Part shown: piece after piece, positions 1 to 48,683 of the stretch
How the letters are laid out: each line of letters starts with the position of its first letter
How positions within the stretch are numbered: the first letter of the stretch is position 1
The notes under the pieces: model-generated
What the model was told of the DNA's origin: nothing
The model's database searches: none
What the model saw: the letters and a program-made list of their open reading frames with translations, nothing else
Program-made: the position numbers and the translations under genes
Origin: Verrucomicrobiota bacterium
GTDB taxonomy: Bacteria; Verrucomicrobiota; Verrucomicrobiia; JADLBR01
Direction: 5' to 3'
DNA length: 48,683 bases
NCBI GenBank assembly: GCA_029560585.1
Contig: JAKQKQ010000217.1
Location: 1-48,683, forward strand

Positions 1-41
1 CGCCGCATCATTCATGTGGAAACTTCCGCCACGTGGTGCGG

Positions 42-108
42 GCAATCTTGTCTGCAATCACAAGACGTTGCCACATCGTGGGTTGGCGGACAGGATTGTC
101 CGCCCCAC
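42..108. repeat. Two adjacent intergenic hairpins
   Basis: Two stem-loops stand side by side before the first gene. The first (42-71) has six-base arms TCTTGT/ACAAGA, extended by GCAA/TTGC with a two-base bulge. The second (78-108) has eight-base arms GGCGGACA/TGTCCGCC around GGAT, extended by GTGGG/CCCAC with a small bulge. No gene is supported in 1-136. They lie just downstream of the SDR stop codon, so they could end that transcript, but there is no T-tract. A dispersed repeat is an equally good reading. Confidence 0.5.
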
Positions 109-136
109 GGTCTTGGGCGCGGCGTGAAGTTTCAGG

Positions 137-841
137 TCAGCTGACGCTCAGAGACCTGCCGGTGTGGTCGGGGCCGAGCCCCAAGATGAACGGGACGGCC
201 CGTCGCGCCCATGCCTGTGGTTTGGGGAACGAGCCCGCGCCGTCTCCCCAGCAGCTCCGGAGCATGTCGGTGTCGATGATGCCGGGGTTGAGAGGGATCG
301 CGGCCATGCCCTCCGGCAGTTCTTCCGCCAACGCCTTGGTCATGCCCTCGATGGCCCACTTGGTGGCGCAGTAAGTGGCCACCTCGGGCGCCACCGAGCG
401 CCCCCATTCGGAGCTGATGTTGATGATGATGCCCCGCGCGCGCGGGATCATGGCCGGAACAAATGCCCGAATCACGTTGGCCACACCCTTGATATTGACG
501 TCGATGACGGCATCGAATTCGTCCGCGGGCACCTTCCAAAGCGGGGCATTCCTTGCGATGGTCGCGGCGTTGTTGATCAGCAAGTCCGGGGGACCCCCCT
601 CGTCCAATACCGTCTTCGCCCACGCGGCCACGGCCGCGTCGTTGGACACGTCCAGGGCATCGAAGCGATGTGGCGCGGCGAACGCCGAGCGGAGTGCGGC
701 GACGGCCTCCCCGGATCGACCGCACCCGACCACCGTGTGTCCGGCGGCCGCAAACCCCTGCGCCAGGGCACGGCCGCAGCCCCGCGTCGCGCCCGTCAGC
801 ACGATGCGCCGCGGTCCCCTTTTTTCTCCCCTGGAAGCCAT
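137..841 (-). CDS. Short-chain dehydrogenase/reductase (SDR)
   Basis: A 234-residue classical SDR, expected to be a cytoplasmic NAD(P)-dependent alcohol/ketone oxidoreductase. The Rossmann glycine motif TGATRGCG is at residues 17-24, the structural NNAA motif at 90-93, the catalytic serine in NISSEWG near 143, and Y157-x-x-x-K161 in YCATKWAIEG. A PG motif (NPGIIDTDM) follows, as in the family. Length is normal (about 230-250). The ATG lies 7 bases after the stop of the upstream YjbQ-type gene, so the two are probably co-transcribed. Substrate cannot be read from sequence. No signal peptide is seen. Confidence 0.88.
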   Translation of the reverse strand: MASRGEKRGPRRIVLTGATRGCGRALAQGFAAAGHTVVGCGRSGEAVAALRSAFAAPHRFDALDVSNDAAVAAWAKTVLDEGGPPDLLINNAATIARNAPLWKVPADEFDAVIDVNIKGVANVIRAFVPAMIPRARGIIINISSEWGRSVAPEVATYCATKWAIEGMTKALAEELPEGMAAIPLNPGIIDTDMLRSCWGDGAGSFPKPQAWARRAVPFILGLGPDHTGRSLSVS

Positions 842-848
842 GCTCGCC

Positions 849-1265
849 TCACTCGCCGATGACCTTGATCAACACGCGCTTCCGCCGCTTGCCGTCGAAT
901 TCGCCATAGAAGATTTGCTCCCACGGGCCGAGGTCCAGCCTCCCGCCGGTGATCGCGACGACGACCTCCCGGCCCATGATGGTGCGCTTCAGATGGGCGT
1001 CCGCGTTGTCCTCCGCGCCATTGTGGCGGTACTGAGAGTACGGTTTCTCCGGGGCGAGCCGCTCCAGCCACGCCTCGAAATCGTGGTGCAGCCCAGATTC
1101 GTCGTCGTTGATGAAAACGCTCGCGGTGATGTGCATCGCGTTGACGAGAACCATCCCCTCCGCGATGCCGCTGGCGCGAACGGCCTCCTCCACCTGCGGC
1201 GTGATGTTGATCAACCCGCGCCGCGTTGACAGTTGGAACCAGAGTTCCTTGCGGTACGATTTCAT
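849..1265 (-). CDS. YjbQ/UPF0047 family protein (first copy)
   Basis: A 138-residue cytoplasmic protein of the YjbQ/UPF0047 family. E. coli YjbQ has weak thiamine-phosphate synthase activity, but the true role is unsettled. Family signatures are present in order: HITASVF, the acidic/histidine block [14 protein letters not shown], then [18 protein letters not shown]. This is the longer subtype, with EDNADAH in place of DDMPSH. The start is set at the ATG that begins MKSYRKELW, preceded by AAGGA; the open frame runs 92 codons further upstream without family similarity. It leads a likely two-gene operon with the SDR and diverges from murA. A second, different-subtype copy lies at 2695-3117. Confidence 0.85.
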
Positions 1266-1379
1266 GCGAGTCCTTATACGGTCGAGCCCGTGCTTTTCAA
1301 AGCTCCCGATTGGAGATTCAGATGCCACCGCCGATTTTGCGCCTCGACCCGACGGAAAAATGGGGCGACAATATTTGCC

Positions 1380-2681
1380 ATGGCCGAAGGCATCCGGCGG
1401 GCGTCGTTTCGGGTTGTTGGGGGCGAACCGCTCTGCGGCAGGATCCGTCCGCAGGGCAACAAGAATGAGGCGCTGCCCATCCTGGCGGCGTCCATTCTCA
1501 CCAGTGAACCGCTGATGCTGGACAATGTCCCAGACATCCATGACGTGCGGGTCATGCTGCAGTTGCTCGAGTCACTCGGCGTCGCGGTTGAGCGGTTGGA
1601 CGGGAATTCGCGACTCCGTGTCGCCTGCGCCTCCGCCCCCAATTCGGACGTGCCCTGGGATCTGGCGGGCAAACTCCGCGGCTCGGTGACCCTCGCGGGC
1701 CCGCTCCTGGCGCGCACGGGCCGGGCCATCCTCCCGAAACCGGGCGGCGACCGCATCGGGCGGCGCCGGCTGGACACGCACCTGCTCGGTTTTGAGACCC
1801 TCGGCGCCAAGGTCGAGGTCCTGCCCTTCGGCTTTCTCCTGGAGGCGGATCACCTCGAGGGTGCCGACGTCCTGCTGGACGAGGCATCCGTGACGGCCAC
1901 GGAGAACATCCTCTCCGCGGCGGTCCTGGCCAAGGGGGAGACCATTATCCGCAATGCGGCCAGCGAGCCGCACGTCCAGGGGATGTGCCACATGCTCTGC
2001 CGGATGGGGGCGCGGATCGACGGCATCGGCACCAACCTCCTGCGCATCCAGGGCGTGGATGGCCTCCGGGGTGCCGAACACCGTGTTGGTCCAGACTATC
2101 TTGAGGTTGGCAGCTTTATATCCCTCGCCGCCGTCACGGGCGGCGACCTCGTCATTGAGGACGCAGTCTTCGCGGACCTGCGCATGATCCGGTTCAACTA
2201 TGATCGGCTGGGCATCAAGACCATCGAGCAGGACGGCGCGCTCTATGTGCCCCGGGACCAGCCGATGGTGGTGCGGCCCGATCAGGGCGGCGCGATCCCC
2301 GAGTTCGACGACGCGCCCTGGCCGGGTTTTCCCGCCGACATGACCTCGGTGGCGCTCGTCACCGCGACCCAGTGCAAGGGGACGATCCTAATCCACGAGA
2401 AGATGTTCGAATCGCGCCTGTTCTTCACGGACAACCTGATCCAGATGGGCGCCCGCATCGTGCTCTGTGACCCCCATCGTGCGGTCGTGATGGGCAAAGA
2501 GAAGCTGCGCGGCGCAAGGGTCGCGAGCCCCGACATCCGGGCGGGGATGGCGATGCTGATCGCCGCCCTCTGCGCCGATGGTGAATCGGAGATTCAGAAC
2601 GTGGACCAGATTGATCGCGGCTTCACGAGGATCGACGAGCGGCTTCGGCAACTCGGCGCCCACATAGAGCGCATCTCCTGA
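1380..2681 (+). CDS. murA: UDP-N-acetylglucosamine 1-carboxyvinyltransferase (MurA), Cys-to-Asp variant
   Basis: A 433-residue EPSP-synthase-fold enzyme that transfers enolpyruvate from PEP to UDP-GlcNAc, the first committed step of peptidoglycan synthesis in the cytoplasm. Conserved features include K28-N29 in [10 protein letters not shown], the PGFPADM block with D320, [16 protein letters not shown] (344-359) and the DIRAGMAML arginine R387. In the active-site loop the residue equivalent to E. coli Cys115 is D124 (PGGDRIGRR). That replacement is known in Mycobacterium and Chlamydia MurA and makes the enzyme insensitive to fosfomycin. The ATG at 1380 fits family length; the frame is open further upstream, but that part is not conserved. 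No clear Shine-Dalgarno precedes it. The yjbQ-like gene follows after 13 bases. A MurA-like paralogue cannot be excluded without the rest of the genome. Confidence 0.9.
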
Positions 2682-2694
2682 AGGGAGGCCACCC

Positions 2695-3117
2695 ATGGCC
2701 GCACACACCGAGACATTCGCGGTCGCGACACGCGGCCGAGGCGCCTATGAGATCACGGAACAGGTTGTGGAAATCGTTGGCCGCAGCGGCGTTCAGACTG
2801 GCGTCGCCACCGTGTTTGTCGCCCACACCAGCGCCAGTCTCGTGATATTCGAGAATGCCGATCCCACCGCGCGGGAGGATCTTGAGACCTTCCTGGGGCG
2901 GCTCGTGCCAGATGGGGCGTCGTGGTTCACCCATGACCTGGAGGGACCCGACGATATGCCCTCACACATCCGCATGGCGCTCACCCGCACCTCCGAGAAC
3001 ATTCCCGTCCATCATGGCCGCCCCTGTCTCGGGGCATGGCAGGGGATCTATCTGCTCGAGCACCGCCGCACGCCGCATCGGCGCAGCATCGCCGTCGCGG
3101 TCGTCGGGGAAAAGTGA
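2695..3117 (+). CDS. YjbQ/UPF0047 family protein (second copy)
   Basis: A 140-residue YjbQ-family protein of the common bacterial subtype: HTSASLVIFENADP, then HDLEGPDDMPSHIRMAL, then GRPCLGAWQGIYLLEHR. Length matches the family (about 135-140). The start is fixed by AAGGGAGG just before ATG, 13 bases after the murA stop, so it should be translated from the murA transcript. It differs clearly from the copy at 849-1265 in the histidine/acidic block (DDMPSH against EDNADAH), so the two are paralogues of separate subtypes rather than a recent duplication. Function is uncertain; thiamine-phosphate synthase activity is reported for E. coli YjbQ. Confidence 0.87.
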   Translation: MAAHTETFAVATRGRGAYEITEQVVEIVGRSGVQTGVATVFVAHTSASLVIFENADPTAREDLETFLGRLVPDGASWFTHDLEGPDDMPSHIRMALTRTSENIPVHHGRPCLGAWQGIYLLEHRRTPHRRSIAVAVVGEK

Positions 3118-3191
3118 GTCGCATCGGCGTCCGGGGCCGCCAGCAAACCGCCGAGCATGCTCGTTTCTTTCCTTGCGCCCGTGACCAGGCA

Positions 3192-4973
3192 CTATTTTCG
3201 GTGCACGTAGACATAGTAGGCGCCGCAGATCTCTTTGTCTGCGGCATCGCGGAAGGAGGTCTGCACGAGCGTCCGGCCGACGGGCAGCTTGGCGGTGAAG
3301 ACGGTCGCCTTGTCCTCCGGGCCAACGGGTTTCGTCGCATCAAAGTCACCAACCCGCAACTGCGCCCTCGCGATGGGCAGCGCCTTGCCCTCGGCATAGC
3401 TGCCGAGCGCGCCTTGATACGCGGGCACCGTGGCGGTGATCGCGGCATCGGCCTCGACGGGCCAACGACGGAGGGAGAACTCATATTCGCCGGCGCGCTC
3501 GACCAGGACGTGCCACGGGCCGTTGCGGTTCACGCCGGCGCGGATATCCGGGGTGTTCGAGGTATTATAGCCGGCCCAGTCCTGCGACCCGAGGCAGACG
3601 GGATCCTCGTGTTCCGAGCCCAGGTGGATCGGGACAAACTCGCGCACCGAGGGCTCAATCGCGGACCACCATTTCTCGTAGTGCTCGCGGAGCTGCGCCA
3701 CGACGTCGGGCTTCTGGGACGCGATGTTGGTGGCCTGCGCGGGGTCGGACGCGATATCGTAGAGTTCCTCGCCCTTGACGAGCCGCCACTTGTTCCAGAG
3801 GACGGCGCTATTCCATTTGACCGGGCCCTCCCACTCCTCCCAAATGCCGTACTGTACGACGAGCATCCGCTCCCTGAGGCCGGGTTGCGGTTGGCCCTTC
3901 AGCAGGGGCGCGAGGGTCGTGCCATCGCAGAAAAATCCGGACGGCCTCTCGACGCCGCAGAGCTCCATCAGCGTCGGCAGCAGGTCCTGGCATTGGGCGA
4001 GGTCCGGCACATCACCGGCCGGGCGCAGGCCGCCCGCCGGCCATCGGAGGAAAAAAGGCACGCGATGGCCCCCGTCGTAATACTCCGTCTTGTGGCCCCG
4101 CATCCCCGCGTTGAACGTTTTCACCCCCCCGGTGCCGCCATTATCCGTCATGTAGATCAAGATCGTGTTCTCCCGCAAGCCGGATTCCGCGAGCATCGTC
4201 TCGAGCCTGCCGACGTTGTCGTCGAGGTTACCGATCATGCCAAAGAACTTGGCGACGCCGGGGGGCACCTTGCCGGCATACGGTTTGGCGTATTGCGGCG
4301 GCACCCAATTGGGACCGTGCGGGGTGTTCGTCGGCAGGTAGCAGAGGAAAGGCTCCCCCGCGGCGGCGCGGGCCTTCATCCATTTCATGGCCTCCGCGAA
4401 CCAGACGTCGGTGCAATAGCCCGGGTAGAATTGCGCCTTGCCGTTGTGCAGGAACCAGCAGTCCTGATAGGCGTTGTTCCAATGGTCCTGCGCGCAGCCC
4501 ACGCCCCAGCCGCCGAAGGTCAAGACCTCCTGGAAGCCCCGGTCCTGGGGCCGGTACGGGTAATAGTCGCCCAGATGCCATTTGCCGAAGATCCCGGTCC
4601 GGTAGCCGCCCCCGGCGAAGATTTCGGGCATGGTGGGGATCCCCTCGCGGATGAAACTCCGTCCCGAGCAAACCACGTAGGCGCCAGTGGAGAGGCAGCT
4701 CCGCCCCGTCATGATCTGGCCGCGCGTCGGCGTGCACATGGGCGTCACATGAAAATCCACCAGGCGTATCGACTCTGCGTGCAACCGGTCGAGGTTCGGC
4801 GTCCTCAGGATGGGATTCCCGTGACAGGATAGGTCGCCGTACCCCTGGTCGTCGGTCAGCAGGATGATCACGTTCGGTCGTTTCGTGGCCGCGTTTCCGA
4901 TCCCGGCCAGAATTGCGAGCAATGCGATGGGGAGTGCGCGCCCGAGCATGGGGCACGTCATACGATGGCTCAT
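3192..4973 (-). CDS. Exported formylglycine-dependent sulfatase (arylsulfatase type)
   Basis: A 593-residue alkaline-phosphatase-fold sulfatase that would hydrolyse sulfate esters on glycans outside the cytoplasm. A signal peptide (about 1-29) precedes PNVIILLTDDQGYGD, whose Asp pair binds calcium. The formylglycine site is C80-T-P-T-R84, followed by GKWHLGDY and the metal motif TDNGGTGG. The catalytic domain ends near residue 475; a C-terminal beta-rich tail (about 485-593) is usual for this group and ends in YYVYVHRK. The cysteine must be converted to formylglycine, and no maturation enzyme is in the window. It follows the large GH5-like gene by 77 bases on the same strand, suggesting joint action on a sulfated sugar. 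Substrate is unknown. Confidence 0.9.
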   Translation of the reverse strand: MSHRMTCPMLGRALPIALLAILAGIGNAATKRPNVIILLTDDQGYGDLSCHGNPILRTPNLDRLHAESIRLVDFHVTPMCTPTRGQIMTGRSCLSTGAYVVCSGRSFIREGIPTMPEIFAGGGYRTGIFGKWHLGDYYPYRPQDRGFQEVLTFGGWGVGCAQDHWNNAYQDCWFLHNGKAQFYPGYCTDVWFAEAMKWMKARAAAGEPFLCYLPTNTPHGPNWVPPQYAKPYAGKVPPGVAKFFGMIGNLDDNVGRLETMLAESGLRENTILIYMTDNGGTGGVKTFNAGMRGHKTEYYDGGHRVPFFLRWPAGGLRPAGDVPDLAQCQDLLPTLMELCGVERPSGFFCDGTTLAPLLKGQPQPGLRERMLVVQYGIWEEWEGPVKWNSAVLWNKWRLVKGEELYDIASDPAQATNIASQKPDVVAQLREHYEKWWSAIEPSVREFVPIHLGSEHEDPVCLGSQDWAGYNTSNTPDIRAGVNRNGPWHVLVERAGEYEFSLRRWPVEADAAITATVPAYQGALGSYAEGKALPIARAQLRVGDFDATKPVGPEDKATVFTAKLPVGRTLVQTSFRDAADKEICGAYYVYVHRK

Positions 4974-5050
4974 GTCGCGATCATGCGTGGGGCTGAGGCG
5001 CGATGCAAACGCGATATGGCTTTGGGCTTTGGCTCTGCCGACAGCAGGGA

Positions 5051-8020
5051 TTACGGATTGCGACTTTTCGTGATCCGCAAGGTTTCTCCAGCAAGCAGGC
5101 CGATGCGGAGGGCGCCCGCGGTCTCGGTGAGGCTGCCCCGTTGGCCGCGGATGGTGAGCATCTGCGGAGGGCCTTTGAGCGCGTGAACGAATTTCCCGGG
5201 CGCCAGAGCCACGTCGATGTCGCGGGTTGCCATGACCGTGAGCGAGTCATCGTTCCAGCGGAGCAGCACGTTGGCCGGCCGCGCGTCGCCGCACGTGAAG
5301 TCCAGGCCTTCCCCCCCGAATCGGGTGTCTCCGACGAAGAAGGCGCGGTCGGAGCGAAACACATAGCCCGCGCCGATCTGGTTTGTCGATCTTGTGACCT
5401 CGAGTTTTCCCTTTCCCCCTCGCAGCCCGTCGGCGATCGCGTCCGACAGGAATTTCGTGGCGCACGCGATGGGCTTTGGGCGGCCTTCGGGTGTTCCATC
5501 TGGCCAATACATGCCGAACCTGCGCTGGCGCCTGCGCTCGGACTCCGGGTTATCCTTCCACCATGTCGCCTGGCGCTGCTGGTTGCCGTACGCCCAGTCG
5601 CAGAGCTGCCACTTCACGACACCGTCATAGCCGTTGGCCAGCGCATAGAGGTAATGGATGAACTCACCGACGGATTGCGCGTCCATGTCGAGGCAGCGTC
5701 CGCCGACGAGATCGCCGCTGGAGTAGCCGAATTCGCCGAGGGTGATGGGCCGATCGGGCCAGATGCGCTTCAGACGATCTAGGGTCGTGATGTTGATCAT
5801 CACGTCGTCGTAGCTGTTCGGGTCCTGATAACAGTGGTGCGCAACGAAATCGAGTGCGCGGTTGGCCGGCAGGCAATCGAAGATGGTGTTGTAGCCCACC
5901 GCCAGGGGGTGCCTGCTGCCGGTGCCGCGGATCGCCTCGGTGAGCCACTGGATCCAGGTCCCATAGATCCCGTTGGCGCTGTCGAACGCCTGCCGGAACC
6001 GCGGGTCCTCCGGGATTGGCAAGGGACCCTGCAGGCCCGGGAACGTGCTGGTCCAGTCCTCGCTCCAGACCTTCAGGCTTCGCTGGTAGTCGCGCCACCC
6101 GTCCTTCGGCATGGGGAAGCGTGCGCCCAAGGTCGCGCTGTCATCCTTGATCAATGCCAGCTCATGCCAGTAGGGCTCGTTCTGCAAGTCGCAGCCGAAG
6201 ACCATGGGTTCATCCTTGATGAGCGCCGCGATGCGGCGGGCCTCGGCCTGCATTTGCGCTTTGGTCGGGAATGACTGGGTGTGATCGATGATGCACGGCA
6301 GGATGTACACACCGTGGCGGCGACAGAGCTCCAGGAACGCCGGTAGCCGCCGCGGGTCCTTGGCATTGGCGAACCGACTGAAGCCGTGGACTCGGATCGC
6401 GTTGATCCCCGCCGCCCGCATGCGGAGAAAATCGCGCTCCAGCGCATTGATATCCCACTGCGGGCCCCCGCCGTAATAGCCGTCGAAAGAATTGAAGAAA
6501 TTCGCGCCGATGATGAAGAACCGGCGCCCGTCCGGATAGGTGAAATGCCCGTCGCGGATGCTCAAGCGTGGTGGTCCGGGAGACGTGAGCCCGAGCGTCC
6601 GCGCCGCCGAAGCGGCGCACTCGGCCCTCGCGCGCTCGAGGAGCGCGCCACCGGCGAAGGCCTCGAGGATCCGCGCCAGTTCGCGGCCCATGGCGGCGTC
6701 CGCGTAGAACGATTCTCCCTCGACGCCAAAGATGGCCCACTGCGAGCCGCGGTATCGACCATCGTGATGGATCAGTAGGCCGGCGGCCCAGCCCGGGATC
6801 CGGTCATGTGCGTCTTTCGCGGCCAGCAGCGGGACGAACGTGGACTCGCCGGGGAACGAGAATGCCACCGCGGAAAGGCCGTTGACCGGGCCCGGGATAT
6901 CAAGATCGGTCGGCAGCCAATCTTGTGCCGCATGGCCGGTGACGCGCTCCACGCCCGAGAGCCGATAGACATCGTAGTCCTCAAACGCGTCGATGAACCC
7001 CAGCCCTTTCTCCGCCGCCGCGAGCGCCGGCTCGACAGCTCCCAACGTCAGCTGATCGATCCAGATCGTGTGATCGCCGCCCGCCGTTGGCGTGCGATCC
7101 TTCGCGAGCCCGAGGGAGATACGCGCGGCGTGGGCCATGTTGAGGTGGTCGCCCTTTTTGCCGCGCGGGTCGGCCGGGCTCTTGTCGGCCTTGAACAGGA
7201 ACGATCCGGCCGCGACCGCGCAGGGGCGCCACTCGGGGCCGATGTCCACCGCGCGGCTCCATCGGGAGCCATCTTTTTCGGTGACCTCGATAAACAACTG
7301 CGGCGTCCGCGCATCCCCCTTGGCCCAAAACCACAGGGCGTTGTGGCCTCCCGGGGGCGATGTCGCCAACTCCGTGCCGAAGACGTCGTACCAAGAGACC
7401 TCTTTCAGATCCATGCGCATCGCTTTGCCGACGACCCCGGCATCGGACGCGAGCCGAGATTGGGCCGCGCTGTTCCCCGCCCCGCGCCGCCAGGAATCGA
7501 AATCGTCCCCCTCGAAATCGAACAGCAACGAGCCTTTTCCTTTCGCGACCAGGGCCCGTTGCACCTCATCTACGGTCTGCCACGCGCCCCCATGTTTCAC
7601 CACGGGCTCCGACAGCGCATGGCCCCCCATCAGCACCAAGTCCCCGCCCGCTTTCACGAACTCGCGAAAGGCGCCGATCGCCGGGGCCGGGAATCGCGGG
7701 CTGTCAGTGAGGATCAAGCAATCGAGGTGATTTGTCGTCAGGTTCCCGGCGCCGCATAGATCATCCAGCGTCAGGCGCCGGATGGCGAATCCCGCTTTCG
7801 CTAGGGTGCCTGCAAGGGATTCGGGCAGCGCGCTCGGTCGGGCACCCGAAACGATGCCGGTGCGATAGGCCGCATGCGACGCGGGTGCTGTTTCGGGGAC
7901 CGCATGAACGCAGGGCATGCTGATCGCAGCGGTCGTGAATATGGCGATGTTCCTGCGGAGGTCGGCAAACAAACGGGTTTCCGGCCGTTTGATGGGGTGG
8001 CCTTGGGTTTGATCGCTCAT
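5051..8020 (-). CDS. Large exported multidomain GH5-like glycoside hydrolase
   Basis: A 989-residue protein. Residues 1-40 look like a long-n-region signal peptide. Residues 52-150 resemble a Rossmann-type glutamine-amidotransferase-like (ThuA/trimerisation-like) domain, and 165-330 a beta-sandwich of carbohydrate-binding type. The TIM barrel runs from about 487 to 860 and carries the clan-A pair: acid/base N614-E615 in CDLQNEPY and nucleophile E763 in ITLGEFGYSS. A beta domain closes the protein. This layout resembles mannanase/cellulase-like GH5 and GH2-barrel enzymes, but the linkage cleaved cannot be read. The start lies only 7 bases after the stop of the AbiEii-like gene with no good Shine-Dalgarno, so translation may be coupled or the start slightly different. 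The sulfatase at 3192-4973 lies downstream. Confidence 0.82.
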   Translation of the reverse strand: MSDQTQGHPIKRPETRLFADLRRNIAIFTTAAISMPCVHAVPETAPASHAAYRTGIVSGARPSALPESLAGTLAKAGFAIRRLTLDDLCGAGNLTTNHLDCLILTDSPRFPAPAIGAFREFVKAGGDLVLMGGHALSEPVVKHGGAWQTVDEVQRALVAKGKGSLLFDFEGDDFDSWRRGAGNSAAQSRLASDAGVVGKAMRMDLKEVSWYDVFGTELATSPPGGHNALWFWAKGDARTPQLFIEVTEKDGSRWSRAVDIGPEWRPCAVAAGSFLFKADKSPADPRGKKGDHLNMAHAARISLGLAKDRTPTAGGDHTIWIDQLTLGAVEPALAAAEKGLGFIDAFEDYDVYRLSGVERVTGHAAQDWLPTDLDIPGPVNGLSAVAFSFPGESTFVPLLAAKDAHDRIPGWAAGLLIHHDGRYRGSQWAIFGVEGESFYADAAMGRELARILEAFAGGALLERARAECAASAARTLGLTSPGPPRLSIRDGHFTYPDGRRFFIIGANFFNSFDGYYGGGPQWDINALERDFLRMRAAGINAIRVHGFSRFANAKDPRRLPAFLELCRRHGVYILPCIIDHTQSFPTKAQMQAEARRIAALIKDEPMVFGCDLQNEPYWHELALIKDDSATLGARFPMPKDGWRDYQRSLKVWSEDWTSTFPGLQGPLPIPEDPRFRQAFDSANGIYGTWIQWLTEAIRGTGSRHPLAVGYNTIFDCLPANRALDFVAHHCYQDPNSYDDVMINITTLDRLKRIWPDRPITLGEFGYSSGDLVGGRCLDMDAQSVGEFIHYLYALANGYDGVVKWQLCDWAYGNQQRQATWWKDNPESERRRQRRFGMYWPDGTPEGRPKPIACATKFLSDAIADGLRGGKGKLEVTRSTNQIGAGYVFRSDRAFFVGDTRFGGEGLDFTCGDARPANVLLRWNDDSLTVMATRDIDVALAPGKFVHALKGPPQMLTIRGQRGSLTETAGALRIGLLAGETLRITKSRNP

Positions 8021-8027
8021 GGGCTGT

Positions 8028-8861
8028 TCATAACAGGCTCAGAAACTTCTGCACCAGTTCGTAGGCGCGCCGGGCCCGCATCTCTTGCGTGTCCACGTTG
8101 GGCGAGCCATGGAATTCCACCAGTTGTTGTGGGCCAAAAGCGTCCACGCTGGCGAATTTGTCCCGAAGAATTTCGATGGCTCTGGAAACATCGTTATCCC
8201 GCACCCGCCGTTTCCACTCCACCGCCAGTTTCTCCACCCCTCCGGGGAATTGCTCTGGACAATAACACAGGTCGTACGTGTCCTTCGGCTTGTCGCGACC
8301 GCCGATTGCGTGAGCTTTCATCACGAGAAAATCCGACAACGATGCGACGCGCAATCGCACTGTGTTTTTCGCGCCGCGGACATTTTGGCCGGGCAGACTG
8401 AGTTCGACGGGCGCATGAAACGCCACGCCACAACCGTCCGCTTGGAGGACTCGAAAATTCGAGAGTAGCTTTGGTTTGCTTTTCTTCAGCTTCAATTCCT
8501 TGGGCGCTAGAAACTCGAGCTCCACCTGCACCGGCCTCTCACCATCCTTCAGATCCACTTCTACGATCAACTGAAAGGCCTTCGCCCCTTTGCGATATCG
8601 CTTGGTGTCCAGCAACAACGTCAGCAACTCCGCGTAACGGCCCTCGCCCAGTTTCGCGGCATCCAGCGCGAGGTCCACGTCAATGCTCCCGATGTGTGGC
8701 TCGTCTGCGTCAGGCAGCAGGAGGTCTGGCGTCCATCCGCCCACGACTACGATGCAGTCCACAAACGACGCGAGCACTTGGCCCACGTCGACGAGCACGC
8801 GCCGCGCGGCTTCGACTTGCCTGTCGCTGTAATCTTGGCGCTGGCGAGGTTCGGGATTCAT
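8028..8861 (-). CDS. AbiEii-like nucleotidyltransferase (putative toxin)
   Basis: A 277-residue nucleotidyltransferase-fold protein. Residues 37-67 contain VVVGGWTPDLLL followed by SIDVDLALD, the GG...SxDxD active-site pattern (G41-G42, D61, D63) of AbiEii/AbiGii toxins. The second half (SDFLVMKAHAIGGRDKPKDTYDLCYC) matches the helical region conserved in these proteins. AbiEii-like toxins transfer nucleotides to RNA or protein targets and arrest growth, often on phage infection. The start overlaps the antitoxin stop by 4 bases (ATGA), so the pair is translationally coupled, antitoxin first. Local sequence is more A/T-rich than neighbouring glycosidases, consistent with acquisition. The target is unknown. 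Confidence 0.8.
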   Translation of the reverse strand: MNPEPRQRQDYSDRQVEAARRVLVDVGQVLASFVDCIVVVGGWTPDLLLPDADEPHIGSIDVDLALDAAKLGEGRYAELLTLLLDTKRYRKGAKAFQLIVEVDLKDGERPVQVELEFLAPKELKLKKSKPKLLSNFRVLQADGCGVAFHAPVELSLPGQNVRGAKNTVRLRVASLSDFLVMKAHAIGGRDKPKDTYDLCYCPEQFPGGVEKLAVEWKRRVRDNDVSRAIEILRDKFASVDAFGPQQLVEFHGSPNVDTQEMRARRAYELVQKFLSLL

Positions 8862-10003
8862 ACGTCCCGGGGGTCACGCTTCCATTCTGACTTCAACCGC
8901 TGCTCGAGCAGTGCCTCAGCTGCTTCTTCACCCCGCTCGCCGCAGTGCGATAAATCCACGTAGGTCTGTACCGCGTTCGTGCAGGGGATTCGCCTATCAC
9001 CGACAGCCCCGCCGTCCGCCAAATAGAAAACACCCTCGTCCTCGGGGATGAGAACCGCCAGATTCTCGCCCGAGTCCACCGGTTTGGCCTCCATCTGGCT
9101 GCAAAACGCGTCCTCTAGGCTGGCTGAGAGATAAAGCCATGTTTTCGTTTGGCGCACGTGGGGCGCCTGAAACTCAGCCGCCGAAAAAGCGGCATAGGCC
9201 ACATGGCCACCCGGAGTCAGCTTCAATCCCGCCAAAGCGGCGCGCAGTTTCTCTCCTCGCAATAGGGTGAAATAGCCCCGTCGCTCATGCCGGTCGAAGC
9301 GATAGGCGTCGCGCCACGCAAACAATAGTTTCAATGGATCGAGCAACCGGAAGCCGCCGTCCTCCTGCACCTCGATGAAGGCCTCGTCGCGCAAATGGCG
9401 CACGACCTTGTTCACGAGGCCAAGGCTCACGCCCGGCTGGCAGGCGCATTGCAGCTCCCGCTGCGTCCAGCGCCGCCCCACGTTTTGCGGGGCAAGCAAC
9501 GCGCGGAGAGTCCGCCCCGACTCCGCGGTGCCCAAGTTTGCCGAAGGCCTGGGCCGATGATGCACAGGATCATGTCCGCTGCGTTCGATGTAAAATCCCT
9601 GCGGCACGTCAAGCCGGCAGTTCCCCGCAAGATCGAACCAGCTCCATCCGTGCTCCGTGCACAAGTCAGCCATCCGTCCCGTGATCCAAGGGGCCGCCAG
9701 CACGGGCACGCGAGTGGTGCGTTTCCCGCCCTCGTGGAATCGGTTCGTGAGGCAAACGTAGGGGAAAAGCGAAGGACGCGGAAGATCCCTGCATTCGACC
9801 CACAGCTCGACCGTGTTCCCCGTCGGCAGTGGCACCTTGGCCAAGATGTCGAATGCGCGGCCAAAGGGTGCGGGATTCTGCGACACGTCCCAGTCTCGAA
9901 GCCACGACACTCCGCCGAGCAACTCGCGGAGTCTCGCCGCCAGCGCCCTCTCAAGCGCGCCACTCGAAAAGTTCTTATTGTTCATGATATTGAAGGAGTT
10001 CAC
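8858..10003 (-). CDS. AbiEi-like antitoxin / autoregulator with extended N-terminal domain
   Basis: A 381-residue protein (375 from the internal ATG at 9985). Residues 40-140 form an alpha/beta domain containing VELWVECRDLPRPS and WFDLAGNCRLDVP; the D...E-x-R arrangement recalls a degraded PD-(D/E)XK nuclease core, which is inference. Residues 163-222 form a winged helix (WTQRELQCACQPGVSLGLVNKVVRHL). Domain order and the WFDLAGN segment match proteins annotated as type IV AbiEi-family antitoxins, and the neighbour is an AbiEii-like nucleotidyltransferase. The start shown is GTG; ATG at 9985 is possible and both lie inside the large palindrome at 9979-10034, so the protein probably represses itself there. 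It is longer than the classical AbiEi antitoxin (about 200 residues). Confidence 0.75.
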   Translation of the reverse strand: MNSFNIMNNKNFSSGALERALAARLRELLGGVSWLRDWDVSQNPAPFGRAFDILAKVPLPTGNTVELWVECRDLPRPSLFPYVCLTNRFHEGGKRTTRVPVLAAPWITGRMADLCTEHGWSWFDLAGNCRLDVPQGFYIERSGHDPVHHRPRPSANLGTAESGRTLRALLAPQNVGRRWTQRELQCACQPGVSLGLVNKVVRHLRDEAFIEVQEDGGFRLLDPLKLLFAWRDAYRFDRHERRGYFTLLRGEKLRAALAGLKLTPGGHVAYAAFSAAEFQAPHVRQTKTWLYLSASLEDAFCSQMEAKPVDSGENLAVLIPEDEGVFYLADGGAVGDRRIPCTNAVQTYVDLSHCGERGEEAAEALLEQRLKSEWKRDPRDV

Positions 10004-10034
10004 GTCTACGTGAACATTGCATATATCATGAACA
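9979..10034. promoter_or_regulatory. Four-half-site palindromic operator of the AbiE-like operon
   Basis: A 56-base symmetrical site centred at 10006.5. Outer arms TGTTCATGATAT (9979-9990) and ATATCATGAACA (10023-10034) pair over 12 bases. The core GTTCACGTCTACGTGAAC (9998-10015) is perfect apart from its two-base centre. All four arms carry the half-site GTTCA[T/C]G, the outer and inner ones offset by 18 bases on each side. The site covers both candidate start codons of the antitoxin (10003 and 9985). Autoregulation of AbiE operons by AbiEi binding to inverted repeats is established for the family; its use here is inferred. Confidence 0.75.
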
Positions 10035-10166
10035 CATGCAAGTCCCCGACGTGCCTCTCTCCGGACCGCCGCCGCGTCAGCATTAGCCGACCGATGTTTC
10101 AGTGAAGGTGTCGGTTATCCGAAGGGTGTCAGGCTTTAAAGATCGGAGATACAGGTCTCAACAAGC

Positions 10167-10799
10167 CTACGCCGCCACGAGCTTTCGGGCGAGGTCGACG
10201 GCGGAGCCGGCGTCGGGGGAGAACCCGTCGGCGCCGATCTCCTCGGCGAAGGACTGGGTCACGGGCGCACCGCCGACGGCGACTTTGAGTTTCTGGAATC
10301 CTGCGTCGCGGAGGGCCTTCACGGTGGTGCGCATGGCGGGCATCGTGGTGGTGAGGAGTGCGGAGAGGCCCACGAGATCCGGGTTGTGCTCCTTGGCCGC
10401 GGCGATGAATTTCTCCGCGGGGACGTCCGTGCCGAGGTCGATGACATTGAAGTTGGCGCCGGTCCACATCATGGCGACGAGGTTCTTGCCGATATCGTGG
10501 AGGTCGCCCTGCACGGTGCCGATGAGGGCGGTGTGGGCGGGCGCGACGCCGGCTTTCACGAGGATGGGCTTGAGCAGCACCATGCTCTCTTTCATGGCGC
10601 GTGCGGCGATGAGCACCTCGGGCACGTAGATCTCGTTGTTCTTAAAGCGGCGGCCGACATCGTCCATCCCGCCTACGAGTGCGGCGAGGATATCGGCGGC
10701 GGGCAGCTGTTCGCCGATGGCGTTCTGGGTCTGTGCGACGGCGGTCTTGCGGTCGCCCTTCTTGATGGCTTCGGTGATGGCCTGGAGTGTGGGGTTCAT
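10167..10799 (-). CDS. Methyltransferase-associated corrinoid (B12-binding) protein
   Basis: A 210-residue cytoplasmic protein of the MtaC/MtbC/MttC type. Residues 1-85 form the helical cap domain. Residues 88-210 are the Rossmann-like cobalamin domain with the signature D99-x-H101-x-x-G104 in GDLHDIGKNL; His101 should be the lower axial cobalt ligand. The later GLSALLT and VGGAPV segments also fit the B12 fold. Length is typical. The protein would shuttle a methyl group between a substrate methyltransferase and an acceptor methyltransferase. The ATG is preceded by GAGGAG. It is the last gene of the run starting at 16510, which begins with a URO-D-type protein of the kind that works with such carriers. 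The methyl donor is unknown; glycan context suggests a methylated sugar (inference). Confidence 0.92.
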   Translation of the reverse strand: MNPTLQAITEAIKKGDRKTAVAQTQNAIGEQLPAADILAALVGGMDDVGRRFKNNEIYVPEVLIAARAMKESMVLLKPILVKAGVAPAHTALIGTVQGDLHDIGKNLVAMMWTGANFNVIDLGTDVPAEKFIAAAKEHNPDLVGLSALLTTTMPAMRTTVKALRDAGFQKLKVAVGGAPVTQSFAEEIGADGFSPDAGSAVDLARKLVAA

Positions 10800-10835
10800 G
10801 GGTGTCTCCTCTGTTCGTGGTTTATAATAGGTTTG

Positions 10836-13451
10836 TCAGGATCCTGCGGGCGGGTGGCCCTTGACGTCGGGGAGGTACTGGCGCAGCGCCTCGAGCTTGT
10901 TGGGAGGGACCAGCTCGTCCCATTTCAACAGAGGTTCGATCTCCGCGACCGGTCTCTTCGTTTTGAATCGCAGCGTCATGATCTGCTGCGGCCGCACGGG
11001 GAACTCGCAGGTCGGGGTGCCGCCGATGGATTTCGCGTGGGCCCCGGTCATGTCGGTGATTGCGGCGTCATCGTGCGGCAGCGACAGCGTGACGGACGCG
11101 TTGCCCGGAAGGCCGAGGCATTCGGCGAGACGCAGTTCGATGTATTGGCCCTCGCGGCGCATCGCCTCGACGATCATGTTATCGGAGGTCTGCACGAACG
11201 AGGCCGAATCGAAGCCCCTAACGCCGGTAGTCGCGATGGGCGGACAGTTGTACTCCCAAGCCATCTGAGGGATGCGGGCCTGGGGCCACGGCGCATCGTG
11301 CGCGACGAGCGCGTACGACAGCTGGTGCTTGCCCTTGCCGCTGAGCCATGAGTTGGGATAGCCGCGATATTTTTCCGAGGTGTTCAACAGGAAGATCACG
11401 GGAGTCCGGCCGGTCAGCTCGCGCCCGGACAGGCCGCGGTCCAGCAGCGCGATCCCGGTCCCTCCCGCCATCTGATAGTGCGACCACCGGACGGCCGGCA
11501 CGATGCCCTTGGTCCAACCGGTCAGCCCTCGGCCCGACGCGGGAATGGGGGGGACGGATGCCCACGCCCCATGCGAGAATCCGTACGGTATCCCGCGACG
11601 CACCTCCGCGATATCTTCGGCGAGCGGAAACTCCGCCACCACGACGGTCGGGTCGGGGATGTCATTCAGCTCGGTCTCGAAATCGATGCGCGGATAGTCG
11701 TCGTAGCAGCGCACGGTGCGGAACATCGCGCCGCCGCCGATGAATTCGGAGCGAATCTGGAGGGTCGTCGCAAACTCACCGCGCTGGGCGGTGATCGTGG
11801 GCTTGAGGGCATTGGAATTGGCGATGCTCTCCCTGTCCTCTCGGTTCGCCATGTGGTCGCCGGTGTTGGGATTGGGTTTCTTGGATTTTTCGGCGACGAT
11901 GACATTCGCGGGGCCGCCGAGCACCTCGCGCTTGGAGGGTTTCAATTTCAGGCTGGTGATGGCGCCGGTGGCGGGATCGATGCGCAGGGAATAGAACTGG
12001 GTCTCGATGGTAGCCGGCGGGGGGATGTCGGCGGGCTTATCCGCCGGGGCGGGGGCACCGATGCCAATGGAGGGGAGGGTTGGGCGGCATAGGCCGTGGC
12101 CGGGGATCTCGACCGGATCGTTGCGCTCCCAGTTGAGCGGGTTGAAGAGGGCGACGTCCTCGCCCTTGCCGCGCAGGGCGCGGATCGCCGACGCGGAGGT
12201 ATCGGCCGCGGTTTTCTCGACCCATTCGAAACGGTCTTTGGCATCCCACGAGGTGGGGTGCTCAAAAACCATGCCGCCGGCCGCGCCCCAGAGCGTGTTG
12301 CGGTCCATGTTGAGGCACATGAGCAACCACGCGTGGTAGAGGGGCATGACGGGATAGGCGAACCCGCCCTTCAGGCTAGCGATGGTACCGAGCATTTCCG
12401 CGGCCTGCAGGTCTTGCTCGCACCGCCGGAACCAGGTCTTGACCCGCGGGTTTTGGATCCAGAACGAATTGTAGTTGAAGGCGGTGCCGCCGCGCATCGT
12501 CGTCAGCGGAATTGAACCGGACCTGATGCCCGGCAGCACCGCGTCGAGATACCTGCCCGGCGTGGAGAATTCCACGTCTAACTGGGGCGCGAGCTGCTTG
12601 AACTGCCGGAGGAACTCCGCCGGATAGCCTTTGCACAGGGGTGCGAGGTTGTAGTCGCCACTTCCTCCGAAGACCAGCACCGGCGCGCCCGCGGGCATGC
12701 GCCTCGGTTCACCGCCGGAGGGCCGATAGTTCTTCTGAATCTCCTCGACGGTCAGCGGCCTCGGATCTGCGCGGAGCTGGATGTCCTTGAGGATTGCGTC
12801 CAGCGCTTTCTCGTCGAGAGGCGACGGGGCCTTGAAGAGCTCTCGCCAATCGGCGTAGGCCCCTGGGGCGACGGCGAGCGAACGCGCGCCATCGGGCGAC
12901 TCGGCCCAATGGATCGCGTAGCCGGTGGGGTTGTGGCGGCAGTAGGCGAACCCGTCGAGGCCGAGGCCGGCGGCGATCTGCGCCATCTGCTCGTGCATGC
13001 CGGTCACGTCGATCATCCAGGCCAGCCGTGGCCGGAAGCCGAGCACCTTCTGCTGCCAGCGCAGGCCCTCGATGCCGCATTTCACCAGCGCCTCGCCCCC
13101 GGAGAGATTGATGGTTGGCTCGAGGAAGAACGCATTGCATGGCTCGGCGCGCCCCTCGCGGATCCGCGCTTTCAGTTCCTCGAAGCGCTCCGGCCGGAAT
13201 GCCAGGATCGCCATCATGTTGTTCACCTCGGAGATCGCGAAACCGTAGGTCGCGTCGTCGCGCACGCGGTCCAGGTGGTCGAGGTAAGAATTGGCGCAGT
13301 AGTTTCTTTCCACCGACCAGTTCGCCAGCCAGCCGCAACTCGCCGGATGGAAGTTTGGCACCACGATCACGCGGTTCGTCGGCTCGGCGGCCGTGGCCGC
13401 ACAAAGCCACTGGAGGCAGAGCGACAGCAATAGAGATGGAGACGTTCTCAT
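10836..13451 (-). CDS. Exported GH38-type glycoside hydrolase with altered zinc motif
   Basis: An 871-residue protein with a signal peptide (about 1-22) and a GH38 N-terminal domain like alpha-mannosidases: FHPASCGWLANW (34-45), FAISEVNNMMAIL (71-83), EPTINLSGGEALVKCGIEGLRW (111-132) and the nucleophile region AWMIDVTG with D148. In classical GH38 enzymes the first zinc ligands lie in an H-x-D-P-G-W motif; here H35 remains but the Asp position is Ala (H-P-A-S-C-G-W). The mid helical region (about 330-440) and C-terminal beta-sandwich (about 500-870) follow. It therefore belongs to a divergent, uncharacterised branch whose metal dependence and substrate are open. It starts 7 bases after the GH29-like stop and is followed 36 bases later by the corrinoid protein. 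Confidence 0.82.
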   Translation of the reverse strand: MRTSPSLLLSLCLQWLCAATAAEPTNRVIVVPNFHPASCGWLANWSVERNYCANSYLDHLDRVRDDATYGFAISEVNNMMAILAFRPERFEELKARIREGRAEPCNAFFLEPTINLSGGEALVKCGIEGLRWQQKVLGFRPRLAWMIDVTGMHEQMAQIAAGLGLDGFAYCRHNPTGYAIHWAESPDGARSLAVAPGAYADWRELFKAPSPLDEKALDAILKDIQLRADPRPLTVEEIQKNYRPSGGEPRRMPAGAPVLVFGGSGDYNLAPLCKGYPAEFLRQFKQLAPQLDVEFSTPGRYLDAVLPGIRSGSIPLTTMRGGTAFNYNSFWIQNPRVKTWFRRCEQDLQAAEMLGTIASLKGGFAYPVMPLYHAWLLMCLNMDRNTLWGAAGGMVFEHPTSWDAKDRFEWVEKTAADTSASAIRALRGKGEDVALFNPLNWERNDPVEIPGHGLCRPTLPSIGIGAPAPADKPADIPPPATIETQFYSLRIDPATGAITSLKLKPSKREVLGGPANVIVAEKSKKPNPNTGDHMANREDRESIANSNALKPTITAQRGEFATTLQIRSEFIGGGAMFRTVRCYDDYPRIDFETELNDIPDPTVVVAEFPLAEDIAEVRRGIPYGFSHGAWASVPPIPASGRGLTGWTKGIVPAVRWSHYQMAGGTGIALLDRGLSGRELTGRTPVIFLLNTSEKYRGYPNSWLSGKGKHQLSYALVAHDAPWPQARIPQMAWEYNCPPIATTGVRGFDSASFVQTSDNMIVEAMRREGQYIELRLAECLGLPGNASVTLSLPHDDAAITDMTGAHAKSIGGTPTCEFPVRPQQIMTLRFKTKRPVAEIEPLLKWDELVPPNKLEALRQYLPDVKGHPPAGS

Positions 13452-13458
13452 GGGTGGG

Positions 13459-14670
13459 TCACTCCCGGGTTCCTTCCTTTAGGGTCAGCAGCAGTTGGAA
13501 GAAGTTGTCGGGGATGTGCCCGTTTTCGGCGGGCGGCACGTCCCACGTGATGACGCCGCCGCGGTCGTTGAGGTATTTCGTGTAGGCCAGGAGCATCTCC
13601 GCCGGAAAGCGCGGCTTGCCCCGGCCCCAATAATCGCCGAGGAACGTAAGGACGTGGTATTGCGCGCCGGCGACGGTGCCACCGACAGGCTTCGCCCACT
13701 TGCCTGCATCGACGCCCACGGGGAATGCGTCGGCGATCTCTCCGGCGGTGTAATCCTCACACGGCGCGTGTTTGATCACGGGCACTTTCACGCCGGGGTT
13801 GAAACACACGATCGCATCCGGGTTGCCGGCGCGCATCGCATCGGCGAAGCTCTGGAAATTCGGCGGGTCCTTGTGCCGGTACATGACGTCGGCGTTGTAG
13901 GCCCCGTCGATCCACCAGCCATGCACGTCCTTGCCCCAGCGCAGGGACCACTCGCGTATGACGGCTTCCCAATTGCGCTGGAATTCGGTCAGGCGCTCAT
14001 CGACGCCGGGCTGCGGGGTGAAACTATCGGGCTTGAAGCCAACGCGGCGGGGATCCCACGGCGGCGTGCAGCGCAGCCGCTCGATGGCCTGCCGGTCCTG
14101 CGCGGGGGCCATGGACGTGAAATAGACCATCGTGCGGATGCCGTGCGGTTTCAGGGCCGCGGCGATGTCCGCCACCAGGTCGCGCCGCGAACAGCGGCCC
14201 GGCGCGCGGCCGACGAGCCGGTCGTAGGTGCCGTTGGGCGAGAGATAGAAACCGCTGTTCTGGCCGAGGGTGATGAAAAAGTAACCCGCCCGGATTTCTT
14301 CCAACTGGCGCGCCAGGCCCGCGACATCGAAGGCGTCGATGCGTCGATTCCACCGTTCGGTGTCCATGTCGGCCGCCTCGGTGGCCGACGCGGGCGAAGC
14401 GAGATAGTGGAAGAAGACGCCCCACTTCGCATCGCGGAACCACGCGGTTCGCGCCTGCGACGAGGGCGCGGGGTCGGGAGTTTCGGCGGAGCGCGCGGGG
14501 CACTGCCCTTGTAGAAACATGGACAGTGCGACCAGTCTGAGAATAGGAATCCTGTAGGCGGGGCGGCCCTGCCGGGCCGCGGGGGACGAGAGGCGGCTAA
14601 AGTCGGCCGCCCTGCGGATTCGACCGCCATCTCTGACGGATGACACGGGCTGCGACTGAAATATTCTCAT
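13459..14670 (-). CDS. GH29-like alpha-L-fucosidase-related protein
   Basis: A 403-residue protein with a GH29-like barrel: WFRDAKWGVFFHY (77-89), YFFITLGQNSGFYLSPN in place of the usual KHHDGF block, and GWWIDGAYN with D255 at the nucleophile position. It looks like a distant relative of alpha-L-fucosidases, so activity is uncertain. The ATG overlaps the previous stop by 4 bases (ATGA). Residues 17-40 are translated from a GC-rich double hairpin (plus strand about 14559-14612), so the natural N-terminus may instead begin near the hydrophobic segment IPILRLVALSMFL (41-53), which would serve as the signal peptide. Gene order places it between the small sugar-binding-like protein and the GH38-type protein. 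Confidence 0.72.
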   Translation of the reverse strand: MRIFQSQPVSSVRDGGRIRRAADFSRLSSPAARQGRPAYRIPILRLVALSMFLQGQCPARSAETPDPAPSSQARTAWFRDAKWGVFFHYLASPASATEAADMDTERWNRRIDAFDVAGLARQLEEIRAGYFFITLGQNSGFYLSPNGTYDRLVGRAPGRCSRRDLVADIAAALKPHGIRTMVYFTSMAPAQDRQAIERLRCTPPWDPRRVGFKPDSFTPQPGVDERLTEFQRNWEAVIREWSLRWGKDVHGWWIDGAYNADVMYRHKDPPNFQSFADAMRAGNPDAIVCFNPGVKVPVIKHAPCEDYTAGEIADAFPVGVDAGKWAKPVGGTVAGAQYHVLTFLGDYWGRGKPRFPAEMLLAYTKYLNDRGGVITWDVPPAENGHIPDNFFQLLLTLKEGTRE

Positions 14671-15122
14671 CGGTTTGCGTTCTCCGGGCTCTCTTTGGTG
14701 GCCCTCAAGGTGAGGGCGTGAAATTGCATAAGCGTGGAACCGAAGGCGACGCGCTTGGGTTTCAGCGCGATGGTACCGCCCTGGTTCCAGGGCACAACGA
14801 TGGCCCCGAGGCTGAATTCTTTGAAGCCGTTTGTGCCTCCGGTGCCCTGGACCATCCCGGACAATGTGCGGTCCCCAATCTGGATCACGAATTCATTGTC
14901 GATGGATTTTGGATCCGCACTGTACGTGATGGCGGCCTCGTACGTCGCCGGCATCGGCGCGCGGAATGCCCATGACACCCAGTCCTGCAAGTTGGTCCAG
15001 GAGCCGATGTGATCGTGGGCGCGGGTCTGCAGGCTCAGGCTCTTCCGCCGCGCGCCGCGGCAGGACAGGAACACCATGGCGCACAGAAGAATGACGTTCT
15101 GGCGGGGCCTTTCGATTCTCAT
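14667..15122 (-). CDS. Small exported carbohydrate-binding-like protein
   Basis: A 151-residue protein starting MRIERPRQ with a hydrophobic segment ending in FLSC (C21), perhaps a lipoprotein signal, although the residues before the cysteine are not canonical. The mature part contains IGSWTNLQDWVSWAFRAPMPATYEAAITYS, which matches the beta-sandwich often found at the ends of fucosidase-like enzymes in PVC-type bacteria (inference from pattern). Here it stands alone as its own gene. The frame is open upstream to 15311, but the ATG at 15122 fits a signal sequence. Its stop overlaps the GH29-like start, so the two may form a split enzyme/binding-module pair. Confidence 0.6.
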   Translation of the reverse strand: MRIERPRQNVILLCAMVFLSCRGARRKSLSLQTRAHDHIGSWTNLQDWVSWAFRAPMPATYEAAITYSADPKSIDNEFVIQIGDRTLSGMVQGTGGTNGFKEFSLGAIVVPWNQGGTIALKPKRVAFGSTLMQFHALTLRATKESPENANR

Positions 15123-15204
15123 GCGACCACTCAGGTGTCGCGTTTGGTCCCGAGACATGCGTCGCGGGCGCCGGTCGGCCGGCGCACCACACGAGCCGGT
15201 CGGA

Positions 15205-15233
15205 CGCGGACGCCGAGGCCGGCGTCCCTCCCC
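15205..15233 (+). repeat. Partial copy of a dispersed intergenic repeat
   Basis: This 29-base stretch matches the core of the 73-base repeat seen at 40137-40209 and, inverted, at 42679-42751, including the shared GGCGTCCCTCCC. A shorter match (14 bases) lies at 16915-16928. It sits in the 185-base gap between the URO-D gene and the small binding protein, so it may affect the transcript of that operon. Confidence 0.5.
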
Positions 15234-15307
15234 GTATTCAATCGGGATGGTGGACATGTCGGGATTCATCTGAGACACCGCACGGGTTCCAAAGGATGGG
15301 CGCGATC

Positions 15308-16510
15308 TCACTGGACCCCATCGAACTCGCCGAGGCGCAGGGGATATCTGCCGAATTCGCGCACCAGTTTCACGATGTAGTCGTACGTAGCGCCAGACAC
15401 GCTGCTGCTGACGGAGTGGTCGGATTGGAAGATGAAACCGCCGCCCTTGGCCGCGTTGAGTTTTCGCAGCACCTCGCGGCGGATGGCGTCGCGGTCGCCC
15501 GTTTCCCAGACCTGCATGTCGCTGTTGCCGCAGAAGGCCATCCGGTGGTCGTATTTCCGCCGCAGGTCAACCGCGTCCATGCCGGCCTTGACCTCCAGCG
15601 GGTTGTAGGCATCGACGCCCATCTCGATGTAATCGGGAAATATCGCGTGGACGTTGCCGCATCCGTGGTAGATGACCGGCAGCCCGCGCGCGTGCACGCG
15701 CTCCACCATCGCGGCGACCCAGGGCTTGAAGTACTTTCGCCAATAGGCCGGAGACATGAAGGTGCCGTGTTTGTAGGCGACATCACCCCAGATCACGAAG
15801 CCATCGAGCAGGCCCTCGCCCGCTTCCAGTTCCGCCTCGGCCATGGCCAGATAGAAGGCCCCGATGCGGTTGATGGCCGCGCCCATGCGCTCCGGCTCCT
15901 CGCCCATCCAGAGCATGGCGTTCTCCTGCCCCACGAGGCGCGTGAGGCACTCGCTGCACTCCAGCATGCTCCCGTAGACGGGGAAATCCGGGTGCAGGGA
16001 TTTCACCGTTTCGATCCACGCGGGGCTGTTGCGCTGGAAGCCGTCGCCCACGCCGGCGATCTGGTTGTCGCCCGCGGAAAAAAATCGCCGCCTGTCGCGA
16101 GGGTCATCAAATTCGGCGGCCTCTAGTTTCTCAAAGGTATCGGTCTCCCACGACCGCATCTCGGGCATCGGGAGCGCGAAGAACTTATGCATCACCGCGC
16201 CGAACCCCGTGCGCACGATGACCTCGTCAGGGGTTTCCTTTAACGTCTCGAAGGATCGGATCCACGGGTCCATGTTTGGGACCGTCACGATCCAGTCGAG
16301 GTCGTAGTGGTAATGAGGATTCGCGTCCTCGGCCAGGCCCAGCTCCTTACGCCAGCGCTTGGTAAAGCCGCCCCAGAAGAAATCGCTGATGGGCACGCGG
16401 TCCGGTTCCTCGTGCCGCAGCGCCTTGTTCATGCGCTCGAGTTTCTTGAGGGTGCTTTCTTTCCTGGCGGCCCGCCCGGCCACCTTTCCAGTCGTATTGA
16501 ACATGCCCAT
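15308..16510 (-). CDS. URO-D-family corrinoid-dependent methyltransferase
   Basis: A 400-residue cytoplasmic protein of the uroporphyrinogen-decarboxylase superfamily. H282-x-C284 (YHGCGN) and C327 (AFCGNSD) match the zinc-binding His/Cys pattern of the MtaA/MtbA methyltransferase branch, rather than a haem-pathway decarboxylase. Opening (LERMNKALRHEEPDRVPISDFFWGG) and ending (GGGFIFQSDHSV) are family-typical. The ATG follows GGAGG by 7 bases. It is first in the minus-strand run that ends with the corrinoid protein at 10167-10799, its probable methyl-carrier partner. Whether it removes methyl from the substrate or passes it on cannot be read. No haem-synthesis gene is nearby. Confidence 0.85.
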   Translation of the reverse strand: MGMFNTTGKVAGRAARKESTLKKLERMNKALRHEEPDRVPISDFFWGGFTKRWRKELGLAEDANPHYHYDLDWIVTVPNMDPWIRSFETLKETPDEVIVRTGFGAVMHKFFALPMPEMRSWETDTFEKLEAAEFDDPRDRRRFFSAGDNQIAGVGDGFQRNSPAWIETVKSLHPDFPVYGSMLECSECLTRLVGQENAMLWMGEEPERMGAAINRIGAFYLAMAEAELEAGEGLLDGFVIWGDVAYKHGTFMSPAYWRKYFKPWVAAMVERVHARGLPVIYHGCGNVHAIFPDYIEMGVDAYNPLEVKAGMDAVDLRRKYDHRMAFCGNSDMQVWETGDRDAIRREVLRKLNAAKGGGFIFQSDHSVSSSVSGATYDYIVKLVREFGRYPLRLGEFDGVQ

Positions 16511-17128
16511 GGTGATTCCTCCAATCTAACGCGATTTTTCAATCCTCTGCCGCATCGGCCGTCTTTCCGACGAGGGAGGCGGGAACCCAACCTGGAGAGC
16601 CTGCTCCTCCGAATCCCTGGCCGCCGTTGAAACGCTCAACGGCAAAGCCAACAACAGTTGCCTCGTGTTCGTTCCCATCACAACGGAAACGCCATTCCAC
16701 GGCCATCGGCATGGCCCCGGCCCGCGTGCCCTGCGTCCCGGCACCGATCTGCGCCCAGCAAGGCGCTCCACATGCGGTCATTCTGTGCGGTGCGCCGCGC
16801 CGAGGTCTATATCTGATTGGGCATATCTTGTGTCCGTTTTGCGAATGGCATCGAGTCGGCTCAAGCGGGGAGACATCATGCACGCCTCGTCGGCCGACTG
16901 GGTTCCGCCTTGCTGGCGTCCCTCCCGGTTCAAGGGCCGTGCCGTGACGGGCGGCTTCTCCACGGTCTGTTAAAGCATCGCCGTCGCCGACCCGGGCCGA
17001 GGGCTGCGCCCTCTTCCAGAAGACGTCGTTCCGGGTGAAGCCCATTTTGAGAGGATGGGCAAGATGGTATTCCGCGCCCCGATGCGCTATGCCATTCCAA
17101 AGAGCCAATCGGGCAAGGAGGAAGAATC
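16511..17128. other. Divergent intergenic region, no supported gene
   Basis: A 618-base gap lies between the URO-D gene (minus) and the two-barrel gene (plus). Short frames up to about 110 codons occur on both strands, but none has a good start, domain or composition. It holds the motif at 16805-16840 shared with 30422-30457 and a 14-base piece of the dispersed repeat at 16915-16928. The far end carries the Shine-Dalgarno of the 17129 gene (AAGGAGGAAG). Promoters for both genes must lie here, but I cannot assign boxes with confidence. Confidence 0.55.
16805..16840 (+). promoter_or_regulatory. Intergenic motif shared with the fucosidase/AraC promoter region
   Basis: Twenty-nine of 36 bases match 30422-30457, including the identical opening GTCTATATCTGATT and the later TTGTGTC and GTTT blocks. 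Both copies lie between divergent genes, with a plus-strand gene to the right. It may be an operator for the AraC protein at 30447-31319, a shared promoter, or the remnant of a lost regulator gene start. Only the match itself is certain. Confidence 0.5.
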
Positions 17129-19936
17129 ATGAAGGCGCTGGGTGTGATCGGTGCTGCCGTGACAATCGCGTTGGGTCTTCATGTGCCCGGCATCGCAGAA
17201 GGCTTGCCTGCGGGCGGGCCGTCGGCCGCGGACCGGACGGCATCGTTTCGCGGCTGTTTCGGGACGTACGCCTCGGCGCCGCGTGGCAAGGACGGCAGGG
17301 TGGACGTCGAGCGGCTCACCGCAGAACTGGTGGAGATGCGCGCGAACACCTACCACTGGCTCATCTGGACGGCTGCGAGCGACTGGGATGACCTGAAAAG
17401 ATTCCTGCCGCTGGCTCGCGGGCGCGGCATCCTCGTGTGGGTTTGTCTGGTGCCGCCATCGGAATCGCCGCCGCACACAAGAAACTACTCGGAACCGTTC
17501 AAGCTGGACTACGAGCGCTGGGCGGTCGAGATCGCCAAGCTGAGCCGGACGGAGCCGAATCTGGTGGCGTGGTCCATCGATGATTTCTCGCACAACCTTG
17601 CGGTCTTCACGCCGGAGCGTCTGGGCGCGATCCTCGAGGGGGGGCGCAAGATCAATCCGCGGCTCGCGTTTGTCCCCTGCATCTACTTCCCGAAGGCTGC
17701 GCAGGCCAGCACGGCCAAGGATTACGGGGGGCTGTTGGACGGCCTGCTCTTTCCATACCGCCACGAGTCAGCCGGGGCCAACCTCACCGACGCGGGTCTT
17801 GTCGGAGAGGAGGTCGGGAAGATCAGGGCCGCGTGGGGGGCGACGTTCCCGGTGATCGTGGACGTCTATTCGACGAGGCACAGTCGGCTGGGCGACTCGA
17901 CCGCCGACTACGTGCGCCAGGTGATGGCGGCGGGAATCCGCCGTGCGGATGGCGTCCTCGTCTACACCCATCCCCGGCCCGGCTCCGAAAAGCACGGTGT
18001 CGCAACGCGACTGTTCCATGAGTGGGCGGGGGATGCCTCGTTGCGAAAGCCGGCGACTCCCGCCGCGACGCGCGCGCGGCCGGCCACCGTTGAGAACATC
18101 ACGCTGCCGGAGGCCAAGCGGCCGGAGTGGTTGCGGCGCGATGGCATCGTGATGGCCGGCAGCTGGGAGCCGCTCTTGTTCCGCGTGCGGCGCGACGGTG
18201 CGACGGGTTACATGCCGACGCCAGAGCAGCGCGCCGCCTACGAGCGCGAGCACAGTCCGGAGATGCTCGCGAAGCTCAAGTCCCTGGGCGTGAACTTCGT
18301 GATGATGCACTGCTACAAGGGAGGGGGGCTCGGCGCGGAGCGCGAGAGCATGGCCGACGCCGTGAAGTTCTCCCGGCTCTGCCACGACGCCGGGTTGCGC
18401 GTCGGCTGCTATACCTATAGCGGCGCCTTCATCTGGGAACTCTTCTTCAAGGAGGTGCCGGGTGCGAAGGACTGGGTGGTGCTCAACCCCGACGGTAGCC
18501 CCGTCACATACGGCAAGGCCGATTATCGCTATTTCTGGAACCGCAATCACCCGGGGGCCGAGGCATTCTACCGCAAGATCGTGCGTTTCGCCGTCGAGGA
18601 CATCCAGACCGACCTCGTCCACTTCGACAACTACACGGTCGGCCCCGGTCACGACGTGAATTCGATCGCGCGATTCCGCGAGTATCTGCGCCAGACGTTC
18701 TCGCCCGCCGTCCTTCGGGACAGCGGCATCGCCGACGTGGGTGCCGCGATGCCGCCGGAGCGCGGCGGCACCAACCTCGTGGCACGGGCGTGGGCAGACT
18801 TCTGCTGCCAGTCCCTATCCGACTCGTTTCACGCGATGACCCGCTACGCCCGCGCGCTGAAACCCGATGTCATCATGGAGACCAACCCGGCCGGCGTCGG
18901 ACCGACGATCCGGGGGGCCGTGGATCACGGGCGGCTGCTGCGCGGCGGAGAGGCATTCTGGGACGAGGGCCGGCATCCCAGTTTTGTCGGCGGCACACTG
19001 CATACGCGGATCCGCACCTACAAGGCGGCCCGCTCCATGGCCAACTCGGCGTTTGCCTACATCATCAACCCGCTCGAGGCCGCCGAATCCATGGCCTTCA
19101 ATCTCGACTGCCTCGGCGCGATCTGCTGGTTCGAATACGGCGACATCGTCGAGAAGCCCGGCGTGAAGACGCCCATATCCTCCGCACTGGGACCATTCGT
19201 GAGCTTCTATCACAGGCGGCACGACCTGCTCCGGGATGCGAGGGTCGTGGCGGATGTCGGCGTGTTCCGGAGTTTCTCGTCGATGCAATTCGGGCCGCGC
19301 GCGCAGGCGAGGCTCCCGGGCGAGGTGGAAGACGCGCTCGCCGCCAACCGCTGCGCTTTCCAGATCGTTTTCGATCAGCAGCTTGAGGAGCTATCGCGCT
19401 GGCCGGTCCTGGTGATGCCGGGGTGCATCGCGCTGTCGGATGCGCAGGTGGGGCAAATCCGCGCCCACGTGTCACGCGGCGGAAGACTCTGCGTCATCGG
19501 TCCGCTCGCGACACACGACGAATGGATGTTGCCGCGCGACAAGCCCGCGCTCGATGATCTGCCGCAGGACCGCGTCGTCCGGATTGCCGAGAATGGTGAT
19601 TGGATGGACGCGGTCCGCCGGGCCTGCGGTGGACCCCCATCGATGTCGGTTCCGAACGATCCGACCGCCGGCCCCCGCGACGGTCTCCGCGCGGAACTGA
19701 CCGAGCAGCCCGGGCGCCGCATGGTCCATCTCGTGAACTATCGCGCCGACAATCCCATGAGGAACGTCGTTGTGCGCGTGGCATTGCCCAACGGAAAAAA
19801 GGCAAAGTCGGTTGCCTTGGCCAGCCCAGAGCGCGACGCCGACATCACGTTGCCGTTCAGCCAAGAGTCTGGTGCCGTCTCTTTCACCGTGCCCGCCATC
19901 GGGATTTACGAGATCGCTATCGTGACGATGGAGTGA
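17129..19936 (+). CDS. Exported tandem TIM-barrel glycosidase-like protein of unknown family
   Basis: A 935-residue protein with a signal peptide (about 1-24). Residues 38-305 look like one barrel (RGCFGTYAS, WSIDDFSHN with D151-D152, FVPCIYFP, PVIVDVYST). Residues 335-690 form a second one (VMAGSWEPL, LKSLGVNFVMMHCYKGG, VGCYTYSGA, DLVHFDNYTVG, DVIMETNPAG) that recalls the GH42/beta-galactosidase style. Residues 725-790 resemble the beta-galactosidase trimerisation domain (WPVLVMPGCIALSDAQVGQIRAHVSRGGRLCVIG), and 825-935 a closing beta-sandwich. I do not recognise a characterised family for the fusion. The start has an excellent Shine-Dalgarno (AAGGAGGAAG). It transcribes away from the methyltransferase operon and converges on a GH5 gene. 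Confidence 0.72.
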   Translation: MKALGVIGAAVTIALGLHVPGIAEGLPAGGPSAADRTASFRGCFGTYASAPRGKDGRVDVERLTAELVEMRANTYHWLIWTAASDWDDLKRFLPLARGRGILVWVCLVPPSESPPHTRNYSEPFKLDYERWAVEIAKLSRTEPNLVAWSIDDFSHNLAVFTPERLGAILEGGRKINPRLAFVPCIYFPKAAQASTAKDYGGLLDGLLFPYRHESAGANLTDAGLVGEEVGKIRAAWGATFPVIVDVYSTRHSRLGDSTADYVRQVMAAGIRRADGVLVYTHPRPGSEKHGVATRLFHEWAGDASLRKPATPAATRARPATVENITLPEAKRPEWLRRDGIVMAGSWEPLLFRVRRDGATGYMPTPEQRAAYEREHSPEMLAKLKSLGVNFVMMHCYKGGGLGAERESMADAVKFSRLCHDAGLRVGCYTYSGAFIWELFFKEVPGAKDWVVLNPDGSPVTYGKADYRYFWNRNHPGAEAFYRKIVRFAVEDIQTDLVHFDNYTVGPGHDVNSIARFREYLRQTFSPAVLRDSGIADVGAAMPPERGGTNLVARAWADFCCQSLSDSFHAMTRYARALKPDVIMETNPAGVGPTIRGAVDHGRLLRGGEAFWDEGRHPSFVGGTLHTRIRTYKAARSMANSAFAYIINPLEAAESMAFNLDCLGAICWFEYGDIVEKPGVKTPISSALGPFVSFYHRRHDLLRDARVVADVGVFRSFSSMQFGPRAQARLPGEVEDALAANRCAFQIVFDQQLEELSRWPVLVMPGCIALSDAQVGQIRAHVSRGGRLCVIGPLATHDEWMLPRDKPALDDLPQDRVVRIAENGDWMDAVRRACGGPPSMSVPNDPTAGPRDGLRAELTEQPGRRMVHLVNYRADNPMRNVVVRVALPNGKKAKSVALASPERDADITLPFSQESGAVSFTVPAIGIYEIAIVTME

Positions 19937-19960
19937 CCGCGGCACGCGAGGGGACATCGC

Positions 19961-21034
19961 CTACGGCCGCTCATCCCACTTTGCGAAAAAATCCCGAAGG
20001 GTCTTGGCGGCGGGTTTGAGTGATCCGTTGGCGCGAACGAGGCCGAAATGGGATTCGTTCGGGTTCCCGATCGGGTAGTCATGAAGGCACCATGCCAATG
20101 CGCCGGCGACGTGGCTGTGCTCCGCCGCGGCCAGCACGATCTCGTACAGCTTGACCTGCTCGGCCTCGGAACCCGGCGCTTCGCCGATCTTGCCGCCCAA
20201 CGACGCCCCGGCGCCGAATCGATCATCTCTTGCGGTGCACATGCCGAATTCCCCGATGAGCAGCGGTCGATCTCCTCCCGTCGCGCGAAGGTTGGCGATC
20301 GTCTGGCTCACACGGGCCGGGCCCATCTCGAAAAGCTGCGTCTTCGGACAGTACTCGTGATACTGGAGCACGTCGGGCAACCCAACATCCTGGATCCGCT
20401 CGATGCGCCAAGTCATCCCGATGGTCGTGAGGTGGTTTGGGTCGAGGGCGCGGACGAATGGCAGCGCCCCGCGGAGGTAGGCGCCGGTGGCGTCGGTCCA
20501 CTTGGCGTCGTCGTCGGGCTCGTTCATCAGGTCCCACAGCAGCACGCGACCATCTTCGCGATGGGCGGCGACCACCGCCTCGAGTCCCCGTCTCCATCGC
20601 GCCGCGGCGGTGGGGGCGGCGAGCGAGGCCTGATCAAATTCAAAGCAAAGGATGACACGGATCCCATTCCGCCATGCCGCGGCCAAGAGATGCTCGATTC
20701 TTTCGAGGTATTCAGGGGTGGGCGTGCCGTCGGTTTGCAGCAGGCCCGCCAGTGCGAGCGTTGGCGAGAACTGGATGAAGGTGCGGATCGTGTTGGCACG
20801 GAGCGATGCGGCGAGTGCCATATCTTTCTCCCAAACCTCGCGTGGCGTCTTTGTCCACATGCCTCCCCATGGCGTCTCGCGGGGGAAGTAGTTCACGCCC
20901 CGCACCGATAGCGGCGGAAAGTTACGGACCATCGGCGGCCTCGGGTCATCGCCAAGCGTCGCGAGGGGCACCAAGAACGCGGCGATGGCGAGGAGCGTTC
21001 GTCGCGTCTTTCCTAAAGTGGTGATGCCGGCCAT
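19961..21034 (-). CDS. GH5-like glycoside hydrolase
   Basis: A 357-residue exported clan-A enzyme. A signal peptide covers about 1-28. The barrel begins at VRGVNYFPRETPWGG; the acid/base is N171-E172 in LLWDLMNEPD and the nucleophile E262 in LLIGEFGM. Length suits a single-domain GH5/mannanase-like enzyme, but specificity is unknown. Unlike the 989-residue protein at 5051-8020 it has no accessory domains. It lies 15 bases after the sialidase-like gene on the same strand, so they are probably co-transcribed, and it converges on the two-barrel gene with a gap of only 24 bases. Confidence 0.87.
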   Translation of the reverse strand: MAGITTLGKTRRTLLAIAAFLVPLATLGDDPRPPMVRNFPPLSVRGVNYFPRETPWGGMWTKTPREVWEKDMALAASLRANTIRTFIQFSPTLALAGLLQTDGTPTPEYLERIEHLLAAAWRNGIRVILCFEFDQASLAAPTAAARWRRGLEAVVAAHREDGRVLLWDLMNEPDDDAKWTDATGAYLRGALPFVRALDPNHLTTIGMTWRIERIQDVGLPDVLQYHEYCPKTQLFEMGPARVSQTIANLRATGGDRPLLIGEFGMCTARDDRFGAGASLGGKIGEAPGSEAEQVKLYEIVLAAAEHSHVAGALAWCLHDYPIGNPNESHFGLVRANGSLKPAAKTLRDFFAKWDERP

Positions 21035-21049
21035 GGCGATGGGCGCGGG

Positions 21050-22291
21050 CTACTCCAGTTTTCCGAACACGATGCGCTCCTTGCGGCTCTCCGAGGAATC
21101 GCCCTGGGTCACGGTCAGGTAGATGCTGCCCTCGTGTTCGCGGAACGTGGGATATTGGAAGGATCTCTCCGTCGCGAACCGGTACTTTCGCTCCCAGGCT
21201 GCACCATCGACAGAGACATCGACGTTGAAGACCGAGCGGGAGACTCCGTTGATCTTGGTGGCTTCCTGCCAGCCGAGATAGTAGATCCCCTTGAAACGGT
21301 CGAATGTGGGTTTTGAGCTCGTGCCGTTGCGCACGAAAGCGCGCTGCCCATTGGCTGTCCAATGCTTGCCGTCGGCGCTGGTGCAGAAAGTGTAGTTCCT
21401 GTCGCCACTCTCTTGGCGGACGATGGCCATCCACGTGCCATCGGGCAGTCGGTTCACGGCGGACTCGGTGAGTCTGAGGGCCGGTGGGTCGTTGTAGTGG
21501 CCCAGGACCTCGAACGTGTCGAGGGCGTCATTTGCGACCGCCAAAGCGTTCTGGCCAACGGGATAATTGTTGAGGGCCACGTAGGTGTTCCCGTCAAACT
21601 CCTTGAAGGAATCGAAGAGATAGAGGCCGTAATCCCTGGCCGGCCGCGTGAAACCATGCGCCACGGCATCATCGTAGAAATACTGCGGCCGCATATCGAA
21701 GGTGCCTCGGGCGGTCTTGAGTTTTGCGCGATGGATGCGGTTGTCGAACGCCATGCGCGCGATATCGAAGTCGATGAACCACATCTGTGATTGGCGGGCT
21801 TTCGGCGCCTCGCTGGCGAAGTAGCAGCGCAGCGTCTGGCCATCCTTCTGGATGACGCGCGGCACGAAGCAGGCGCCCGGGGGAAGGGTCTCGTTTTCAA
21901 ATGCCTGCCCCGACATGGCGATCGGCACGCGCTTTTCTACGGCGAGGGACTTCACGTTGACCACCGATAGGGTCACATACACATAGGGCCACTCGGCGCT
22001 CTCGCCGGGTTGGACGTCGTTGGCCTCGAATACGATGAAGGCCCTGTCGCCCACGATGGCCATTTCGGCATCATGAGCGCCTTTGACATCGGGTCCCGAC
22101 ACGTTGATCAGTCCCGCCAGGATGTTGTCTGCCGCCTGCGTGGAGTTCCAATCGGCCGGCAGGATCGTCGCGCCAGAGGCGGCGGCCTGCGGGGTCCCTG
22201 CCGGTGCCTGCCGCGCCGTTTGCGCCTGGGTTGTGATGGCGGGCATCGCGGTCAGCGCCAGGAGGAAGAGGGCGCGTTTTGTTCGAAGCAT
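21050..22291 (-). CDS. Exported sialidase-like beta-propeller protein
   Basis: A 413-residue protein with a signal peptide ending near TTQAQ. Repeated beta-strand blocks of propeller type occur (GDRAFIVFEAND, GTWMAIVRQESGDRNYTFCTSADGKHW, GIYYLGWQEATKINGVSRSVFNVDVSVDGAAW); the last two resemble Asp-box-like turns (S-A-D-G-K-x-W and S-V-D-G-A-x-W). This fits the sialidase/neuraminidase-like superfamily widely annotated in PVC bacteria. The arginine triad of true sialidases cannot be confirmed by eye, so the activity is uncertain. The ATG at 22291 is preferred; a GTG two codons upstream is possible. It diverges from the heparinase-like gene and precedes the GH5. Confidence 0.68.
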   Translation of the reverse strand: MLRTKRALFLLALTAMPAITTQAQTARQAPAGTPQAAASGATILPADWNSTQAADNILAGLINVSGPDVKGAHDAEMAIVGDRAFIVFEANDVQPGESAEWPYVYVTLSVVNVKSLAVEKRVPIAMSGQAFENETLPPGACFVPRVIQKDGQTLRCYFASEAPKARQSQMWFIDFDIARMAFDNRIHRAKLKTARGTFDMRPQYFYDDAVAHGFTRPARDYGLYLFDSFKEFDGNTYVALNNYPVGQNALAVANDALDTFEVLGHYNDPPALRLTESAVNRLPDGTWMAIVRQESGDRNYTFCTSADGKHWTANGQRAFVRNGTSSKPTFDRFKGIYYLGWQEATKINGVSRSVFNVDVSVDGAAWERKYRFATERSFQYPTFREHEGSIYLTVTQGDSSESRKERIVFGKLE

Positions 22292-22463
22292 CAACACTTA
22301 TAGCATGGTGGCACTCCACGGCATGCGATTTCCGCCGGAAAGATTCGGTCTGGGCCATCGAGACCCAGCGACCGGCGTCACCGAGAATAGGAGAGATGAC
22401 AGGTCCCATCGTCCGTGCGAAAAGTGGGTTCCCATCGTCGCCGCGCCCCGTACACTGCGGTCC

Positions 22464-24854
22464 ATGCCGTTAGCGCACTCCCTCCCTCTTCGCCCTGGCA
22501 CTCTTCCGGTGCTCCTGGCGCTTGTTCTCATGGCGTCCGTGTCGCCGACCGATGCCGCGAGATTCCCGTTGGGCCGCCCCGAGCGCGGCTGTTTTCCGAA
22601 GCCGTTCGATGGCCAGGCGCTGGACATTACGCCCCCGGGGTTCTGCTGGTGGCGGGCCGGAAAACCGGGCGAGCTGAAGTACAGGCTGCGCGTGGTGGCC
22701 GAATCGGGCGCGGTTGCGTACGAATCACCGCTGACGGAGTGGACGGCGCACGTGCCGGAACGGGCGCTACCCGCAGGCCAATACACGTGGGTCGTGGAGG
22801 CGATCGACGCCGCGGGCAAGTCGGCGGACACGTGGGGCCCGCATCGATTCACCATTCTGCCCGGCGCCTTTGAACAGCCTTGGATTCCTGCGGAGAAGCT
22901 GTTGGCCCAAGTCCCCAAGGAACACCCCCGATTGCTTTTTCCAAAGGCACAGATCCCGGCGATCCGGACGACGTTTGACACGACACGTCGGGGCGCTCTG
23001 CTATCGCTCAAGGGCGAGGTCCGTCGGGCGCTCAAACTCGATGTGCCTCCGGAACCTGATTACGACAAGGCGCCCACGCGTTCCGACCAGAGGCTTGGCT
23101 ACCTCGAGGCGTTTGGCCGCATGCGCAAGTATCACGACAGCGGCATGCGCATGCTGGCCATGGCGCATGCGCTGGAGGGTGATGCCGCCGCGGGCGAGAA
23201 GGCCAAGGCGATCCTCCTTGGCGCGGCCGAATGGGACCCCGAGGGCATCTCGTCGATCATGTCGAAGTACGGCGACGAAATTGGCCTCGGCCTCGCGAAG
23301 GCCGCGCCAGAAACCTACGATTGGGTCTACGATATCCTTTCCGAGGGCGAGCGGGCCAAGGTGAAGCAGATGCTCGTGGCGCGCGCCGAGCAATTGGTGC
23401 GGCGGCTCCAGAGATCGGATTATCTCGCATCGCCAGAGGAGAGCCACAATGGGCGGTTGCCCGGCTATCTGGTCGAGCACGCCATCGCGCTGGCCGAGGA
23501 GCCCCGGGCGGCCGTCTGGATGGACTACGCCTTGCGCATCCTCATGACGGTATACCCGCACTGGGGTGGCTACGACGGTGGGTGGGCCGAGGGCATCTCC
23601 TACGGGATGGCCTACAACGGGATTTACCTGGCGCCATTCGAGGCGCTCCGGGTTGCCACCGGCATCGATCTCTGGCGCAGGCCATTCTATCGGGAAGTGC
23701 GGCGCTTCTTCTCGTACTGCGTCAGCCCCCTGGGCGACATTCGGCCCTTCGGGGACACGGAGAATGAGCCGATGCTCGGCAACGGCGCCGGCCTGCGCTC
23801 GTTGCTGATCTTCCACGCCAACCGATTCGATGATCCCGCCACGCGTTGGTGGGCCGACCTGCTCGTGCCCGAGCGCCAGCGCGGCGCGCTCGAGGCGCTG
23901 CCGGGAATGCTCTTTGAAGATCGCGTCGTACCCAAGAGGCCCGCCACCGCCCCGAACGATGCCGCTTTCTTCGGCATCGGCTGGGCCGCCCTCCACAGCG
24001 ATTTTCTTGAACCCGCGCGCGACCTGTTCCTGCTTTTCAAGTGCTCGCCCTATGGCGCCGTCAGCCACAGCCATGCCGACCAGAATAGTTTCGCCCTGAT
24101 GAAGGGGGGACGCTCTCTCGCCATCCCCGCGGGCGTCCGATATCCGACCCACGGCTCACCTTTCCACACCGAGTACACGCAGCAGACGATGGCGCACAAC
24201 GCGGTGCTCGTGGACGGCAAGGGGCAGCACAATCGCGATAGCTTGGCCGGCGGCCGTCTCGCGGCATTCCAGAGCACACCGCGCTTCGGCTACGTGTGCG
24301 GCGATGCGGCCACCTGCTTCAGCCCCCCCATGCGGAAGAATCTCCGCCACGTGCTCCTCATCCGCCCCTCGGTCGTCTGCATCGTCGATGAGCTGTTGGC
24401 GCCGGGACCAGCGCCCTACCAATGGCTGCTGCACGGGCACAATGCCTTCGAGCTGGACGAGGGTGCGCAGGCGCTGGTCTCCCGAAAGGAATCCGATGCG
24501 ATGACGGTCCGTCTCTTCACCCCAGGCGGTTTTGCGTTTTCCCAGACGGACGCTTGGCCGATGGACCCGAAGGAGGGATATCCGAACGCCAAGGCGCCCG
24601 TGCCCGTGAAGCAATGGCATTTCACGGCCGCGACGCGCGAGACGGCTCCTGCCCGCCGCATCGCCGCCATAATGCTCGTCAACGACAGCGGTCGCCCCCC
24701 GGATTGCGACGTGAGCCAAAATGGCGACGTGATCGAGATCAGGGATCGGACCGGCGGCACCGAGGCCGTGGTGCGGATATCCCTGCGTCCCGGAGAAGGC
24801 CCTGCCATCCGGGCCTCATCGGGCGCAGAGGCGGTCAATGTCATCTCTCGGTGA
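22464..24854 (+). CDS. Heparinase II/III-family polysaccharide lyase
   Basis: A 796-residue exported protein. The signal peptide (about 1-32) is followed by a fibronectin-like domain (ITPPGFCWWRAGKPGELKYRLRV, DUF4962 type), an alpha/alpha toroid (about 150-480; SHNGRLPGYLVEHAIAL and GGYDGGWAEGISYGMAYNG) and the heparinase II/III beta-sandwich with its hallmark HSHADQNSFALMKGGRSLAIPAG. These lyases cleave uronate-containing polysaccharides by beta-elimination, using His and Tyr residues. The start at 22464 begins a clear signal peptide; the frame is open upstream through sequence that is not conserved. Neighbouring sulfatases and the deacetylase fit a sulfated, acetylated uronate polymer. Exact PL family and substrate are not readable. 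Confidence 0.87.
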   Translation: MPLAHSLPLRPGTLPVLLALVLMASVSPTDAARFPLGRPERGCFPKPFDGQALDITPPGFCWWRAGKPGELKYRLRVVAESGAVAYESPLTEWTAHVPERALPAGQYTWVVEAIDAAGKSADTWGPHRFTILPGAFEQPWIPAEKLLAQVPKEHPRLLFPKAQIPAIRTTFDTTRRGALLSLKGEVRRALKLDVPPEPDYDKAPTRSDQRLGYLEAFGRMRKYHDSGMRMLAMAHALEGDAAAGEKAKAILLGAAEWDPEGISSIMSKYGDEIGLGLAKAAPETYDWVYDILSEGERAKVKQMLVARAEQLVRRLQRSDYLASPEESHNGRLPGYLVEHAIALAEEPRAAVWMDYALRILMTVYPHWGGYDGGWAEGISYGMAYNGIYLAPFEALRVATGIDLWRRPFYREVRRFFSYCVSPLGDIRPFGDTENEPMLGNGAGLRSLLIFHANRFDDPATRWWADLLVPERQRGALEALPGMLFEDRVVPKRPATAPNDAAFFGIGWAALHSDFLEPARDLFLLFKCSPYGAVSHSHADQNSFALMKGGRSLAIPAGVRYPTHGSPFHTEYTQQTMAHNAVLVDGKGQHNRDSLAGGRLAAFQSTPRFGYVCGDAATCFSPPMRKNLRHVLLIRPSVVCIVDELLAPGPAPYQWLLHGHNAFELDEGAQALVSRKESDAMTVRLFTPGGFAFSQTDAWPMDPKEGYPNAKAPVPVKQWHFTAATRETAPARRIAAIMLVNDSGRPPDCDVSQNGDVIEIRDRTGGTEAVVRISLRPGEGPAIRASSGAEAVNVISR

Positions 24855-24864
24855 GGTGACGCGA

Positions 24865-24886
24865 CCTCGCGGCGCCAGCGCCGAGG
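24865..24886. terminator. Hairpin between convergent genes
   Basis: Stem CCTC/GAGG with a two-base bulge, then GGCG/CGCC around loop CCAG. It lies between the stop of the heparinase-like gene and the stop of the deacetylase gene, where a two-way terminator is expected. No strong T-tract follows. Confidence 0.35.
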
Positions 24887-24914
24887 TACCTTTGCAGGAT
24901 TTTCTGTTCTCGAA

Positions 24915-26294
24915 TCAGGGTTTAATCTCGATGGAATACTTCCCATCGCGCGGGGCCACATCGAATCTCAGGACGGCGCCTCCGTCCGCCTCGCCTCGGC
25001 GTGCCGGGATCACTTGACCTTTCGCGTCCTTGATCGTTGCGCGGTTCTCGTCCGCCGGATTCGAACGCGTGAGTTCGAGGGTCAAAGGCTGATCGTAAAG
25101 TTCGGGATTCGTCTGGCAGGCGATTTGGAACTCGAGTTGTGTCGCATCGGATCTCACGGGCGTCAGTCTCGCGGCGTTGCGTTCGGTCTCGTATTTGTGG
25201 ATGTCTGCCATGCCGGCGATCCAGAGGTCCGGCTGGTGCGCCTTGGCGATCTCCATCGCGGCGCGGAAGTTCGCCTCGCTGCTGCTCAGGCCCTCACCGA
25301 TGTAGTGGTAGTGGATGCGCAGCCAGAGACCGCGCTCGATGTGCTGCTCCAGCATGCGACGGAAGTTCTCGACGCGATTCCCATAGCTATCATCCATGCC
25401 GGTCGAGTTCCCTGAGGCGTCGAACTGGTGGTACTTGTCCAGGTAATAGCGGAGGGTGCGGGTGGTCTCCCATTGGGTGCCGCCCCCGAGATTCAGTGCC
25501 ATGAGTTTACTCTTGCCAGGCGTCAGGGCCCAGATGGCCCGCGCCGCATCGCCGATCTCCGCCTCCATGGCGTCATCACCGGTGACGCCGCGGTGGTGGG
25601 CCGAGTGATTGGCCAACTCGTGATGCCCGTCCCGCGCCACCGCCTCCCATTCCGCCCGATGATCCACAAAATCATAGCGCTTGCGGCTGCCCGGTTCCGG
25701 GGGACCGGGGTTGACCATGAACGTGCCCCGAAAGCCGTACTCCCGAAGGATGGGGACCGCCTTTGTCAGGTGCGTGGGATGCGAGTCATCGAATCGGATG
25801 CTCAATGCGGCCGTGCGCCCATCGTACCATTTTGCGATCCCCAGGCGCAGGCCCGTGGGGCCGTCCACGAGGACGCGTTCCTTTTCGGTCGGGGGCTTGG
25901 GCTTCCCCTCCCTCGGGCCGGGGGCCTGGACGAAGTATTTGGCGGCGACCGCTGGCACGGGGATGATGAGTTTGCCCCATTCGATGCCAACGTGCCGCAC
26001 CATCATGGCCTTGCCCTCCGCGTCGCGCACCTCCACGTCCGCAGTCGGCCAGGCCCTGGGTCCGCTACTGGGCAACGACACGCGGATCGCCAACGCCCTG
26101 TTTTCGGTGCCGGGATTCACCGTGAGCTGGAGTTTGAAAGGCCCCACGACCTCTGCCGCGACACTGGCCGGACCCTCATAGGCATCGAGCGCAACCGCCA
26201 CGCCGCCCAGATCGGCACCGCGAACCGAAGTCAGACTGCCGACGAGCGTCAGGACGATCAGGGCGCGGGTGACCTGTTCATCACGTGAGCTCAT
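24915..26294 (-). CDS. Exported NodB-type polysaccharide deacetylase
   Basis: A 459-residue protein with a signal peptide (about 1-27), an N-terminal beta domain (30-140) and a NodB/CE4-like domain from about 160. The metal motifs are SIRFDDS (D169-D170) and HHELANHSAHHRG, with the H-S-x-x-H pair at 230 and 234. FRGTFMVNPG and the later IHYHYIGEG also fit. It would remove acetyl or similar groups from a polymer. The start at 26294 follows CGGAGG; an in-frame start 16 codons upstream would prepend a non-hydrophobic segment. It is third in the minus-strand series fucosidase, beta-helix protein, deacetylase, and converges on the lyase gene, fitting joint attack on an acylated glycan. Confidence 0.85.
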   Translation of the reverse strand: MSSRDEQVTRALIVLTLVGSLTSVRGADLGGVAVALDAYEGPASVAAEVVGPFKLQLTVNPGTENRALAIRVSLPSSGPRAWPTADVEVRDAEGKAMMVRHVGIEWGKLIIPVPAVAAKYFVQAPGPREGKPKPPTEKERVLVDGPTGLRLGIAKWYDGRTAALSIRFDDSHPTHLTKAVPILREYGFRGTFMVNPGPPEPGSRKRYDFVDHRAEWEAVARDGHHELANHSAHHRGVTGDDAMEAEIGDAARAIWALTPGKSKLMALNLGGGTQWETTRTLRYYLDKYHQFDASGNSTGMDDSYGNRVENFRRMLEQHIERGLWLRIHYHYIGEGLSSSEANFRAAMEIAKAHQPDLWIAGMADIHKYETERNAARLTPVRSDATQLEFQIACQTNPELYDQPLTLELTRSNPADENRATIKDAKGQVIPARRGEADGGAVLRFDVAPRDGKYSIEIKP

Positions 26295-26308
26295 CTGGTT
26301 CGCCTCCG

Positions 26309-26335
26309 ATTGAGAGGTGGCCTGCGCCACCAATC
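26309..26335. other. Hairpin between beta-helix and deacetylase genes
   Basis: Stem GGTGGC/GCCACC with loop CTGC, extended by GATT/AATC with a small bulge. It lies in the 98-base gap after the beta-helix stop and just before the deacetylase Shine-Dalgarno on the same strand. It could attenuate or protect the joint transcript; no T-tract is present. Confidence 0.35.
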
Positions 26336-26392
26336 CAGGCACATCCTACCACAGGGGGATGCGGATGGCGTCCACCAAAAAGTGAGTGAGAT

Positions 26393-29269
26393 TCAGGGCC
26401 GCGTGTGGCCATCGTCCGGGGTTGTCGCGGGTGCCCCGGCGTTGGATGGTCCCGCCAGCGGATCGTCGTGATAGGTTCCTATCTTCTCGAACGGGATGGG
26501 CGCGAATCCGAGCCTCCAAGCGGGGGATTCTGCCTTGAGGCGAAAGTCATCTTTCTCCGCATCGGCGAAAAGGGGGTCTGCGACGATCGAGTGTCGATCC
26601 ATGCCCAGCGATTGCCATGCGACCCACTCGTCCATTGGGACGACCTCGTGGCACTGGATGTCGTCGACCCACACGAGGCCCCGCTCGCCCGGAAGGCGGA
26701 TGCGTACGTAGAACTTTTTCATTTCGGGATGGCCGCCCTGGTCGGGCGCAGGGAAGCGGAAGGTACATTCATGGCGGGACCATGTCGTGCCCACCCGCAT
26801 GGGCTCCACGTGCTGCCAGCTATATGCATCCTTGCGGTAGGCCTGGGCACCGAGTTCGACGCGGGTGTCGGGCGCCGCTGCCCGGAACCATGCCGCGACG
26901 CGGTAGACTTTGCCCGGGCCGACGGCGATCTCGGCGCTCTTGATGCTGGGGATGCGGGCCCAGGATTCGCCCTCGAGTTTCGGGTCCTTGGATTTCTCGG
27001 GATCCGGGATGCCCTCGAGGCGGAGACAGCGCGCACCCGAATGCGGACGATCGTCGCTGATGGTGGCGGTGTCCCTGGCGCTGGGCCGGATGTGCCAATG
27101 CCACGATGGCGGGGTCTGACCGACGGCACCCTCCTCGAATCCCGCGTTGGGCGGAGCAAGGTCGGGACCGACGCTGTCGCCCGACTTCAGATAGCCCGTC
27201 TTGATGGATGAGGAACCGTTCCACAGGAGATTGGAGTCGGAGAGATTGTGCTCGAACGATAGATTGCGGAATCGGAAGGCCTGTCGCTGAGGATCGTTCC
27301 AGCACAGGATGTTCCGGCGGGCGATGTTGCGCTGCATCGTGCGACCGTCGGGCAGGGGAGCCGTCCGAGGATCGCGGAGGCTGGGAACGCCCTTCCACGC
27401 GGGCAGATTCTTGACGCCGTCATACTGCCTGCACCAGTTGTCGATCTCGCGCCTCCACCAGCCGTAATCCGTGTTCCATCCACTGAATTCGATCTGGCTG
27501 GTCGGCCCGTTCTCGTCGCGGCCGCTGCCGCAATCGACGATGATGTTGTTTTCGATGACGTTGTCGCGACCGTCGTGGACCATGATGCCGGCGCGGGGCG
27601 TACGGGCCACGATGTTGCCGCTGACCGTGACGCCCATCGCAGTCCAATCCAGATAGATGCCCCACGCAAAATAGGGCGAGAGCCATCTGCCCGATTTGCC
27701 GCTGCGACCGATGATGTCGTGGATGAAGTTGTGGCGGATGACGGTGCCGTGGGCCGATAGCCAGTTCAGGGAGCCGCCGTAGATCGCGCCGGTATCCATC
27801 GTTTCCAGGCAGACGTGGTGGATGTGATTCAGTTCGATCAGGTGGTTCTGGCCCGAGAACTGGACCCCGAACCTAGGGAGATGATGCAGGTGGTTTCGCG
27901 AGGCACGATTGCCGGTCCCCGAAAGAACGATCCCGCAGCCCTGCTTGTGGAACGCTCCCGTGCGGGTGATCGCGTTGTTCTCGGCATAATTGCCCCCGGC
28001 CGCGAGCGTTCTCTCGTCCCCGCCGCCGAGCGCGATGCCGTGGCTGCCGGTGTCCGAGATATCGCAGCCGACGATCCCGTTGCCAGCGCCACCGTGAATA
28101 GCGATGCCGCTTCCAGCATAATCCCCGACGTTCCGGATCGCGCAGTCTGCCACGAGGCAATGGGTGGCGCCTTTGATCGTGATGGCCGTGCCATCGCAAC
28201 ATTCGAATGCGATGCCGCGGAACGTGACGCGGGCCGTCCCCGGACCGATCTCCAGGATGGTCTTGAGCCTTGGGGCGCAAACCTGCCGGCCCCGCAACGG
28301 ACGAGGTGGCCAGAAGTAGAGCATTCCCGCGCCGTCATCCAGATACCACTCGCCGGGGGCATCGAGTTCCTCCCGGAGACCCTGCACGAAATAGCGGTCG
28401 CCCGGCAGAATCTCATACGAGCAATTGCGGCCGAGCGTGACGATTCGCCTGTCGCGGTCGAAGGCCGTGATCGGCGCCATGTTGTTCCACCATTCGTGGG
28501 AGGGGAAGATGCTCACCTCGCCATCGGTGGGCTTCACCCAGGTGCGCAGATCGGACGAAGCCACTCGCAGCATCCGTCTCGCTCCGGCGCGGCCGAGTTG
28601 ATCGGCCGTGATGGGTTGGGGATCGGCGAATGTCCAACCGCTGTCGAACGGTCGATCCGGGTCCAGGTTCGGATATCGGGCCAGCGGCTGACGGCGCCCC
28701 TCGAAGATGAGTTGTCGGAACCGGACGCCACCGAGGCCCTGTGACCTGACGTCGGCTTTCAGTATCTGTCCCTCGTGCGGCTGAAATCCGGTGATCGGAA
28801 GCCCGCCGCTCAGGACCGGTCGCTCATCGCGATAGGCGCGGTAGATGATCGGCGCCTCTGCCGTCCCGCTATCCTCGCTCCCGAGGGTCAGGGTATGTGC
28901 CAGATGGTATACGCCCCCGCGCACATGCACGGTCGCGGCCGTTCGGCTCCCCGGGCCTGATTTTCGAATCTCATCCCGTGCGCGCTCAAGCGTCGCGAAC
29001 GGCTGCCCGATGGTGCCGGGGTTTGCATCGTTACCGTCCGGCGCAACGTACAGTTCGCGGGTGGGTTCCGCGCATGAGGCGAACGTCAGGAGACCTATCA
29101 GGACGGCAGGAGCGAAGAAGCCGGGCGTCTTGCTCCGCGGAGGGCGCACCACGGGCGTCGGGAGGACAACGGCCGCATCCCCTCGCTGTTCTGGACTATC
29201 ATCCCGTTGCACGGCGCCTCCGCCCGACCTCCTTGAGCGTGGCCACATCGGCAGGATGGATCGAGCCAT
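26393..29269 (-). CDS. Exported right-handed beta-helix protein with carbohydrate-binding module
   Basis: A 958-residue protein. A hydrophobic segment FFAPAVLIGLLTFASC near residue 50-66 looks like a lipoprotein signal. Then comes LYVAPDGNDANPGTIGQPFATLERARDEIR (DUF1565-type opening), a long run of beta-helix rungs (about 350-610; repeated GNGIVGCDISDTGSHGIAL-like turns, VIENNIIVDC) and a CBM4/9-like beta-sandwich (NAGFEEG...SGARCLRLEG, about 715-890). This resembles GH141/GH120-type hydrolases and polysaccharide lyases on beta-helices. The catalytic class is not decidable. The frame overlaps the upstream fucosidase by 71 bases; a GTG start near residue 42 would remove the overlap and place the signal peptide at the N-terminus, so the start is uncertain. 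Confidence 0.72.
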   Translation of the reverse strand: MARSILPMWPRSRRSGGGAVQRDDSPEQRGDAAVVLPTPVVRPPRSKTPGFFAPAVLIGLLTFASCAEPTRELYVAPDGNDANPGTIGQPFATLERARDEIRKSGPGSRTAATVHVRGGVYHLAHTLTLGSEDSGTAEAPIIYRAYRDERPVLSGGLPITGFQPHEGQILKADVRSQGLGGVRFRQLIFEGRRQPLARYPNLDPDRPFDSGWTFADPQPITADQLGRAGARRMLRVASSDLRTWVKPTDGEVSIFPSHEWWNNMAPITAFDRDRRIVTLGRNCSYEILPGDRYFVQGLREELDAPGEWYLDDGAGMLYFWPPRPLRGRQVCAPRLKTILEIGPGTARVTFRGIAFECCDGTAITIKGATHCLVADCAIRNVGDYAGSGIAIHGGAGNGIVGCDISDTGSHGIALGGGDERTLAAGGNYAENNAITRTGAFHKQGCGIVLSGTGNRASRNHLHHLPRFGVQFSGQNHLIELNHIHHVCLETMDTGAIYGGSLNWLSAHGTVIRHNFIHDIIGRSGKSGRWLSPYFAWGIYLDWTAMGVTVSGNIVARTPRAGIMVHDGRDNVIENNIIVDCGSGRDENGPTSQIEFSGWNTDYGWWRREIDNWCRQYDGVKNLPAWKGVPSLRDPRTAPLPDGRTMQRNIARRNILCWNDPQRQAFRFRNLSFEHNLSDSNLLWNGSSSIKTGYLKSGDSVGPDLAPPNAGFEEGAVGQTPPSWHWHIRPSARDTATISDDRPHSGARCLRLEGIPDPEKSKDPKLEGESWARIPSIKSAEIAVGPGKVYRVAAWFRAAAPDTRVELGAQAYRKDAYSWQHVEPMRVGTTWSRHECTFRFPAPDQGGHPEMKKFYVRIRLPGERGLVWVDDIQCHEVVPMDEWVAWQSLGMDRHSIVADPLFADAEKDDFRLKAESPAWRLGFAPIPFEKIGTYHDDPLAGPSNAGAPATTPDDGHTRP

Positions 29270-30326
29270 CGGGCAGAGGCCCCACGTTCAAGAGGAGGTT
29301 GGCGCTCTTGGACGCGGCGTCCCCCAGCATGGCCATGACCTCGTCGGGCGTGACGTGTTCCGCGTCATCGAGCCAACCCCAGAGTGCGCCTTTGGGGGCG
29401 TTCGGCCCATGCTTTTGCATAGTGCGACAAATCTCCATCGGTTTGCCGGCGCGGTTCTTCATGGCGGCCGCGATCTGCGGCTGTTCGGGCGCCATGAAGT
29501 CCTCGAGCTCGGGATAGAGCCCGGATTTGTAGCAGATCAGGGCGTGGGGTTGGAGCCGACGGATGCGCGCATAGAGTTCGGGGACACGAAAGCGCTCCTT
29601 GTCGCCGCTGAGCGGCACCGCGATACCGTCGAGCCATACACCCGCGATCGGGCCGTAGTGCGAGCACAACTCGCTCACGCCCTTGTCAATATATTCAACG
29701 TAATTATTGAAATCATATTTCTCACGGGGCGCATAGAACGGGTCCGGCGGATCATAGGCGGGGCGAACGGACTTGACTTTCCAGTCCCATGGCGCCGGGC
29801 CGTGGGGGTGGCGCCAATCGAAGCCGTGCTCGTAGAAGACGAAGAAACCGAGGCCGCGCTCGCTGCAGGCGTTGGACATCTCGGCGACGAGGTCGCGTTT
29901 GGCGGGGGAGTTGAGGCTATTGAAGTCGGTGGCTTTCGTGTCCCAGAGGCAGAAGCTGTCGCAGTGTTTGCAGACGAGGGTGACGTATCGCATGCCAGCC
30001 TCTTCGGCCAGCGCGGCGATGGCGCGGGCGTCGAACTTCTCGGCGGTGAAGCGATCCTTGAGCCTCGCGTATTCGGCGATGGGGATGCGCTCGTGATATT
30101 GGACCCACTCCCCTTTGCCGAGCAGGGAATAGAGCCCGTAGTGGATAAAGAGGCCGGAGCGCGCCTCGCGGAACCAGGCGAGGGCCGCGGCGCGCGGGTC
30201 CCGCGCGTAGATGTCGGCCAGGCGCTTGAGGTATGGGGGAACGGAGCCCGTTGCGGCCCCTGACGTACCGGTGCAAGCGGATGCGAGGGCACCGCCCAGC
30301 GAGGTGATGAATGATCGGCGATTCAT
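29199..30326 (-). CDS. GH29 alpha-L-fucosidase (first copy)
   Basis: A 375-residue enzyme hydrolysing terminal alpha-L-fucose. MNRRSFITSLGGALAS is Tat-like (N-R-R-S-F). The barrel includes WFREARSGLFIHYGLYS (51-67), VCKHCDSFCLWDT (the usual KHHD with one His replaced by Cys) and the nucleophile D233 in AGVWLDGI. NLLLNVGPLPDGSIHP near the end is the usual GH29 finish. The acid/base residue is not assigned because it is poorly conserved in GH29. It faces the AraC gene at 30447 across 120 bases containing the shared motif, so AraC control is likely. It leads the beta-helix and deacetylase genes. It resembles the second copy at 32963-34204. Confidence 0.9.
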   Translation of the reverse strand: MNRRSFITSLGGALASACTGTSGAATGSVPPYLKRLADIYARDPRAAALAWFREARSGLFIHYGLYSLLGKGEWVQYHERIPIAEYARLKDRFTAEKFDARAIAALAEEAGMRYVTLVCKHCDSFCLWDTKATDFNSLNSPAKRDLVAEMSNACSERGLGFFVFYEHGFDWRHPHGPAPWDWKVKSVRPAYDPPDPFYAPREKYDFNNYVEYIDKGVSELCSHYGPIAGVWLDGIAVPLSGDKERFRVPELYARIRRLQPHALICYKSGLYPELEDFMAPEQPQIAAAMKNRAGKPMEICRTMQKHGPNAPKGALWGWLDDAEHVTPDEVMAMLGDAASKSANLLLNVGPLPDGSIHPADVATLKEVGRRRRATG

Positions 30327-30421
30327 GGTTCTTATCGGATGAGGTGGGGTTCAGGATCATCTGGCAGGGCCCGCGGCCCCTAGGCGTACTATCCCAGATT
30401 ATCTGGGGCATTGCGGGCGGC

Positions 30422-30457
30422 GTCTATATCTGATTAGGTAGTTGTTGTGTCTGTTTC
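30422..30457 (+). promoter_or_regulatory. Second copy of the shared intergenic motif
   Basis: Matches 16805-16840 at 29 of 36 positions. It lies between the fucosidase (minus) and AraC (plus) and overlaps the first codons of the annotated AraC frame (GTG at 30447), which suggests either that AraC starts further downstream or that the motif includes its translation start. An AraC autoregulatory operator is the simplest reading but is unproven. Confidence 0.5.
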
Positions 30458-31319
30458 GACATTGAGGAAACGGAACCGCGGAGCGTACGGGAGCCCGTTT
30501 TCGGGGGTGGGCATCGAATTTTACCCGCTCGGTGTCACGCCCGATCACTCGGGCGTCGTGCTTCACGAGGTGGGATTCCTGCCGCGCAATGACTGGTGGG
30601 TTTTCCCGAACGTATTCAGTCCTTTCTGGCGCCTGTACTACAATTTTCGTCCCGGGCACAAGGTCATCTTCCCGGATCGCGAGGTGCCGATCACGCCGAG
30701 GCACATCATGGTGATCCCCGAGCGCTGCCTATTCCATTGCGAAGGTCGGACTGCCGTGCCCAACCTGTGGCTGGCGTTCAGTGTCGCGAGGCGCCTCGTC
30801 ACGGGCACACGCGTGCCCCTGTTGCTGAAGCCGAGTCCGACTGAGCTTTTCCTGCTGCGCGCCATCGCCGGGCTGATCGGGCGGCGTCATGCCGAGCGCG
30901 AGAGCGCGTACTTCGCGGGCCTGGCGCTCTTGCGCCTTGTGCTGGGCCGACCGGAGATCCGGTGGGCGGGCGGTGTCATCCCGGAGGGGGTCCGGCGCGC
31001 GCTGCGGCTGATCGAAGTCGAATATGGGGCGAGGCTCGCGATCCCGGCGCTGGCGGAGGAGGCGGCGATGAGCGTTCGGGGTTTCACGGCGGCATTCCGC
31101 CGGGCCTGCGGCAAGTCGCCCGCCCGATATGTCACCGAGGTCCGAGTGCGCGAGGCGTCGCACCTCTTGCTCGAGACCGACGAATCGATCGATGCGATCG
31201 CGGCGCGCACCGGTTTTCTCAATCGGCATCACTTCAGCCGCGTGTTCAAGGGCACCACCGGCGAATCTCCCGCCATGTTTCGGCATCGGCACGGCGAGGG
31301 CGCGCTGGCTCGAGAATAG
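30447..31319 (+). CDS. AraC-family transcriptional regulator (fucosidase side)
   Basis: A 290-residue regulator. Residues about 20-110 form a cupin-like sensing domain (FRPGHKVIFPDREVPITPRHIMVIPERCLFHC). The last 100 residues are the AraC double helix-turn-helix (LAIPALAEEAAMSVRGFTAAFRRACGKSPARYVTEVRVREASHLLLETDESIDAIAARTGFLNRHHFSRVFKGTTGESPAMFR). It probably senses a sugar and activates the divergent fucosidase. The GTG start shown has no Shine-Dalgarno and overlaps the shared motif; an in-frame GTG near codon 21 is another possibility. It converges on the GH1 gene. Confidence 0.88.
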   Translation: MSVSTLRKRNRGAYGSPFSGVGIEFYPLGVTPDHSGVVLHEVGFLPRNDWWVFPNVFSPFWRLYYNFRPGHKVIFPDREVPITPRHIMVIPERCLFHCEGRTAVPNLWLAFSVARRLVTGTRVPLLLKPSPTELFLLRAIAGLIGRRHAERESAYFAGLALLRLVLGRPEIRWAGGVIPEGVRRALRLIEVEYGARLAIPALAEEAAMSVRGFTAAFRRACGKSPARYVTEVRVREASHLLLETDESIDAIAARTGFLNRHHFSRVFKGTTGESPAMFRHRHGEGALARE

Positions 31320-31404
31320 AGAGGTTCTTTAGGCCAGGCGGTCCGGTGGCCCGGTCGTCGGCGATCGGGCACGGAGAGGTGCCGGTCGCACGGGGCACGA
31401 GGGT

Positions 31405-32775
31405 TCACACGACCCTATTCAGCCCGATGACATTCTGGTACCAGCGGAAGCTCTGTTTGGGAACGCGCGCCCGCGTGGCGTAATCGATGTACGTGATCCC
31501 AAATCGTCGGCTGTAGCCCCACGCCCACTCGAAATTATCCATGAGGCTCCAGTGGAAATAGCCGATGAGGGGGCGGCCTTCCCCGATTGCTCGCAGGGCG
31601 CTGCGGAGATAGGCGCGGGTGTAGAGGATGCGGCCGAGGTCGAGGATCTCGCCGGCGGCGTCGGGCGCATCGTCGCAGGCGCAACCGTTTTCGCTGATGA
31701 AAATGGTCAGGTCCTTTTTTCCCAGTGCTTCGCCGACGAGGCGAATGCCCCAATAGAGAGATTCGGGGAGGACATTGAGCCAGGGCATATGCATCTGCGG
31801 ATAGCCCCTGGGCAAGGGGAGCACCTCGTACCCGCGCGCGTTATCGGCCGCGCGCACGTAGTGGCCCGTATAGACGTTGAATCCGAGGGCATCGAGCGGC
31901 TGGGCGATCGTTCTCATGTCGCCGGCCAGGATTTCGGGGGCGTCGGCGCCAAGCTCGTCGAGTGCCCCCGGGCTGTAGCGCCCGGTGAGGGCGGGCACGA
32001 GGATGCAGCCGTTGTGGTGTTCGCCGACGAAGGCCGCGCGGGCGGCCTCGATGTTCTCCGGCGTCTCAACGACGGGCACATAGGCGTCGAAGTTATCGAC
32101 GAGCGAGACGTGGCAGGGCCCGGGCGATGCGGACCGGATGGCCTGGCAGCCCATGCCGTGTGCAAGGAGCGCGTGGTGAACGGTCTGGAGCAATTCCTTC
32201 CGCGAACGGAGGACCGTGCCAGGCGCGTGTGGCGGGGCCTCGTTCAAGCCGTAGCCCATGTGCGTGAAACACCGGATCTCGTTGATCGTCATCCAATGCG
32301 CGACGCGGTCCCCGAGGCGCGCGACGACCGCGGAGCAGTAGCCGGCAAAATCCTTGGCCATCTCGCGGCTGCGCCACGAGCCGTAGCGATCCTCGAGCGC
32401 CTGCGGGCTGTCCCAGTGGAAGAGGGTGGCGTGGGGCGTGATGCCGTGGCGCAAGAGCGCATCCGCGAGACGGCGATAGAAATCGAGGCCGCGCTCGTTC
32501 ACGGGACCGCGACCCTCGGGGATCACGCGCGGCCAAGAGATGCTGAAGCGATAGTGCCGTATCCCCAGTTCGGCCATGAGCCGGACATCGTCCTGGAACC
32601 GGTGGTAGTGGTCGCAGGCGACGTCGCCGCTGTCGCCGCCGCGCACGCGTCCCGGCATGCGACAGAACGTGTCCCACACGCTCGGCATCCTGCCATCCTC
32701 GAAGGCAGCCCCCTCGATCTGGTACGCCGCCGTCGCCGCGCCCCACCAGAAGTCTTTAGGAAAGGCATCCACCAT
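31405..32775 (-). CDS. GH1 beta-glucosidase-like enzyme, NEP-to-NEI variant
   Basis: A 456-residue GH1 enzyme of normal length, without a signal peptide, so probably cytoplasmic and acting on imported oligosaccharides. The N-terminal FPKDFWWGAATAAYQIEGA signature, FHWDSPQALE, the nucleophile E362 in IFISENG and the aglycone-site block HWSLMDNFEWAWGYSRRFG are all present. The acid/base Glu is E166, but the usual T-x-N-E-P motif reads T-I-N-E-I, losing the nearly invariant proline. Activity is likely kept, since both glutamates remain. Sugar specificity is unknown. It lies downstream of the second fucosidase on the same strand, 187 bases away. Confidence 0.9.
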   Translation of the reverse strand: MVDAFPKDFWWGAATAAYQIEGAAFEDGRMPSVWDTFCRMPGRVRGGDSGDVACDHYHRFQDDVRLMAELGIRHYRFSISWPRVIPEGRGPVNERGLDFYRRLADALLRHGITPHATLFHWDSPQALEDRYGSWRSREMAKDFAGYCSAVVARLGDRVAHWMTINEIRCFTHMGYGLNEAPPHAPGTVLRSRKELLQTVHHALLAHGMGCQAIRSASPGPCHVSLVDNFDAYVPVVETPENIEAARAAFVGEHHNGCILVPALTGRYSPGALDELGADAPEILAGDMRTIAQPLDALGFNVYTGHYVRAADNARGYEVLPLPRGYPQMHMPWLNVLPESLYWGIRLVGEALGKKDLTIFISENGCACDDAPDAAGEILDLGRILYTRAYLRSALRAIGEGRPLIGYFHWSLMDNFEWAWGYSRRFGITYIDYATRARVPKQSFRWYQNVIGLNRVV

Positions 32776-32894
32776 GAATTTGACCGCCTCTCGACCCTCT
32801 GATGGAACTCTACGGCGGATCTTTCGATTGGAGAACTTCGAAATGGGGGCGAATCGAAAATAGCCGGCGTGGCCGATCGATTTCGCCTAGCGGT

Positions 32895-32920
32895 CTGTCG
32901 GGCTTTGAAAAGTCCGACAG
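32895..32920. repeat. Strong intergenic hairpin
   Basis: CTGTCGGGCTTT pairs with AAAGTCCGACAG over 12 positions with one mismatch (G-U in RNA) and a two-base centre. CTAG occurs on both sides beyond a four-base gap, extending the symmetry. It stands in the 187-base gap between the second fucosidase and the GH1 gene and may be a terminator or a small dispersed repeat. Confidence 0.5.
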
Positions 32921-32962
32921 ATTCCTAGCCTAAATATTTCCCTCGGTCGGTTGCGTGGCGAG

Positions 32963-34204
32963 TCACTCCGTGGGGGCGGCCGCCTTGTCCTTCTTGCGCT
33001 TCGGTGATTCGACCGGTGCCTCTGTTGGCGCAGCGGGGGCGGGCCATCCCTGTTCGTGGATGCGGCGGCCGACGTCGCCGAGGGTCTTGGCGTCCACGGG
33101 ATGGATGGAGCCGTCGGGCAGCGGGCCGGTATTCATGAGCAGGTTACAGTCTTGGCCGAACGCCTGTGCGAGCCGCAGCAGGGTCTCGTTGGCGTCGAGG
33201 TGCTTGTCGTCATCGGCCCGCTTGTATCCCCAGACGTGGGGCTGGAGGGTGTCGCAGATCTCGTTATGCTTGCCCTTGTTTTTGTCCCACGCCTCCTGGG
33301 CGATTCTCGCCTTTTCGTCCCCGTACTGTTTCCGCACGCGGTCGGCGAGCGACTGGCCGCGGCGCTCCGGCGCGGCGAAATCCTCCGTTCCGTTGGCCCC
33401 CTGCTTGAAACAGATCAGCGTCTGCGGCTGCAGCCTGCGGATCATCGCATAGGTCTCGGCGATGGGGAACAGGTCGGGCCGCGCGTAATAACCCATGATG
33501 GGGTCGAACCAGATGCCCGCCAGCGGGCCATAGTTTGTCAGCAGTTCCTTGAGTTGGCCGTGGACAAAATCAATGTAATGGGCGAAGTCCTCGTCCTTCT
33601 GCCAGAGATAGCGCGGCTCGGGCTGCTTGTAGTTGGGGCGGGCCATGGGGTTGAATTGCCGCGGGTAGAAATACGGGTGCCGCCAATCCAGCGCGTAGGA
33701 GTAATAGAGGAAGAGGCCGAGGGATTTCTTGCGGCACTGCTCGGCGAGTTCCGCCACCAGGTCGCGCCGTGCCGGGCTCGCGGCGCTGGTGTAGTCCGAG
33801 TGTTTCGAATCGAACAGGCAGAAGCTGTCGTGGTGGCGCGACGTGATGTTGACATACCGCATGCCCGCACCAGCCGCTAGGTCCGTGATGCGGTCCGCGT
33901 CGAATTTCTCGGGCCGGAACTGATCCTTCAGTTTTTCGTATTCGGCGGGTGGGATCGCCTCGTGGTACATGACCCACTCGCCCCGGCCCAGGATGCTGTA
34001 GAGGCCGTAGTGCATGAAGAGCCCAAATCGCGCCCCGCGGAACCACGCCAGCGCGGCGGCGTGCGGGTCCTTGGCATAAAGCTCGGCGTGGTCCTTGAGG
34101 TAGGAGGGGACCGGATCGCCCGCCGATGCAGCGGCTCGCGAGTTCGAGAATGGGGACGCGGCGACCGCGCCTCCGAGGACGGTGATGAAGTTGCGACGAT
34201 TCAT
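32963..34204 (-). CDS. GH29 alpha-L-fucosidase (second copy)
   Basis: A 413-residue exported fucosidase with a Tat-like start (MNRRNFITVLGGAVAA). It has WFRGARFGLFMHYGLYS (54-70), the full SRHHDSFCLFDSKHSDY block, and nucleophile D234 in AGIWFDPI. It ends with the NLLMNTGPLPDGSIHP segment and a charged Pro/Lys-rich tail (about 390-413). Overall layout is very like the copy at 29199-30326, but that protein has Cys in the KHHD motif, so their substrates may differ. The gap to the upstream sulfatase stop is 345 bases, so it may have its own promoter. Confidence 0.9.
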   Translation of the reverse strand: MNRRNFITVLGGAVAASPFSNSRAAASAGDPVPSYLKDHAELYAKDPHAAALAWFRGARFGLFMHYGLYSILGRGEWVMYHEAIPPAEYEKLKDQFRPEKFDADRITDLAAGAGMRYVNITSRHHDSFCLFDSKHSDYTSAASPARRDLVAELAEQCRKKSLGLFLYYSYALDWRHPYFYPRQFNPMARPNYKQPEPRYLWQKDEDFAHYIDFVHGQLKELLTNYGPLAGIWFDPIMGYYARPDLFPIAETYAMIRRLQPQTLICFKQGANGTEDFAAPERRGQSLADRVRKQYGDEKARIAQEAWDKNKGKHNEICDTLQPHVWGYKRADDDKHLDANETLLRLAQAFGQDCNLLMNTGPLPDGSIHPVDAKTLGDVGRRIHEQGWPAPAAPTEAPVESPKRKKDKAAAPTE

Positions 34205-34549
34205 GGGAACAAAAAGATGTTAAACTCGCACGTGTGTCCATGTCCATACCCGAGCCGGTCGGGCACGCCCTCTTATCTTTGGCTTCGCTCGTGTCTGGAG
34301 CGAGCGTTTTACTCTTGAAGGAGCGGGGGAGTTCCGCCCCCGTGCGGGGTTGAACGCATCGGCCAATGGATCGCCGAAGCCGGAAGCCGCTTCACCACCG
34401 CAATTGACGCGAAGCAGCGAAGGGCATGCGCCCTTCGGCGTTGGCTGAGTGCGTCGGCCGTTCGATGAGGAGTGAGGGCGCCCCGCCGCCGAGCGAGGAC
34501 GGCGCGAGATTCGGGTCAAGCCGTCATCGGCTCGGCGATAACCAACGCG
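34205..34549. other. Intergenic region with several GC-rich hairpins
   Basis: No gene is supported in these 345 bases between the second fucosidase and the sulfatase. A perfect stem-loop CGAAGGGC/GCCCTTCG with loop ATGC lies at 34418-34437, and CGGGGG/CCCCCG arms at 34324-34342. They may end the upstream sulfatase transcript or belong to dispersed repeats. The fucosidase promoter should lie towards 34205, but no clear boxes are visible. Confidence 0.5.
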
Positions 34550-36244
34550 CTATTTTCCGCCGCGGATGAACTCCTCGCGATCGAGGACGCCATCGCCATT
34601 TTTATCGAATTTCGGGAATCGCTTGGGTGCCTCATCGGGGTCGGGCTGTTTGGCGAGGAATTCTTCGAGCGTGAGCTTGCCATCGTGGTCCTTGTCGCGG
34701 CCGGCGAACATCGCGGCGCGGTCCTGTTTGAGTCTATTACTGCTCGAGGGCTTGGAGGCGGAACCGCCTCTGGTCCCGCCCTCGCGGATCTGGGGTTTGG
34801 CCTCGGGGTACTCGCCGAGCATGGCGCGGAGCTTGGCGACGACGGCGGGTTGTTCGCCCGCGAGGTTCTTCGACTCTAGGGGATCGGCCTGATAGTCGTA
34901 CAGCTCGAAGACGGCGGTGTCGGTCGGGGCGCCGGGGGGCCTCCATTCGACAAGCCGATGGCGCGCGGTGCGGACGGCGCGGCCCATGAGCTGGTTGCGC
35001 GGATAGACGTGGATGACGGCCTCCTTCGTCGTGGCGTTCGGATCTTTCAGGGCGGCCGCGAAGCTCGAGCCGTCGAGGCCCTGCGGGGCGGGCAGGCCGG
35101 CCAGCTCGCAGAGCGTCGGGTAGATGTCGACGGTCTCGATCAGCGCGCCGGTCTTGACCCCGGCCTTCATGCCGGGGGCGGCGACGATGACCGGTATGCG
35201 CGCGGCCTGCTCGTAGTTGGTGTGCTTGCACCACATGCCGTGGTCGCCGAGATGCCAGCCGTGGTCGCCCCAGAACACGATGATTGTATTCTTGGCGAGT
35301 CCTGTCTCATCCAGCGCGTCTAGCACCCGGCCGAGCTGGGCGTCCATGTAGCTGACTGCCGCATGGTAGCCATGGATCAGGTGTCGCGTCTGTCCGTCGG
35401 TGAGGGGGCCGACGGCGGGTATGTCGCTGTATGCGCGCAGCTCGCCCCAGGTTGTCGGGGCGAACTCTGGTGCGCCCTGCGGCGGGGATTTCAACGCGGG
35501 CAGCGGGAAGTCGGTGGGCCGATAGAGGTCCCAGTATTTCTTGGGCGCGCAGAACGGCAGGTGGGGTTTTAGGAAACCGACGCCCATGAAGAAGGGCTCG
35601 CCGGGCTTGTCTTTGGCGGCGCGCAGGCGGCGTACGGCCTCGTCGGCGATCATCCCATCGGCATATTCGTTGTCGGCCACATCGGCGCACTCGGTCGGGG
35701 CACCCTTGGCGAGATTGGCCCGCTTGCTCTCTGGCACGCCATCGGCCTTGGCCTTTGCCACTTTTCTCTTCGTGTCATCGACGTTTGCCGGGAGGACGTA
35801 TCCGCCGCCGCTGGGTCTCCAGTGCGGCACAGACCAAGAGGCGTCGTCCTCGTGGTTGCCGTGGCCGACGTGCATGATCTTGCCCATGGCCTCGGTGCGG
35901 TAGCCGCGCTGTTTGAAATATTGCGCGACCGTCACGGCATCGGGCACGGCCTTGCGGAAGTTCGTTCCGAGGTCGTAGATGCCGATGGATTGCGGGCGCA
36001 GGCCGGTCATCAGGGCGTTGCGCGAGGGCGCGCAGACCGCCTGGTTGCAGTAAGCGCGCTCAAACAGCACGCCGCGGGTGGCCAGGCGGTCGATGTTCGG
36101 GGACTTCACCGACGTGTCCCCGTAGCAGCCGAGGAGCGGTTTGAGGTCATCGACGCAGATGAGCAGAACGTTGGGCTTCGCGGCGGCGGGGCCGCCACAG
36201 AGGACGGACCCGATGCCGAGGCAGAAAAGAGCTGTGCTTCGCAT
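34550..36244 (-). CDS. Exported sulfatase of iduronate-2-sulfatase type with C-terminal EF-hands
   Basis: A 564-residue sulfatase. The signal peptide (about 1-22) precedes PNVLLICVDDLKPLLGCYG, typical of the iduronate-2-sulfatase/choline-sulfatase-like branch. The formylglycine site is C71-A-P-S-R75; GKIMHVGHG, FLKPHLPFCAPKKY and WGDHGWHLGDHGMWCKHTNYE also fit. Residues 515-560 carry two EF-hand loops, DKDHDGKLTLEEF and DKNGDGVLDREEF, so the tail should bind calcium. The tail is not needed for catalysis in the family and may stabilise the enzyme or attach it. It starts 3 bases after the stop of the next sulfatase, so the two form a tight operon. Confidence 0.92.
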   Translation of the reverse strand: MRSTALFCLGIGSVLCGGPAAAKPNVLLICVDDLKPLLGCYGDTSVKSPNIDRLATRGVLFERAYCNQAVCAPSRNALMTGLRPQSIGIYDLGTNFRKAVPDAVTVAQYFKQRGYRTEAMGKIMHVGHGNHEDDASWSVPHWRPSGGGYVLPANVDDTKRKVAKAKADGVPESKRANLAKGAPTECADVADNEYADGMIADEAVRRLRAAKDKPGEPFFMGVGFLKPHLPFCAPKKYWDLYRPTDFPLPALKSPPQGAPEFAPTTWGELRAYSDIPAVGPLTDGQTRHLIHGYHAAVSYMDAQLGRVLDALDETGLAKNTIIVFWGDHGWHLGDHGMWCKHTNYEQAARIPVIVAAPGMKAGVKTGALIETVDIYPTLCELAGLPAPQGLDGSSFAAALKDPNATTKEAVIHVYPRNQLMGRAVRTARHRLVEWRPPGAPTDTAVFELYDYQADPLESKNLAGEQPAVVAKLRAMLGEYPEAKPQIREGGTRGGSASKPSSSNRLKQDRAAMFAGRDKDHDGKLTLEEFLAKQPDPDEAPKRFPKFDKNGDGVLDREEFIRGGK

Positions 36245-36247
36245 GGG

Positions 36248-38026
36248 CTATTTCCTTTCTGAATGATCTGCGGCCGGATTGGCGCCGGTACACCCGAAGG
36301 TTCGCCGGAGCCTATCGCCGATCGTTGCGAGGCGAGGGTTCACTTTGTGGCCCCTGCCCATCGTCACGAATTCCTCCTCGCTGAGTGCGCCGTCCTTGTT
36401 CGAGTCGAACGTCGGGAACCGGCGCCGGCCCTCGACCTCATCGGGGAATTTGTTCAGGTATTCCTCGAGGCTCAGCCGCCCGTCGCCATTGGTATCCTTG
36501 GTCTTGAAGATGGCATGGCGGTCGAGCGCGGGTCTACTTGCAGCCAGCCCCTTGGCCTTGCCGCGCGTGGGCGTTGCGTCCACGGGCTTGCCGGTGGCGG
36601 CGGCATCGTCGCGCGTTTTGCTCGGCGGCAAGGAGTTTTGCCAAGCCAGCGCTTTCGCGGTGAGATCCTTGACCGCGTCGGGATGCTCGGCGGCGACGTC
36701 GTGCTCCTCGCTGATGTCACTTGGGATGTTGTAGAGGCGTGCGCCACTGGCGTCGTGATTGACGAAGAGCTTCCAGGGCCCGTCGCGGACGGCGAGCATC
36801 GGCGGAGTGTAGTCATCTCCCCAGACGCGGAACAGCCACTCCCAGAAAAGCGGCCTCTGGCGTGGGCGCGCGCCCCCGAGCCAGATGTCGCTCACGTCTT
36901 CACCGTCGGGCCGAACGTCGGCGGGCACCGGGACGCCCGCGACTTTGCAGACGGTCGGGAGCCAATCGACGCCGCTGAGCACGCTGGTCTCATCGACGCG
37001 TCCGGCGGGGACGTGACCCGGCCACCGCAGGACGCCGAAGGTGCGGACGCCGCCCTCGTACATGCTGCGTTTGCGCGCCCGCAGCGGGCCGGTGTTGCCG
37101 ACCCCGGCGTTGGCGGCATTGCTTATATTGTAATCCTCGGGGCCGTTGTCGCTGGAGAAGAAGACGACGGTGTTATCGGCCAGGCCCAGTTCATCCAGCG
37201 TCTGCATGAGTCGGCCGACCTGTGTGTCGAGGTCGGTGAGCGAGGCGCAGAAGACCTGCATCTGGCTCTTGAGGTCTTTCGCGGCGGCCAGGTACTTTTG
37301 CATCCATTGGCCGTAGGCCGGATCGTCCGCCCGCGGCACGAGATCGCTGTAGACGGCGAGCTGTTCCGGCGTCGGGTCGAGTTTGGCGTGCGGCACCAGC
37401 GTCCAGACGTTGAGGTAGAACGGCCTGTCCTTATTTTCGCGTAAGAAACTGATGGCGCGATCGACGATGATGCCCGTCGATTTGCCCCACCAATGCTCGA
37501 CGGGTGGGCTGTCTTTTTCTTTTAACTGAGGGCCGTTGGAAACGGTGGTGACGTGTTTGTCGATCCCGTACTCGCCGGGTTCGGGTGCGCCGTCGCCGCC
37601 GCCGAGGTGCCATTTGCCGAAATGTCCGGTGACGTAGCCGGCGTCGTGCAACAGCCTCGTCACGGTCTTGGCCTTGGGGTCGAGCCAGTCCGGCATGTGG
37701 CGGGCGGCATTCTGCTCGTGGCTTGAGAAATGGCCATGTACGAAGTGGCGCGCCGGATAGTGCGAGGTCATGAACGCCGTGCGGCTTGGCGAGCAAACCG
37801 TCGCCGCGACGTAGAACTGCTTGAACCACGTGCCCTGGGATGCGAAGCGGTCGAGGTTGGGCGTCTTGACGTAGGGATGGCCGGCGAAGCTTGCATCGGC
37901 CCAGCCCTGATCGTCGGTGAGAAAGAAGATGAAGTTGGGGCGTTTCGCGGGAGCATCCGCGGCATGCGCGATGGCCGTGGATGCCAGCAAGAGAGCCAGG
38001 AGGGCTAGAGGCGTTGGGTGTTTCAT
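36248..38026 (-). CDS. Exported sulfatase with C-terminal EF-hands
   Basis: A 592-residue sulfatase with signal peptide (about 1-23), PNFIFFLTDDQGWADASFAG, the formylglycine site C78-S-P-S-R82, HFGKWHLGGGDG and the metal site FFSSDNGPEDYN. Residues 515-560 hold two EF-hand loops (DTNGDGRLSLEEY, DSNKDGALSEEEF), as in the following gene, although the catalytic domains are of different sulfatase branches. A basic tail follows the EF-hands. It is translated just ahead of the other sulfatase (3-base gap) and may follow the VIT1-like gene in one transcript (64-base gap). The two would remove different sulfates from one glycan. Confidence 0.92.
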   Translation of the reverse strand: MKHPTPLALLALLLASTAIAHAADAPAKRPNFIFFLTDDQGWADASFAGHPYVKTPNLDRFASQGTWFKQFYVAATVCSPSRTAFMTSHYPARHFVHGHFSSHEQNAARHMPDWLDPKAKTVTRLLHDAGYVTGHFGKWHLGGGDGAPEPGEYGIDKHVTTVSNGPQLKEKDSPPVEHWWGKSTGIIVDRAISFLRENKDRPFYLNVWTLVPHAKLDPTPEQLAVYSDLVPRADDPAYGQWMQKYLAAAKDLKSQMQVFCASLTDLDTQVGRLMQTLDELGLADNTVVFFSSDNGPEDYNISNAANAGVGNTGPLRARKRSMYEGGVRTFGVLRWPGHVPAGRVDETSVLSGVDWLPTVCKVAGVPVPADVRPDGEDVSDIWLGGARPRQRPLFWEWLFRVWGDDYTPPMLAVRDGPWKLFVNHDASGARLYNIPSDISEEHDVAAEHPDAVKDLTAKALAWQNSLPPSKTRDDAAATGKPVDATPTRGKAKGLAASRPALDRHAIFKTKDTNGDGRLSLEEYLNKFPDEVEGRRRFPTFDSNKDGALSEEEFVTMGRGHKVNPRLATIGDRLRRTFGCTGANPAADHSERK

Positions 38027-38090
38027 GGTGTTTTCGTTCCGAGGTTCTTTGAGGTCATGCTACGGACAAATGGTTGCCGCGTCGCGCCTG

Positions 38091-38786
38091 TCATGCGACG
38101 GTGCCGAAGAGGGCGCCGACGGCCGCGGTGGCCGCCATGGCCACGGCACCCCAGATGGTGACGCGACCGGCCCCGAGGAGCACATTCGACCCGCCCACTC
38201 GGGCGGCCAGACCGCCCATCATGGCCAGAAACACCAGGGAGCTTCCAGCGACGAGGGGGATGATGATCGAGGGTGGGCTGGCCAGCACCACGAGCAGGGG
38301 CAGGGTCGCGCCAACGGCGAAGGTGGCGGCGGAGGCCATTGCCGCCTGGATGGGCCGCGCGCTGTGCGTCTCCGATAGACCGAGTTCATCCCGGGCATGC
38401 GCGGCGAGCGCATCGTGCGCCATGAGCTGGCGAGAGACCTGTTCGGCGAGCGCGGGATCAAGGCCGCGTTTCACGTAGATCGCCGCAAGCTCCTCGCGCT
38501 CGAATTCCTCATCCGTCGCCAGCTCATTCCTCTCTCGTGCGAGGTCCGCCTTCTCCGTGTCCGCCTGAGAGCTGACCGAGACATATTCGCCCGCCGCCAT
38601 GGACATCGCGCCGGCAACGAGACCCGCGACGCCGGCGACCAGGACATCGCCACGGGCGGCGCTCGCCGCGGCCACGCCCACTACAAGGCTCGCGGTCGAG
38701 ACGATCCCGTCATTGGCGCCCAAGACGGCCGCGCGCAGCCAACCGATCCGTTCGGCGTAGTGTCGTTCGGATGAGCGCTTGTCCAT
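38091..38786 (-). CDS. VIT1/CCC1-family membrane transporter
   Basis: A 231-residue integral membrane protein. Membrane segments are visible near 17-40 (AAVLGANDGIVSTASLVVGVAAA), 46-68, 150-170, 175-200 and 208-228. The cytoplasmic helical region between the second and third holds many acidic residues (EKADLARERNELATDEEFEREELAA), as in the metal-binding domain of plant VIT1. The family moves ferrous iron or manganese, usually by proton antiport. The ATG at 38786 gives the normal length; the frame stays open upstream without similarity. It diverges from the esterase gene and precedes the two sulfatases. It is the only transporter in the window. Confidence 0.85.
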   Translation of the reverse strand: MDKRSSERHYAERIGWLRAAVLGANDGIVSTASLVVGVAAASAARGDVLVAGVAGLVAGAMSMAAGEYVSVSSQADTEKADLARERNELATDEEFEREELAAIYVKRGLDPALAEQVSRQLMAHDALAAHARDELGLSETHSARPIQAAMASAATFAVGATLPLLVVLASPPSIIIPLVAGSSLVFLAMMGGLAARVGGSNVLLGAGRVTIWGAVAMAATAAVGALFGTVA

Positions 38787-39082
38787 AATGTGCGTGCCCT
38801 TCGCCGTCGAGTTCGCGCGCGGGCGCATCATCGGGACTTGGCCGTCGTGGAACATCTGTCGCGCAATGTCGTTCCTTTGGTTGGGTTCAACTTCCGGCGA
38901 GCCATAGGATATGAGTCGCAAGCACTCGCGTCAACCCGACGGTTTCCAAACCGATCTTCGCGCTGGGCGGCGCCTTGCGACCGGTCGCTCGAGCCGACGG
39001 GGGCGGGCCCCGTTCGCGGCAGCGGAATTCGCTTTGATTATTGCCCGAGTCGTTTTACAGGCAGATCCGGAAGGGTTACTGA

Positions 39083-40093
39083 ATGAGACCACAAGCATTT
39101 ATCACACCAGATGCGTTTGCGCTGATATTCATGCTCGCTGGGTCGGCAATGGCGACCGCCGCGCCGGAGAAGGTCCCCGCCGCCGTGGCGGGATCAGGCT
39201 CGGGCATCGGAACGAATGCCGCGCCCGTCCTCCCCCGGCCGACCCTCGCGAACGTCCCATATGGCGCGCACGAGCGGCAGGTGCTTGATTTCTATCGGGC
39301 CGAGTCCGAGCGGCCCTCGCCTCTGCTGTTTTTCATCCACGGCGGCGGTTGGGTGGCCGGCGACAAGAGCGGCCTGGGCGCCATGACGAACTGCCTGGCC
39401 GCCGGGGTGTCCATCGTTTCCATCAACTATCGCTATTCCTGGCAGGCGCAAATGGCGGGGGTGAAACCGCCCGTCGAGTGGCCCCTGCATGATGCGGCGC
39501 GCGCGCTTCAGTTTGTGCGAAGCAAGGCGGGCGAATGGCACATCGACAAACGGCGCATCGGCGCATCGGGCGGTTCGGCGGGCGCGTGCTCGAGCCTGTG
39601 GCTGGCCTTTCACGACGACATGGCCGATCCGAAGAGCGACGACCCCGTCGCACGCGAATCCACGCGCCTCTGGTGCGCCGCCGTCACCGGAGCGCAGACG
39701 TCGCTCGATCCGAAGCAGCTTGTGGAATGGACGCCGAACAGCCGCTACGGGGGTCACGCGTTCGGCTTCATGGATCCGACGAACCTGAAATCGCGCGATA
39801 CCCAGTTCGCCCAATTCCTCGCCGCGCGGGACCAGATCCTCCCCTGGATCAAGGAGTATTCGCCCATCGGGCTTGTCACGCCCGACGATCCGCCAATCTA
39901 CATGATCTACAGTGCGCCGCCCGCCCTCGGCCAAGAGCAGAAGGATCCGACCCACACGGCGAATTACGGCGTGAAGTTACAAGAGAGACTCCGCGACGTT
40001 GGCGTCGGGTGCGAGCTCGTCTATCCCGGTGCCCCGGACGTCAAACACGCGCAGCCTTACCTGTATCTCATCGACAAGTTGAAGGGGCCCTGA
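39083..40093 (+). CDS. Exported alpha/beta-hydrolase, esterase type
   Basis: A 336-residue protein with a signal peptide (about 1-26). The oxyanion motif FFIHGGGW is near residue 85, the nucleophile serine is in GASGGSAGA (G-x-S-x-G) near 168, and an Asp (TPDDPPIYMIY) and a late His (VKHAQP) complete the triad. It resembles BD-FAE/acetyl-esterase-type hydrolases that remove acyl groups from sugars. The ATG is preceded by GGAAGGG. It diverges from the VIT1 gene and converges on the isomerase-like gene across 289 bases that contain the 73-base repeat. A deacetylating role would complement the NodB-type protein, but the substrate is not known. Confidence 0.85.
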   Translation: MRPQAFITPDAFALIFMLAGSAMATAAPEKVPAAVAGSGSGIGTNAAPVLPRPTLANVPYGAHERQVLDFYRAESERPSPLLFFIHGGGWVAGDKSGLGAMTNCLAAGVSIVSINYRYSWQAQMAGVKPPVEWPLHDAARALQFVRSKAGEWHIDKRRIGASGGSAGACSSLWLAFHDDMADPKSDDPVARESTRLWCAAVTGAQTSLDPKQLVEWTPNSRYGGHAFGFMDPTNLKSRDTQFAQFLAARDQILPWIKEYSPIGLVTPDDPPIYMIYSAPPALGQEQKDPTHTANYGVKLQERLRDVGVGCELVYPGAPDVKHAQPYLYLIDKLKGP

Positions 40094-40136
40094 TCTGAGA
40101 ATCCCGGTGGCCGAACCCGGGGGGAAGGGCTCGCAA

Positions 40137-40209
40137 CCTCGCGGGCCGGATTGGACCAGATGTCGCGCGGCTGGTGAATCGCGGACGCCGGGGACGGCGT
40201 CCCTCCCGG
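40137..40209 (+). repeat. 73-base dispersed repeat, direct copy
   Basis: Sixty-nine of 73 bases match the reverse complement of 42679-42751; similarity continues weakly for about 25 bases to the left. Shorter pieces occur at 15205-15233 and 16915-16928. Together with the inverted copy it brackets the isomerase/oxidoreductase gene pair. No coding potential is seen. Confidence 0.75.
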
Positions 40210-40338
40210 CTGATGCGGGCGGCAAGTGCTGCGCGTCGTCTCCGTGGGACGTCAGCGCCAGGGTGATGGCCTGGAGTTTTGAGGCACACTCGCCTCGGCT
40301 TCCGCGGTCCACCCGAACGCGGCGAACCCAATGCGGCG

Positions 40339-40359
40339 CGCGAGGCCGCGGGCCTCGCG
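40339..40359. terminator. Perfect GC hairpin between convergent genes
   Basis: CGCGAGGCC and GGCCTCGCG pair over nine bases with a three-base loop. It sits between the convergent esterase and isomerase-like genes, 24 bases from the isomerase stop. No T-tract follows, so termination is a guess. Confidence 0.35.
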
Positions 40360-40382
40360 ACGCGGACCAGGACGGGCTCCGA

Positions 40383-41246
40383 TCACTTCCCGTGCCAGCT
40401 TTTCCATGTCGCCATCGAGCGCGCCAGGTGGTCGCGGGGATCGCCCGGAACCGCGAAGCACATCAGGCCCACCGGCCCGCGATAACCGATCTCATCGAGG
40501 GCGGCGAGGAGTCCCCGGTTGTCAAAATCACCCTTATCCAGCGGCTGGATCAGGCCGTCGGCCCAGTTGGCCGCACCGATTTCGGCACCGTTGATCGTGA
40601 CGCAGAATAGTTTCGCCGCATTCTCGCGCAGCAGCGGGGTGTAATTCTTATCCCCATCCACCTTCAGCCAGTGGCACAGGTTAAAGTTGAAACCCACCCG
40701 CGGGTGATTGGCGGCGCGCACGACGCCGATGGCGAAGGGGATGGCCTCGGCCCAGTTGTTAATGTGGTTGTAGATCGAGATGCGCACGCCCGCGTCGCCA
40801 GCGACATCGCCGAGTTCGCGGAGTGCCTTGACGGCAGTTTCCAGGCCCTGGGGATCGGCGGGTTTCAGACCGGCAAGCAGCACCGACACCGTCGTGGGCC
40901 TGCCCTTGAGCCCCCGGATGGCGTCGGGAAGTGCCGGGGGAAACGCCGCGCCATTGGCCGGATTGACGTTGACGGTTGTCCAGACCATGTGGAGCCGCAG
41001 TCCGGCGTCATCGAGGATCTTCAGATTGGCTTCGAGGCTGCCGTCGAGCCAGAGGCTGCAGCCGGTACCGTCGTAGCCCAGATCGCGCAGCAGCGCCGCC
41101 TGTTCGGACAGCGGCCGGGGTTTGACCTTCGGCACGCCCATCTCGATGCAGTACGCGTAAAACTCGCGCGGGGACAGGTCGGCGCCTGGCAGGGCCATCT
41201 GGGCGAAGGCAAGGGTCGCCGCCAGCACGAGGGGATGCGGACTCAT
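40383..41246 (-). CDS. Exported sugar-phosphate isomerase/epimerase-like protein
   Basis: A 287-residue xylose-isomerase-like TIM-barrel protein (AP-endonuclease-2 superfamily). A short signal peptide (about 1-20) precedes a barrel with ALLRDLGYDGTGCSLW, GLRLHMVWTTVNVNP, VRISIYNHINNWAEA, PRVGFNFNLCHWLKV and IGYRGPVGLMCFAVPGDP; the His/Glu/Asp side chains that bind a metal in this fold lie at these strand ends. Substrate is unknown. Its ATG overlaps the oxidoreductase stop by 4 bases (ATGA), so the two are coupled. Exported pairs of this kind are common in PVC-type genomes, where they are thought to modify sugars outside the cytoplasm. Confidence 0.85.
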   Translation of the reverse strand: MSPHPLVLAATLAFAQMALPGADLSPREFYAYCIEMGVPKVKPRPLSEQAALLRDLGYDGTGCSLWLDGSLEANLKILDDAGLRLHMVWTTVNVNPANGAAFPPALPDAIRGLKGRPTTVSVLLAGLKPADPQGLETAVKALRELGDVAGDAGVRISIYNHINNWAEAIPFAIGVVRAANHPRVGFNFNLCHWLKVDGDKNYTPLLRENAAKLFCVTINGAEIGAANWADGLIQPLDKGDFDNRGLLAALDEIGYRGPVGLMCFAVPGDPRDHLARSMATWKSWHGK

Positions 41247-42523
41247 GCTTTCAGCCCGGTGATGTCGAACTCCAGTTTCCGATTCTCCCTGAGCAGCTCC
41301 TCCATCGTTAGCCTGCCGCGACGATAGCTCGCCTCGCGCATCAGGATCGCGGTCAGGTGGCTGTCGACCGACCGTGCGACGGTCGGGTTGTCGAAATGGC
41401 CCTCCGTCAGGTTGACATAGAGCTGCGCGACGTTGCGCGCGATGCCGGCGGCATAGAGGTTATCGACCGGGCCGCCGAAATGCTTTGGTCCGCCGCGCAC
41501 GAAGGCCGTGCCGCCATAGGGCAGCACCGCGCATGCGTCGGTCCCGTACATTTTGCAGCAGAGACTGGCGCCGCCGGTCAGCTCGGATTGGTTCTTCAGC
41601 GACTGGTGCTGGTGGACCCAGGTGACGCCGTCGTCGAACTGCATGACGCAATGGACCGTGTCGCGGCCGGACAGGAACGCGTTCGCGCGCCGGGTCTCCG
41701 CGAAGCCCATGGCGACAGCGGGCCGCTTGCCGAGCACCCACATCGCAGTGTCGATGGCGTGGATATCGTAAGAGACGCAGGCGTCGGCGGCCAGTTCGAC
41801 ATGGTGCAGCCAGAGTGAATTGCGGAGGTATTCCTCCTTGGGCGTCTCGGCCGTCGGCTCGCGCCACCGGTTGGCGTTACCGTAGGTGCAGACGTACGCA
41901 AGTTTTCCGAGTCCGCCGTCGAGCACCCGCTGGCGCACCTCGGCATTGGACGGGTCGGTCGGGGCCTGATAGTCCACGAGGAAACAGAGGTTCTTCCGCG
42001 TCGCCTCCTTGCCCAATTCGCCGATTTTCAAAGTGCCGGGCACATCGACCGCGACGGGTTTTGCCATGTAGACGTGTTTGCCGGCGGCGATGGCGGCGGC
42101 GGCATGCCCGGGCATGAAATACGGCATGTGCTCGATCGCGACGATGTCAACGCCGCTGTCGATCAGTTTCTTGTAGCCATCCAGCCCCGTGAAGCGCCGG
42201 CTCGCGTCCACCCCATACGCATCGCCGAACTTGTCCACCGCGTCTTGAAAATAATCGGCCGCGGCGTGAATCTCATAACCGCCGTGCTGCTGGAAATGTT
42301 TCGTCACGAAGGTGCCGCGTCCGCCGCAGCCGACGACCCCGAGTTTGAATTTCTTGGTGAACGTCGGCGGCCCGGTGGCGGGCTGGGGCTTGCTTTCCTC
42401 GGCGGCCGCTAGGGGCGCTGCGAGCGCGGGCGTGGCCGCGGCGAGCGCGCCGCGGATGAAGTCGCGACGAGATCCGGCCCGCGCGCCGTCGGCCAGTTCC
42501 TTCAGAAACTCATGTTCGCTCAT
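41243..42523 (-). CDS. Tat-exported Gfo/Idh/MocA-family oxidoreductase
   Basis: A 426-residue protein with a twin-arginine signal (S18-R19-R20-D21-F22, then a hydrophobic stretch to about 41), expected to be exported folded with its nucleotide bound. The Rossmann motif GVVGCGGRG is at 62-70, IEHMPYFMPGH and VYMAKPVAV follow (K155 at the catalytic Lys of the usual EKP motif, here AKP), and the C-terminal alpha/beta domain includes SYDIHAIDTAMWVLG. It would oxidise or reduce a sugar with NAD(P). The start is set by AGGAGG before ATG; the frame extends 111 codons upstream through repeat sequence. The isomerase-like protein overlaps its end. Confidence 0.9.
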   Translation of the reverse strand: MSEHEFLKELADGARAGSRRDFIRGALAAATPALAAPLAAAEESKPQPATGPPTFTKKFKLGVVGCGGRGTFVTKHFQQHGGYEIHAAADYFQDAVDKFGDAYGVDASRRFTGLDGYKKLIDSGVDIVAIEHMPYFMPGHAAAAIAAGKHVYMAKPVAVDVPGTLKIGELGKEATRKNLCFLVDYQAPTDPSNAEVRQRVLDGGLGKLAYVCTYGNANRWREPTAETPKEEYLRNSLWLHHVELAADACVSYDIHAIDTAMWVLGKRPAVAMGFAETRRANAFLSGRDTVHCVMQFDDGVTWVHQHQSLKNQSELTGGASLCCKMYGTDACAVLPYGGTAFVRGGPKHFGGPVDNLYAAGIARNVAQLYVNLTEGHFDNPTVARSVDSHLTAILMREASYRRGRLTMEELLRENRKLEFDITGLKA

Positions 42524-42678
42524 GGGGACCTCCTGCGATTGTTCGGGCATCATCTTGGACGGGAGATCGGCGGGATGGCCAGTCCGCAAATCGCACTGGT
42601 CCTTGAGGAATCTGCTTACTGGCAGCCCGTCGAAAAAAGTCATAGATCCCCCCTGATGACGCACGTGGCGCGATTCCG

Positions 42679-42751
42679 CCGGGAGGGACGCCGGCCCCGG
42701 CGTCCGCGATTCACCAGCCGCGCGACATCTGGGCCGACCCGGCCCGCGAGG
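42679..42751 (-). repeat. 73-base dispersed repeat, inverted copy
   Basis: Reverse complement matches 40137-40209 at 69 of 73 positions, and the flank beyond 42751 also shows a CCCGGGG/GAGGG similarity. The two copies point towards each other around the isomerase-like and Gfo/Idh/MocA genes. No transposase or target duplication is seen. Confidence 0.75.
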
Positions 42752-42820
42752 CCATGGGCCCTCCCCGGGATGTCCGCCTGTCGGCGGGCATTCGGGGCAC
42801 CACTGGGGCAGAAAATTGGA

Positions 42821-42879
42821 CGTAGGAGCGCGCGTGCGCGCGATTCGCGCATGCAATCGCCTGCAAGCAGGCTCCTACG
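42821..42879. repeat. REPIN-like inverted doublet
   Basis: Two REP-like units face each other. The left one reads GTAGGAGC, a GC-rich hairpin, then GATT (42822-42844). The right one, read from 42878 on the other strand, reads GTAGGAGC, the hairpin CCTGCTTGCAGG, then CGATT. Outer arms CGTAGGAGC/GCTCCTACG (42821-42829, 42871-42879) pair fully. This is the organisation of REPINs, which are mobilised by RAYT transposases; no RAYT gene is in the window. Confidence 0.7.
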
Positions 42880-42919
42880 ATTCGGTGTCTGAATTTTCGA
42901 GTCGGGAAGGGCGCATATT

Positions 42920-44572
42920 TCATTTCGTCTTCAGCCTTTGCGAGAGCTTGTTGATGAGACGGGCCACGTTTGCGCCAGCGCATGTCCCGTCGGCCACCGC
43001 ATGCAGTTTCCAATAGCTGACGCTGCTGATGACGCCCTCTTGACTCAGTACGTCCAGCGCCTGGTCGAGGTTCGCGGCCGGATGGAACTTGTTTGCCGCC
43101 GCGATCACCAGCTCTGCGGTGCGCGGCCCTTCCACGACACCGCCGGTGACCGCGCGCGCGAGCCAATAGTCTGCCGAGGGAATGATTCCGGTTTCCACGA
43201 GCAATCGCAGATCTGCTTCCAGGTCCGGGGTTGCCTCGGCCCGCAGCGGCGGGCGCCCCGGTCGTTCGGTCGGGTACCCTGCCCGCAGTTGGTCGAGAGT
43301 CTGCTGCAGCCGAGCTCTGGCCTGTGCCGCGTGCGGGTCCGAGCTGTCGGCGGGTTTTTCGGTCAGCGGGGAGTCGGAGATATCGACAAACGTCCCGCCG
43401 CCGTAGAGCTTGTACCGACGATCGGCGATGAAGTAGTCCCTGCCAACTTGCGCATATACCCATGATCGCGGTTGGCCCTGCCCGCCGAGGATCTGCGGCG
43501 CGAAGCTCTGGCCGTCGAGCGTCAGGCCTTCGGGGGCCCTGGCGCCCGCCAGCTCGAGCACCGTGGGGAAGAAGTCGGTGAAGTCGGTCAAGTCGCCGCA
43601 GACTCGGCCCGCGGGGACCAGTCCGGGGCAATTGACGATGAGTGGCTCGCGGACGCCACCCTCGGCGACGTCGCCCTTGCCGCCGAGCATCGGCCAGCCG
43701 TTGATAGTGCCAAGCGGTTGTCCCATGGGGCCGTTGTCGGAGGTGAAAAGGATAATCGTCCTTTCGCGCAGTTGGAGTTCGTCGAGCGCGGAGGCGAGCT
43801 GCCCCATGAGTTTGTCGAGATACGCGATCATGTCGGGGAGCAGGCTCGAGTCATCTTTGCTGTCTGGAGTGCGCGCAAACGGCCCGTGGGACAGGACGGT
43901 CGAATAATAGACGAAGAAGGGTCGGTCGCGATGGCGTCTCATGAAATTGACAAGGAATTCGTGCGTCAAGTCGGGCCCATATTCCTCGGGTTTTCCCTGG
44001 ACGACCTCGCCGTTGCGGTGGTAACGGGGGTTCCAATAGCGGTCGGGCGTGCCACGTCCCATCCACAGCATCGATTCGTCGAAGCCGAGACGGTTGGGCG
44101 CCCCGGCGTCATCGGGCGCTGCGCTCTGGCCGAGTTTGCCGATGGCGCAGGTCGCATAGCCGGCACGCCGAAGCAGGATCGGCAGGGTGGGATGTGCCAC
44201 GGGATCGATCTCCGAGTTTCCGTTGCTCGTTGCCCCGGTGCGAAAGGGATACTTGCCTGTCAGCAATGCCGCGCGCGACGGTCCGCAAAGGGGCATCGAG
44301 TAACAGCGATCGAAACGCAGGCCGGTGGCCGCGAGCTGATCAAGATGAGGGGTCTTGAACGGTGCCCCGCCATAGCAGCTCACGCGGGAGAGGCCCACGT
44401 CGTCGGAAAGGACGAGAACGATGTTGGGCCTGGAGGGCCTCGGCGCCTCGCCGGCGTCCAGCGACGCGAGCGGCGCCAGCAGCAGGGCGGCGAAGGCGAC
44501 GCGCCGCAGGGTCGTCTTCTCGGCGTGGACCCATCGGCGGGGGTCTTTTCGGGTACCCTGTTCAACGCGCAC
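42920..44572 (-). CDS. Exported sulfatase with duplicated C-terminal helical motif
   Basis: A 550-residue sulfatase. The start is GTG, preceded by AAGGAGG; a signal peptide reaches about residue 41. PNIVLVLSDDVGLSRVSCYGG, formylglycine site C96-G-P-S-R100 and the metal site FTSDNGPMG are present. The catalytic part ends near 440. The tail (about 463-550) contains two related helical units, GIIPSADYWLARAVTGG and GVISSVSYWKLHAVADG, each followed by a helix (RTAELVIAAANKF, NVARLINKLSQRL). The pattern resembles small cell-surface or dockerin-like modules but I do not recognise it firmly. It follows the next sulfatase by 43 bases on the same strand. Confidence 0.9.
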   Translation of the reverse strand: MRVEQGTRKDPRRWVHAEKTTLRRVAFAALLLAPLASLDAGEAPRPSRPNIVLVLSDDVGLSRVSCYGGAPFKTPHLDQLAATGLRFDRCYSMPLCGPSRAALLTGKYPFRTGATSNGNSEIDPVAHPTLPILLRRAGYATCAIGKLGQSAAPDDAGAPNRLGFDESMLWMGRGTPDRYWNPRYHRNGEVVQGKPEEYGPDLTHEFLVNFMRRHRDRPFFVYYSTVLSHGPFARTPDSKDDSSLLPDMIAYLDKLMGQLASALDELQLRERTIILFTSDNGPMGQPLGTINGWPMLGGKGDVAEGGVREPLIVNCPGLVPAGRVCGDLTDFTDFFPTVLELAGARAPEGLTLDGQSFAPQILGGQGQPRSWVYAQVGRDYFIADRRYKLYGGGTFVDISDSPLTEKPADSSDPHAAQARARLQQTLDQLRAGYPTERPGRPPLRAEATPDLEADLRLLVETGIIPSADYWLARAVTGGVVEGPRTAELVIAAANKFHPAANLDQALDVLSQEGVISSVSYWKLHAVADGTCAGANVARLINKLSQRLKTK

Positions 44573-44615
44573 GCGCCCTCCTTCGGCCTTCGCTTCGGGC
44601 CCGCACCTGTCTATC

Positions 44616-46067
44616 TCACGGTGCCGCTGGTTTTGCGTTGCCCTTTATCTCCGGTTTCGTGTCCTTGGCTGGCGGGGTCCATTCGGCGGGTTTCGGTTCG
44701 GCGACCTTGAGCGGGGCGGTGTCACCGAACTGGCGCATCTCTTCCTCCATCGCCGCGGTCAGTTCCACCACCTTCTGGGCATGGCCGTCCATCCCCGCGA
44801 GGTTGATCGTTTCAGATGGATCCGTCTGGAGGTCGAAGAGCAGCGTGCGGTCCACCAGCGGAAAGCGGAGGAGTTTCCAGCGCTCGTCGCGCAGTGCGCG
44901 CTGCGCGGTCTTGTAGGCGAGGAGGATCCGGTGCCGCGCCGGGCGCGAGGGATCGCGGAGCGTGGCGCTGAAATCGAGGCCCTCGCTGCCCGCGGGCGCC
45001 GGCACCCCGCAGAGCGCGCCGAGCGTGGGCATCACGTCGAAGAGGTAGCACATCGCCTCTGTCGTCTTGCCCGCGGCGATGCCGGGGCCGGAGATAATGA
45101 GCGGAACGCGCATCGAATGCTCATAGGCATTCTGCTTTCCGATCAGGCCGTGGCTCCCGCGGGCGACACCGGAATCGGCAGCGAAGACGACGATGGTGTC
45201 TTTTGCAAATGGCGATGCCTGTAGCGCATCGAGCACGCGGCCGATCTGAGCGTCGAGGTACGAGATGTAGCGATAGTATTCGGCGATCAGCGCGCGGACA
45301 TTGTCCGGCGTGCGCGGCCATGGCAGGAGCAGCTCATCGCGGATGGCCATCTCGCCATTATCGAACGGGTGCTGCGGCAGGAAGTTCGGGGGAACCGGAA
45401 TCGTTTCCGGGTCGTATCTGATCGGGAAATCCTCGGGCACGATATGAGGGTCGTGCGGCGCATCGAAAGGCACGTAGCAGAAAAACGGCCCGCCCTTGTG
45501 TTCCTTGAGGAAACGGATGGCCTCGTCGGCGAAGATCTCACAGGCGTGTTTGGGGGCGATCTGGGGCTTGCCCAGCCTGCCATCTTTCATGTCGCCGAGT
45601 TTCGCGCGCATGGGATCGGTCATGCCGCCGACAAACACGGAGCGGGCGATCTGGAAACTCCTGGGCAGGGACGCCGCGCCATTGTGCCACTTGCCGCTCA
45701 TGAAGGTCGTATAGCCAGCCCGGCCGAAGGCGGCGGGCCACGTCTCGTCCCGCATCAGTCTCTCGTCGATGCGGAACAACGACTGGCCGGAGAGGAGCAT
45801 GGCGCGCGAGGGCATGCAGGTGGCGGCGTTCATGCCGCCCTGCATGTAGGCACGATTGAAAGCGATGCCGCCGCGCGCGAGAAGGTCGAGGCTCGGCGTG
45901 CGGATGACCGGGTTTCCCAGCGCGGCGATGGTGTCGGCCCGCTGGTCGTCGGCAAAAAGGAACAGCACGTTATGCTTGGCGGCCGCGGGGCCACCCGAGG
46001 CGGGGGGCTGCGAGCAGAGGGCGCAGAGCAGGGACGTGAGAAGGAGACGCGGGCTGAGCGTTTTCAC
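44616..46067 (-). CDS. Exported choline-/iduronate-sulfatase-like sulfatase
   Basis: A 483-residue sulfatase from the GTG at 46067, which opens the signal peptide VKTLSPRLLLTSLLCALC. The frame runs upstream to 46196 through repeat-like sequence; a TTG at 46079 is also possible. HNVLFLFADDQRADTI, the formylglycine site C84-M-P-S-R88, SGKWHNG, FDAPHDPH and FAADSGVARGSHGLIGKQNAYEHSMR are present; the last block resembles the choline-sulfatase branch. A short Lys/Pro-rich tail ends the protein. It diverges from the AraC at 46328 across 260 bases, so AraC control is likely, and is followed by the sulfatase at 42920-44572, probably in one transcript. Confidence 0.87.
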   Translation of the reverse strand: MKTLSPRLLLTSLLCALCSQPPASGGPAAAKHNVLFLFADDQRADTIAALGNPVIRTPSLDLLARGGIAFNRAYMQGGMNAATCMPSRAMLLSGQSLFRIDERLMRDETWPAAFGRAGYTTFMSGKWHNGAASLPRSFQIARSVFVGGMTDPMRAKLGDMKDGRLGKPQIAPKHACEIFADEAIRFLKEHKGGPFFCYVPFDAPHDPHIVPEDFPIRYDPETIPVPPNFLPQHPFDNGEMAIRDELLLPWPRTPDNVRALIAEYYRYISYLDAQIGRVLDALQASPFAKDTIVVFAADSGVARGSHGLIGKQNAYEHSMRVPLIISGPGIAAGKTTEAMCYLFDVMPTLGALCGVPAPAGSEGLDFSATLRDPSRPARHRILLAYKTAQRALRDERWKLLRFPLVDRTLLFDLQTDPSETINLAGMDGHAQKVVELTAAMEEEMRQFGDTAPLKVAEPKPAEWTPPAKDTKPEIKGNAKPAAP

Positions 46068-46189
46068 GATTTTTCGCAAAGCGTAGTGACGGGATTCCTC
46101 CAAGGGAATCTCGGAAATGGGGCTCGCGGTTAGCCGGGGCGGTCCCGGCCGCCGCGCGCATGGCGGGCCGCGCCTGAGACGGCCCCGGT

Positions 46190-46223
46190 CCCGCATGCGG
46201 GCGAGGGAGCGCCGGTCCCTCGC
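46190..46223. repeat. Palindrome plus hairpin in a divergent intergenic region
   Basis: CCCGCATGCGGG (46190-46201) is a perfect palindrome, followed directly by GCGAGGGA/TCCCTCGC arms (46201-46208, 46216-46223). They lie between the sulfatase and the AraC gene and may be regulator sites or a repeat fragment. Confidence 0.4.
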
Positions 46224-46327
46224 GAATCCGACAGGGGAGTGGGGATGCGAAAGAGTCTTGCCAGGGTATCAGGAATTGACTTCGGATTCTCGGTGGCGAG
46301 GCTTCTGGGGCACATCCGGAGGTCATT

Positions 46328-47245
46328 GTGCGAGGCGTTATCCGAAATCGATCCGGTCGTGAGCCGAGATACTTCAGCTCGCAGATCTCGCAGGCGCGGA
46401 GGTTCTTTCTTGGGTTGAGCCGCGCGGCGGGGCGGGGGTTTGCGGTTGTGAGCGGGGGCGTGGAGCACTGCCGTTCCGACTACGTGATCGACCGCGCGGG
46501 TTTTGCGTGTCCGGTGATCGAGTTTGTGGCGCGCGGCGCGGGGCGGCTGGAGATGGGCGGGCGGACCTATGATCTGGCACCGGGGATGGGTTTTGTCTAC
46601 GGGCCGCACGTGCCGCACAGGATCACGGTCGATCCGCGCTCGCCGCTGGTGAAATACTTCGTGGGATTTGCCGGGAAGCAGGCGATGGCGATGTTGCGCG
46701 AGGCGGAACTGTGCGCTGGCTCGGTCTTGCGCGTTGCACATGCCGAGCAGGTGCAGGATGTCTACGAGGAACTGATCCGGCTGGGGCGAGGTGACCACGC
46801 GAGGCGGGCGAGGCTCTGCGCGCTGGCGGCACAATACTTGGTCCTGAAGCTGTCGCGCGATGCCGTGCCTCCCGCCGAACGGGAGGCTGCGGCCCGGGCG
46901 ACCTACGAGCGGTGCCGCAGGTATATAGAGGAGCACCATCGCGAGGTCCGCGCGCTCGGGGAAGTGGCCGCCGCCTGCCACGTGGATCTGGCGTACCTCT
47001 GTCGGCTGTTCCAGCGATTTGGGCGGGAGAGCCCCTTTCAGTACCTCCAACATCTGCGCATGAACCGCGCGGCTGAGATGTTGCAGGAGGGTGCGCCGGT
47101 CAAGGCCGTGGCCCTGGAGCTGGGTTTCAGCGAACCCTGCAATTTCTCGCGCGCCTTCGTGCGCGTCTTTGGGGTCGCGCCGGGCTACCTGCATCCCAGG
47201 GGTTGTTCGGACGCTCGCCGGCAATCTACCGGCGGTGGGGCTTGA
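46328..47245 (+). CDS. AraC-family transcriptional regulator (sulfatase side)
   Basis: A 305-residue regulator. The N-terminal cupin domain is clear (VIEFVARGAGRLEMGGRTYDLAPGMGFVYGPHVPHRI, about 63-99). The AraC DNA-binding domain is residues about 198-292 (CRRYIEEHHREVRALGEVAAACHVDLAYLCRLFQRFGRESPFQYLQHLRMNRAAEMLQEGAPVKAVALELGFSEPCNFSRAFVRVFGVAPGYL). The GTG start is well supported by CCGGAGGTCATT just before it. It diverges from the two sulfatases and precedes the aldo/keto reductase, so it may sense a sugar and control both. It is unrelated in its sensing domain to the AraC at 30447. Confidence 0.92.
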   Translation: MRGVIRNRSGREPRYFSSQISQARRFFLGLSRAAGRGFAVVSGGVEHCRSDYVIDRAGFACPVIEFVARGAGRLEMGGRTYDLAPGMGFVYGPHVPHRITVDPRSPLVKYFVGFAGKQAMAMLREAELCAGSVLRVAHAEQVQDVYEELIRLGRGDHARRARLCALAAQYLVLKLSRDAVPPAEREAAARATYERCRRYIEEHHREVRALGEVAAACHVDLAYLCRLFQRFGRESPFQYLQHLRMNRAAEMLQEGAPVKAVALELGFSEPCNFSRAFVRVFGVAPGYLHPRGCSDARRQSTGGGA

Positions 47246-47301
47246 CCGGGGGCGAACCGTTCCCATAAAGGACGGGTGGGCCGGAGAAGGTCTTGATCGC
47301 C

Positions 47302-48483
47302 ATGCGGTATCGCCGATTTGGTCGCACCGGGCTGAGAATGCCCGTGTTCACGTGTGGCGGCATGCGCTACCAGCACTCGTGGAAAGACGATCCGCCCGAA
47401 ACGATCCCCGCCGAGAATCAGGAGAACCTGGAGCGCACCATCCGGCGCGCGCTGGAGCTGGGCATCAACCACATCGAGACCGCGCGCGGCTACGGCACCT
47501 CGGAGATCCAGCTCGGGCGCATCCTGCCGTCGCTTCCGCGGGATGAGATCATCGTGCAGACCAAGGTCAGCCCCTGCGAGGATCCGGCGAAATTTCTCGA
47601 GACCTTCGAACTCTCGATGGCCAACCTGCGGCTGGGCCATGTCGATCTCTTCTCGATCCACGGAGTCAACAACGGGCAATTGCTGGAATACGCGATCCGG
47701 CACGGCGGGTGTCTCGACGCCGCCCGGCGCATGCAACTTGCGGGGCGAGCCAGGTTCATCGGATTCTCCAGCCACGCGCCGTGCGACATCATCCTGCGCG
47801 CCATCGAAACGGGCGGATTCGACTACGTCAATCTCCACTGGTATTTTGTGAACGAGTTTAACTGGTCGGCGTTGCAGGCCGCGGCGCGGCGCGATATGGG
47901 GGTGTTCATCATCAGCCCGAACGACAAGGGCGGGAAGCTCTACGAGGCGCCGGAGAAAGTCCGCCGCCTGTGCGAGCCGCTCTCGCCCATGGCGTTCAAC
48001 GACCTGTACTGCCTCGCCCGACCCGAGGTCAACACCCTGAGCATCGGTGCCGCACGACCCGGGGATTTCGACGAGCACATCGCGGCGCTGGCGCACTACG
48101 ATCGTGCCGCGGAGATCACGATGCCGATCGCGTCGCGTCTGCGCGGCGAGATGGAGAGGGCGCTCGGCGCCGACTGGTGCCGCGGCTGGTGGCAGGGGAT
48201 ACCCGAGTACACCGATACGCCGAACCACATCAACCTGTTGGAGATCCTGCGGCTCTGGACGCTCGCAAAGGGCCTCGACCTAGTGGAGTTCGGGAGGATG
48301 CGCTACAATCTCCTCGGCAACGCAGAGCACTGGTTTCCGGGAACCAACGCGGCGGAATTCGACGAGGCCGCGGTCCTCGCCGCGGTGGCGAATTGTCCTT
48401 TCCGCGACCGCATCCCGACCATCCTCCGCGAGGCCCACGAGCTGCTCAAGGGCGAACAGCAGAAGAGACTCAGCCAGAGCTAG
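47302..48483 (+). CDS. Aldo/keto reductase-like protein
   Basis: A 393-residue cytoplasmic TIM-barrel oxidoreductase. The opening MRYRRFGRTGLRMPVFTCGGMR is typical. Of the catalytic tetrad, Y64 (in ARGYGTSE), K88 (VQTKV) and H120 (FSIHG) are present, while the Asp position is E59. Later, FIGFSSHAPCDIILRAIETG and LYCLARPEVNTLSIGAARP match the NAD(P)-binding end of the barrel. The long tail (about 290-393) is unlike a ferredoxin-type tail, as I see no cysteine cluster. A TTG three codons upstream could be the start. The gap to AraC is 56 bases, so they may form an operon. It might reduce a released aldose. Confidence 0.87.
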   Translation: MRYRRFGRTGLRMPVFTCGGMRYQHSWKDDPPETIPAENQENLERTIRRALELGINHIETARGYGTSEIQLGRILPSLPRDEIIVQTKVSPCEDPAKFLETFELSMANLRLGHVDLFSIHGVNNGQLLEYAIRHGGCLDAARRMQLAGRARFIGFSSHAPCDIILRAIETGGFDYVNLHWYFVNEFNWSALQAAARRDMGVFIISPNDKGGKLYEAPEKVRRLCEPLSPMAFNDLYCLARPEVNTLSIGAARPGDFDEHIAALAHYDRAAEITMPIASRLRGEMERALGADWCRGWWQGIPEYTDTPNHINLLEILRLWTLAKGLDLVEFGRMRYNLLGNAEHWFPGTNAAEFDEAAVLAAVANCPFRDRIPTILREAHELLKGEQQKRLSQS

Positions 48484-48521
48484 CCTGCATATTTCACGCT
48501 TCGGCGTGAAATATGCAGGCT
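48482..48521. terminator. Perfect 18-base-pair UUCG hairpin
   Basis: The first arm (48482-48499) begins AGCCTGCATATTTCACGC and pairs perfectly with 48504-48521 around a TTCG loop closed by C-G, a very stable RNA tetraloop. It begins within the stop codon of the aldo/keto reductase gene, so it may end or protect the transcript. No T-tract follows; a dispersed repeat is also possible. Beyond it to 48683 I see no gene. Confidence 0.55.
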
Positions 48522-48683
48522 CAAAGGAAAACCGCGCTCCGAAGAACGCGACTTTGAAGGGTCTGGGGCCACCGGTCCGCGAAACACACTCCGCAACCGC
48601 GAAAAGACCCAGTCTTTGCCTGACCTTTCCCAATAAATGGCTTTCATGGCGCGGTTTTCCCAGAGCCCGGAATTTCACAGCCG

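Follow-up and report, generated by a model that had tools for sequence, protein, structure and literature searches.

Among the closest described relatives of the system considered here are the O-demethylases of methoxylated aromatics, whose substrate:corrinoid methyltransferases (MTI; OdmB, VdmB, MtvB and MtoB) belong to the URO-D superfamily and act with a corrinoid carrier, a second methyltransferase (MTII) and a RACo-type activator. The locus analyzed here has in common with them the URO-D-superfamily protein, the corrinoid carrier and a RACo-type activator, but it lies in a sugar-catabolism neighbourhood, the activator is encoded on another contig, and an MtrH-like MTII was not found in a PF00809 search of the draft genome (95.7% complete). 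The methylcobamide:coenzyme M methyltransferases MtaA and MtbA likewise have the URO-D fold and an H-x-C motif, but our protein has a His in place of their third Cys, and its expected role is substrate demethylation, not thiol methylation. The chloromethane methyltransferase CdmB is also a member of the superfamily whose closest solved fold is a uroporphyrinogen decarboxylase, but it is metal-free and haloalkane-specific (PMC13222342), whereas the protein described here has a conserved H-x-C...H site. Bacterial MtaA/MtbA homologues are encoded with a corrinoid protein, as here, in the Type 1 mlp gene clusters, which were proposed to act on methyl-sulfur/selenium compounds in a text that does not mention sugars (PMC10418091). 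Methylated sugars resist degradation, and the sole enzymatic removal of their methyl groups that we found described is the oxidative demethylation of 6-O-methyl-D-galactose by a P450 monooxygenase, which releases formaldehyde (PMC8360166); that enzyme likewise demethylates a sugar in the course of polysaccharide degradation, but the corrinoid route proposed below would be independent of oxygen and would make the methyl group available to C1 metabolism. In the open-access literature, a scope outside which most subscription papers fall, we found no account of a corrinoid sugar demethylase, and a study of methyl-pentose specialists (PMC8857213) contains no mention of corrinoids, uroporphyrinogen decarboxylase or demethylation.

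The DNA analyzed (the window, 48,683 nucleotides) is the entire contig C66 of a 7.06-Mb Verrucomicrobiota draft genome in 336 contigs. Open reading frames and Pfam profile matches confirm the five minus-strand genes of the preliminary description in the order it gave (Table 1), as well as its three tight junctions on the hydrolase side (a 4-base overlap, 7 bases and 36 bases). The 185-base gap that it placed after the URO-D gene is correct if translation of the small protein begins at its lipoprotein-like signal (near 15122), but not for the longest open reading frame, whose GTG start overlaps the URO-D stop codon. Purine-rich ribosome-binding sites precede the URO-D gene (GGAGGAATCACC-ATG) and the corrinoid gene (GAGGAGACACCC-ATG); promoter and terminator scans gave results no better than shuffles.

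Table 1. Genes of the URO-D/corrinoid cluster in the window
Product	Coordinates	Strand	Evidence and remarks
URO-D-fold methyltransferase, proposed substrate:corrinoid methyltransferase (MTI)	15308..16510	-	PF01208 4.8e-22; conservation; AlphaFold model
Small beta-rich protein, probably exported (predicted)	14667..15311	-	Likely start near 15122; weak DUF7024 match; low-confidence model
GH29-like protein (alpha-L-fucosidase family)	13459..14670	-	PF01120; PDB 9pnj match
GH38-related protein, non-canonical active site (FHPASCGW, FLEPTINLSGGEA)	10836..13451	-	PF01074 1.4e-21; motif comparison
Corrinoid carrier protein (MtgC/MtbC-like), DLHDIG	10167..10799	-	PF02310 1.7e-26, PF02607 3.8e-17; PDB 1y80

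The best PDB sequence matches of the URO-D protein are a uroporphyrinogen decarboxylase (4wsh) and a methyltransferase (4ay7), with which it has little beyond the fold in common. Its AlphaFold model (pLDDT 87) superposes on MtbA and uroporphyrinogen decarboxylase structures alike (Z 25.6–27.9), so the fold alone cannot choose between them. It is not HemE, since it lacks the QAGR motif that is the HemE signature and scores 27 bits against an equivalog score of 303; a separate HemE (422 bits) is encoded elsewhere in this genome, which contains about 20 URO-D family matches in all. The preliminary description had assigned it to the MtaA/MtbA type with an HxC/C zinc motif. The HxC part of that motif is real (H282-x-C284), and each of the two residues is conserved in 46 of the 47 rows of an ortholog alignment; the 97 invariant columns of a 28-row alignment include both, together with C327, D364, H365, W241, G242 and D243. 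However, when the protein is aligned with a paralog from contig C98 whose site reads H-x-C...C, the invariant His H365 stands where MtaA/MtbA have their third Cys ligand, and the invariant C327 sits elsewhere. As the profile search gave only weak matches to MtaA/MtbA models (TIGR01463, 32.8 bits against a cut-off of 235.4) and the H-x-C motif is without the third Cys, membership in the MtaA/MtbA/CmuA family was rejected. By residue conservation, H282, C284 and H365 are candidate metal ligands.

Orthologs of this protein form a tight group (46 further loci, 52–82% identity), mostly from Verrucomicrobiota and Planctomycetota; the named close matches are mostly Verrucomicrobiota MAGs. A sugar mutarotase gene of the rhaM-like family PF05336 lies within 6 kb of the ortholog in 29 of the 46 loci, in 28 of them on the same strand, and an L-rhamnose permease gene (RhaT) lies nearby in 18, always on the same strand. 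The 59 control loci have a similar total length and were not drawn at random, most being comparable regions with other URO-D, corrinoid or RACo genes; they contain no RhaT gene and one PF05336 gene in 800 kb, itself beside a URO-D paralog; class relatives have on average fewer than one PF05336 gene per genome. The window itself has neither a mutarotase nor a RhaT gene, and a second operon of the same genome comprises genes for a GH29 protein, a URO-D paralog and a rhaM-like mutarotase (G000:C233, L143:4942-8234). In a RhaM tree the ortholog-linked mutarotases are not one clade (6 label changes), but they are split from canonical RhaM by a 100/100 branch. Since they stand apart from canonical RhaM, and since the linked clade is also found in RACo-negative genomes, the sugar is not fixed by this association, and "rhamnose" is to be taken as a guide, not as proof.

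The preliminary description would have been undermined by an adjacency unique to this genome, but the same pairings recur in other loci. An ortholog of the GH38-like gene is near that of the URO-D gene in 6 of the 46 loci, and the GH38-corrinoid pair is kept in a sister species (80% and 90% identity). A corrinoid gene is near the ortholog in 4 of the 46 (two of them partial), and is not adjacent in most. Ortholog, mutarotase and corrinoid genes occur together in two Chloroflexota loci. One of these (L126) has the order URO-D, URO-D, mutarotase, URO-D ortholog, corrinoid, URO-D; the other (L125) is a 16-kb same-strand stretch with genes for a pterin-binding methyltransferase (PF00809), MetF, a LacI-URO-D fusion, a URO-D protein, a mutarotase and the ortholog, followed by those for a creatininase-family protein, the solute-binding protein of a sugar ABC transporter, two permeases, the corrinoid protein and a further URO-D protein. 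When 301 Chloroflexota genomes were searched at E <= 1e-80, close orthologs turned up in none except the query's own genome, which makes this cluster a rare one in that phylum. The fusion of a LacI-type regulator to a URO-D domain in one frame (L125:5966-8188 and L132:2501-4600) is possibly a methyl-substrate sensor. L132 and the closely similar L131 are labelled Betaproteobacteria and Spirochaetes, respectively, and one of these labels is probably wrong, as MAG binning has its limits.

The DxHxxG motif noted earlier in the corrinoid protein is DLHDIG at residue 99, and the protein matches PDB 1y80 at 4.7e-54, although it falls below the cut-offs of the curated MtgC/MtbC-type models (MtgC_2, 193.5 against 370; TIGR02370, 167.8 against 215.3). 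The reductive activator that had been listed as missing is in fact present, as the sole RACo of the genome is encoded on contig C98 (2.4e-76). There it adjoins a second corrinoid gene, 83% identical to that of the window, and beside it are genes for an MtbA-like URO-D protein (the H-x-C...C paralog) and a PocR-AraC regulator, followed by one for a GH106 rhamnosidase; two copies of the corrinoid gene have been kept in each of the two species of this genus. In family searches, on which our genome-wide statistics are based, RACo was present in 35 of the 35 named ortholog-holding genomes searched, at least two of which (those of L090 and L101) seem also to be among a set of 57 relatives, mostly at the class level. 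Across these 57, RACo, stand-alone corrinoid proteins and URO-D relatives co-occur: RACo is found in 24, and all 12 genomes with the ortholog (Fisher 4e-6, kinship ignored) and all 23 with a stand-alone corrinoid protein (the Fisher values again ignoring kinship) are RACo-positive. Genes for a DUF1638 protein are repeatedly found next to those for RACo and corrinoid proteins (L192, L194, L200, L215 and others).

The two PF00809 matches of the draft genome are on C272, inside a 1256-amino acid frame that also has S-methyl_trans and B12-binding domains (MetH-like), and on C141, which is taken as DHPS. Candidate methyl acceptors here are the C98 URO-D protein, a homocysteine methyltransferase on C85, and MetH; judged by its motif, the C98 paralog is a better candidate for an MtaA/MtbA-like thiol-acceptor role than the URO-D protein of the window. 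Because this genome also encodes one MtaB (on C323) and a second corrinoid protein, the carrier of the window may be shared with other methyltransferases. In relatives the corrinoid gene sits with genes for MetF and a pterin-binding protein, with a homocysteine methyltransferase gene, or with MtaB; its pairing with MtaB in L235, L208, L210 and L222, in some of them together with an MtbA-like URO-D gene, suggests methanol use.

The GH29-like protein scores above the cut-off of its family model (PF01120, 36.6 bits against 25.2) and matches the alpha-L-fucosidase PDB 9pnj (3e-12). Its small neighbour is at most putatively binding-like, given a sub-threshold DUF7024 match and a poor single-sequence model (pLDDT 43). 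The GH38-type protein does match that family, but it is not a canonical alpha-mannosidase, since both the zinc-binding and the nucleophile Asp are absent. HIDS and VESD of a solved alpha-mannosidase are HPAS and LEPT in 12 of 12 members of its family, conserved other residues thus replacing the two aspartates throughout; the FHPASCGW and FLEPTINLSGGEA motifs occur at these places in the window protein and in L089, L090, L093, L104, L107 and L116. It is a member of a conserved GH38-related family, and these motifs make GH38 activity doubtful.

Conserved context and co-occurrence tie the URO-D orthologs to corrinoid chemistry and to deoxyhexose catabolism, strongly so by the standards of genomic evidence, and the simplest way to connect the two is an O-methyl deoxyhexose substrate. 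MtaB-type enzymes split an alkyl C-O bond with the help of zinc, so such a demethylation is chemically reasonable. We think it rather probable that the URO-D protein is a substrate-specific MTI, with a methylated deoxyhexose as its methyl donor and the corrinoid carrier as the acceptor of the O-methyl group. What we infer of the reaction, of its substrate, of the direction of methyl flow and of the last acceptor is as follows. An O-methyl 6-deoxyhexose (most likely; such as O-methyl-rhamnose or O-methyl-fucose) would be freed by glycosidases and taken up; a metal bound at H282, C284 and H365 would activate the ether oxygen, the methyl group would be taken over by the cob(I)alamin of the corrinoid protein, and the free sugar would enter deoxyhexose catabolism. 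RACo would re-reduce any cob(II)alamin. In cases such as L125, with a pterin-binding methyltransferase and MetF, tetrahydrofolate would be the next methyl acceptor; in the present genome this would probably be a thiol such as homocysteine, methylated by the MtbA-like URO-D protein, the homocysteine methyltransferase or MetH. Thus the central idea of the preliminary description, corrinoid methyl transfer tied to sugar catabolism, is upheld by the mutarotase, RhaT and glycosidase context and by RACo, but it has lost the missing activator, the MtaA/MtbA-like URO-D protein and a secure GH38 activity, and its carrier may not be a dedicated one. The wider proposal, that corrinoid-dependent, oxygen-independent O-demethylation of methylated deoxyhexoses occurs mainly in Verrucomicrobiota and Planctomycetota, with several substrate-specific URO-D methyltransferases served by a common carrier and by a single activator whose gene lies elsewhere in the genome, we regard as evenly balanced. 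If true, it would account for what a large set of URO-D paralogs does, and the substrate that it predicts can be checked with purified protein.

Three other explanations deserve consideration. The known URO-D-type MTIs near this chemistry (MtvB, OdmB, VdmB and MtoB) use methoxylated aromatics (PMC13222342), and the pair might demethylate a methyl ether that is not a sugar, such as the methoxylated aromatic aglycone of a rhamnose- or fucose-bearing glycoside, the sugar genes handling the sugar part only. We consider this unlikely, as the annotated neighbours include no genes of aromatic catabolism, and those that recur are the sugar permease, mutarotase, ABC sugar transporter and glycosidases. 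No more probable is a role of the ortholog in deoxyhexose catabolism without methyl transfer, the corrinoid gene of the window being a coincidental neighbour that serves methanol use (through MtaB) or other methyltransferases. The absence of an adjacent corrinoid gene at most ortholog loci, the MtaB gene on C323, and the frequent pairing of the corrinoid gene with MtaB, MetF or homocysteine methyltransferase genes in relatives all favour such a coincidence, but the constant presence of RACo in the ortholog genomes, the Chloroflexota clusters and the conserved H-x-C site argue against it. Finally, the URO-D protein could itself be the methyl-accepting second methyltransferase (MtaA/MtbA-like, with a thiol acceptor), its partner substrate enzyme lying elsewhere, as its MtbA-type fold and weak MtaA/MtbA model matches might suggest; the invariant His at the third zinc-ligand position, a score far under the MtaA/CmuA cut-off and the better fit of the C98 paralog to this role make this very improbable, and we prefer the MTI assignment.

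The window around the cluster is a polysaccharide-degradation island, with genes for five sulfatases, two more GH29 proteins, GH1 and GH5 proteins, and heparinase-like, deacetylase-like and beta-helix proteins. Two genes with weak similarity to AbiEii/AbiEi (type IV toxin-antitoxin) lie immediately downstream of the corrinoid gene, at window positions 8028-10003.
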